DNA of 35,697 nt, from positions 1-35,697 of IMG/VR virus record IMGVR_UViG_3300030329_002334; one strand, 5' to 3'. This DNA comes from a virus. The position numbers and the translations under genes are program-made. The notes below the pieces were generated by a model. The model did no database searches and was not told the origin of the DNA. It saw only the letters and a list, made by a program, of their open reading frames with translations. Positions 1 to 35,697 of the stretch are shown here, in pieces; the stretch's first letter is position 1, and the number at the start of each line of letters is the position of its first letter.

Positions 1-155
1 TCTGCTGAAGCTAATTTAATTCCATTCAGATATACGTCTAACATACCTACAGTATACCCACTGGTAGCAAAGGAAGTCTGCCCAGAGGTAGCAGTAAATG
101 TATCTCTAGTCTGAGTAGCTTGTGGTGTTGGTATATTCCCTAAATATCCTGCCAT
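1..155 (-). CDS. Tail-fibre accessory protein, N-terminal fragment cut by the window edge
   Basis: Start codon at 155 and an open frame running off the left edge. The 51 codons encode the same N-terminus (MAGYLGNIPTPQATQTRDTF...) as the complete 279-residue protein at 33884-34723. The nucleotides match 34569-34723 with only about seven differences, nearly all in codon third positions. If the genome is circular, this is a second allele of that gene rather than another gene. The start lies ten bases beyond the stop of the preceding 207-residue gene. Function is inferred only from its relative: a fibre or adhesin component. Confidence 0.8.
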   Translation of the reverse strand, partial: MAGYLGNIPTPQATQTRDTFTATSGQTSFATSGYTVGMLDVYLNGIKLASA

Positions 156-164
156 ATTGTTCTC

Positions 165-788
165 CTATTGACTTGGACCTTTACGCTCAAAAAATACTCC
201 AGTGCGTTGAAAACTATTATTACCTTCTATTCCATTATTTGTTCCAGCTGAAGCTAAAACAAATTTTACTTTTACATTAGAAGTGTCAGTAACATTTACA
301 AAAATTTCAGAGTATGTTCCTTGAAGTGTAGATGTACTATCAGTTATACCTGCCGAAGCCTCAGCAACTTGACTGTAAGAACCATTATTTAATGTAACAT
401 AAGTTTGAAACTTACAAGCTGTATCATCAGTTGTTAAAAAAAATGTAGCGTGTGCTCTTACTGAGTAAAGACCTGTTCTTGGAAAAGTAAATACACCAGA
501 ACTTTCAGTCATTCCAGTGCCTATTTTAGACCAACCTGATAAACCATTATTACTTGACCAACCTGTAATTGTGGTATCATTAGTTGTAAAATCTGCTGTA
601 AGTCTCCAGTTATCTAACTCGTAATTAGTTTCTATAATGTCACCACTGCTGTTAATAGTCATAGCTGTCGTACCATTGTCTGCTTTTATTGTATCAACAA
701 GAACACTACCACCAATGTCAGCATCACCAGATACCTCTGCCGCAGTTGTACTTAGTAGAACAGCTTTTGAACCTATATAACCTGCCAT
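165..788 (-). CDS. C1q-like receptor-binding/fibre accessory protein, allele A (207 aa)
   Basis: Probable adhesin at the tail tip or fibre. Residues 1-57 form a conserved attachment-like segment (MAGYIGSKAVLLSTTAAEVS...). The rest reads as a C1q/TNF-like beta-sandwich: the signature around residues 90-110 (IGTGMTESSGVFTFPRTGLY) places the characteristic F...G.Y pattern, and the protein ends in a strand FFERKGPSQ. Its counterpart at 34733-35359 shares the N-terminus, the GVFTFP strand and the last residues but differs in the exposed loops and strands. The start overlaps the upstream stop by one base (TAATG), implying translational coupling. The C1q-like call is by pattern; the receptor is unknown. 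Confidence 0.75.
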   Translation of the reverse strand: MAGYIGSKAVLLSTTAAEVSGDADIGGSVLVDTIKADNGTTAMTINSSGDIIETNYELDNWRLTADFTTNDTTITGWSSNNGLSGWSKIGTGMTESSGVFTFPRTGLYSVRAHATFFLTTDDTACKFQTYVTLNNGSYSQVAEASAGITDSTSTLQGTYSEIFVNVTDTSNVKVKFVLASAGTNNGIEGNNSFQRTGVFFERKGPSQ

Positions 789-1141
789 TAGGTTTGCTCC
801 ATGTAACTCATTGTTGCTGAAATCTTATCTGCTACTGAACAGTCAATTTTTATAATATCTCCAACATTCAATATAACTTTGCCATCAAGAACTGAGAGAG
901 TAGAGCCACTTGGGATTGGTGCATCCTTGATAATGTATGCTGTTGTGTTCTGAGTTTGAGATGTTTGAGTAGTTGTACTTACAAGAGTAACACTAGCTGT
1001 AACCTGTGCCGTATGTACGTTTGCTAGAGTTAATCCCAGAACAACTATCGTACTTCCTGACTGTACTGTATACAAAGTTTCTGGAGTTCCACTGCTTGCA
1101 GGGCATAAATCCCTTGTAATTACTTTAAATGCGTTTGCCAT
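788..1141 (-). CDS. Small beta-rich tail/fibre-associated protein (117 aa)
   Basis: Thr/Ser/Val-rich protein with alternating hydrophobic residues (STIVVLGLTLANVHTAQ; GKVILNVGDIIKIDC), typical of a small beta-sandwich found beside phage fibre genes. It has a strong ribosome site (AGGAGG five bases before the ATG) and its stop overlaps the next start (TAATG). A near-identical copy lacking its first five codons is at 35359-35697, differing at only a few residues. Function is unknown; a fibre adaptor or decoration role is inferred from position between the T7 gp17-like fibre and the C1q-like protein. Confidence 0.75.
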   Translation of the reverse strand: MANAFKVITRDLCPASSGTPETLYTVQSGSTIVVLGLTLANVHTAQVTASVTLVSTTTQTSQTQNTTAYIIKDAPIPSGSTLSVLDGKVILNVGDIIKIDCSVADKISATMSYMEQT

Positions 1142-1142
1142 A

Positions 1143-3035
1143 TTAACCTCCTAATGCAATCGCTAATGCTGTAGCTTCGTCAGCCGCCGCTGTTGCCGTT
1201 GTTGCTCCAATGTCAGAGAGAACCTCAGAGGTACTTCTGCTTTCTAAACCATTTGCTGTAAATCTTGCGTACTCGTCATCAGCTACTGAACTGCTATCAA
1301 TTTTAACTACATTCGTATTTGATATACCTGTAGATAATGTAGCTGTAGTTGTAATAGCTGTACCATTAAGGGTCATAGCGTCAGCTTCTAATGTGCCATC
1401 AATATCAACATCACCTGATATATCTAAGTCTGTACCAATAAGTGTTTGTGAAAATGTTACTTGCCCATTTGAGGCTATAGTCATAGCGTCTGTGTCAGAA
1501 GCAGAACCAATAGTGCCTCCGTTTGCTACAACAAGACTACCACCAAAGGTAGCTAAATTTCCTGTAAGAATAAGAGCATCAGTACTTGTGCCATCTACCC
1601 TAGATACAAACTCCCATTTACCATCTTCTGAATCAGCAGAAACATCAGTAAATCTATATCTTATGTAAGACCATACAGTAGTTTGGTCTGCATCATTTTT
1701 AAATTTCCAAGTAAGCTGTCCTCCTCTATCGTCATCAGCAGGAGAAGCACTAACTCTGTCAAAAACTAATTGTGGTCCGTATGTATTTCCATCTTTGTCA
1801 TGTGTTAAAATAAGTTCTGGACCATTTGTAGTATCATTAGTTAAACGCATTTTTTCTGTAGCGGCTCCACTATCACCCAACTTAAATACTAAGTCTGTTC
1901 TATTAGCATCTGCGGCAAAAGTTTCATCAGCTTCAGCAATAATAGAAGCAGAGGTTGTTATAGCATCCGTTCCATCACTTTCGTCTGGAGCAGAAAATTC
2001 AATACCACCTAATACATCTCCATCCGCTACAGTAGTGTGAGTTGTTTGCAGTTTAAGAATTGCTCCGTCAGCAGTTTTAGCTGTAATGTCACCATTTGCT
2101 GTTAATGTAGTTATGTTAGGGTTAGCACCTGAACCTGCAAGAGTAGCCATGTCTGCAATTACTGTACTTGTGGCGAGGAGATTTAAGTCCTCTACAATGT
2201 CAGAATCTGCAAGGGTATTTAGGTCAGAAATTATATCAGTGGTCGCAAGCAATGCCATATTTGCCACATTGTCTGCTGTAGCTAATATAGCCATGTCAGC
2301 TACACAAGCCTCAGTACCGAGTAATTCCATATCAGTTACAACTGCGGAAGTGCCAAGCAATCCCATTGCAGTTACGTTAGCTGATGTTCCGAGATGACCC
2401 ATTGCTGTAACATTTGCATCCGTTGCAAGTATTCCCATATCTTCTACTACTGCTGATGTGCCTAAAAGATTAATAGAAGTAGTAACATCTGCTAGAGATT
2501 GTACTGCTGTTATACTTGGTCCTGCTTCAGCTACACCAGTAGAAGCATTAAAGCCTAGAACAGTTCCTTTCCGTGAAGCTAACGCAGGTAACTCCATAGA
2601 AACTTCACTATCATAATCAAGTAACCTAACTGACCTAGAGGCTAAGTCTTCTAAATCAGAAGCAATAGCAGTAATTCTATCTAGCTCTGTGTTAAGAGTA
2701 TCAACATCAAAAGCACCTGCTGTTGGGAAATCTGTAGTTCTGGCAAATGCTATATCTCTAGTAATAACAACTGTACTGCCACCAGTAGCACCAGTAATAC
2801 TATTATCTGTTGTTGTATGTATATAACCTGTAGTACCAGAAGAATGAGCAAGATTATTCTGTGCATTAGCAGAAGTAGTATAGTGTGTTGCTAATGATTT
2901 TTTAGTACCATCAACATAAAAGTTTAAATCTGCATCTGCAAAAAACTCAAAAGGTACAGCAAATGCAGTCTGTGTAGCTCCTTGAGCAACAGTGTAAGAT
3001 ATTCTTGGTGTGTTGTCTGCTGTACTTATTGTCAT
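1143..3035 (-). CDS. Tail fibre protein, T7 gp17-like N-terminus (630 aa)
   Basis: Main fibre. Residues 1 to about 150 match the T7 gp17 N-terminal domain that docks the fibre to the tail tube: the opening RISYTVAQGATQTAFAVPFE, the segment SLATHYTTS and the helix DTLNTELDRITAIASDLEDL. Residues 189-296 consist of nine exact 12-residue repeats of the form xLLGTxxxVxDM. The C-terminal half is beta-rich (TLTANGDITAK; GDVLGGIEFSAPD; LIGTDLDISGDVDIDGTL), like many marine phage fibres. It follows the gp16-like gene and precedes the accessory fibre genes, the T7 order. The Shine-Dalgarno is weak (GGGG about 13 bases upstream). Residues after 300 probably form the shaft and a variable tip. Confidence 0.9.
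   Translation of the reverse strand: MTISTADNTPRISYTVAQGATQTAFAVPFEFFADADLNFYVDGTKKSLATHYTTSANAQNNLAHSSGTTGYIHTTTDNSITGATGGSTVVITRDIAFARTTDFPTAGAFDVDTLNTELDRITAIASDLEDLASRSVRLLDYDSEVSMELPALASRKGTVLGFNASTGVAEAGPSITAVQSLADVTTSINLLGTSAVVEDMGILATDANVTAMGHLGTSANVTAMGLLGTSAVVTDMELLGTEACVADMAILATADNVANMALLATTDIISDLNTLADSDIVEDLNLLATSTVIADMATLAGSGANPNITTLTANGDITAKTADGAILKLQTTHTTVADGDVLGGIEFSAPDESDGTDAITTSASIIAEADETFAADANRTDLVFKLGDSGAATEKMRLTNDTTNGPELILTHDKDGNTYGPQLVFDRVSASPADDDRGGQLTWKFKNDADQTTVWSYIRYRFTDVSADSEDGKWEFVSRVDGTSTDALILTGNLATFGGSLVVANGGTIGSASDTDAMTIASNGQVTFSQTLIGTDLDISGDVDIDGTLEADAMTLNGTAITTTATLSTGISNTNVVKIDSSSVADDEYARFTANGLESRSTSEVLSDIGATTATAAADEATALAIALGG
2148..2471 (-). repeat. Nine 36-bp units coding a 12-residue fibre repeat
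   Basis: Codons 189-296 of the tail fibre form nine consecutive 12-residue units without insertions (e.g. NLLGTSAVVEDM, GLLGTSAVVTDM, ELLGTEACVADM, AILATADNVANM). Leu at position 3, Thr/Ser near 5 and a Val/Ile-x-Asp/Ala-Met/Leu ending recur. Nucleotide sequences of the units have drifted, so selection is at the protein level. A shaft module is the likely structure. Confidence 0.85.
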
Positions 3036-3065
3036 GCGGCTATAATACCCCTGTTAAAAAATTAA

Positions 3066-6000
3066 TCAATCAAATTTCTGGTCAAGTGTTCTTCCCAATT
3101 CTTGCATACTATCTCTAAACCAGTAAAACCTAGATATACCAGTAGCACTTAATAAATCTTTCATACCTTTACCAGTATCACCTGATACAGTTTCTTTTAA
3201 TGCAAGGAAATAATCTTGAGCTACAGATGGACCTGCACCTGCAAGACCAATTAAAGCACCAACCTGAGTATCATTAAATTTAGGGTTAATAAATCCCATA
3301 CCAATATCAGGACCACCCATAGCATTTATAGTGTGCATAGAAGTGTAGTATAAATCAGAATATAAAGCGGCAGTACCAGAAGCGTCAAATGCTCTAAAAA
3401 ATCTATCTTCATAATCCATTTTATCCCATGCCCATTCTGGAGTTTTTAATTTTACAGAAAGATAACCTAAACCTAACATGGTAATTGCGGCTACTGCTCT
3501 GTTCTTTGCGGCTCCAGTAGCCATAGGCATTGTAATTTTATTAACAGTAGCAAAAGCATAGGTATAGAATTGGAAAGGCAAAGCAAGCAAACCACTTTCC
3601 ATTCTTGAATACCCTTTTACTCTAGGGTCTTCTGCATATCCAAATCTTTTTGCAATTCTATGTGGAACATAAACCATACCATCCATTATTTTGGGTCTAT
3701 CAGCAGGAGTAGACATCATAATAGTATTAAGAACACCTGAAGATAAAGCTCCTCTAAAGTTTTCTATGTTACCTTTATCTTTCCATTTGTCTGTATTAAC
3801 AAAAATAGTACCATGAGTTCCTTTCTCAAAAGGTTCATCAGCCATCTTTAAAGCGGCTTCAGGAGAAATACCATATTGTGCAAGCCATCTTACTTGTTCT
3901 GGTGTTGCCTCTTTAGCCTTAACAGCAAGTACATTTTCCATAATTGTATTGCCTCTAACAATACCATCAAACCATTTTAAATAATATGTCATAGGTCCAA
4001 GACCATTAAACTTAAAATAAAGATGTTGAGGACCATCCCAAAATTGTTGAGTTAATACATTTGCTTGGAAATCTTCAGCCGCTCTAGCGCCAACCATTCC
4101 TTTAAATACGTCAAGAAGCTCACCTGACTTTTGGATTTCCTTTAAAGATAAATCTCTGTAAAAAGAACTGTCCATAAAATCAAGTAAACCATTTCTAATA
4201 TGTCTTAACTCATGGTTTAGCATAATCGCACCAAATTCAGATATAGCGGCAAGACCTGCCTGACCAAGAAAACTAAACCTAGCCATTACTCTAAGTCCAT
4301 TTGCTATTCTGGTATCCATTCTATCTGGATTAACCATAACTTTACCTACTATTCTATCATACAAAAGCTGACCATTAGCTCTTGTAGATTGTCTTAACTT
4401 TTCATCTACACCTGCTCTAAGCATAGTATCCTCAATCCAATCAAAAAACTGGTCTTCCGTTCTATTTTGAAACATTTTTCTAAATTCTAAAACAGGCATA
4501 GTTCTATTTGTGTAACCCATTATAGCAGGCATAGGGTCTGTTATGATATAATCAACAAGAACATGATTAGGTATATCTATCTTTCTATGTCTAAGATGCT
4601 TAGATTGACCTGAGCCAAAAAAACCAAAATCATCAACACTAGCAGGGTCACGCTCTGCCGCCATTATAGCATCAAAAGTACCATTAACTTTCTTCTCAAT
4701 TCCTGCTTCTGTCATATCTCCTGCAACTTCTTCATACTTTACTTTAGCTGTACCGAGAGCTTTATCCTGCTCTAATACTCTTTTGTAACTTATGTTGTTA
4801 TCAGGTGAATTATAGTACTCACGAAGAACTTGCTTTAATCCTTCAGGGTCTTTTCTAATTTTTAAAAAGTCAAAATATCTAGGAAAAAAGTTTTCAAGTA
4901 ATCCTTTATGTGTAAGAGCCATAGCAAAAGCATCTTCTGTTTCATCAATCAAAGCTCTCATTTTTGGTATAACAACTTTTTCTAAATTTGTTATAGACTG
5001 TACTTTTGGTTTAGCTGTAGGGTTCTTTAATCCTTTCTTAACTGCTTCAGTCCTGCCAAGAGCAGTCATACTATTCCATTCTTCTAATGATTTGTAATAA
5101 TCTTTTACTATAAGAAGTTTGTCTCTTAATGTTGCTTTTTGTCTATCAAGTTTTACTTTCAAATATTCCTGATTACCTATAACCTCATGTGCTACCAATT
5201 CATCAGCATCATTCTTAAAGAAATTTTCTATTAATTCTCCTACTTTTTTTTCTTCTGGTGTTAAGTTCTTATCTCTTGATACATACTTATAAGTTGCTCT
5301 ACCAAAAAACTCTTCCATTGTAGACTGCTTAAAATCATACTCAGCCCTCCTTGATATTAGCTTCTTTCCTTTTCGTAACCAGTTTGTGTACTGATAATCA
5401 ATCCACTTAAGTCTATCTTTATTCCAAATGTCAGCCATTTCATTGAATAAAACTTTAACTTTACCACTATGTATAGCAGAACGAACAGCAACAGAATGAC
5501 CAGTAGTTTCACCTAAATGGTGCATTTGACTTAACATTGCGTTGTCATTAGCAAGACGCATAAAGATTAATTTTACTTCTTTAGGAACACCACTATTAAT
5601 TAAAATTTCTTTTAATGGAGTAACTACAGACTTAAATGCCCAAGACATAGCTCCTGTTGTAAAAATGCTTTCATCATAATTAGGACTACCTGATATATTT
5701 TCTATTTCTCTTTGGTATAATTCGTTCTTTACAGCAGTATCTAATTCATGATTATTCTTAATTTCATCTACAGATGTTTGGATTCTTTTTTGCTGTATAT
5801 GTTGAGAGCCTTCTAAAGAAGCCATTAATTTTCTGTTATGAGACATTCCTGTCCAAGCAGTTAGTTGTTCTCTCCAATCATCTCCTGTAAAAAATGGTCT
5901 ATGAAAATCTCCATCTAAAGATTTAAACCTATCCATATAAGCTAATTCTTTTTTAGGTATAGCCATAAATCTTATTTTGCCATCTTTAGATTTATAACGA

Positions 6001-7664
6001 ACACCCTGTTTACCTGTTTGCCTATCCACACGATAAGCATTAGAAGCAAAAGGAAAACCTTCCTTAAGCCAAACATTTCTCACATAAGGTCTTACAGGTG
6101 CTTCCACTAATTCTTTTAGTTCTAATTCTCTAGCTTGTTTAAATTGAGTTGCATTTTTTGGAAGGTTATATTTTTCAATAATATTATCTATTTCATCAGA
6201 AGTTACTTTTCTTTTCTCTACAGCATTAGCAACTTTCTTTTGATATTTAGTTTCAATATCTTGCAATAACTTATAAATCTTTTCTTCTTCAGCTTTAGAA
6301 AGTGCTTTAATTCTAGCCTGTTCAGCTTTTTCAAAACCTCTAAGATACTTAGCTTCTTTACCTGTAGACATTGTTCTATACTTGTCTTTACTTCTTGGAG
6401 ATTTTTCTAATTCTAATTTTTCAGATTTAGAAACTTTTTGCCAACCAGTTCCATAATCATAATACCAATCTGTTTTATCCCCCTTATAATCTTTTTTAAA
6501 AAAACCTTTTGACTTAACATTAAAAGAAACAGGTATACCTTTTTTATTATACTTAACACCAGTAGCATAAAGAGATTTAGAAGGTTGATTTGTATTTAAT
6601 TTGAAATCAGAAGATTTATCTGTAAGTCTTAAAACTTTTGCCACATCTTCATTGTATTGTCTTTGGAGTTTTAATTCTTCTTCATCAACAAAATCTCTCT
6701 TTACTAAATCTGAAAGATTTTTCTTCCAAACACTAAAAGAAGGGTAGCGAATATAATCACCTTTATTTTGACCTACATCTTTTAAACCCTCAACTTCAAA
6801 TTTCTTTAGAAATTCTATTTCTCTATGTGCTATTTCAATATTCTGATTATGACCAAAGTTCTCATCTTCAAGCCTTTTAGAAAGCTGAATTAAATATTTA
6901 TCAGTTTTACCATTAAGACCATAAGCATCCGACTTTCTAATATCCATTGTCTTAGTAACATCAGCTTGGGAAGGAACATCCATAGCTTTATTAAAATCAA
7001 AGATTTCTTTAGCTGTTTTTTTCTGTGTACTTCTTAAAAGTCCAAGATTAACAGAACCTACAAGACCTCCTAAAGCACCTCCAATAACAGCACCACTACC
7101 AATCATATATACAGATTCTTCTAAACTTGCATTAGGGTCAAAGTAACCTCTGGTAACTTCTGTACCTGCATTAATTACTGCAAGACCACCACCTACTCTT
7201 GCCGCAGATTTCAAAACACCAACAGTAGGACCGCCAAAAGGAAGAGCAATAAGATTAATAGGGTCAAAGAAACCAACAACTAAGTTTGACCAAAGTGAAG
7301 AATCTGCAAGTGTTTCTCTACGTTCCTGACCTACACGAATAGTTCTCTTTAACCAATCCATGTGTCTACTATTATTAGCTTGCCTTAAATAATAATCCCA
7401 TTCTTCCCAACCTTCTACATGCTCTCTATAGTCAAAGCCTTCATCAACTTTATTTAAGTCTACGTCAAATGTATTAATAAACTCATCTATAAAAGGAGAG
7501 TACATCCAACCAAAATACGCACCAAGAGTTTCAGAAAATTGAGGAGAACTTCTGTACTCCATTGTATTGTGGTTAAGATATTTTTTAACAGAACGACCAT
7601 CTGTTAAAGGCTGTCTTTCATACCTTTGAATATTAGCGTAAGGAGTTATTAATTGAACAGACAT
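3066..7664 (-). CDS. Internal virion protein, T7 gp16-like by position (1532 aa)
   Basis: Very long protein between the gp15-like protein and the fibre, the place of T7 gp16, which is ejected and spans the host envelope during DNA entry. Residues 126-170 and 186-210 are hydrophobic and glycine-rich (VGFFDPINLIALPFGGPTVG; MIGSGAVIGGALGGLVG), compatible with membrane insertion. The central half is Lys/Glu-rich and helical. I do not see the lytic transglycosylase domain carried at the N-terminus of T7 gp16, so a cell-wall activity cannot be claimed. It is somewhat longer than T7 gp16 (1318 aa). The start overlaps the stop of the 977-codon gene (TAATG), indicating coupled expression. Confidence 0.8.
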   Translation of the reverse strand: MSVQLITPYANIQRYERQPLTDGRSVKKYLNHNTMEYRSSPQFSETLGAYFGWMYSPFIDEFINTFDVDLNKVDEGFDYREHVEGWEEWDYYLRQANNSRHMDWLKRTIRVGQERRETLADSSLWSNLVVGFFDPINLIALPFGGPTVGVLKSAARVGGGLAVINAGTEVTRGYFDPNASLEESVYMIGSGAVIGGALGGLVGSVNLGLLRSTQKKTAKEIFDFNKAMDVPSQADVTKTMDIRKSDAYGLNGKTDKYLIQLSKRLEDENFGHNQNIEIAHREIEFLKKFEVEGLKDVGQNKGDYIRYPSFSVWKKNLSDLVKRDFVDEEELKLQRQYNEDVAKVLRLTDKSSDFKLNTNQPSKSLYATGVKYNKKGIPVSFNVKSKGFFKKDYKGDKTDWYYDYGTGWQKVSKSEKLELEKSPRSKDKYRTMSTGKEAKYLRGFEKAEQARIKALSKAEEEKIYKLLQDIETKYQKKVANAVEKRKVTSDEIDNIIEKYNLPKNATQFKQARELELKELVEAPVRPYVRNVWLKEGFPFASNAYRVDRQTGKQGVRYKSKDGKIRFMAIPKKELAYMDRFKSLDGDFHRPFFTGDDWREQLTAWTGMSHNRKLMASLEGSQHIQQKRIQTSVDEIKNNHELDTAVKNELYQREIENISGSPNYDESIFTTGAMSWAFKSVVTPLKEILINSGVPKEVKLIFMRLANDNAMLSQMHHLGETTGHSVAVRSAIHSGKVKVLFNEMADIWNKDRLKWIDYQYTNWLRKGKKLISRRAEYDFKQSTMEEFFGRATYKYVSRDKNLTPEEKKVGELIENFFKNDADELVAHEVIGNQEYLKVKLDRQKATLRDKLLIVKDYYKSLEEWNSMTALGRTEAVKKGLKNPTAKPKVQSITNLEKVVIPKMRALIDETEDAFAMALTHKGLLENFFPRYFDFLKIRKDPEGLKQVLREYYNSPDNNISYKRVLEQDKALGTAKVKYEEVAGDMTEAGIEKKVNGTFDAIMAAERDPASVDDFGFFGSGQSKHLRHRKIDIPNHVLVDYIITDPMPAIMGYTNRTMPVLEFRKMFQNRTEDQFFDWIEDTMLRAGVDEKLRQSTRANGQLLYDRIVGKVMVNPDRMDTRIANGLRVMARFSFLGQAGLAAISEFGAIMLNHELRHIRNGLLDFMDSSFYRDLSLKEIQKSGELLDVFKGMVGARAAEDFQANVLTQQFWDGPQHLYFKFNGLGPMTYYLKWFDGIVRGNTIMENVLAVKAKEATPEQVRWLAQYGISPEAALKMADEPFEKGTHGTIFVNTDKWKDKGNIENFRGALSSGVLNTIMMSTPADRPKIMDGMVYVPHRIAKRFGYAEDPRVKGYSRMESGLLALPFQFYTYAFATVNKITMPMATGAAKNRAVAAITMLGLGYLSVKLKTPEWAWDKMDYEDRFFRAFDASGTAALYSDLYYTSMHTINAMGGPDIGMGFINPKFNDTQVGALIGLAGAGPSVAQDYFLALKETVSGDTGKGMKDLLSATGISRFYWFRDSMQELGRTLDQKFD

Positions 7665-10597
7665 TAATAATTTCCGTAGTTAATAAGAGGTAAGCGTGGA
7701 GTTGAAAGAAGCATACCAGTACTTAAACTTTCCATAAATAAACTATCATCCATTTGATTGTATTTAAATTTATTCTCCACAGCATCTAAGTTATAATCCA
7801 GAAGACTTCTAACTTGCCCATCATTATTCCTAGATACTCTATACAACTCTTTTATTTTTACACCATTAACACCATTAGGAGGAACAAGAACAACTTGAAC
7901 AAAGCCATTATATTCTCCAGTAGAATAAGGTTTTAATTTTAATGTTCCCCAGTTAACATCTTCGGTATACCAATCCTCACCTTCTTCAGTAAAAATATCA
8001 TGGAATTTTTTAACAGAATCTATAAACCCTGTCCCCATACCCTTCAGCATACTAACAGGGTCTTGAAATAAATAATCCCAACCCCAATAATCATCATCCT
8101 CATCTGTAGCTCTATCTCTTAAATAATCGAGAACTGCATAATCTCCACCCATTCCAACTGCCCTGTCTACAATACTAGGAATAGGTTCATCACTTCTATC
8201 AAATCTTACATTCTTTAGATGTGGATACATTGTTTGAACTTCTAGTTCTACTTTATCTAAGAAATTATGAACCATAGACTTACTGCCAAACTTAGCTAAT
8301 AAATTCATATTCCACATATTTGTCCATTTACCTGTACCTTGTTCTTGTAAAAAAACAGCAGAAAAATTAGGATGATAAATAGAATCAAGATGCCTGTCTA
8401 AATGAGGCAACACACTTTCAAGAGACTGAGGTTTTACTCCTTCATTATTAGAATGGTTTAATAAATATTTAGCGTAAGCAACAGAGTAATTATATAACCT
8501 GCTATCAGGTCTGTCGTTATACTTATCCTTAAACCAAGTCTCTACATCTGAAGCTAATTTATCATTAACACTTTTTAAATCCTTTGGTATTCCATCATAA
8601 TTAATCTGTCCTGCAAGAGTTGCTATATATTCATCACCTCTCATAAACGTCATTTCTTTAACTATGTCTGCTATGTTTCCTTCTTCAGCATCATATATAA
8701 ATCTAAGAGAATCTAAAAAAGCAATAAACTCAGGCTTGCTTTTTGCATCCTTAAACACTTCCCCTACTCTATTAATTATCGTTCCATCTACATCTTTTGA
8801 TGTTGATAGTCTGGAATATAAAGTCAATCCATTTAGTATTTCCCCTTCTCCTGTAATAGTTCCATTGTATATGTTATCCCAAACATCATACGCTTCTTTA
8901 GGTATAAGCCCTGTATCAGTAATTTTTGTAAATTTATCCCAATAATCAGGTTCAAAAATTTCTCCTGTTAATATTTTATTTCTTAGATTTAAAGAAGGGT
9001 TGTCACTAACTGGGTCGCTATCAAGACTCAGAGTTAAATTTTGATATATGCTAGCCGCTACTTTTTGTTGTGTTGAATCTTCAGCATTAATGTTGCCAGA
9101 AAAAATATCAGTAAAAGCTTCTTGCTCTGTTGGCGTAAGACTTGAACCAGTATCCCTTCCTTCGTCACTAATCCAATTCTTTAAAGTTTGAGCAAATTGG
9201 TTTTGAGCAGGTTCACTTAAAAGTTTCTTAACCTTTTTTGCTACATCTACTTCAGTAGCAGTAAGAAGATTTGTCTTTGATGAATAAGCATCTAGCTCAT
9301 CTGAAGTAATAGTACCAATCATAAAATCTTTTACTTTATCTATAGCCTGTACATTATTACTTTCTAAGTTTCTTATAAATTGTACAGCACTATTATCAGC
9401 ACCAATAAGTTCGAAATTTTTTATTCTACCTGCAACAACGCTTGGGTCGCCACCTAAACTTAAAACAATTTCAGTGTAATCTTTCTCCCAACCTTCATAT
9501 AGTCTGTTTTGTAAATGGTCTGATATTTCTGTAATATCATCACCATCAAACAAAGAAGCAAAAAAGTCATCTCGTCTATCCATAAATAAACGAGCATTAA
9601 CTTGTTCTTCGTCAGTAAACCTATTCATATCAGTAGAAGCAGTTGATATTTGTGCTGTAAGATTTCTTTTTTCTACATCTGAAAGATTTTTTATTTTAAG
9701 AATAGATTTTAAACTTTTATAAAGACTAGGACTTATTTCATTATTTTTATTTAGACTTTCAAGAAGAGCCTCGCCACTCTTTCCTCCAGTCCATATAATT
9801 CTATTTATGTCTCCTTGAAGTTTAGTATTATCTTTGCTCTCTCTGTAAGCTGAATTAATTTGAGATGTCCAAAAGTTTACCCTCTCCTGTCTATTCTGAC
9901 GCTCTGTTAAAACTGGACCATTAATTGTAGAATCAGTATTTTCTGCGTCTGCAATAAGAGACTGTGACCCAAGCATATGTGCATTTAATTCATCTTCATT
10001 TAAAAGAGTAGAAGCAACATTAGCCCTATCGGTTAGTTCAATTTCAAGAGATTGAGCATTTTTCTGTCTTTCAATCTCACTCACATATTCAGAAATCTTT
10101 AAACCAGAACCTAACCTAAGTTGGTTGCCTGTAGTTTCAATATATTCCTTCCATTCGCCTTGAGCGTGCTTGTGCATTTCTCCAAGATGATGAGCAAAAG
10201 CACCATCAAAATTAGCAAGAGCATTAGGACTATCTTTGTATTGAGTATATAGCTTACCTGCTACATTCTTCATTTCATTATTAATACTTTGTTCCCAACG
10301 CAGTCTTATTCTTCTTTTATATGCGTCTGCTTTTATAGTTCCAAAACTATCAGGAACTTTCCAAGCTGTAGGCTCACCAGTTTCAGGGTCATAAGATTTT
10401 AAATTAGCTTCTGTTACTGCTCTAGCCGCCTCATCTCCTATTGTTGGAGCTAAACTAGCCGCTTGCTTAAAAAAAGTATTAGATATATTACCAAAAGAAT
10501 TAGCAATAGAATCATGAGAACTTGCTATAGCATCACTATACTTAACAACTCCTATAGGTTGGCTAGTATATCGTTGTCTTTCTCTTTTTATTGCCAT
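7664..10597 (-). CDS. Internal virion protein, T7 gp15-like by position (977 aa)
   Basis: Large, acidic, mostly helical protein with no clear catalytic motif, between the small gp14-like protein and the 1532-residue protein. This matches T7 gp15, part of the ejected core that bridges the periplasm. Early residues (SHDSIANSFGNISNTFFKQA) look amphipathic; the middle has many short helices. T7 gp15 is 747 residues, so this is longer. Assignment rests on order, size and composition, not on a recognised domain. Confidence 0.75.
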   Translation of the reverse strand: MAIKRERQRYTSQPIGVVKYSDAIASSHDSIANSFGNISNTFFKQAASLAPTIGDEAARAVTEANLKSYDPETGEPTAWKVPDSFGTIKADAYKRRIRLRWEQSINNEMKNVAGKLYTQYKDSPNALANFDGAFAHHLGEMHKHAQGEWKEYIETTGNQLRLGSGLKISEYVSEIERQKNAQSLEIELTDRANVASTLLNEDELNAHMLGSQSLIADAENTDSTINGPVLTERQNRQERVNFWTSQINSAYRESKDNTKLQGDINRIIWTGGKSGEALLESLNKNNEISPSLYKSLKSILKIKNLSDVEKRNLTAQISTASTDMNRFTDEEQVNARLFMDRRDDFFASLFDGDDITEISDHLQNRLYEGWEKDYTEIVLSLGGDPSVVAGRIKNFELIGADNSAVQFIRNLESNNVQAIDKVKDFMIGTITSDELDAYSSKTNLLTATEVDVAKKVKKLLSEPAQNQFAQTLKNWISDEGRDTGSSLTPTEQEAFTDIFSGNINAEDSTQQKVAASIYQNLTLSLDSDPVSDNPSLNLRNKILTGEIFEPDYWDKFTKITDTGLIPKEAYDVWDNIYNGTITGEGEILNGLTLYSRLSTSKDVDGTIINRVGEVFKDAKSKPEFIAFLDSLRFIYDAEEGNIADIVKEMTFMRGDEYIATLAGQINYDGIPKDLKSVNDKLASDVETWFKDKYNDRPDSRLYNYSVAYAKYLLNHSNNEGVKPQSLESVLPHLDRHLDSIYHPNFSAVFLQEQGTGKWTNMWNMNLLAKFGSKSMVHNFLDKVELEVQTMYPHLKNVRFDRSDEPIPSIVDRAVGMGGDYAVLDYLRDRATDEDDDYWGWDYLFQDPVSMLKGMGTGFIDSVKKFHDIFTEEGEDWYTEDVNWGTLKLKPYSTGEYNGFVQVVLVPPNGVNGVKIKELYRVSRNNDGQVRSLLDYNLDAVENKFKYNQMDDSLFMESLSTGMLLSTPRLPLINYGNY

Positions 10598-10608
10598 AAT
10601 TAATCCTA

Positions 10609-11046
10609 TTAACTTGTCATATTATAATTACTTATTCCACCCAACATAGTGGAAAAGGCTGACATACCTGCCGCTCTCCTTGCATACCTACCTTCTTCTC
10701 TTCTCCTGTCTGCCTGTGTCTGTAATTGTATTTTTCTAATAGTTGCATCAGATAACATTCTATTAATATCACTATCAACAACATTCATATCTCCTCTAAT
10801 TTGTGCGTCAACAGATTGACCTTCAACATTTCTAAATCCATCAAAAGCTCTATTTGCTGAAGTTGCATCCCAAGCCATAGCTAATCTTGTATTATGATTT
10901 TGTTGTGCAATAATTCCTGATTGTCTTTTCTGCAATTCTATCTGTATGGCATCAAGTTTTGCATCACGCTCACGCTGTCTACCTGCCGCAATCTGCGACC
11001 TCGCTTGCATAAAAGAACCAAGTAATCCTAAGACTGGTAATACCAT
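10609..11046 (-). CDS. Internal virion protein, T7 gp14-like by position (145 aa)
   Basis: Ala/Gln/Arg-rich protein opening with a short hydrophobic stretch (MVLPVLGLLGSFMQARSQ), followed by a long charged helix and ending in a glycine-containing tail (SAFSTMLGGISNYNMTS). This resembles small core proteins that form the outer-membrane pore in T7-type phages (gp14, 196 aa). It lies between tail tubular protein B (ATG overlaps that stop) and the two large internal proteins, completing a gp14-gp15-gp16 series. Identity is inferred from context and composition. Confidence 0.7.
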   Translation of the reverse strand: MVLPVLGLLGSFMQARSQIAAGRQRERDAKLDAIQIELQKRQSGIIAQQNHNTRLAMAWDATSANRAFDGFRNVEGQSVDAQIRGDMNVVDSDINRMLSDATIRKIQLQTQADRRREEGRYARRAAGMSAFSTMLGGISNYNMTS

Positions 11047-13667
11047 TAAACAATAACCTCCGCTATAATACTATTTACTTGCAATGTTAATGGTGCAGGT
11101 TGTGTAACTGACACCTGTGGGTCTTTACCATATCCAAGTAAATTAAAATCTCTTTTCCCAGTAACAGGAGTTTTCGGCTGTGACAAGTCATCTGTAACTT
11201 GCAGAACTCCTAATGATACTCCATTAACACTTACAGATAATGTGCTGTTTAAATCAAGTATTACTTTACTTATTGCTCTTGGCTCTCCTGTAACTGGACC
11301 CTCATTGCCAATCAAATCAATAGGATTTGTTTTTATATTAACATCAAACTTCCTGCCTATCTCTGCTGATGTTAAATCATCATCTACTGAAGACACATCT
11401 ATATTGCCACTTGCTACTGTAAACTGACCAACATGATTAGTCCTATCTACCACATCTAAAACTGCACCATTTGCAAAATCAGAAGATACATTAAAAACCC
11501 CAGAGCTTCCTGTATATTTCTTAGACATATCTAAATTATAGTTACTATCAAATTCCATAAGTATTAATTTTTTTGTTGTATCACCTTTATCATACTTACC
11601 AATAACAAAAACTTTCTCATCTATAGTACATATAGAATGAAAAGAACCATCATCATGTGTAGTAAACTCTGACCATCCTGCTCTCTTTTCTGCTCTGTTT
11701 GAATTAAAAACAGCTATTGAACCATCATTGTTTAAAATAAATACATAAGATTCTGCTCTATCTATTGCCGCTTGAAGTGTAGTCATTTGGACTGGATTCT
11801 TAATAAGATGTGCAGATAATGTGGAAACAGAATTACCAACATAAGCATCTTCAGTATCAGAATAAATAAACTCTCTAACTATAGAACCACTTTTTTGTAC
11901 ATACACAGTAGCACCATCAAACACATGAGGTCTAACATTGGAAGCACCAAAAGGTGTCTGCCTTCTTATCATAGCATTAGTTGGTGTTGTTGGGTTCTGG
12001 TCAAAAGCAGGAACAATAAACTCAGACGTTGTTGTAAATACCTGTAAATCTCTATTTGATGTAATATGTTTAATTGTATTAATTTCACCAATGCTAGATT
12101 TAATCTGAATAGATTCACTATCTTGTGCTGTACCTGCATCAAAATTAAAATACTCACCAGTTTGGCTACTCCACAAACCATCAGGCTCACCTAATGTTCC
12201 ACCAAACCACAGCCTGTTTTCATGGAAAGCTACTGCCGCAGGATACCCTCTTACTGATGAAAAAGATTGTTCACTCCAATCTTCTGTCGCCGCTTTCGTT
12301 CTTATTCTAGGTGAACCACCACCATCTGCTGAAGAAGTAGCTGATGCACCAGCAGTAAAAGTATATTCATTTTCACTTTTAATATCTCCAACTGTTCTTG
12401 TTCCATTAAGATTGCCTATGGCAATACCACCTACTGTACCTGCTTGAGCAACAACAATCTCATCACCTGAACTTAAACCATGAGCAACATGAGTAACATA
12501 CACAGTATCTTCACCCTCAACAGTTCTAAAAGCATCTGCCAATAATTGAACTTCTGTATTTTCCATTACTGTACCTTTAGCTGAAGTAGAAGATTGCACA
12601 GAAGTAATTAATATCTCAGTATCATGATACTTTAAAACAACCCCCACATGTTTAGAGCTTGTATAATCTCCACTTCCATCAGCAGAACCAGTGGTATCAA
12701 AATAAGCAGAACTTACTGTAAGAGTTCTATTAGTACCTGCTGTTCTATGACTTAATGCTAATGTCATTCCTAATGTTTGAAATGAATTGTAAGGTTGGTA
12801 TGTTTTCTTATCATCAACACGAGTATCAAAAGCAAAAGTAGATACAGCAAATGTAGTTAAAGATGTTCTTGTTAACTTTCTAGGCATATAAGTTTGGTGA
12901 CATAAAAACATTACATCACCAGATTGAGCATAAGTAACTTCATTATTATAAGTGTCTGTAAATGTAGCGTCAGTTATTGTTTGCACCAATGAAACAGCAC
13001 CAGTAGATACAGAGCCATCAGAAGCAAAATCAATAATAAAAATTCTTATCTTCCCATTTTCTAAACATACAATATATCTTTCATCATCTGAGAATATAAA
13101 TGGAATCATTCTAATTTGCTGTTTAGTTCCACCACTAAAATCAACAACAGCTAATCTTGTAGTATCTGTAGAAGTTACAGTGAGATATGTTGAAGAATGT
13201 GGGTTATCTCTTACTACTGTAACTACAGCCGCAGAAGGATTAGCTACTGTAAATCCACTTATAGCATTTATAGCAGTATATAGATTGTCAGCCGTAGTAT
13301 TATTACTTTGATAAGCCCTGACATAATGTGTGTTACCTACAGAAGAACTAGGGGAAGAACTACCTGCGGCTTCAAATTGTATTGTTATTAACGTACCATC
13401 ATGTTTATAAAACTGAATTTTGGAACCTGTAGCTATGTTTGCATAATCACTAACAGTTATAGTAAAAGATGTACTCTCTACTGTAGTATCAAACTCATAC
13501 AGATGTTTTAATCCTGCTCGTTTTACTACCCCACCTTCTGCACGAATAAAAAAGTTTTCAAGTTTTTGTGCGGAATTAGTATAAACTTGTGTGTCAGTTC
13601 TTGAAATTAAAGAAGGACTTATCTCACCAAATTGGAAGTTAGTTACAGGAACACGAACCTTCTGCAT
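11046..13667 (-). CDS. Tail tubular protein B, T7 gp12-like nozzle (873 aa)
   Basis: Nozzle protein of the short tail. The N-terminus (TNFQFGEISPSLISRTDTQVYTNSA) and the motif ENFFIRAEGGVVKRAGLKHLYEF are typical of gp12/tail-tubular-B proteins: F..GE.SP.L..R.D, then the GG...R.G turn. Further diagnostic stretches include RMIPFIFSDDERYIVCL and GYPAAVAFHENRLWFGG. Length is close to T7 gp12 (794 aa). It follows tail tubular protein A directly and overlaps the gp14-like start by one base. Function from family: forms the nozzle and contributes fibre docking. Confidence 0.92.
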   Translation of the reverse strand: MQKVRVPVTNFQFGEISPSLISRTDTQVYTNSAQKLENFFIRAEGGVVKRAGLKHLYEFDTTVESTSFTITVSDYANIATGSKIQFYKHDGTLITIQFEAAGSSSPSSSVGNTHYVRAYQSNNTTADNLYTAINAISGFTVANPSAAVVTVVRDNPHSSTYLTVTSTDTTRLAVVDFSGGTKQQIRMIPFIFSDDERYIVCLENGKIRIFIIDFASDGSVSTGAVSLVQTITDATFTDTYNNEVTYAQSGDVMFLCHQTYMPRKLTRTSLTTFAVSTFAFDTRVDDKKTYQPYNSFQTLGMTLALSHRTAGTNRTLTVSSAYFDTTGSADGSGDYTSSKHVGVVLKYHDTEILITSVQSSTSAKGTVMENTEVQLLADAFRTVEGEDTVYVTHVAHGLSSGDEIVVAQAGTVGGIAIGNLNGTRTVGDIKSENEYTFTAGASATSSADGGGSPRIRTKAATEDWSEQSFSSVRGYPAAVAFHENRLWFGGTLGEPDGLWSSQTGEYFNFDAGTAQDSESIQIKSSIGEINTIKHITSNRDLQVFTTTSEFIVPAFDQNPTTPTNAMIRRQTPFGASNVRPHVFDGATVYVQKSGSIVREFIYSDTEDAYVGNSVSTLSAHLIKNPVQMTTLQAAIDRAESYVFILNNDGSIAVFNSNRAEKRAGWSEFTTHDDGSFHSICTIDEKVFVIGKYDKGDTTKKLILMEFDSNYNLDMSKKYTGSSGVFNVSSDFANGAVLDVVDRTNHVGQFTVASGNIDVSSVDDDLTSAEIGRKFDVNIKTNPIDLIGNEGPVTGEPRAISKVILDLNSTLSVSVNGVSLGVLQVTDDLSQPKTPVTGKRDFNLLGYGKDPQVSVTQPAPLTLQVNSIIAEVIV

Positions 13668-13669
13668 AA

Positions 13670-14254
13670 TTATCTCCTGTTAGTAACAAACCTTGATGTA
13701 CTTAACTTCCTAGTTGTTTGCTGTTGAGCATCTAAACTTCTTGCTTTAGCCATTGATTGTTGAGCCATTGCCATCATTTGCTGTGCCATTGCCGCATCTC
13801 TGGCAATAGAAGTTGAGAAAGCAACAGCTAAAGAATACTCTACAGCTATTGTAAAGTAACTTGGGAATTTATCTTCACCTACTCTAAAGGTATAATCTGC
13901 TATTAATGAATCAGAAGCAGTAGTATTAGCATAAGCCTTATCTCCATATACCTGATAATCAATAGGATAATCATTAACAGTAATAGCATGAAGCATTAAA
14001 TATCCTGAAGGAAGCTGATATGCTCTATCATATCTTCCTGTAGGTGCATCTGATAATAAATTTAATGTTGCTTGATTTGTTGCAAATCTCCACCTTGTAT
14101 TACATAGGGCAGTCCGAACAATATCTTCATACATATTTGTTGCGACAACAGCTTCCGTTGAGCCATCATCAAACGAAGTAATAGTATCTGCTCCAATTAG
14201 AACAAATGCTCTACTACACATATCTAAAGCTGAATCTGCTACTGTACTTGTCAT
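13670..14254 (-). CDS. Tail tubular protein A, T7 gp11-like adaptor (194 aa)
   Basis: Adaptor ring between portal and nozzle. The sequence ALDMCSRAFVLIGADTITSF, then VRTALCNTRWRFATNQATLN, YQLPSGYLMLHAI and VEYSLAVAFSTSIARD, are the usual landmarks of the gp11 family. At 194 aa it matches T7 gp11 (196 aa). It lies between the putative decoration protein and the nozzle gene. Its start codon has no Shine-Dalgarno at normal distance: TAAGGAG ends 27 bases upstream, and a strong GAAA-capped hairpin fills the gap. Confidence 0.9.
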   Translation of the reverse strand: MTSTVADSALDMCSRAFVLIGADTITSFDDGSTEAVVATNMYEDIVRTALCNTRWRFATNQATLNLLSDAPTGRYDRAYQLPSGYLMLHAITVNDYPIDYQVYGDKAYANTTASDSLIADYTFRVGEDKFPSYFTIAVEYSLAVAFSTSIARDAAMAQQMMAMAQQSMAKARSLDAQQQTTRKLSTSRFVTNRR

Positions 14255-14288
14255 GTTGGTTTAGGGGGATTTCTCCCCCTACTCCTTA
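14255..14288 (-). promoter_or_regulatory. Shine-Dalgarno separated from its start by a GAAA tetraloop hairpin
   Basis: On the minus strand TAAGGAG (14288-14282, overlapping the upstream stop codon) abuts an 8-bp perfect stem TAGGGGGA/TCCCCCTA with loop GAAA (14281-14262), followed by AACCAAC and ATG at 14254. Unfolded, the spacing is 27 bases; with the hairpin formed, effective spacing is 7. This resembles the looped-out arrangement described for T4 gene 38 (recalled, not checked). It could set the low adaptor:capsid ratio or act as an mRNA barrier. Confidence 0.7.
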
Positions 14289-14558
14289 ATCGCTGTCTGT
14301 TGCAGTTACAGTTAAACCATCAACTACGTCAATGGCTGAACCAGTAGAGGCGTTTGCATACGTTAAACTAACAACTGGAGTACCACCAGTAGAAGTCACA
14401 GCAATGATTACATCATTAAGAGCAATCATATTAAGTGACTCACCAGTAAAGTAACCTGCTGAGTTAACAGTAGCAATCGTATCTGTTGTATGATAGTGCC
14501 AAAGACTGACACCAGACCCACCTGATAATCTAGTTAAATTTGCTGAATCATAAGCCAT
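14286..14558 (-). CDS. Putative head decoration/stabilising protein (90 aa)
   Basis: Small beta-rich protein immediately after the capsid gene, starting MAYDSANLTRLSGGSGVSLW and containing HYHTTDTIATVNSAGYF and ALNDVIIAVTSTGG. Proteins of this form (a Y.....N.L....G....W.Y.T.D..A.V...GYF core) are common next to capsid genes in marine phages. They are usually left as hypothetical or called head fibre/decoration proteins. No catalytic motif. The stop codon is part of the TAAGGAG that serves the next gene. Confidence 0.6.
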   Translation of the reverse strand: MAYDSANLTRLSGGSGVSLWHYHTTDTIATVNSAGYFTGESLNMIALNDVIIAVTSTGGTPVVSLTYANASTGSAIDVVDGLTVTATDSD

Positions 14559-14569
14559 GTAAAATCTCC

Positions 14570-15385
14570 TTATGAATTATTATCAAGGACTTCATAGATG
14601 CCGTTTGCGTCAATAACGCAGGCACCCATTGACATCATTGATGTTGCTAGGTGAGATACCTTTTCAGGTACATAGTTAAGTTCAGTTGATACGTCAGCGT
14701 TAACACCCAAACCAACAGCAGAACTATGATAAGCCATATTCTTTCCTGCTGTTACAGCAGAAGTTGAGAATACTTTAAAGCTCAAAAACTCTTTCATAGT
14801 CATTCCACCTGCGTATGGTAAGTTTGCATCACCAACATAATCTGCACTTGCGAACTCGGTTATTGCAAATAAATCTGCAAAACCTTTTGGATTCATTGCT
14901 AAGAAACGATTGCCGTCTTCTGGCATATCATTAACACCAACAGTTTCAAACAATGATAGTACGTCTGCTTTTTCAAGAGCAGAACTTGTATCATGTATTT
15001 GAGTTGAGCTAGCACCTGCATCCATAGCAGTAATAAGTAACTCGTCAGTCTTACGACCTAGAGCCGCCGCCGCAGATTGTGCTATCGCCTGACGCTCATT
15101 GATGTTGGTTTTCAATTCATCCAACTTATCAATGTACTCAGCCGCATAATAATCTGCCATTGTGGCTTCTACTGTGGTGTGTGCTAATTCCATTGGAGTT
15201 ACGTTGCCATTCCTTGATTTGGTAGACGCAGTTCCTTTAGCAATTTTTTGAAAGCGAACAACGCTTCCTTGAACATTACCAACAGTTCTTACAGTATTAC
15301 GCAATTTAGAACCCATACGCTGATAGGCAATATGCACATCTGATTCAAACTGTTTGATAAAGGCTGTGTCAATACTATTTGCCAT
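14570..15385 (-). CDS. Major capsid protein (271 aa)
   Basis: Shell protein. The start MANSIDTAFIKQFESDVHIA, followed by QRMGSKLRNTVRT and a P-domain-like helix region (ERQAIAQSAAAALGRKTDEL), is the pattern I know from short podovirus HK97-fold capsid proteins. It is shorter than T7 gp10A (345 aa). It follows the scaffold and gp13-like genes and has a good ribosome site (AAGGAG eight bases before the ATG). The 89-base gap upstream is the only sizeable one in the head operon, so a separate promoter or mRNA processing site there is plausible. Confidence 0.92.
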   Translation of the reverse strand: MANSIDTAFIKQFESDVHIAYQRMGSKLRNTVRTVGNVQGSVVRFQKIAKGTASTKSRNGNVTPMELAHTTVEATMADYYAAEYIDKLDELKTNINERQAIAQSAAAALGRKTDELLITAMDAGASSTQIHDTSSALEKADVLSLFETVGVNDMPEDGNRFLAMNPKGFADLFAITEFASADYVGDANLPYAGGMTMKEFLSFKVFSTSAVTAGKNMAYHSSAVGLGVNADVSTELNYVPEKVSHLATSMMSMGACVIDANGIYEVLDNNS

Positions 15386-15474
15386 AGTATATCTCCTTAT
15401 TTACAGTTAAATTTCACTTCATCTATACAGTTGTCTATCTAGGTTCATGTCAATGCGATTGTCCAAAGGGTCGC
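15386..15474 (-). promoter_or_regulatory. Candidate promoter region ahead of the capsid gene
   Basis: Minus-strand leader of 89 bases. It contains a perfect -35 hexamer TTGACA. The best -10 match, TATAGA, lies 20 bases downstream, which is too far for a classic sigma-70 site, and TGTATA at 18 bases is poor. The element is therefore only a weak candidate. An extra promoter here would fit the high demand for capsid protein. Confidence 0.25.
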
Positions 15475-16020
15475 TCAATGATAAATAGGCTGTGACATTA
15501 CAATATGTTTCACACTTTTTTCTTCTTTGCAACGAAAAAACTTCATAAACCTACTTGAACCATGCAAATACTTATTATTTATATCAAAAAGAAAGCCACA
15601 CCATATTAACCAACGCATAGTTTTTTTGTTTTCTTCTGGTACATAATTGAATATTACACGGAAATCTCCCTGTAAAACATCAATTACTTCAGGACATTTC
15701 CTTAAAAACTTACGATATTCTTTATAAACATCATCAGTAGCAAGAAACCAAACCCTACCTATTTCCTTATTTTCAGGAACAACACCCATCATACCAATAG
15801 GAATACCTTTATTTAAAAGAGTATAACTTCTGGAATCTTCTTCAGTAAAACCTTCTAGCAAGGCTTCGTAAGGTGACATGCTAAATAGAGAACACTCGTA
15901 AGCATCATCTTCACGAATGTTCTCAGCAATAGGAGGTATATCGCAAGCAAGACTTTTAACTAATGTTAAGCCTCCAATCTTGCTTATAATATTACGAGGA
16001 GTAGAGTTTCTTCCAACCAT
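15475..16020 (-). CDS. GNAT-like virion protein, T7 gp13-like (181 aa)
   Basis: The segment ECSLFSMSPYEALLEGFTEE...SYTLLNKGIPIGMMGVVP...RVWFLATDDVYKEYRKFL...MRWLIWCGFLFD reads like the acetyltransferase-fold phage proteins of the T7 gp13/DUF2833 group: a beta-hairpin with G.P.GM.G followed by WFLAT and a final W....GF. T7 gp13 is needed for internal core assembly; enzymatic activity is not established. The gene overlaps the end of the scaffold gene by 29 bases and precedes the capsid gene, unlike T7 where gp13 follows gp12. No strong ribosome site is visible, so coupling to the scaffold is likely. Confidence 0.7.
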   Translation of the reverse strand: MVGRNSTPRNIISKIGGLTLVKSLACDIPPIAENIREDDAYECSLFSMSPYEALLEGFTEEDSRSYTLLNKGIPIGMMGVVPENKEIGRVWFLATDDVYKEYRKFLRKCPEVIDVLQGDFRVIFNYVPEENKKTMRWLIWCGFLFDINNKYLHGSSRFMKFFRCKEEKSVKHIVMSQPIYH

Positions 16021-16708
16021 CTTCTATCTGCTTTACAAAAGCAGGGTCTTGTTTTGTAGGATTCCAGTACTTAGGGTCTTGCATCATACTCTGTAAATCT
16101 CTTTCAGTAATTGCTCCTGCAATGTTTCCATCTCCAGAAGGAAGAGGAGCATCCTTTAGTTCATTCATAATATGTTCCAAAACCATTATACCATCAGCAG
16201 TTTCACCTATCTTTACAATAGATTTATGTAAGTTTTCTGGAAAATAATTCTTAGCAAAAAGACCAACAGCTTCTGTTCTTTCCTTACCATTATCTCCAAG
16301 ACGTTTTAGTTCATTATCATAATCAGGAGCATTAGCATTAATAGCATCAGCATACATTTTAATACCTTCTTCAAACTGCTCTTGACTGAATCCATTATTA
16401 AAAGAATGGTCTGCCCACCACTGGAGCAATCCATTATCTACTGCTTCTTCTTCGTTGATTTCTTTCGGGAGGATGTAGTCACCACTTTTTTCTGGGCGAT
16501 TTTCGTAACGCTTGGCTTCGACTTCTGCCAAAACTTGCTCACGAATTTCCTTATCCTTTTGACCCATTTTAGATTCAAGATTTTCATAGGATTTAACAAG
16601 GTCTTCTCCTGTTTTAAATTTTTCTGGTAGCCATTCTGGTCTTATAGGTCCAGATGTTTCACGTGAAACATTTTCTTCTACAGTTTCTTGTACAGCTTCT
16701 TCAGCCAT
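15992..16708 (-). CDS. Capsid assembly scaffolding protein (238 aa)
   Basis: Acidic, helical protein rich in Glu and Lys. It has the scaffold landmark RPEWLPEKFKTGEDLVKSYE near the N-terminus (P.WLP.KF...E.L..SY..LE.K.G), shared by T7-like scaffolds, and a basic/aromatic end (FVKQIEDGWKKLYSS). I place the start at 16708 (MAEEAVQ) because AAAGGAGC lies at proper distance; the ATG five codons upstream overlaps that ribosome site. It sits between portal and capsid genes as expected. Size is below T7 gp9 (307 aa). Confidence 0.88.
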   Translation of the reverse strand: MAEEAVQETVEENVSRETSGPIRPEWLPEKFKTGEDLVKSYENLESKMGQKDKEIREQVLAEVEAKRYENRPEKSGDYILPKEINEEEAVDNGLLQWWADHSFNNGFSQEQFEEGIKMYADAINANAPDYDNELKRLGDNGKERTEAVGLFAKNYFPENLHKSIVKIGETADGIMVLEHIMNELKDAPLPSGDGNIAGAITERDLQSMMQDPKYWNPTKQDPAFVKQIEDGWKKLYSS

Positions 16709-16967
16709 TCTTGCTCCTTTCATGTTTAATTATTCTATTTTCAATTAAACCAACAATATATCTTTGCCCTTCAACATGACGCAGTACATCATTTGTTACT
16801 GCTGAACCATGAATAGATTGTGTTGTAATACTTTTTAAATATGTCAATACTGCATTACCAGTAGGACTAGAAAATAAAGAGTGCATGTTGGAATTAATTT
16901 GTTTTTCTAATTCTGGAGTTCTTGCGAAACCATCAATACCTAAATTAGTTGTTTTACTCTGCGGCAA
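16701..16967 (-). CDS. Hypothetical protein between portal and scaffold, TTG start (88 aa)
   Basis: The open frame has an ATG at 17027, but that start would overlap the portal C-terminus by 74 bases and add a Cys/Asn-rich run that is just the portal's CAG-repeat read in another frame. A better start is TTG at 16967: AAGGAG precedes it by nine bases, inside the last portal codons. The protein then reads (M)PQSKTTNLGIDGFARTPELE... and ends RIIKHERSKNG, overlapping the scaffold start by eight bases. It is small and helical with no recognised domain. A virion assembly role is suggested only by position. Confidence 0.6.
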   Translation of the reverse strand: MPQSKTTNLGIDGFARTPELEKQINSNMHSLFSSPTGNAVLTYLKSITTQSIHGSAVTNDVLRHVEGQRYIVGLIENRIIKHERSKNG

Positions 16968-18501
16968 TCTGCTGTTCTCCTTGCATTTGTTCCTGTTGCA
17001 TCTGTTGAATCTGTTGCAGTTGTTCAATCATCTGCTGTCTTTCACCTGCATCTCTAATAAGGGTGTCTGGTATTCCAAACTTCCTTGCTAGATGTGCGGC
17101 TGATTCTTCAGAATTAATTAAGATATTCAACATCTCAGGACCAAATGTGCCTCCCACAAGTTGCAAAAATCTAGCCATTGCTGAAATATCTTGATTTGCC
17201 TGTGCCTGTGAAAGTGGAGAAACGGAACGAATCTTTACTTGCCTACCATTAATAGTAGGAACTTCAATTCGACCTTGTTTCTTTAGTATGTATACTACTC
17301 TTTGTAGTACTGGTTGTACTAATTCTGCTTGCAATCTTCCAAATGCAGAACCAATACGTCTTGATAAGTCAGCCATACGCTCTGCTATTTCAGTAGCAGT
17401 AGCAGGAGTTCTATCTGGATTACCAAGCATATCATTATATAAGGCTCTCTTAATATTAAGCCTCATATCTGAAAGAATTAAGTTAGCAACATCAAAAGAA
17501 CCTGCGGCTCTTATAGGTTGTAACCCCATAGAGTTAGGTGCTTTAGGTATAACAGTTCCAGGAACTAGAGATATAGTATCTGGGTTTACAATGCCGTCAT
17601 CATCCATCTGGTATATCCCAGATATAGCCATCTGTGCGTTTTCAAGTATAAGTTCAATAGTAAGATTAGTAGTTTTAATAGCACTAAGTGCATTAATTAA
17701 CGGACCTCGACCATAAACTTCCCCTGCACATTTAGACCAACGAAAACATATAAAAGGATTAGAACCTAAACCTTTAAATGTATCCATCTTTATACAGGTC
17801 TTACTTGTAGTATCTATAACATACAGTAGAAATACATCTTCGTTTACCTGACTGTAATCTCTGCAAACAACTTCAAGTATTTTTGTTTTTCTGTCTGGCT
17901 GTGACTGCATATACTGCTGGATTTCAGAGCCGAATTTACCTTTTGGGTATAGAATAGGAAGGTCTAAATAACGAACCTGCCGTTCTCTATACACATGGTC
18001 TATTTTATCATCAGGACCAGTATCTAAAACCACATGAGGTAAAGGAATAGCAGAAAAAATAACAGGATGAACAGCATCACCTTCTTGTACATGAAGTACT
18101 CCTGTACCCACAGCCAAATCCATAAAACTTTCGTGAACCTCTTGTCCAAAATTAGAGTTCTGAATAACCTCAAAAACATATTCTGTAACTTCATCAAGTT
18201 GGTTATTAACACTATCCCTCTCCTCTTTTGGAACTTCGCTACCTGCTGTAAAATCTGCCCATCTTGCAAAGTTAGGAACTAAACCCTGCTGTAATCTGGA
18301 TGCAAATTCCTGAACACCAACAACAGCAGTCTCATCAAATATCTTATCATCCCTTCTTTCGCCTACAGCTTGGGTGTGAAAGGTTTCTCTCTGGGGAAGA
18401 GCATACTCATAACACTCTTCAAACAAATCTTCAAAGTGTTGCCTGTGTGCTTTCGCCTTTTCGTACTTATCAAGGTACTGCTTAGCTACTTTATCATCCA
18501 T
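16954..18501 (-). CDS. Portal (head-to-tail connector) protein, T7 gp8-like (515 aa)
   Basis: Portal ring at the unique vertex. T7-type connector landmarks: YLDKYEKAKAHRQHFEDLFEECYEYALP near the N-terminus (quoted in part as YEYALPQRETF), QEFASRLQQGLVP, GTGVLHV, NPFICFRWSKCAGEVYGRGP, TATEIAERMADLSRRIGSAF and VQPVLQRVVYILKKQG. Length is close to T7 gp8 (536 aa). The last 30 residues are a Gln/Met-rich repeat (LQQIQQMQQEQMQGEQQ). It follows terminase via a 76-codon gene and precedes scaffold, the standard order. Confidence 0.95.
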   Translation of the reverse strand: MDDKVAKQYLDKYEKAKAHRQHFEDLFEECYEYALPQRETFHTQAVGERRDDKIFDETAVVGVQEFASRLQQGLVPNFARWADFTAGSEVPKEERDSVNNQLDEVTEYVFEVIQNSNFGQEVHESFMDLAVGTGVLHVQEGDAVHPVIFSAIPLPHVVLDTGPDDKIDHVYRERQVRYLDLPILYPKGKFGSEIQQYMQSQPDRKTKILEVVCRDYSQVNEDVFLLYVIDTTSKTCIKMDTFKGLGSNPFICFRWSKCAGEVYGRGPLINALSAIKTTNLTIELILENAQMAISGIYQMDDDGIVNPDTISLVPGTVIPKAPNSMGLQPIRAAGSFDVANLILSDMRLNIKRALYNDMLGNPDRTPATATEIAERMADLSRRIGSAFGRLQAELVQPVLQRVVYILKKQGRIEVPTINGRQVKIRSVSPLSQAQANQDISAMARFLQLVGGTFGPEMLNILINSEESAAHLARKFGIPDTLIRDAGERQQMIEQLQQIQQMQQEQMQGEQQIAAE

Positions 18502-18504
18502 GTG

Positions 18505-18735
18505 CTACTCTATTCCACCAAAATATTTATTAAAGTAACCAATACCACCACCAGTACCACTTAATAAAGAACGTCTACCAGTACCACCTCTACGTTTCTT
18601 TATTTCTCTTTCAACAGCCTGTTTTTTTAACTGTTTTGTTTCTTTAGCCGCTTGAAACTCCTGTGATTCCTGTTCAGCTTCTACCTCTGGGTCTGGCTCT
18701 GGCTCTGGTTGTCTACTTCTACCACCTAAACACAT
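18505..18735 (-). CDS. Small Glu/Pro-rich hypothetical protein (76 aa)
   Basis: Begins MCLGGRSRQPEPEPDPEVEA, then a charged helix with many Gln/Lys/Arg, then GTGRRSLLSGTGGGIGYFNK at the end. Short proteins of this composition with an MC.GG start and a basic R-S-L-L-T/S-G tail sit between terminase and portal in many short-tailed phages. Their function is unknown to me. It is packed tightly between its neighbours, three bases before the portal ATG, and has an AAAAGGAG ribosome site. Confidence 0.65.
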   Translation of the reverse strand: MCLGGRSRQPEPEPDPEVEAEQESQEFQAAKETKQLKKQAVEREIKKRRGGTGRRSLLSGTGGGIGYFNKYFGGIE

Positions 18736-18747
18736 AACAGTCTCCTT

Positions 18748-20268
18748 TTACATCCTTGCCCATAGACCTTCTCGTCTTGGTTTCTTTGGTTGTCGTTTAA
18801 AAATATCAAAACTACCTCTAGCATTAAACGATTTTAATGGTGTTTGTCCAGAAATTAATTGTCTTCCTTCTCCTGCACCTAACATTAAGTACTGTAAAGC
18901 GTCATGAATGTGGGAAAACATGTTCTTTTCTGGCTTATCGTCATACCTTTCTCCTGAAACCTGCATACGTCTGTAGGAATATCCACCTTGAAATCCCTTA
19001 ATTAAGGTCTGACACCTTCTATCTATCATAAACGCAGGTTTTCCATCAGCCATCTTAGTAAGTTGTGAAGAAACAGATTCTAATCTCAGGTCTACGCTGT
19101 TGCTTGGAGCAGGATAAGCCGTAAGTCCTGCACCTCTCAGTATTTGAAATGGTGTAGATTCATCCGTTTGTGCTCTAAAGTCACCAGCAGGGTCGCCATA
19201 AATATTAACTTCAAGGTTATGAAAACGAGTAGCTATTTCTTGCCTTAATAATTCTGCAAATCTTACTACACCCATATCAATAGCAACTATTTCTGACTGT
19301 ATTAACCACCTGCCACGCACCTTTTGACCAAAAACTGCGGCAGGGGTTAACCCAAAATCAATACCAACATACAAAGGAACACCAATAGCAATAGGAATAT
19401 CTTCTTCTGATACATGTGTTTCTGTTAAAAACTGGGGATATACAGGTTTTCCATCCTGTATCGAACCTAATCTGTTCATAACATACACATCTATCCATGA
19501 TTTAGTTTTACCACGAATAAGATTAGTATAATAAGTATCCAACATATTCTTTTTGTTCTCTGCTTTCTTATTATCTTTGTATTCGTGTACTTCTCCCTTC
19601 TCATCTAGGGTTTCTATCATAGCAGGAGGCTGTACATAGAATGTCCAGTTGTCAGGTTTAATCAGCATCTTCGCCTGTTCCATAGGAATATGGTCAGGAA
19701 CAGGAACATCACCAGACATTATTGCCCACCAATGGTCTTCTTCTGGTGCGTTGGTGTCACAAATAACTCCAGACCAAGTAGGACCACCTTCTCGCATAGA
19801 AGGGAATCTACCACATCTCATTGTGCATGCGTCAATAATGCTCTTTGGTATTTCTCTGGCTTCGTTTACCCACACTCCAGTAACTTCTAAAGATAATAAC
19901 TTCTTAACATCTTCAGGTCTGTCAAGAGCAAGGAAGATAACCTCAATATCTAAATCCCCCTTTTGTATGTGATGAGTATAAGGAACTGACCAATGGAACT
20001 TACCCCAAGTATCTTCTGGAAACCAATCTAACCAAGTTTTAATAGTAGTAGTTCTAAGCTGTGGGTTGGTATTTCTAACTACTGCCCACCTACTTCTACG
20101 CTTTCCTTCACTATTCTTCTCTTGTTGTATTGCTCTTCTGAATACTTCTACACAACAAGCAACAGACTTACCAGAACCAACAGGACCCCTTATACCTCTA
20201 AAAAAATTAGAATCCTTCATAAAGGTTTTGAGAATATCACCATCAGGTTTGTACTTAAACTCAGGCAT
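18748..20268 (-). CDS. terL: Terminase large subunit (506 aa)
   Basis: DNA-packaging motor: ATPase plus headful/cleavage nuclease. Walker A is GPVGSGKS at residues 28-35. A Walker B-like segment TGVWVNEARE is at 130-139 with the catalytic carboxylates. The RNase H-like nuclease domain opens at VGIDFGLTPAAVFGQ (Asp304), with later Asp residues in NIYGDPAGDFR and HIHDALQYLMLG. This arrangement and the size fit short-tailed phage terminases (T7 gp19 is 586 aa). Its ATG shares a base with the stop of the upstream gene (TAATG). Confidence 0.95.
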   Translation of the reverse strand: MPEFKYKPDGDILKTFMKDSNFFRGIRGPVGSGKSVACCVEVFRRAIQQEKNSEGKRRSRWAVVRNTNPQLRTTTIKTWLDWFPEDTWGKFHWSVPYTHHIQKGDLDIEVIFLALDRPEDVKKLLSLEVTGVWVNEAREIPKSIIDACTMRCGRFPSMREGGPTWSGVICDTNAPEEDHWWAIMSGDVPVPDHIPMEQAKMLIKPDNWTFYVQPPAMIETLDEKGEVHEYKDNKKAENKKNMLDTYYTNLIRGKTKSWIDVYVMNRLGSIQDGKPVYPQFLTETHVSEEDIPIAIGVPLYVGIDFGLTPAAVFGQKVRGRWLIQSEIVAIDMGVVRFAELLRQEIATRFHNLEVNIYGDPAGDFRAQTDESTPFQILRGAGLTAYPAPSNSVDLRLESVSSQLTKMADGKPAFMIDRRCQTLIKGFQGGYSYRRMQVSGERYDDKPEKNMFSHIHDALQYLMLGAGEGRQLISGQTPLKSFNARGSFDIFKRQPKKPRREGLWARM

Positions 20269-20645
20269 TACTTATTGGATTTTAATGTATACCAACCACT
20301 TGTGCTTTTCTTGCCATAGTAATACGGACCTAACGCTCTTCTGCCAGTTTTTCTTTTTATCATTGCTTCGTCTGAACGTACCCCTGTGTTTATATTTTTA
20401 GCTTTTATCCAATTACTGGCTTTTGAATCATTCTTTAATTTAAAGTTACTTAAGATATCAGCTTTTCTTTGACGCTCCCCTGCTCTTTTTTTATCTTTCT
20501 TGTCATAATAATATGGGTCGTTAAACGGATTACTTTCTGGTTTCCACATTATCAAACTCTTAGCTTTATGCTTAACAGTCTTAACTCCACTACCTAACAT
20601 TGAAAGAAGACTTTTCTTTCTAGGCTTCATATCTTCTATTCTCAT
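20268..20645 (-). CDS. Basic hypothetical protein upstream of terL (125 aa)
   Basis: Highly basic (Lys/Arg clusters throughout, e.g. KDKKRAGERQRKAD, IKRKTGRRALGPYYYGKK) with two Tyr-triplet segments (DPYYYDKK, GPYYYGKK). No recognised domain. Composition suggests nucleic-acid binding or a virion-packaged DNA-associated protein; this is inference. A clear ribosome site (AAGGAG, ten bases upstream) precedes the ATG. Its stop overlaps the terL start, so the two are probably coupled. A remnant-like segment and the iteron array lie just upstream. Confidence 0.65.
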   Translation of the reverse strand: MRIEDMKPRKKSLLSMLGSGVKTVKHKAKSLIMWKPESNPFNDPYYYDKKDKKRAGERQRKADILSNFKLKNDSKASNWIKAKNINTGVRSDEAMIKRKTGRRALGPYYYGKKSTSGWYTLKSNK

Positions 20646-20659
20646 AACTTACACTCCTT

Positions 20660-20688
20660 ACATGTGGTCTACTTTAGAATCTTTATCT
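20660..20688. repeat. Direct repeat flanking the iteron array, copy 1
   Basis: Twenty-nine bases matching 20925-20953 at 25 positions, 265 bases apart. Core TTTAGAATCTTTA is identical. Copy 2 lies in the last codons of the 60-residue gene. Read on the minus strand, this copy still encodes KDSKVDHM before a stop, against KDSKIEQM in the gene, so it looks like a duplicated gene tail. The iteron array lies between the two copies. Confidence 0.7.
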
Positions 20689-20700
20689 CTGCATACCCTC

Positions 20701-20922
20701 TGATATACTTGATATAAGTGATATATTTACCCTAATATATATCAATATATCAGACATATCAGGGGGTACTTGATAGAGTTGATAAGGTTGATAGGGTACT
20801 TGTAGCTGTTGTAGGACTTGTAGAGGGGTGTAGAAGAAGTAAGTACCGTTTTCTGTAAGCCTCTCTATCTTCCATAAGTTCCATACATCTAATAATCTTC
20901 CACATGTTCCACATCCTCCACA
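20701..20922. repeat. 9-bp-periodic iteron array; candidate origin or packaging site
   Basis: Dense short repeats between terS and terL. TGATATA-type 9-mers start at 20701, 20710 and 20719. TATCA in inverted orientation ends at 20744, 20752 and 20761. TTGATA starts at 20770, 20779 and 20788, and TTGTAG at 20800, 20809 and 20818. The right part has two TTCCATA units (20868-20885) and three contiguous 9-mers TCTTCCACA, TGTTCCACA, TCCTCCACA (20896-20922). The last three share TCCACA with the DnaA box TTATCCACA. DnaA-box-like units beside AT-rich repeats resemble a bacterial origin. Repeats near terS also suit a pac/cos site. Confidence 0.6.
20759..20905 (-). CDS. Possible 48-codon gene inside the iteron array
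   Basis: ATG at 20905 with GGAGG nine bases upstream opens a frame to TGA at 20759: MWKIIRCMELMEDREAYRKR, then YLLLLHPSTSP, a Thr/Ser run and STL repeated three times. The repeated tail is what the 9-bp DNA periodicity gives in this frame. The periodicity continues beyond both ends of the frame, so the repeats are more easily explained as DNA sites. It may still be translated; no homology is recognised. Confidence 0.3.
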   Translation of the reverse strand: MWKIIRCMELMEDREAYRKRYLLLLHPSTSPTTATSTLSTLSTLSSTP

Positions 20923-21105
20923 CTACATCTGCTCTATTTTAGAATCTTTACCTATCTTAACCAACTTAGCTTTAGTCTCATCAGCAATAACAGCAATCAT
21001 CTTATCAGCCTCATGGTCAGTACAGAACTCTTTAGGATACAACTTAAAATGTACATTCTTTACTACTATTCTTAATATTCTTCTTTCTTCTGGAGTTAGT
21101 TTCAT
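20923..21105 (-). CDS. Small hypothetical protein after terS (60 aa)
   Basis: MKLTPEERRILRIVVKNVHF followed by a mixed helical sequence ending KIGKDSKIEQM. AAAAGG six to seven bases before the ATG supports the start. It lies between the small terminase gene and the iteron array. There is no recognised domain. The last eight codons have a degenerate second copy at 20656-20679, pointing to a local duplication. Confidence 0.6.
   Translation of the reverse strand: MKLTPEERRILRIVVKNVHFKLYPKEFCTDHEADKMIAVIADETKAKLVKIGKDSKIEQM
20925..20953. repeat. Direct repeat flanking the iteron array, copy 2
   Basis: Partner of 20660-20688 (25 of 29 positions). It spans the 3' end of the 60-codon gene. See copy 1 for interpretation. 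Confidence 0.7.
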
Positions 21106-21184
21106 ATCGAGCCTTTTTAGCTAAAATTGTTAGTGAGGGACCACTTACATTGAGAAGCCTTCAAGTTTTCCCCCACCCCCAAGC

Positions 21185-21559
21185 TCACCCTAAGTCTATA
21201 CTAACCTTAACGTCACCAGCGTGTAAGTGCATATGGCGTTCAGGCGACTTAAACCCTGCTCGGTCCAGTATATCCTTGCTAGCTTCAAGCTGAACATACT
21301 CACTCTTGGCATCTGTAGCTAACCTAAGCACTCTGTTGGAAGCTATAGTAGCATTAATACCAATACTACTACTAATCTGTTGCATCATATACTGTTGCAC
21401 ATGTGGTTGCTTAAGAGCCTTCATAGCTGATACTCTACCAGACTCGCCTTTAGCATATCCTGCTTCTTGTGATGCTTGTTTGATACTACATCCTGTTGCT
21501 ACTAGAGTATCCACTAGCTTAGTCTGCTTCTCTGTTAAGTTAGCTACTGTCAAGGTCAT
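21185..21559 (-). CDS. terS: Terminase small subunit (124 aa)
   Basis: DNA-recognition subunit of the packaging motor. The N-terminal half is the helix-turn-helix typical of the Terminase_2-type small subunits: LTEKQTKLVDTLVATGCSIK, then QASQEAGYAKGESGR and LKQPHVQQYMMQQ. The C-terminal part (LEASKDILDRAGFKSPERH) matches the usual D.AG...P....  ending. First gene of the late arm, directly beside the structured noncoding region. No Shine-Dalgarno precedes the ATG at 21559, so expression may be low or leaderless. A minus-strand TTGACA lies 31-36 bases upstream but lacks a convincing -10. Confidence 0.85.
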   Translation of the reverse strand: MTLTVANLTEKQTKLVDTLVATGCSIKQASQEAGYAKGESGRVSAMKALKQPHVQQYMMQQISSSIGINATIASNRVLRLATDAKSEYVQLEASKDILDRAGFKSPERHMHLHAGDVKVSIDLG

Positions 21560-21588
21560 TCGGCTACGTTAATCCATCTTCAAAACCC

Positions 21589-21615
21589 TTGTCAAGGGGT
21601 TAATTTCACTAAAAT
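21589..21615 (+). promoter_or_regulatory. Candidate plus-strand promoter upstream of the structured RNA
   Basis: TTGTCA (21589-21594, 5/6 to the -35 consensus), a 15-base spacer and TAAAAT (21610-21615, 5/6 to the -10). The spacer is shorter than ideal. Initiation would fall near 21622, inside the dyad ATCAAACAAGTTTGAT, which could then act as an operator. It would drive the structured RNA and perhaps the early genes. Confidence 0.3.
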
Positions 21616-21617
21616 GC

Positions 21618-21669
21618 ATCAAACAAGTTTGATTCGCTACGCTTGGTCTTCTTTTTAGCTAAAAAGAAG
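21618..21669 (+). repeat. Dyad + hairpin module, copy 1
   Basis: Dyad ATCAAACAAGTTTGAT (21618-21633), linker TCGCTACGCTTGGT, then a perfect 22-base palindrome at 21648-21669 (arm CTTCTTTTTAG), followed by CAAAAAGCC. The same architecture recurs at 21703-21756. Confidence 0.85.
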
Positions 21670-21702
21670 CAAAAAGCCTATTTCATAAGTAGAAATAGAA
21701 GT

Positions 21703-21756
21703 ATCAAACAAGTTTGATTAACGCTAACGCTAGGTTCTTCTTTCATCTGAAAGAAG
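21703..21756 (+). repeat. Dyad + hairpin module, copy 2
   Basis: Identical dyad ATCAAACAAGTTTGAT (21703-21718), linker TAACGCTAACGCTAGGTT, then stem CTTCTTTC/GAAAGAAG with loop ATCT (21737-21756), followed by CAAAAGACC. Relative to copy 1 the stem changed T-A to C-G on both sides, a compensatory change that preserves pairing. Confidence 0.85.
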
Positions 21757-21785
21757 CAAAAGACCAAATCAGGATTTGGATATTG

Positions 21786-21846
21786 GAGTTAGGCTAGACA
21801 GCCCTAACTCTCTAAAGAGGTTTGTGTGAGGCTAGACAGCCCTCAC
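21786..21846 (+). repeat. Twin hairpins with one shared apex and covarying stems
   Basis: The 15-mer AGGCTAGACAGCCCT occurs at 21791-21805 and 21829-21843. In the first it is closed by GAGTT/AACTC (hairpin 21786-21810), in the second by GTG/CAC (21826-21846). The apex is identical while the basal stem sequences differ with pairing kept, which is good evidence for a selected structure, for example a protein- or RNA-binding loop AGAC. Confidence 0.85.
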
Positions 21847-21853
21847 GGCACTC

Positions 21854-22038
21854 TATTCTGAACCAAACGCATGCAAAGAGTTTAAAACTATGTGTCTACG
21901 CAAAGGTCGCTTCATGCTCATACTTCGCAGGATTCCGCTCTCAATGCTCAAGCAGACACAAAGTTTTAGAGTAACTCGCAAGCTCATCCATGCCTCTCTA
22001 CTACTAGAACCCCTCGCAGGTGCGAGCTAAACAGAATA
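21854..22038 (+). other. Structured-RNA domain 1 (long-range closed)
   Basis: TATTCTG (21854-21860) pairs with CAGAATA (22032-22038). Inside, TAAAACTATGTGTCT (21883-21897) pairs with AGACACAAAGTTTTA (21954-21968) with one A-A mismatch, enclosing 56 bases. CTCGC/GCGAG with loop AGGT lies at 22013-22026. Confidence 0.6.
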
Positions 22039-22045
22039 TACTTAA

Positions 22046-22080
22046 TTCTGCGTTAAGTACGCAGAAAGAATTTGTTTTTT
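22046..22080 (+). terminator. Hairpin with nearby U-rich tract, possible terminator
   Basis: Stem TTCTGCGT/ACGCAGAA with loop TAAGT (22046-22066), then AAGAATTTGTTTTTT. The U-rich run starts several bases after the stem, so termination may be partial; it could separate the two RNA domains. Confidence 0.4.
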
Positions 22081-22101
22081 ATTAATTCTGTGTAGCGATT
22101 G

Positions 22102-22335
22102 GCATAAGAAAGGGCTACGGGTGTTCGCTGAGGCAGATGACGCACCCTACGACCTTCTGTGGACGCGAACGACCTCAAATCTACAGAACAAAATACGGCA
22201 GATTCCAAATTAGCGATTCCCTCTTGTGCGTCATAGACGCACGCTCTATGCTAATTTCCCCTTGTCGCAGAAGAGGGCGACAATTCCTCGCGACCATCTT
22301 TGATTTTCTTCTGTATATTTGACCCTTTCTTATGC
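22102..22335 (+). other. Structured-RNA domain 2 (13-bp closing stem, multi-branch)
   Basis: GCATAAGAAAGGG (22102-22114) pairs perfectly with CCCTTTCTTATGC (22323-22335), closing 234 bases. Branches: GGGTG/CACCC (22119-22147); TTCTGTGG/CTACAGAA with one G-U (22155-22188); AAATTAGC/GCTAATTT (22207-22257) enclosing GTGCGTC/GACGCAC with loop ATA (22226-22242); TTGTCGC/GCGACAA (22262-22283). This is the arrangement of a multi-helix junction. Confidence 0.7.
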
Positions 22336-22347
22336 AGAAGACTAGGG

Positions 22348-22380
22348 TGGGAGGGGTTCTCGTAGAGAGAGCCTCGCCCA
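22348..22380 (+). other. Strong hairpin just upstream of the first early gene
   Basis: Arms TGGGAGGGGTTCTC and GAGAGAGCCTCGCCCA pair over 13 positions with one A-G mismatch and two G-U pairs; loop GTAGA. No U-tract follows. It precedes an A-rich leader containing AAACTCAAATAAAAGG and the ATG at 22413. RNase III-type processing or 5'-end protection is as likely as termination. Confidence 0.65.
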
Positions 22381-22412
22381 TAAATCTTAAACTCAAATAA
22401 AAGGAAATTAAA

Positions 22413-23243
22413 ATGAGTATTGAAAATAAATCTAAAATTGAAACTGTTAGAAAAATAACTAGCAACAACTATACTGACGACCATATAGAGCAACACCGAC
22501 AGCTCTTAAGAACCAAGATTACACCTACTAAGCAGGTTGAGGCTTTCCTAGATGGTCTTGGTACTGAAAGAAAGATTGGCTTTGCTTGGAAGGTTATCTT
22601 CGACACAATGTTTGGAGACCAACAGGAAATGGTTAAGGCTGAATCATCTAATGGACAAGAGACTCCTCTTGAATATGCAGACGGAGATTACACCTATTGG
22701 GCAACGGCTTATATGGAAGCATTGTTATCTAATACTTCTGTATGGAATACATCTAAGGATGGCAAAGCTCAATCTCCTACAGCATGGAACTATAAAGCAA
22801 TCACCAATGCTACTGCTAAGATTAATGACCTTAAATCTAAGTTCATTGATACTGATGTTAATGCAGAAACTGGTGAGATTGTAACCAGAGAGGACCATGA
22901 TGCTATCGACAACGATAATGATATTCAGAATTGGGAAGCACGGAGAAGAAATGCTCTTGGCTTCAATGAAATCTGCGTTGCATCTGACTTGTCCTTACTT
23001 GCTCTCTTTCAGGAGTACACTTCTACTAGCTTTGTACATTGGAAAGAGAGGTTAGCTCTTCAAGACTTAGCAAGAGAAAAAGCTAAGCAAGATGCCGAGC
23101 TAGCTCAAAAGGCAAACTCAACTTATCAGCAGTACTTCACCAAGATGAAGGAGATAGAGATAGTGCCAGAAAAGAAAAGGACTGAAGCTCAGATTGAAGA
23201 GTTAAAGTTCGCAAGAGAAATGGTAAAGGCTCTAAGTGCTTAA
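22413..23243 (+). CDS. First early protein, unknown function (276 aa)
   Basis: Preceded by AAAAGGAAA nine bases upstream. Largely helical: an N-terminal charged segment (HIEQHRQLLRTKITPTKQVE), a central part with DYTYWATAYMEALLSNTSVW, and a C-terminal coiled-coil-like Ala/Lys/Glu region (LAREKAKQDAELAQKANSTY). I do not recognise a family. Being first in the early block, it may be a host-takeover or regulatory protein; that is position-based inference only. Its last codons contain the GTG start of a 29-codon hydrophobic peptide gene. Confidence 0.7.
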   Translation: MSIENKSKIETVRKITSNNYTDDHIEQHRQLLRTKITPTKQVEAFLDGLGTERKIGFAWKVIFDTMFGDQQEMVKAESSNGQETPLEYADGDYTYWATAYMEALLSNTSVWNTSKDGKAQSPTAWNYKAITNATAKINDLKSKFIDTDVNAETGEIVTREDHDAIDNDNDIQNWEARRRNALGFNEICVASDLSLLALFQEYTSTSFVHWKERLALQDLAREKAKQDAELAQKANSTYQQYFTKMKEIEIVPEKKRTEAQIEELKFAREMVKALSA

Positions 23244-23325
23244 GCCGACTGATGTAATCTTCATCATAGCAGTATCCATTCCGTTAGGGATGGGTATTGC
23301 TACCTTAATACAAAACTTAAATTAA
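23236..23325 (+). CDS. 29-residue hydrophobic peptide, GTG start
   Basis: GTG at 23236 overlaps the stop of the upstream gene by eight bases and has AAAGG six bases upstream. The frame reads (M)LKPTDVIFIIAVSIPLGM then GIATLIQNLN and a TAA at 23323. Residues 7-25 form one good membrane helix with a short charged N-terminus. A single-span inner-membrane micropeptide in an early operon could serve in superinfection exclusion or host modification (inference). A 16-pair hairpin (23267-23302) lies within the frame. Confidence 0.55.
   Translation: MLKPTDVIFIIAVSIPLGMGIATLIQNLN
23267..23302 (+). other. 16-pair hairpin after the first early gene
   Basis: TAGCAGTATCCATTCC pairs with GGGATGGGTATTGCTA, three of the pairs G-U, with loop GTTA. 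No U-tract follows. It lies inside the 29-codon frame, so it could modulate translation or be an mRNA processing site. Confidence 0.65.
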
Positions 23326-23359
23326 ACAGGACAAATAAAATAAAAAAAGGATTTAATAA

Positions 23360-23707
23360 ATGTCTAAGGTGTTAATATGTGGAGGTCGAGACTTTAAGGA
23401 TGCTCGACTCCTAACAAATTTCATGGATAAATTCCAACGCAATCACTCACCTATAACATTGATAATACATGGTGATGCTAGAGGTGCTGATACTCTTGGT
23501 AAATTCTATGCTAAAAATAATGGAATACCATTTGAATCATACCCTGCTAATTGGGATTTATATGGGAAATCCGCAGGTATCAGACGTAATGAACTGATGC
23601 TTGCACAAAACCCAGATTATGTAATCGGCTTCTACGGAGGCAGAGGTACTGCTCACATGCTTAAGATTGCACGGCAGAAAAACATAACAACATTGCACAT
23701 AAACTAA
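23360..23707 (+). CDS. SLOG-family (DUF2493/YspA-like) nucleotide-binding protein (115 aa)
   Basis: Rossmann-like SLOG domain covering the whole protein: KVLICGGRDFKD (GGRDF at 8-12), HGDARGADTLG (37-47), YPANW (61-65), GKSAGIRRNELM (69-80) and YVIGFYGGRGTAHM (87-100). These are the conserved DUF2493 motifs, which bind nucleotides or their derivatives. Biological role in phages is not established. Predicted ligand binding makes an effect on nucleotide-signal immunity or on host nucleotide pools possible, but this is speculation. An AAAAAAAGG ribosome site precedes the ATG. Confidence 0.85.
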   Translation: MSKVLICGGRDFKDARLLTNFMDKFQRNHSPITLIIHGDARGADTLGKFYAKNNGIPFESYPANWDLYGKSAGIRRNELMLAQNPDYVIGFYGGRGTAHMLKIARQKNITTLHIN

Positions 23708-23710
23708 ACC

Positions 23711-23751
23711 GACTCTGGTGGCAACCTAAGAACAAGGATGTCACCAGAGTC
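23711..23751 (+). terminator. Hairpin after the SLOG gene with an alternative downstream partner
   Basis: GACTCTGGTG (23711-23720) pairs perfectly with CACCAGAGTC (23742-23751); only AATTTT follows at a distance. ACTCTGGTGG (23712-23721) can instead pair perfectly with CCACCAGAGT (23809-23818), which is followed directly by TTTTCTC. The two foldings are mutually exclusive, as in an attenuator. Confidence 0.5.
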
Positions 23752-23828
23752 CAGAATTTTGAGGGCGTGAGGACTAGCGGATGCGAACAGAATTATTGCA
23801 CTCAAATACCACCAGAGTTTTCTCAACT

Positions 23829-23858
23829 TTTTCATGTAAAAGTATGATTAAGTATAGT
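23829..23858 (+). promoter_or_regulatory. Weak promoter candidate ahead of the DUF932 gene
   Basis: TATAGT (23853-23858) resembles a -10 hexamer; TTTTCA 18 bases upstream matches the -35 at four of six positions. It lies 41 bases before the ATG at 23900, in a 192-base gap. Low confidence. Confidence 0.25.
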
Positions 23859-23866
23859 AAACTCTT

Positions 23867-23881
23867 AACACTAAACACAAA
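23867..23881 (+). promoter_or_regulatory. Shared leader box (AACACYAAACACAAA), copy
   Basis: AACACTAAACACAAA here matches AACACCAAACACAAA at 26977-26991 at 14 of 15 bases. CCAAACACAAAG recurs at 24928-24939, and a related AAACTCAAAT is at 22389-22398. Each copy lies after a hairpin and before the ribosome site of an early gene. Confidence 0.5.
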
Positions 23882-23899
23882 TAAAAAGGAGAGAATCAG

Positions 23900-24886
23900 A
23901 TGCCACTAGATAATACTATTGCAACTGAACCACTGTTAAATAGAATTATTAAACAGGAATACCACAACCCAGAAGACTATAACTTCCCAGTTAAATGGGC
24001 AGTACCAGAAATTTCTACTGTTACTTATGAGAATGATGATGGTACTACTAATGTAATTATGACAAATGAAATGAGACACCTCATTAATACAAGAGATAAA
24101 TGTGTTGTTGGTATACATAAATCTAAATATGTTGAGCAACTACATGAACCATTGGTTAATAATGTACTGGATGTAGCTCACAAAATAGGAGCAGGAAAAG
24201 TAATACCAAACATAAGAGTGTATGAGAATGGTAAGAAACTAAAAGGTGAAGTGTTCTTTCCAGATACAGCATTTACTGTACGCTCAGGCATGAATGATAC
24301 TGTGTGTTTCAAGATTGAGTTTGGTAATTCTTATGATGGTACTTGGAAGTTAGGTATCAAAGCTATGGCATTACGACTAGCATGCCTCAATGGTATGTGT
24401 CATCATCAAGGTATTAGTGGTGCTGTACTTAAGCATACTGCTAATGCTAATTATGATGGTGTGATTGAAGCTATGAAACAATCAACTAAACTCTTTATAG
24501 ATAGCGAAGAAACCTACAACCAAATGGTAGGAGTAAACCATACAGAGAAGACAGCTATGAATTGGTTTCGTAAGTACCTATGCACAGACTATCAAGGTGG
24601 TAAGTATAAAGTAAATGAAACTCAGTCAGCTATAATGCACAATAAATTAACTCAGTATCGCAAACAATTAGGTGGCAATGCTTGGGCTACATACAATACT
24701 ATGACTGATTGGGCTACACATACACCAGTATTGGAGAAAGAAAACTTCAGTCCTTATCGTAATGAATCTCCTGTTGCTAGAATTAATGATACAAATAATA
24801 GAAACAATAAGATTAGCAAGATGCTTAAAGCATTAAAGGAAACAAAAGGAGGAGTAGAAGTAGATAAGTTTCTAGTCTCTGCATAA
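23900..24886 (+). CDS. DUF932 family protein (328 aa)
   Basis: The pattern is that of DUF932 (phage/plasmid-like protein) members: VVGIHKSKYVEQLHEPLVNN (a Y...QN.E-like early motif), GEVFFPDTAFTV, VCFKIEFGNSYDGTWKLGIK and ALRLACLNGMCH (R..C.NGM), then a helical C-terminal part. Family function is unknown; members are common on plasmids and phages, often near recombination genes, as here. AAAAAGGAGAG precedes the ATG by six bases. The gene stands alone between two hairpin-bearing gaps, so it may be an independent transcript or processed unit. Confidence 0.85.
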   Translation: MPLDNTIATEPLLNRIIKQEYHNPEDYNFPVKWAVPEISTVTYENDDGTTNVIMTNEMRHLINTRDKCVVGIHKSKYVEQLHEPLVNNVLDVAHKIGAGKVIPNIRVYENGKKLKGEVFFPDTAFTVRSGMNDTVCFKIEFGNSYDGTWKLGIKAMALRLACLNGMCHHQGISGAVLKHTANANYDGVIEAMKQSTKLFIDSEETYNQMVGVNHTEKTAMNWFRKYLCTDYQGGKYKVNETQSAIMHNKLTQYRKQLGGNAWATYNTMTDWATHTPVLEKENFSPYRNESPVARINDTNNRNNKISKMLKALKETKGGVEVDKFLVSA

Positions 24887-24891
24887 AAAAA

Positions 24892-24923
24892 TGGGTGGAG
24901 AAAAATGAATAAAACTCCACCCA
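24892..24923 (+). other. Hairpin after the DUF932 gene
   Basis: TGGGTGGAG pairs perfectly with CTCCACCCA across a 14-base A-rich loop, six bases after the stop codon. GTTTCC follows, not a U-tract. The box CCAAACACAAAG (24928-24939) comes next. Confidence 0.65.
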
Positions 24924-24971
24924 GTTTCCAAACACAAAGTCAATGACCACATTATAACGGGAGAGAAAGTA

Positions 24972-25259
24972 ATGAAGTCCATTACCATTAACATAAAAGT
25001 ATTAGCAAAAGCAATAGGCAAGTACAATAATGCACTAGATAGTACCAGTATATCAAAAGAGTTATTCCCTGACTCGGATATACTTAGAGAAAAGTTTGAA
25101 ACGATAGCACATGAAGCATGGTATGATACTGTTGCAGGTAAAGAAGAACAAGAGGAACCAGAACCTGAAGAGCTTGGGGTTAGGGAAGAGATGGAGAATA
25201 ACAAGCTCATAACCCAGTCCGATTATGAGGACAGAATAATTTCATTAGATATATTTTGA
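24972..25259 (+). CDS. Small acidic hypothetical protein (95 aa)
   Basis: Starts MKSITINIKVLAKAIGKYNN, continues with a predicted helix (LREKFETIAHEAWYD) and an acidic Glu/Pro stretch (KEEQEEPEPEELGVREEME). GGGAGAGA precedes the ATG. No recognised family. The acidic composition and early position are compatible with a host-enzyme inhibitor or DNA mimic, but nothing specific supports that. Eleven bases separate it from the next gene. Confidence 0.6.
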   Translation: MKSITINIKVLAKAIGKYNNALDSTSISKELFPDSDILREKFETIAHEAWYDTVAGKEEQEEPEPEELGVREEMENNKLITQSDYEDRIISLDIF

Positions 25260-25269
25260 GGAGAGAATA

Positions 25270-25479
25270 ATGGAAAAGAAAATAACAAAGACATCTTTAG
25301 TTCTTAAACATTTAAAAGAACATGGTAAGATAACATCTATGGAAGCAATAGAAAAATGGAAAGCAACTAGGCTAGCCGCAATCATTCTTAATCTAAGAAA
25401 GAACTATTCTATAGATACAGAGATGGTTCCATTTGATGGAGCAAGGTATGCTCGCTATCATTATAGAGGTGAGAAGTAA
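25270..25479 (+). CDS. Winged-helix DNA-binding protein (69 aa)
   Basis: Small HTH protein: SLVLKHLKEHGKITSMEAIE, then KWKATRLAAIILNLRKNY, is the helix-turn-helix with the conserved SM.AIE......RL...I..LR...Y pattern of phage HTH domains (HTH_39-like), and TEMVPFDGARYARYHY the wing. Function: probable transcription or replication regulator. GAGGAGAGAA precedes the ATG. The stop overlaps the next start (TAATG), so it is cotranslated with another HTH protein. Confidence 0.75.
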   Translation: MEKKITKTSLVLKHLKEHGKITSMEAIEKWKATRLAAIILNLRKNYSIDTEMVPFDGARYARYHYRGEK

Positions 25480-25880
25480 TGTTTATACATGAACAGCTTG
25501 AAGCATTACAAATTATGCTAACCGAAAAGCAGATGAATGTATTAAAACAAATCTACATTCTTAATGAAACAAAAGGGCATGGCAACACAACACATAAGCA
25601 GATAATGAAAGCTACTGGTTATCCTAATAGCTACCTTAGTTCATGCCTTAATGGTATGGAGGTAAGACATAAAATAATAATTGCTGTTACACTTAACAGT
25701 CATGCTTATGCTACTGGTATCTACAATACCTATAGAATAAATAAGAAAGGCATAGCTATACTAAAGAAAGACCTTGCACTTATGCAAGATGTCAGTAATA
25801 TAACTGAGTATGAAAAGTTACTTCGAACATCTGTCAGTACTCTGCAAGGACAATCAAGTAGACCTAGCCTCAGCCTTTAA
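25479..25880 (+). CDS. MarR/winged-helix-like protein (133 aa)
   Basis: Residues 12-60 (MLTEKQMNVLKQIYILNETK, HKQIMKATGYPNSYLSSCLN) form a winged-helix-like DNA-binding unit, and YNTYRINKKGIAILKKDLAL completes a wing and helix. It resembles MarR-type regulators in outline, without a specific family match. Coupled to the preceding HTH gene by TAATG. Its last 71 bases overlap the next gene in another frame. Confidence 0.6.
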   Translation: MFIHEQLEALQIMLTEKQMNVLKQIYILNETKGHGNTTHKQIMKATGYPNSYLSSCLNGMEVRHKIIIAVTLNSHAYATGIYNTYRINKKGIAILKKDLALMQDVSNITEYEKLLRTSVSTLQGQSSRPSLSL

Positions 25881-26067
25881 GTTTGCAGGAATACCTTACT
25901 CTACATACTATCGCAACATGCGTGGTACAGAGTTAAGGTATTCTACTGCACTTAAAGTTCTTGATGCTGTAGATATAATAAGCAAACACAAAGAGGTATA
26001 TAAGAAATGCCTAGTAAAGAAAAACGAAAAGGAACATACCACGAAAAAGCAATACTCAAATGGCTAA
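25810..26067 (+). CDS. Cro/C1-type HTH protein overlapping both neighbours (85 aa)
   Basis: Residues 17-55 (VDLASAFKFAGIPYSTYYRN, GTELRYSTALKVLDAVD) fit a Cro/XRE helix-turn-helix: LA..F..AGI..ST......G..L.Y.TA..VL.A. The tail is Lys-rich. It overlaps the upstream gene by 71 bases and the nuclease gene by 61, each in a different frame, which is heavy packing even for this phage. No obvious ribosome site precedes the ATG, so translation may depend on the upstream gene. Third HTH protein in a row, suggesting an early regulatory cluster. Confidence 0.6.
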   Translation: MKSYFEHLSVLCKDNQVDLASAFKFAGIPYSTYYRNMRGTELRYSTALKVLDAVDIISKHKEVYKKCLVKKNEKEHTTKKQYSNG

Positions 26068-26384
26068 AGGAAATAGGATTTCCTGTTAAGAAACAAATAC
26101 TTAGCGGTAGTCTAGTAGATTCTCATGGTCAGCAATATCGTGGAGACCTGATACTCGACATGCCTGAAATGAATATAAGAGTAAAAGAAAAATTAAACTT
26201 GTATGTCGAGGTAAAGTACAGAGACGCATCCAGTTTCCCCAATGCGTTCTCTGTGCTTGAAGGAAGAGACATAGCTTTCTTCAAGAGGAGAAAGGGAACA
26301 CCTAAGACATGTGTTATTATTGATGGAGATATATTTGAATCAATAGTAGCACCACAACTATTAAAGAAAAGGAATAAGAAATGA
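26007..26384 (+). CDS. Holliday-junction-resolvase-like PD-(D/E)XK nuclease (125 aa)
   Basis: Short Hjc/VRR-type nuclease fold: KGTYHEKAILKWLKEIGFPV (Glu13), SGSLVDSHGQQYRGDLIL (Asp47) and YVEVKYRDASSFP (Glu68-Val-Lys70), then DIAFFKRRKGTPKTCVIIDG. The E...GD...ExK order is the catalytic signature of archaeal-type resolvases and related phage nucleases. Likely role: cleaving branched DNA during recombination or before packaging. GAGG eight to nine bases upstream supports the start. It lies upstream of the exonuclease and annealing genes. Confidence 0.75.
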   Translation: MPSKEKRKGTYHEKAILKWLKEIGFPVKKQILSGSLVDSHGQQYRGDLILDMPEMNIRVKEKLNLYVEVKYRDASSFPNAFSVLEGRDIAFFKRRKGTPKTCVIIDGDIFESIVAPQLLKKRNKK

Positions 26385-26905
26385 ATGACACGTATAATTT
26401 TGATAACCATGTAATTAAGATTGAGCCTAAAGCTATGGTACATGTACTGCTTGCAGAAAGAAAAGATTCTGATGAAACTCTGCGAGAAATATATGAGACA
26501 TTAAGAAATGTTAATGGCTGTACTCTTGAGACAGGAAAGTTTGTGCATCAAGCAGTCTTTCGTGCTGACTCAATAGACTCTGCTAACATGGCATTAAAAA
26601 GATTCGATTGGTATATGACACCTATACCTAAAGAACAATTAATAAAAGCATTAACTCCAATAGCTTCTATATTAAGACATGAAACTACAGATACAGAAGA
26701 AATAAAAAATCAAAAGATAGATATAACTGCTGATATTCTTACTGGTTATCCTGCTGACTTAGTTACTATAGGTATAAGGAATGTTAGTATTAATTGTCTG
26801 TACTTTCCTCAACCAGTAGGATTCTTAAAGACAATAAAGCAAGCGTATACAGAACGTACATTTATTAGAAAGCTAATAATAAAAGAGATTGACAGATTGC
26901 AATAA
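26381..26905 (+). CDS. Hypothetical early protein (174 aa)
   Basis: Overlaps the nuclease stop by four bases (ATGA). The C-terminal part, DITADILTGYPADLVTIGIR then YFPQPVGFLKTIKQAY, has an L..YPAD.....IR.......FP....L pattern that I associate with small phage proteins resembling helicase-loader-type factors. The resemblance is weak. If real it would be the only replication factor in the genome. The N-terminal half has no recognised domain. Followed by a 95-base gap with a nested hairpin. Confidence 0.55.
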   Translation: MNDTYNFDNHVIKIEPKAMVHVLLAERKDSDETLREIYETLRNVNGCTLETGKFVHQAVFRADSIDSANMALKRFDWYMTPIPKEQLIKALTPIASILRHETTDTEEIKNQKIDITADILTGYPADLVTIGIRNVSINCLYFPQPVGFLKTIKQAYTERTFIRKLIIKEIDRLQ

Positions 26906-26922
26906 TGCAATTACTGTCTACC

Positions 26923-26980
26923 TGTTAGGGTATCCTTTCTTTATCCTTGCCTGTGTAAAGAAACGAGACATGCCCTAACA
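26923..26980 (+). other. Nested hairpin upstream of the exonuclease gene
   Basis: TGTTAGGG (26923-26930) pairs with CCCTAACA (26973-26980). Inside, TTTCTTT (26936-26942) pairs with AAAGAAA (26957-26963). The outer 3' arm runs into the leader box AACACCAAACACAAA (26977-26991), so structure and box overlap. No U-tract follows. Confidence 0.65.
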
Positions 26981-27000
26981 CCAAACACAAAGGAAACAAT

Positions 27001-27936
27001 ATGATACAATTAAGTGAAACGGAGAAAGACCGTAATAAATATATTGGTGGTAGTGATGTCGCCAAGATTATGAGTGGAGATTGGTATGACCTCTGGTTAG
27101 AAAAGACTGGGCAAGTAAAACACCCAGACTTATCAGATGTATTCCAAGTACAACTAGGTATAGTAACAGAAGCATTTAATATTAAGTGGTTCTATAAAAA
27201 TTATACTGACTGTGCAAAACAAAATAAGATAGAAGGTGTAAACCCAAGACAATTATTTGGAAGAAAAGCTAGCGAAGAATTAATTGATGAAAGTTTTATG
27301 CGTGGCAATCTTGATGATGTATGTATAGATGGTTCAGGTAGGATATGTGCAATAGAAGCTAAACATACAAGTGCTTTGGGTATGAGATTCAAGAATATAG
27401 ATGAGGCAATAGAAACGTACATGCCTCAGATGCAATTTTATCTGTACCTTCTACACCAAAATTTTTCAACTGATGATTACTACTACCCAGTAGGTGGATG
27501 CTACTTCCCTATTATCTTTGGCAACGTATGGCATTGTGTAAAGATAAGTAGTTATGCAGGGTATCAAATAGATATGGTAGATGCCATCCATAGATTTAAG
27601 AAACATGTAGATAAGTTTGACCCAGAGTGTCCAGAAGCAACAGCACCACCAAAATATAAAACAAAGCAAACTAAAATAAAAACAGAAACAATACCTATTG
27701 ATGGTATGATTAAAATAGATATGACACAAAGCAATTCATTCGCACAAGATGCAAACGAATATATAAATGCAAAGATAGAAGTAGATAAGGCAAAGCCTAA
27801 ACTAGAAGAAGTACGACAGAAACTTCTTGAACATGTACCACCAAACGCAAGAGAAGTGTATAGCAATCTCGGAACAATTAAGCGTGATGCTAAAGGTACA
27901 CTTAGAATAAACATGAAGGGAGAAGCCAATGGCTAA
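27001..27936 (+). CDS. YqaJ/lambda-exonuclease-like recombination exonuclease (311 aa)
   Basis: 5'-3' exonuclease that would resect ends for the annealing protein next door. YqaJ-type motifs: YIGGSDVAKIM (residues 14-24), GIVTEAFNIKWF (Glu57), MRGNLDDVCIDG (Asp105/106), CAIEAKHTSA (Glu119-Ala-Lys121) and YMPQMQFYLYL (Gln143, Gln145), the full PD-(D/E)XK set with the trailing QxQ helix. The C-terminal third is Lys-rich and helical (NEYINAKIEVDKAKPKLEEV). AAAGGAAA precedes the ATG. It overlaps the annealing gene by eight bases. Confidence 0.9.
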   Translation: MIQLSETEKDRNKYIGGSDVAKIMSGDWYDLWLEKTGQVKHPDLSDVFQVQLGIVTEAFNIKWFYKNYTDCAKQNKIEGVNPRQLFGRKASEELIDESFMRGNLDDVCIDGSGRICAIEAKHTSALGMRFKNIDEAIETYMPQMQFYLYLLHQNFSTDDYYYPVGGCYFPIIFGNVWHCVKISSYAGYQIDMVDAIHRFKKHVDKFDPECPEATAPPKYKTKQTKIKTETIPIDGMIKIDMTQSNSFAQDANEYINAKIEVDKAKPKLEEVRQKLLEHVPPNAREVYSNLGTIKRDAKGTLRINMKGEANG

Positions 27937-28420
27937 TACAAGACAAGACTACGAGAAGCAGAACGCAGACCTATGGGACAGACTATCTACTACTGACCCT
28001 GCCTACACAAAGAGTGTGCCATCATCTTGGGGTAAGAATATTACTACTATCAATGCCCACTATCAGATAAGAAAGATGACAGAACAGATAGGTCAGGTAG
28101 GTGACAAGTGGGGATGGGAAGCTACCTATGAAATAAAAGATATAAGACATGGAGAAGAACTGCATACTATGGTTTTTGCTTATGTTTCTATATGGGTAGG
28201 AGATAAGGACAAAGCTATTGGTCCAATACCAAGTTCTGTGCCTATGGTACACACATCAAAGAAGAATCCCAGAGGTAGGATTGATGATGAGGCACCAAAG
28301 AAAGCTATGACTGATGCACTAACCAAAGGCTTATCCCACTTTGGTTGTGATGCTAACATCTTCTTAGGTGAATGGGATAACAACAAGCATGTAAATCAAC
28401 CTGACGACCCATTTCAATAG
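27929..28420 (+). CDS. Erf/Rad52-like single-strand annealing protein (163 aa)
   Basis: Partner of the YqaJ exonuclease. Landmarks: ITTINAHYQIRKMTEQIGQV, GWEATYEIKDIR, VFAYVSIWVGDKDKAIGPIP, then DDEAPKKAMTDALTKGLSHF followed by GCDANIFLGEW. The D..KKAMTDA..K.LS..G..A.I..G segment is the conserved helix of phage annealing proteins (Erf/Rad52-like). Exact subfamily is uncertain. Translational coupling with the exonuclease is indicated by the overlap and GGGAGAAG upstream. Together they form a recombination system that could drive replication and gene exchange. Confidence 0.75.
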   Translation: MANTRQDYEKQNADLWDRLSTTDPAYTKSVPSSWGKNITTINAHYQIRKMTEQIGQVGDKWGWEATYEIKDIRHGEELHTMVFAYVSIWVGDKDKAIGPIPSSVPMVHTSKKNPRGRIDDEAPKKAMTDALTKGLSHFGCDANIFLGEWDNNKHVNQPDDPFQ

Positions 28421-28429
28421 GAGGAATAA

Positions 28430-28870
28430 ATGGAAAACACTAAAGCCAAAGGTAACTTGTTTATGAATAACGAACTATCAAAAGCAAAGTTAGTAGCTCA
28501 AGGTCCAATAGATATGGAAGAAGGAAAGAGAAACTTTGCCCTAATCAAAATGGATTGGGATGATGAGAGTAGCATTGATGTGTACCAGAAAATAGGTAAA
28601 CTATACGACAACAATGATAGGGAAGGTAATCTAAAACAAGACACCAATCCTTTAGCTCCTCGTTATACTTCTACTGTAAATACAGTAGATGGTAAGAAGA
28701 GAATCTCAGCTTGGATAAACACCCCGAAAAATGGGGGGAACAAGTATGTAGCAGTAACAATCGAAGATGCTATTGGTGCTACTTATAAGAAGGAAAAAGA
28801 ACAGAAGCCAAAAGAGCAGGAAGAATGGAAGAAGGAGGCACAAGAAATTGGCGAATCACCATTCAGTTAA
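28430..28870 (+). CDS. Putative ssDNA-binding-like protein (146 aa)
   Basis: Directly downstream of the annealing gene with a strong ribosome site (AGGAGGA). Residues 50-115 look like a small beta-barrel (VNTVDGKKRISAWINTPK, GGNKYVAVTIEDA) and the C-terminus is charged, ending EIGESPFS. The order exonuclease - annealase - ssDNA-binding protein is common in phages, and an acidic tail ending in Pro-Phe is reminiscent of SSB, though here followed by Ser. No clear OB-fold signature, so the call is tentative. Confidence 0.5.
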   Translation: MENTKAKGNLFMNNELSKAKLVAQGPIDMEEGKRNFALIKMDWDDESSIDVYQKIGKLYDNNDREGNLKQDTNPLAPRYTSTVNTVDGKKRISAWINTPKNGGNKYVAVTIEDAIGATYKKEKEQKPKEQEEWKKEAQEIGESPFS

Positions 28871-29060
28871 TAAGAACCCATTCCATTCTAACGTACCACT
28901 ATTCAAATGTGTATTGTGTGGTGGTGCTTTCGAAGGATACGGAAACAATCCAGAACCATTAGCTAAGTTCGAAGATGGTCGTGCTTGTGACACCTGTAAC
29001 AATGACGTAATCATAGAACGTATGCTAAATATTCAAAAGAATAATAGTAAGAAAAAATAG
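28848..29060 (+). CDS. Zinc-ribbon protein, TTG start (70 aa)
   Basis: I place the start at TTG 28848: GGAGG lies nine bases upstream, whereas the first ATG (28767) would add 27 codons of basic sequence read out of frame from the upstream gene. The product (M)ANHHSVNKNPFHSNVPLFKC... has Cys21-x2-Cys24 and Cys47-x2-Cys50, a treble-clef or ribbon zinc site, and ends in a Lys run. Role unknown; nucleic-acid or protein binding is likely. It overlaps the preceding gene by 23 bases. Confidence 0.7.
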   Translation: MANHHSVNKNPFHSNVPLFKCVLCGGAFEGYGNNPEPLAKFEDGRACDTCNNDVIIERMLNIQKNNSKKK

Positions 29061-29066
29061 AAAAAA

Positions 29067-29110
29067 GAGAGGGTAGTTTGTTTCAATTTCCTTTTGTTTG
29101 CTACCCTCTC
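29067..29110 (+). terminator. 10-bp perfect hairpin after the zinc-ribbon gene
   Basis: GAGAGGGTAG pairs perfectly with CTACCCTCTC across a 24-base U-rich loop, seven bases after the stop codon. There is no U-tract after the stem (ACCCAATT). It marks the end of the recombination block and may be a processing site or 3'-end stabiliser. Confidence 0.5.
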
Positions 29111-29198
29111 ACCCAATTAGACCCTGAAATTTAGCCATACAGAGGGGTTAAATACTTTCTATAGGGTATAGTACCCCCCAAAATTAACGAGGATTCTC

Positions 29199-29408
29199 AT
29201 GTATATAACTTATATACTTGTGTTGATTTCATTAGAAGCAACACCAACATCATTGTACTCAATAGAGTTTCGAGACAAAGCATTATGTATAGAAGTCGCT
29301 GAACATTTAACCAATACAGGTCTTGGCGACCAATGCTTTGAGAGGTATAACTATGATGGATATACTGCACCACCTGATAGACCTACTAATATAGGGAAAA
29401 AAATATGA
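29199..29408 (+). CDS. Small secreted or membrane-anchored protein (69 aa)
   Basis: Hydrophobic N-terminus (MYITYILVLISLEATPTSLY) resembling a short signal peptide or anchor, followed by a polar part with two cysteines (ALCIEVAEHL...GDQCFERYN) that could form a disulfide in the periplasm. Similar tiny proteins occur in many marine phages without known function. ACGAGGA precedes the ATG by five bases. Its stop overlaps the next start (ATGA). Confidence 0.6.
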   Translation: MYITYILVLISLEATPTSLYSIEFRDKALCIEVAEHLTNTGLGDQCFERYNYDGYTAPPDRPTNIGKKI

Positions 29409-29623
29409 GTAGAATATTTCATGGGCAAGACCAGAAGGGCAGGGTAATAATCCAATGCCCTCATTGTAAGATGATGCACCATCTAGGTCATATCAAATTT
29501 AAAAACATTAGATGTAAATGTGGAGAGCGTATCAACAACCCAGAGATTGAACGTCATGTAGATATGTTAAATGAAGAATGGGAAAGGATGAAATCTAAAT
29601 GGCAAAGAAACAAAAAGGAATAG
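29405..29623 (+). CDS. Zinc-ribbon protein (72 aa)
   Basis: Zinc ribbon with Cys18-x2-Cys21 (QCPHCKMMHHLGH) and Cys37-x-Cys39 (RCKCGERI), followed by a helical, charged tail (NEEWERMKSKWQRNKKE). Four-base overlap with the upstream gene and 25-base overlap with the next show tight coupling. Probable nucleic-acid- or polymerase-binding accessory protein; specific role unknown. Confidence 0.65.
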   Translation: MSRIFHGQDQKGRVIIQCPHCKMMHHLGHIKFKNIRCKCGERINNPEIERHVDMLNEEWERMKSKWQRNKKE

Positions 29624-29799
29624 TAGATATAGCAGATAGAAAAGACTCTGTTTATTCTGGTGCAGATAGAGCAATTAGATATGAACTAGATGTTCTCTAT
29701 ATGACGATTAAAGAATTATTGAAAGATAATTCTCAGAAAGAAAAGATGATACAGAAACTTAAAAGGAAACTAAATGGAAAAGCAACAAGTAATAATTAA
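29599..29799 (+). CDS. Small coiled-coil protein (66 aa)
   Basis: Begins MAKKQKGIVDIADRKDSVYS and continues as one long helix with heptad-like hydrophobics (LDVLYMTIKELLKDNSQKEK, MIQKLKRKLNG). No family recognised. It overlaps both neighbours by about 25 bases, so it belongs to the same translationally coupled set of small early proteins. Confidence 0.55.
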   Translation: MAKKQKGIVDIADRKDSVYSGADRAIRYELDVLYMTIKELLKDNSQKEKMIQKLKRKLNGKATSNN

Positions 29800-30022
29800 T
29801 GAGTGGAAGTGTTCCTCATGTGGAGAGACAGCAGTAATGAAAATCAAGAAGAAGAAGTATTGTTCTGTATGTGCGTCTCATCAGATGGGCAACCAAGCGT
29901 ATCGCAAAACAAAAGATAAAGCCATTGTTCAGGAGGAGCAGACTCAAAAGGTATCTCGTCTACAGATTCTTCAAAGCCTAAACTTAACTGAAGAGGAGCT
30001 TCACTTGTTGAGTTCAAAGTGA
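29774..30022 (+). CDS. Zinc-finger protein at the end of the early block (82 aa)
   Basis: Cys13-x2-Cys16 (WKCSSCGETA) and Cys30-x2-Cys33 (YCSVCASHQMG) form a zinc ribbon; a helical tail follows (RLQILQSLNLTEEELHLLSS). Last gene of the plus-strand arm. Its final 22 bases overlap the end of the endolysin gene on the opposite strand, so there is no room for a separate terminator between the converging arms. Confidence 0.65.
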   Translation: MEKQQVIINEWKCSSCGETAVMKIKKKKYCSVCASHQMGNQAYRKTKDKAIVQEEQTQKVSRLQILQSLNLTEEELHLLSSK

Positions 30023-30480
30023 GGTCCGTCAAAAAAAGGTCTCTGTTTTAAATTACGTTTGTAGTCTATGTATGATAGGTATGCCTCTTCCATACTTTTA
30101 TCCCACTTAGCTAAATCAGAAACAGACCAAGCACCACCCCATCTAAGACGGAAACCTTTTGTATCTATTTCTTTAGATGCAGACTGCATAGCATCAGCAA
30201 CATCATCATATACATTTACCTCCCAACATACATTGCCATCTATATAAGCAACCAAGTCTACTGCCCAACTTGTCATGTCATCCTGAAGTAAATGATAACT
30301 GTTCATAGTCTGAGACTTACCTGTCTCTACTAATTTCTTTTGAGTATCTAAGGTTCTTACCCCACATGAAACTCCAAAGTCTACCTTAGTCTTAGTGATA
30401 GCAAGGTTTACTATATCTACAAGAACAGGGTTAACTCCTTCTAATCTTTCTATACTTCTACTTGATAATCTAAATGTCAC
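30001..30480 (-). CDS. Endolysin, peptidase M15 family (159 aa)
   Basis: Cell-wall lytic enzyme. Layout of L-alanyl-D-glutamate or D-Ala peptidases of family M15: GVRTLDTQKKLV (40-51), SYHLLQDDMTSWAVDLVAY with His63 and Asp75 as zinc ligands, FRLRWGGAWS (110-119) and DGPHFEL with His154 as third ligand. No signal peptide, so a holin is needed for export. Last gene of the late arm, downstream of the membrane proteins, as expected for a lysis cassette. Confidence 0.9.
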   Translation of the reverse strand: MTFRLSSRSIERLEGVNPVLVDIVNLAITKTKVDFGVSCGVRTLDTQKKLVETGKSQTMNSYHLLQDDMTSWAVDLVAYIDGNVCWEVNVYDDVADAMQSASKEIDTKGFRLRWGGAWSVSDLAKWDKSMEEAYLSYIDYKRNLKQRPFFDGPHFELNK

Positions 30481-30493
30481 TTGTCATTACTCC

Positions 30494-31009
30494 CTAATAG
30501 TTGCCAAATATCTGTTGAAGCAAACTCTTACTTCTACTACCTGTACTTATAGGTTTAGTATATTCAAGTTTAAGTTCACGATTTGATTCCATCATATTAT
30601 CTATATTCATTTCCAAAGTACCACCACCTACTTGAATCTGATTCCAGTTCCCAACATTTCCTAACAACCCTGCTAACGGCTGTGAATTGTTTGCGGCTGT
30701 CAAACTTTGGATAGCTTTTGATTTGAATTGTAAATCAGCATTAGAATCAACAGCAGTTAAAGGAGTTATATTATTATTACCTGCCTTAAAAGGATTTGTC
30801 AGAGAATTTATCTTAGCCTGATACACTTTTATTTTCTCTACGTTTTCTGGAACACGATTTAATCTATTCTGGTGTTCCTGTTTAGCACGAATATCTTGAT
30901 TTTTTTTAGATAACTCAAGCATAAGAGCTTCAGCTTGTTTACTAGCTACGCCAGTATTCTTTGCTTTTTGTTTAGCTATAGCCAATGCACTTTTCTTACC
31001 TTTAGCCAT
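30494..31009 (-). CDS. Hypothetical protein in the lysis region (171 aa)
   Basis: Basic, Ala/Lys/Gln-rich N-terminus (KGKKSALAIAKQKAKNTGVA), a helical middle, and a Gly/Asn-rich second half (SLTAANNSQPLAGLLGNVGN; NQIQVGGGTLEMNIDN). No recognised domain and no membrane span. It lies between the holin-like gene and endolysin. A minor virion or lysis-control protein is possible; unsupported beyond position. Confidence 0.55.
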   Translation of the reverse strand: MAKGKKSALAIAKQKAKNTGVASKQAEALMLELSKKNQDIRAKQEHQNRLNRVPENVEKIKVYQAKINSLTNPFKAGNNNITPLTAVDSNADLQFKSKAIQSLTAANNSQPLAGLLGNVGNWNQIQVGGGTLEMNIDNMMESNRELKLEYTKPISTGSRSKSLLQQIFGNY

Positions 31010-31375
31010 TTACTTCTTCTTTCCTATTGGGTTAAAAAATTTCTTAGCACTTCGTGTGGCGAATGATGCCGCTACAATACTGCCCAAACTTACCTGATAC
31101 CAAGTCGGCATCCCAGAGAGAGCAAGGAAGCCGTCAGTTACTATTTGCCTACCCCACTCGCCACAGAAACATAGTATCAGAGGTATAGAAAAAAGTATAG
31201 TCAACCATTCATCTTTCCAAGAAGATTGACTAGCTCTCATTGCCGCCAAATCCCAATCAATTTCTCCTGTTGCTTCTTTCATTTTGATTTGTGCTTCTGC
31301 TTTTTGAATAGCAGTCTTACCTTCAAGATAAGAAGTAGCAAGAGAACTAACTGATGTAAGTATAGTACCTATCAT
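31010..31375 (-). CDS. Holin-like membrane protein (121 aa)
   Basis: One clear membrane segment (WLTILFSIPLILCFCG, about 57-72) and a second hydrophobic stretch (FLALSGMPTWYQVSLGSIVA, about 83-102), with a basic C-terminus (RSAKKFFNPIGKKK). The SQSSWKDEW motif before the first span and the amphipathic N-terminal helix are typical of 3TM phage/GTA-type holins. Likely forms the inner-membrane lesion that releases the endolysin. Start overlaps the upstream micro-gene stop (ATGA). Confidence 0.75.
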   Translation of the reverse strand: MIGTILTSVSSLATSYLEGKTAIQKAEAQIKMKEATGEIDWDLAAMRASQSSWKDEWLTILFSIPLILCFCGEWGRQIVTDGFLALSGMPTWYQVSLGSIVAASFATRSAKKFFNPIGKKK

Positions 31376-31446
31376 TTGGGTTTCTTTATTGGTTTCTTAG
31401 GTGGTCTACCTTTCTTACTTCCGTAAGTTCCTTTCCCAGATGGCAT
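31372..31446 (-). CDS. 24-residue basic peptide with AT-hook-like core
   Basis: ATG at 31446, ribosome site GGAG six bases upstream, stop TGA overlapping the holin-like gene's ATG (ATGA). Product MPSGKGTYGSKKGRPPKKPI then KKPK. A very similar KGTYGSK.GRP.KK peptide is, to my memory, encoded next to late genes of many phages. KKGRPPKK resembles the GRP core of an AT-hook, so minor-groove DNA binding is possible. Confidence 0.75.
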   Translation of the reverse strand: MPSGKGTYGSKKGRPPKKPIKKPK

Positions 31447-31458
31447 AGCAATCTCCTA

Positions 31459-31644
31459 TTATAATTTTAATAAACTCTTACGTGCAAGAAAAGGATTGTC
31501 TGGGTTTATACCTTTAATAAACTTATCAGTTTTCCCAAGAAATTTAACATTTTCTTTACCATATCTTTTTAGTAATGCATTATAAGTACGTCCAGTTTCT
31601 GTATAAATATCATCATTAAATTTAAATCTAAACAATGAAGCCAT
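31459..31644 (-). CDS. Small hypothetical protein (61 aa)
   Basis: Starts MASLFRFKFNDDIYTETGRT and ends NPFLARKSLLKL; basic, with aromatic residues and no membrane span. AGGAG precedes the ATG by seven bases. Neighbours are a two-span membrane protein upstream and the AT-hook-like peptide downstream. No family recognised. Confidence 0.55.
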   Translation of the reverse strand: MASLFRFKFNDDIYTETGRTYNALLKRYGKENVKFLGKTDKFIKGINPDNPFLARKSLLKL

Positions 31645-31653
31645 AGTAATCTC

Positions 31654-31926
31654 CTATTTGTTGTTACCATTTTTAATAAAAACATTTGATGCAATGAAAG
31701 CACCAATGATACCCATGTTACTTAGCACCCAAGTATTACCTATAGAAGATAGGTGGTCAAGTCTTTCAAGACTAACCAAGTCTGTCATAAGTACACCAAT
31801 ATATATTGTTACAGATACAGCAGAGAACCAGACCATGTATCTTTGTTGGTCTTCTTTAGCATTGTTGTTCTCAAGTCTAAGTTTCTTTTCTTCTATCTCT
31901 AGTTCTTCTAGTTCTTCTGCTGTCAT
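31654..31926 (-). CDS. Two-span membrane protein, possible holin or antiholin (90 aa)
   Basis: Charged N-terminal coiled coil (EELEELEIEEKKLRLENN) followed by two membrane segments, about 31-50 (YMVWFSAVSVTIYIGVLMTD) and 65-84 (TWVLSNMGIIGAFIASNVFI), and a short basic tail. Size and layout fit class II holin-type proteins. With the 121- and 56-residue membrane proteins it makes a multi-component lysis set; which is the actual holin cannot be decided from sequence. Its start is two bases from the upstream stop. Confidence 0.65.
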   Translation of the reverse strand: MTAEELEELEIEEKKLRLENNNAKEDQQRYMVWFSAVSVTIYIGVLMTDLVSLERLDHLSSIGNTWVLSNMGIIGAFIASNVFIKNGNNK

Positions 31927-31927
31927 T

Positions 31928-32416
31928 CTATTGTCTCCTATCTAAAACCATAAGTCCGTAAGTAATAGCAACAAGAATAGCAGTACCAATACCTATTGTA
32001 AGTATACCAACAGTCCACAATATAATCTTCTCTTTGCGTTCTTGTGCTTCATAAATTTCTTTCTGTCTGCGTTTCCTTATCTGACCTTCCATACTTATAA
32101 GTTCATCCCATGCTTTAGTGCCATGAGTAAACATTATAAAAGTTTTGAGTTCGTCTCGTTGTTGGTCTAATTTTTTTTTGGCGGCAAATGCTTCGATAGC
32201 TTCCTGCTCTATTGATTGACTGTAAAAAACTTTAGTAAGTAATGAAGGATTCTTTGCTCTCTTCTCTATATTAGCTACATCAGATACAGCACCCATCCAT
32301 TTAGATAGGTCTTGAGTCATAGACTCTAGTTCTCTACCTGCCATGAACGCTTTTTTTATTCCCCCAAATGCGGCAGTCGCAGTTGAGATAGCCGCACTTA
32401 TAGTGAGAGGGTCCAT
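31928..32416 (-). CDS. Membrane-anchored hypothetical protein (162 aa)
   Basis: N-terminal small-residue segment (LTISAAISTATAAFGGIKKA), a central charged coiled-coil region (EQEAIEAFAAKKKLDQQRDE; RKRRQKEIYEAQERKEK) and one C-terminal membrane helix (IILWTVGILTIGIGTAILVA) ending in a short basic tail. Proteins of this design sit in the lysis/fibre region of many marine phages with unknown role. A spanin-like or lysis-timing function is speculative. Confidence 0.6.
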   Translation of the reverse strand: MDPLTISAAISTATAAFGGIKKAFMAGRELESMTQDLSKWMGAVSDVANIEKRAKNPSLLTKVFYSQSIEQEAIEAFAAKKKLDQQRDELKTFIMFTHGTKAWDELISMEGQIRKRRQKEIYEAQERKEKIILWTVGILTIGIGTAILVAITYGLMVLDRRQ

Positions 32417-32417
32417 C

Positions 32418-32588
32418 TTACATCCGTATAACTATGCTTATTAATAAAAGAAGAGTAGCACCAGTAGAAGCAAGCATGATAGATTCAAGGCGCTTAACAC
32501 GATTAAACAAATCTTTAAACTGAATACTGGTTTCAGTTTCGAGGCGAGTCGTGCGTGTATCAAGGGAGTTTACTGTTGGCTTACCCAT
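32418..32588 (-). CDS. 56-residue XhlA-like membrane protein
   Basis: ATG at 32588 overlaps the upstream stop (TGATG) and the frame ends at 32418, two bases before the next ATG. Product: MGKPTVNSLDTRTTRLETET, an amphipathic helix (FKDLFNRVKRLESIM) and one membrane span (LASTGATLLLLISIVI) at the C-terminus. This is the layout of XhlA/hemolysin-type holin accessory proteins. The exact end-to-end fit between neighbours makes it a real gene. Confidence 0.75.
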   Translation of the reverse strand: MGKPTVNSLDTRTTRLETETSIQFKDLFNRVKRLESIMLASTGATLLLLISIVIRM

Positions 32589-32770
32589 CAATCAGCATCC
32601 TTAATGGTTAGCGTACCTTCTTTGACTTGTTTCATTATCTCGTCATAGTGACGATTGCCTTCTACAGTAGGAACACTTGATAATTTTCCATCAATAGTTG
32701 CTAAGATAGATACTACTTTATCTTTATCTTTTGATGCTCCTTTAGAATATTCTGCATTTTCTATTTTCAT
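32588..32770 (-). CDS. Small fibre-region hypothetical protein (60 aa)
   Basis: Start set at 32770 (MKIENAEYSK) because GGAG lies seven bases upstream, inside the last codons of the fibre gene; an in-frame ATG five codons earlier lacks a site. Product ends GNRHYDEIMKQVKEGTLTIK then DAD. Short proteins with a GNRHY..I...V..G.L.I.DAD ending commonly follow fibre genes in marine phages. Function unknown to me. Confidence 0.7.
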   Translation of the reverse strand: MKIENAEYSKGASKDKDKVVSILATIDGKLSSVPTVEGNRHYDEIMKQVKEGTLTIKDAD

Positions 32771-32771
32771 T

Positions 32772-33887
32772 TTATAACTCCGCATCTAATGCAAGAATAG
32801 GTGCATTATAGCCATACAATATGCAAATCTGGTCATCAGTAAGACCTGCATAGCCATCACCTGCATTATTGTAAATATAACCCTGAGTAGGTTGTGCACT
32901 TCCTCGTAATACACTACCATGAGTGCTAGGATAGCTACCTGTACCAACTGTTACCCCTAGATTGCCAGAAGAAGTTCCGACAGTTGGGAATGAAAAAGTT
33001 GGAGAAGCTCTTTTTTCTACCTTCCAATGATAAGGAATTATAAATTGAGTTGTGCTATAAGAAAACCCAATATTTGTATAACTATTTAGAGTATGAGCTT
33101 CATAGTACCTGTGGCACTTTTCAAGAGTAGCCTCATATGGTTCATGCTCAAATTCTGTAGCCTTCTCGCCAATCTCAAGTTGCACTCCTGTAATTGCCCA
33201 ATCGTTGTCTGTACTAGACATAATGTTAGCTGTTTGACCCCCTGCAAATTGAGCATTAGCATACGTCTGCCATGTTGCTGTTTGTGTTCCAGTAAAGTTA
33301 GACCCTGCCGCAAGTATAAAGTTAAATTTAAGACCATGCGTATTATCATCTGCTATTACTGCACCACTATCAGTGTTGCCAACAAAGGTCATACTTTTAT
33401 ACTCCCAAGTGTTGGCTGAACTAATAGTATACTGAGCATTAATCATATCGTTGCCATCGTAGTGGTATATAGAAACACAATATGTACCAGTAACATTTGA
33501 CTTAACCCAGAATGATAAAGTTATAGGTTTAGCATTACTCGTTCCATGACATAAAGGTTGAAGATTTTGGCTTTCAATAATGTGTTCAAACTGCAATGTT
33601 TCGTCTGCCGCCAAAGCACTTTCAGCCGTAGTAATGTCAATTCGCAATGCGTTCATAAAACCTTGACCACTAGGTACATCTGTTGATTGAGTAACAGTAG
33701 CGGCACAGTTATCAACATTCTGTCTATCAATTTTCCATCTATCCAAAGTATAGTTTTCAATTCCTGCTATTGAGCTTCCTCTTTGTGCAACGTCAAACTT
33801 TCCATTTATAATAAAATTCTTATTACCTAACGAGCTACCCTTATTTACATTGGCTATAAGGTCAGCGAGTTCTCTTGCTTTGGTCAT
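32772..33887 (-). CDS. Fibre/tail protein with carbohydrate-binding-like domain (371 aa)
   Basis: N-terminal MTKARELADLIANVNKGSSL followed by GNKNFIINGKFDVAQRG, then a beta-rich region with NYTLDRWKI, LSFWVKSNVTGTYCVSIYHY, and the closing WAITGVQLEIGEKATEFEHE...CHRYYEA signature. That signature (QLE.G..AT.FE.....EL..C.RYY) is widespread in phage tail and receptor-binding proteins containing CBM-like jelly rolls. Probable adhesin. Overlaps the start of the preceding gene's stop by four bases, so it is coupled to the C1q-like cassette. Confidence 0.8.
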   Translation of the reverse strand: MTKARELADLIANVNKGSSLGNKNFIINGKFDVAQRGSSIAGIENYTLDRWKIDRQNVDNCAATVTQSTDVPSGQGFMNALRIDITTAESALAADETLQFEHIIESQNLQPLCHGTSNAKPITLSFWVKSNVTGTYCVSIYHYDGNDMINAQYTISSANTWEYKSMTFVGNTDSGAVIADDNTHGLKFNFILAAGSNFTGTQTATWQTYANAQFAGGQTANIMSSTDNDWAITGVQLEIGEKATEFEHEPYEATLEKCHRYYEAHTLNSYTNIGFSYSTTQFIIPYHWKVEKRASPTFSFPTVGTSSGNLGVTVGTGSYPSTHGSVLRGSAQPTQGYIYNNAGDGYAGLTDDQICILYGYNAPILALDAEL

Positions 33888-34723
33888 GCTATCTTATACC
33901 CCCCTGCTGTTGTTCGTGCGGCTGTTACAGAATTTTGATTTAAAGTAGTTGTACTACCACCTTGATTATCAAAGTAAATATAAAGCTCAAGATAATCTCC
34001 AGATGTTGTTAAATCTACCACTTGATTAACCCACAATACGCCTGTAGTATCTGTATTTCCTTGAGTATTTGTATAAAATTCATCTAAATTAGTAGAACCA
34101 TTCTTTTTCCAATAACCATAATTATTTCCTCCAATAGCACTACCACTTGTTTGCCAAAAAAGATTAGTATAAACCCAATAATATCCCGCAGTACTGGCAG
34201 TCACAGTTAGTTTATTACTTGCCCACAGCCCACCTTGATTAATAGTTCTTCCACCATTAGAACCATCTGTTATTTCGTCAAATGTAACTTGTACATGAGC
34301 CGCATCAGCAATACCAGTTTGGTCTGCACTTTTTGTTACATGAAATATAGGTAGAGTAGGTTGAGAAATAACACCATCAGTACCAATAGTTATTCCTGTA
34401 GTATTATTTGTATGTGCTATAGTCGCAGTTTTAATTTTATCACTCTGAACATCAACACTAAAAGCACCAGACGCACTATCAAAGGTTGAGAAGCTCACAA
34501 CCTCTACAATATCATCAGCACTGGCACCAGAAGCAAGAACCACATCAGAACCATTTGAAGCTGTGAAATCTGCTGAAGCTAATTTAATTCCATTCAGATA
34601 TACGTCTAACATACCTACAGTATACCCACTGGTAGCAAAGGAAGTCTGCCCAGAAGTAGCAGTGAAAGTATCTCTAGTCTGTGTTGCTTGTGGTGTTGGT
34701 ATGTTTCCTAAATATCCTGCCAT
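33884..34723 (-). CDS. Fibre accessory protein with C1q-like C-terminal domain (279 aa)
   Basis: N-terminal half: TRDTFTATSGQTSFATSGYT, VGMLDVYLNGIKLASADFTA, DDIVEVVSFSTF, a beta-sandwich common in phage fibre proteins. C-terminal half: VQVTFDEITDGSNGGRTINQ, TASTAGYYWVYTNLFWQ, LELYIYFDNQGGS, compatible with a C1q/TNF-like jelly roll. Its first 51 codons recur at the left window edge (1-155) with about seven base changes. Placed between the 208-residue C1q-like protein and the 371-residue adhesin. Confidence 0.8.
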   Translation of the reverse strand: MAGYLGNIPTPQATQTRDTFTATSGQTSFATSGYTVGMLDVYLNGIKLASADFTASNGSDVVLASGASADDIVEVVSFSTFDSASGAFSVDVQSDKIKTATIAHTNNTTGITIGTDGVISQPTLPIFHVTKSADQTGIADAAHVQVTFDEITDGSNGGRTINQGGLWASNKLTVTASTAGYYWVYTNLFWQTSGSAIGGNNYGYWKKNGSTNLDEFYTNTQGNTDTTGVLWVNQVVDLTTSGDYLELYIYFDNQGGSTTTLNQNSVTAARTTAGGYKIA

Positions 34724-34732
34724 GCTATACTC

Positions 34733-35359
34733 CTATTGACTTGGACCTTTACGCTCAAATGTAACTATGGATTGACTTTCATTAGAATTACCATTAATTC
34801 TAGAACTATTAGCCATACTTGTTGTTTTGAAAAATACTTGAAAATTAGACGCATTGGTAACATTTACTAGAGCTTGAATAGAAGCATTTTGATTAACTGT
34901 GCTACTTGACTGGTCACCTTCGTATCCTGTAGCTACAGTATCACTAGAGCCTCCGCTATCCGTACTAACTTTTATCGTATACCCAAGAGTTGCATCACCT
35001 GCTCCTAGTTTGGCAATTCTAAAATGAGTGGTAACAAGATATACTCCTGTTGAGGGGAAAGTAAAAACTCCACTAGATTCTGTCATACCAGTTCCAATTC
35101 TACCAGAACTAGCATCATCAGGTCTTTCCCAACCTGTAATTGTAGCGTCATTTGTATCAAAGTTAGCTGTAAGCCTCCACATATCTATCATATAATTAGT
35201 TTGTATAACATCACCACTGCTGTTAATAGTCATAGCCGTTGTGCCATTGTCAGCCTTTATCGTATCAACAAGAACACTACCACCAATGTCAGCATCACCA
35301 GATACCTCTGCCGCAGTTGTACTTAGTAGAACAGCTTTTGAACCTATGTAACCTGCCAT
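34733..35359 (-). CDS. C1q-like receptor-binding/fibre accessory protein, allele B (208 aa)
   Basis: Same N-terminal 50 residues as the 207-residue protein at 165-788 (only V/I, Q/E type changes up to the TNY motif), the same IGTGMTESSGVFTFP strand and the same FERKGPSQ end. In contrast, the 36 residues before the GVFTFP strand and the 100 after it are largely different (e.g. VYLVTTHFRIAKLGAGDATL here against LYSVRAHATFFLTTDDTACK). That distribution is expected of an adhesin under diversifying selection on a fixed fold. Start overlaps the upstream stop (TAATG). Confidence 0.8.
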   Translation of the reverse strand: MAGYIGSKAVLLSTTAAEVSGDADIGGSVLVDTIKADNGTTAMTINSSGDVIQTNYMIDMWRLTANFDTNDATITGWERPDDASSGRIGTGMTESSGVFTFPSTGVYLVTTHFRIAKLGAGDATLGYTIKVSTDSGGSSDTVATGYEGDQSSSTVNQNASIQALVNVTNASNFQVFFKTTSMANSSRINGNSNESQSIVTFERKGPSQ

Positions 35360-35697
35360 TAGGTTTGCTCCATATAGCTCATTGTTGCTGAAATCTTATC
35401 TGCTACTGAACAGTCAATCTGTACAATATCACCAACATTAAGAATTATCTTTCCATCAAGAACTGAGAGAGTAGAACCACTTGGTATTGGAGCATCCTTA
35501 ATAATATATGCTGTTGTGTTCTGTGTCTGTGATGTTTGTGTTGTTGTACTTACAAGAGTAACACTAGCTGTAACTTGAGCCGTATGTACGTTTGCTAGGT
35601 TTAATCCCAGAACAACTATCGTACTTCCTGACTGTACTGTATACAAAGTTTCTGGAGTTCCACTAGCGTTTGGACATAAATCCCTTGTAATTACTTT
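35359..35697 (-). CDS. Small beta-rich tail/fibre-associated protein, 5' end cut by window edge
   Basis: Codons 6-117 of a protein nearly identical to that at 788-1141 (starting KVITRDLCPNASGTPETLYT); the first five codons are beyond the right edge. Amino-acid changes are few (e.g. LNLAN for LTLAN, IVQIDC for IIKIDC) although many third positions differ. If the genome is circular it is the second allele of the gene at 788-1141. Confidence 0.8.
   Translation of the reverse strand, partial: KVITRDLCPNASGTPETLYTVQSGSTIVVLGLNLANVHTAQVTASVTLVSTTTQTSQTQNTTAYIIKDAPIPSGSTLSVLDGKIILNVGDIVQIDCSVADKISATMSYMEQT

Follow-up and report, generated by a model that had tools for sequence, protein, structure and literature searches.

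We asked what occupies the gene-free stretch at positions 21560-22412, where the late (minus) and early (plus) arms of a marine phage diverge. The window, meaning the whole stretch of DNA analysed here (35,697 nucleotides), is one entire IMG/VR virus record. Its minus arm encodes the terminase subunits (terS and terL), a head-tail adaptor, the major head protein, and tail and internal virion proteins, while its plus arm encodes a YspA-like protein, a DUF932 protein, a winged-helix protein, a RusA-like protein and members of RecE/YqaJ-like and exonuclease families. The scanned ORFs of the record yielded no recognisable polymerase, primase or helicase family, and a homologue search with the first early protein (276 aa) found none. 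A preliminary description of this DNA had reported no gene across 853 bases, and we likewise found no credible gene from terS to the ORF starting at 22413 (Table 1). Two short ORFs within the gap, one of 61 aa at 22137-22322 and one of 95 aa, antisense, at 22181-22468, could in principle mark an overlooked protein-coding region. However, the relatives examined share no conserved ORF across their gaps, and the changes among these relatives are explained by conserved base pairing rather than by a reading frame, making this explanation extremely unlikely. The possibility that the gap holds the genome ends or a cos site was also rejected, as the 250 nt directly upstream of terS show just a mild enrichment of contig ends.

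Table 1. Positions of the features described in the text, numbered from the first letter of the window; cells are empty where no strand or basis applies.
Feature	Position	Strand	Basis or remark
terS, terminase small subunit, first late-arm gene	21185-21559	-	phrog_2538, E 3.6e-9
Gene-free structured region	21560-22412		ORF list, folding, whole-record scan
Late (terS-arm) promoter	21566-21595	-	-35 TTGACA at 21595-21590; weak -10 at ~21572-21566
Palindromic repeats and two hairpins	21618-21756		hairpins at 21648-21669 and ~21737-21756
Twin hairpins	21783-21847		identical apical sequence GGCTAGACAGCC; lower stems differ
Second stem-closed element	21883-21968		arms 21883-21897/21954-21968; surrounding domain no better than shuffles
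Core closed multi-helix domain, 376 nt	21994-22369	- (inferred from relatives; region itself neutral)	folding z
Closing helix, left arms	21994-22015		8 bp at 21994-22001, 10 bp at 22006-22015; stem search, folding
Sub-domain closed by 22026-22037/22085-22096	22026-22096		contains 8-bp hairpin 22046-22066
Perfect 13-bp stem, left arm	22102-22114		partner 22323-22335
20-nt, 90% complementary helix inside the 13-bp stem, left arm	22175-22194		partner 22303-22322
7-bp hairpin GTGCGTC-ATA-GACGCAC	22226-22242
20-nt, 90% complementary helix, right arm	22303-22322		partner 22175-22194
Perfect 13-bp stem, right arm	22323-22335		partner 22102-22114
Closing helix, right arms	22351-22369		22351-22360 and 22362-22369; stem search, folding
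First early ORF, 276 aa	22413-23243	+	no PHROG; no Pfam family above cut-off

At the terS end of the gap, the late promoter is directed away from the structured region. Of 170 regions upstream of terS, 152 have TTGACA on the minus strand in their first 150 nt, compared to 10 in shuffles. The predicted start falls nearly at the terS ATG in the record as well as in two relatives (L003 and L010), which suggests a leaderless terS message. An exact 17-nt palindrome, ATCAAACAAGTTTGATT, occurs at 21618-21634 and again at 21703-21719, 85 nt apart, in the manner of an operator pair; none of the relatives checked showed its core. In many relatives (for example L057, L047 and L159), runs of six C occur in pairs on the plus strand shortly past the late promoter, together with TGTCAACGCACAAA.

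Folding of 21560-22412 gave -258.6 kcal/mol (z -7.1) on the plus strand and -271.2 kcal/mol (z -7.0) on the minus strand, and on each strand none of 20 dinucleotide shuffles was as low. The earlier proviso that folding might prove no better than that of shuffled sequence thus does not apply to either strand. When the whole record was scanned in 240-nt windows with eight shuffles per window, 22141-22380 took the top rank by combined z. The core is the 376-nt closed domain at 21994-22369, with z values of -6.3 (plus) and -8.8 (minus) using RNA energies and of -10.5 (plus) and -11.6 (minus) using DNA energies; its two-part closure, of 8 bp (21994-22001/22362-22369) and 10 bp (22006-22015/22351-22360), is absent from the preliminary description. 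That description had listed more than twelve strong hairpins, two of them nested multi-helix domains. One of them, 22102-22335, stands (z -4.9/-5.2), with its 13 perfect closing pairs confirmed exactly, and sits within the 376-nt domain; the other, 21854-22038, folds no better than chance (z -1.5/-1.7) despite containing a 15-nt, 93% complementary stem. The hairpin-rich segment 21600-21850 is also significant, at z about -4.

We then turned to relatives, using 253 loci obtained from terS searches (queries: the record's terS, three relatives, Hodr and MEP301). No convincing nucleotide homologue of 21560-22412 was found by blastn in these loci, and named phages show no nucleotide similarity to it beyond 72 bases inside terS. 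A 52-nt match to L156/L159 (75%, E 0.009) lies within their first early gene and was taken as chance. Because the record's gap lacks a nucleotide homologue, its own stems cannot be assessed for covariation, which is the main limit of this analysis. The relatives nevertheless have a gap of ~250-1,200 nt in the same place, bounded by the conserved late promoter on one side and by the first early gene on the other, and across terS-linked IMG/VR loci these gaps form 61 clusters with no detectable mutual nucleotide similarity. In 60 cluster representatives, the 300 nt at the early-gene end of the gap fold with a mean z of -5.6 (plus) and -6.3 (minus), whereas segments of 23S rRNA average -1.7 on the sense strand by the same measure. 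In the record and in most groups examined, a domain of ~180-380 nt closes ~10-75 nt from the first early gene. No sequence block common to all gaps was found, and a shared short motif, GTGGTRCG, connects only six clusters. From position and architecture, we infer that the record's gap and those of its relatives are very probably the same element.

Among named phages, Pelagibacter phage EXVC031P Hodr is the nearest (terL 64% and terS 59% aa identity); it shows the same layout, with a gap of 337 nt that folds at -93.5 kcal/mol. This gap is absent from the top-ranked windows of its genome, and the case of Hodr is accordingly weaker. A segment of the Hodr late arm (L262, 10801-11040) reaches z -8.2 on the plus strand (eight shuffles) and outranks the Hodr terS gap. 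In the lineage control MEP301, a Methylophilales phage related through terL, no strongly folded window was found near terS. In four other relatives (L064, L065, L191 and L206), read in the minus sense, a hairpin with a variable stem and a cGAAg loop lies ~94-110 nt from the early ATG, with a conserved AGTGGTGCGG 3' of the hairpin and often CACGG 5' of it.

Within groups of alignable relatives, a change in one arm of a helix is in many cases matched in the other and pairing is retained, so that the fold appears to be under selection. Counting only pairs predicted on both strands, compensatory changes were seen at 41 of 139 strand-symmetric pairs in group alignment g5, 16 of 98 in g7, 22 of 140 in g10 and 22 of 141 in g3b. 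The covarying helices are long-range: they include CCTCCTCC/GGAGGAGG, GCACCATT/AATGGTGC and CCACCCTT/AAGGGTGG, with a span of ~105 nt. In the L216 group, helices spanning ~105 nt and 226 nt have been rewritten and are still paired, and the same holds for helices spanning 110-172 nt in the L160 group. A 248-nt closed domain shared by L160, L163 and L169 comprises 89 pairs, with 98.9% of cells paired and a nearly invariant apical loop; 23 of its pairs carry double-sided changes, compared to 7.8 in shuffles (0 of 500 as high) and at most 5 in slid controls, these shuffles and slides being the relevant controls for a structure derived from three sequences only. Sequence turnover is complete between lineages, while within lineages pairing is kept by double-sided changes. 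A conserved structure is almost certainly present in the family, and a large structured noncoding element is strongly supported, through covariation in the equivalent region of relatives rather than in the record's own.

Could such a pattern arise with no selected function, in an unconstrained spacer where template-switch mutation copies hairpin arms and so mimics covariation? Stems that are almost purely Watson-Crick, the many short-looped hairpins and the complete turnover between lineages would fit this explanation. However, the covarying helices span 100-300 nt, loop and junction sequences are conserved between covarying stems, and retention of such a length in 61 lineages of compact phages would be unexpected. 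Together with the strand asymmetry of mismatches described below, these observations make a neutral spacer very unlikely.

Which strand folds? The preliminary description had favoured a plus-strand RNA on the grounds that several mismatched pairs were G-T in the plus sense and none was A-C. This argument does not fix a strand for the record itself: its own 1x1 mismatches inside Watson-Crick helices include neither G-T nor A-C, and the 376-nt domain has eight G-U pairs whichever strand is folded. Taken alone, the record's gap is strand-neutral, and its last 300 nt lean plus with RNA energies. The relatives point the other way. Across 61 clusters, plus-sense 1x1 mismatches inside Watson-Crick helices comprise 89 A-C and 22 G-T, along with 44 C-C and 4 G-G; A-C exceeds G-T in 31 clusters and the reverse is true in three, while shuffles give 61 A-C and 53 G-T. 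As a plus-sense A-C is a G-U in the minus sense, the mismatches of the family lean minus. A mismatch test on alignments of relatives gave 60 A-C and 28 G-T, compared to 81 G-T and 10 A-C on the sense strand of the 23S control (23S from E. coli plus plasmids served as the wobble control, RNase P having yielded no loci). Among isolated substitutions, transitions show no strand bias (40 CT, 37 AG); the mismatch asymmetry has no matching transition bias, which speaks against a neutral spacer. An energy excess of the minus strand is seen in 40 of 60 clusters, a measure on which 23S gave the expected result, and hairpin loops lean the same way (minus to plus, 12:1 for cGAAg, 8:1 for GNRA and 9:2 for CTTG). 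In the gaps, no conserved minus-strand promoter was found beside the early gene, and minus-strand terminator-like sites show no excess. On balance, minus is probably the acting strand, and the plus-strand RNA first suggested is not what the relatives indicate.

The opposite polarity would correspond to a plus-sense early leader: with the start of the early operon close to the late promoter, a folded 5' leader of 300-1,000 nt would control elongation or translation. A good plus promoter does lie at the left edge of the gap in some relatives (TTGATA-16-TATAAT in L003), plus-strand terminator-like sites number 8 where 0.8 are expected, and the closing helix of L160, L163 and L169 covers TAGGAGACT, the Shine-Dalgarno stretch of the first early gene; the plus lean of the record's last 300 nt also fits. 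Against this, plus promoters are not above shuffles in any part of the gap, the record's own Shine-Dalgarno (~22401-22406) lies outside the closed domain, and the excess of plus-sense A-C over G-T is the reverse of what a plus-sense leader should show. We therefore consider an early leader rather unlikely.

Whether the folded strand is RNA or single-stranded DNA is a separate matter. Long-range covarying helices, the conserved loop and minus-sense G-U pairs speak for RNA. However, RNA-special tetraloops are not enriched (5 seen, ~6 expected), GNRA loops are no more frequent than GNYA, and minus-sense G-U makes up ~5-6% of counted pair states, compared to ~12% in 23S, which fits DNA at least equally. 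With RNA-type tetraloops not enriched and wobble pairs scarce, the element may instead act as single-stranded DNA. Among 7-mers, the most enriched in the minus sense is GCGAAGC (17 occurrences, 3.6 in shuffles). GCGAAGC is an exceptionally stable DNA mini-hairpin, and GNA loops are stable in DNA; as the DNA-special loop tables in the parameter file are empty, the argument from DNA loops rests on this general knowledge.

A DNA reading would have the minus strand form hairpins as single-stranded DNA or as cruciforms, serving as a replication origin, a primer site or an early single-stranded DNA promoter. In the gaps, DNA-energy z is at least as strong as RNA-energy z, the reverse of 23S, and GNA, GNNA, CTTG and TTTA loops all lean minus, although the loop counts are small. 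Linear sigma-70 scans of the gaps showed the late promoter plainly but no conserved early one. On this reading, with which the minus lean of the family would agree, the folded strand would also serve the early genes as template, as in Frpo of the F plasmid or the virion RNA polymerase promoters of N4. The early arm of Hodr encodes an anti-restriction protein and an SSB, genes that are likewise carried by plasmid leading regions with Frpo (PMC11541004). The record's early arm has no recognised anti-restriction family, and at 22413-30022 no replication-initiation family was recognised either, while Hodr has a replication-initiation-like protein. Frpo and ssi elements differ further in that the record's phage has double-stranded DNA with no known single-stranded entry stage and that its element is longer, and no -10/-35 pair was seen by linear sigma-70 scans; the comparison may serve as a lead only. 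Podophages are thought to inject double-stranded DNA, which would leave the source of single strands unexplained, and no virion RNA polymerase was recognised among the scanned proteins. A 1,532-aa candidate for an N4-type virion RNA polymerase proved to be an internal virion protein with an endolysin domain. Covarying helices that span 100-300 nt are, moreover, more easily understood in RNA. We regard a DNA role as a serious but less probable explanation, and lean modestly towards RNA rather than single-stranded DNA.

Does the element belong to a known class? No Rfam family reaches threshold in the record, and the Rfam search that the preliminary description had proposed returned, in an E-value scan of the gap, chance matches to unrelated families far below cut-off. 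The pRNA of phi29 is a packaging-related phage RNA whose structure is kept while its sequence varies; it has no Rfam match here, the gap element is several times larger, and the record's phage has both terminase subunits. The likeness to GOLLD and ROOL that had been suggested extends to being phage-borne, several hundred nucleotides long and of elaborate secondary structure. Identity with them is excluded by the Rfam models, which have no match in the gap even at E 5, and by tRNA context: the usual tRNA neighbourhood of GOLLD is missing, with no tRNA in the record or in the loci and genomes of 17 relatives. The universally conserved 3' domain of GOLLD is likewise absent, there being neither a block common to the gaps nor a model match, and gap sequence is not conserved between lineages. 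At most, the element would work in a similar way. GOLLD and ROOL sit in tRNA islands (PMC12286853), whereas the place of the gap is constant, with terS on one side and the early genes on the other. The control regions that separate divergent early and late genes in phages share the position between the arms, the late promoter and the palindromic repeats, but the gap is far longer and holds nested, covarying long-range helices. No described element of this kind was found in the papers searched.

The explanation we favour, still tentatively, is a large structured phage RNA of minus sense that would act by its shape at the early/late junction. The acting form of the element would be a folded single strand that has the sequence of the minus strand and so runs the same way as the late genes. 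Such an RNA would start beside the first early gene, at ~22370-22400; the 376-nt closed domain would fold first, followed by the run of hairpins, and the RNA would end short of the late promoter (21595-21566). Its shape rather than its sequence would matter, and it would serve as a cis-acting or stable RNA at this control junction. A replication primer RNA, a late leader and a protein scaffold are guesses at its function, each of them improbable taken singly.

The arrangement is common to hundreds of related marine viral contigs and to one isolate, the pelagiphage Hodr. More speculatively, the family may represent a structure-only element: a single-strand fold of ~250-1,200 nt, RNA or single-stranded DNA, retained at the early/late junction of a marine podophage clade, with its pairing preserved although the sequence has been replaced past recognition in at least 61 lineages, and with minus-strand loops of DNA-stable types. 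A folded origin or early promoter would result if it acts as single-stranded DNA, and to our knowledge none of this kind has been described for double-stranded DNA phages of similar size. As Rfam and BLAST cannot detect a covarying fold that lacks conserved sequence, and position is the only way to locate it, there may be a hidden reservoir of large structured phage elements. The finding makes testable the role of such ornate elements in phages, as well as how replication and early transcription start in small phages that have no recognised polymerase, primase or helicase.
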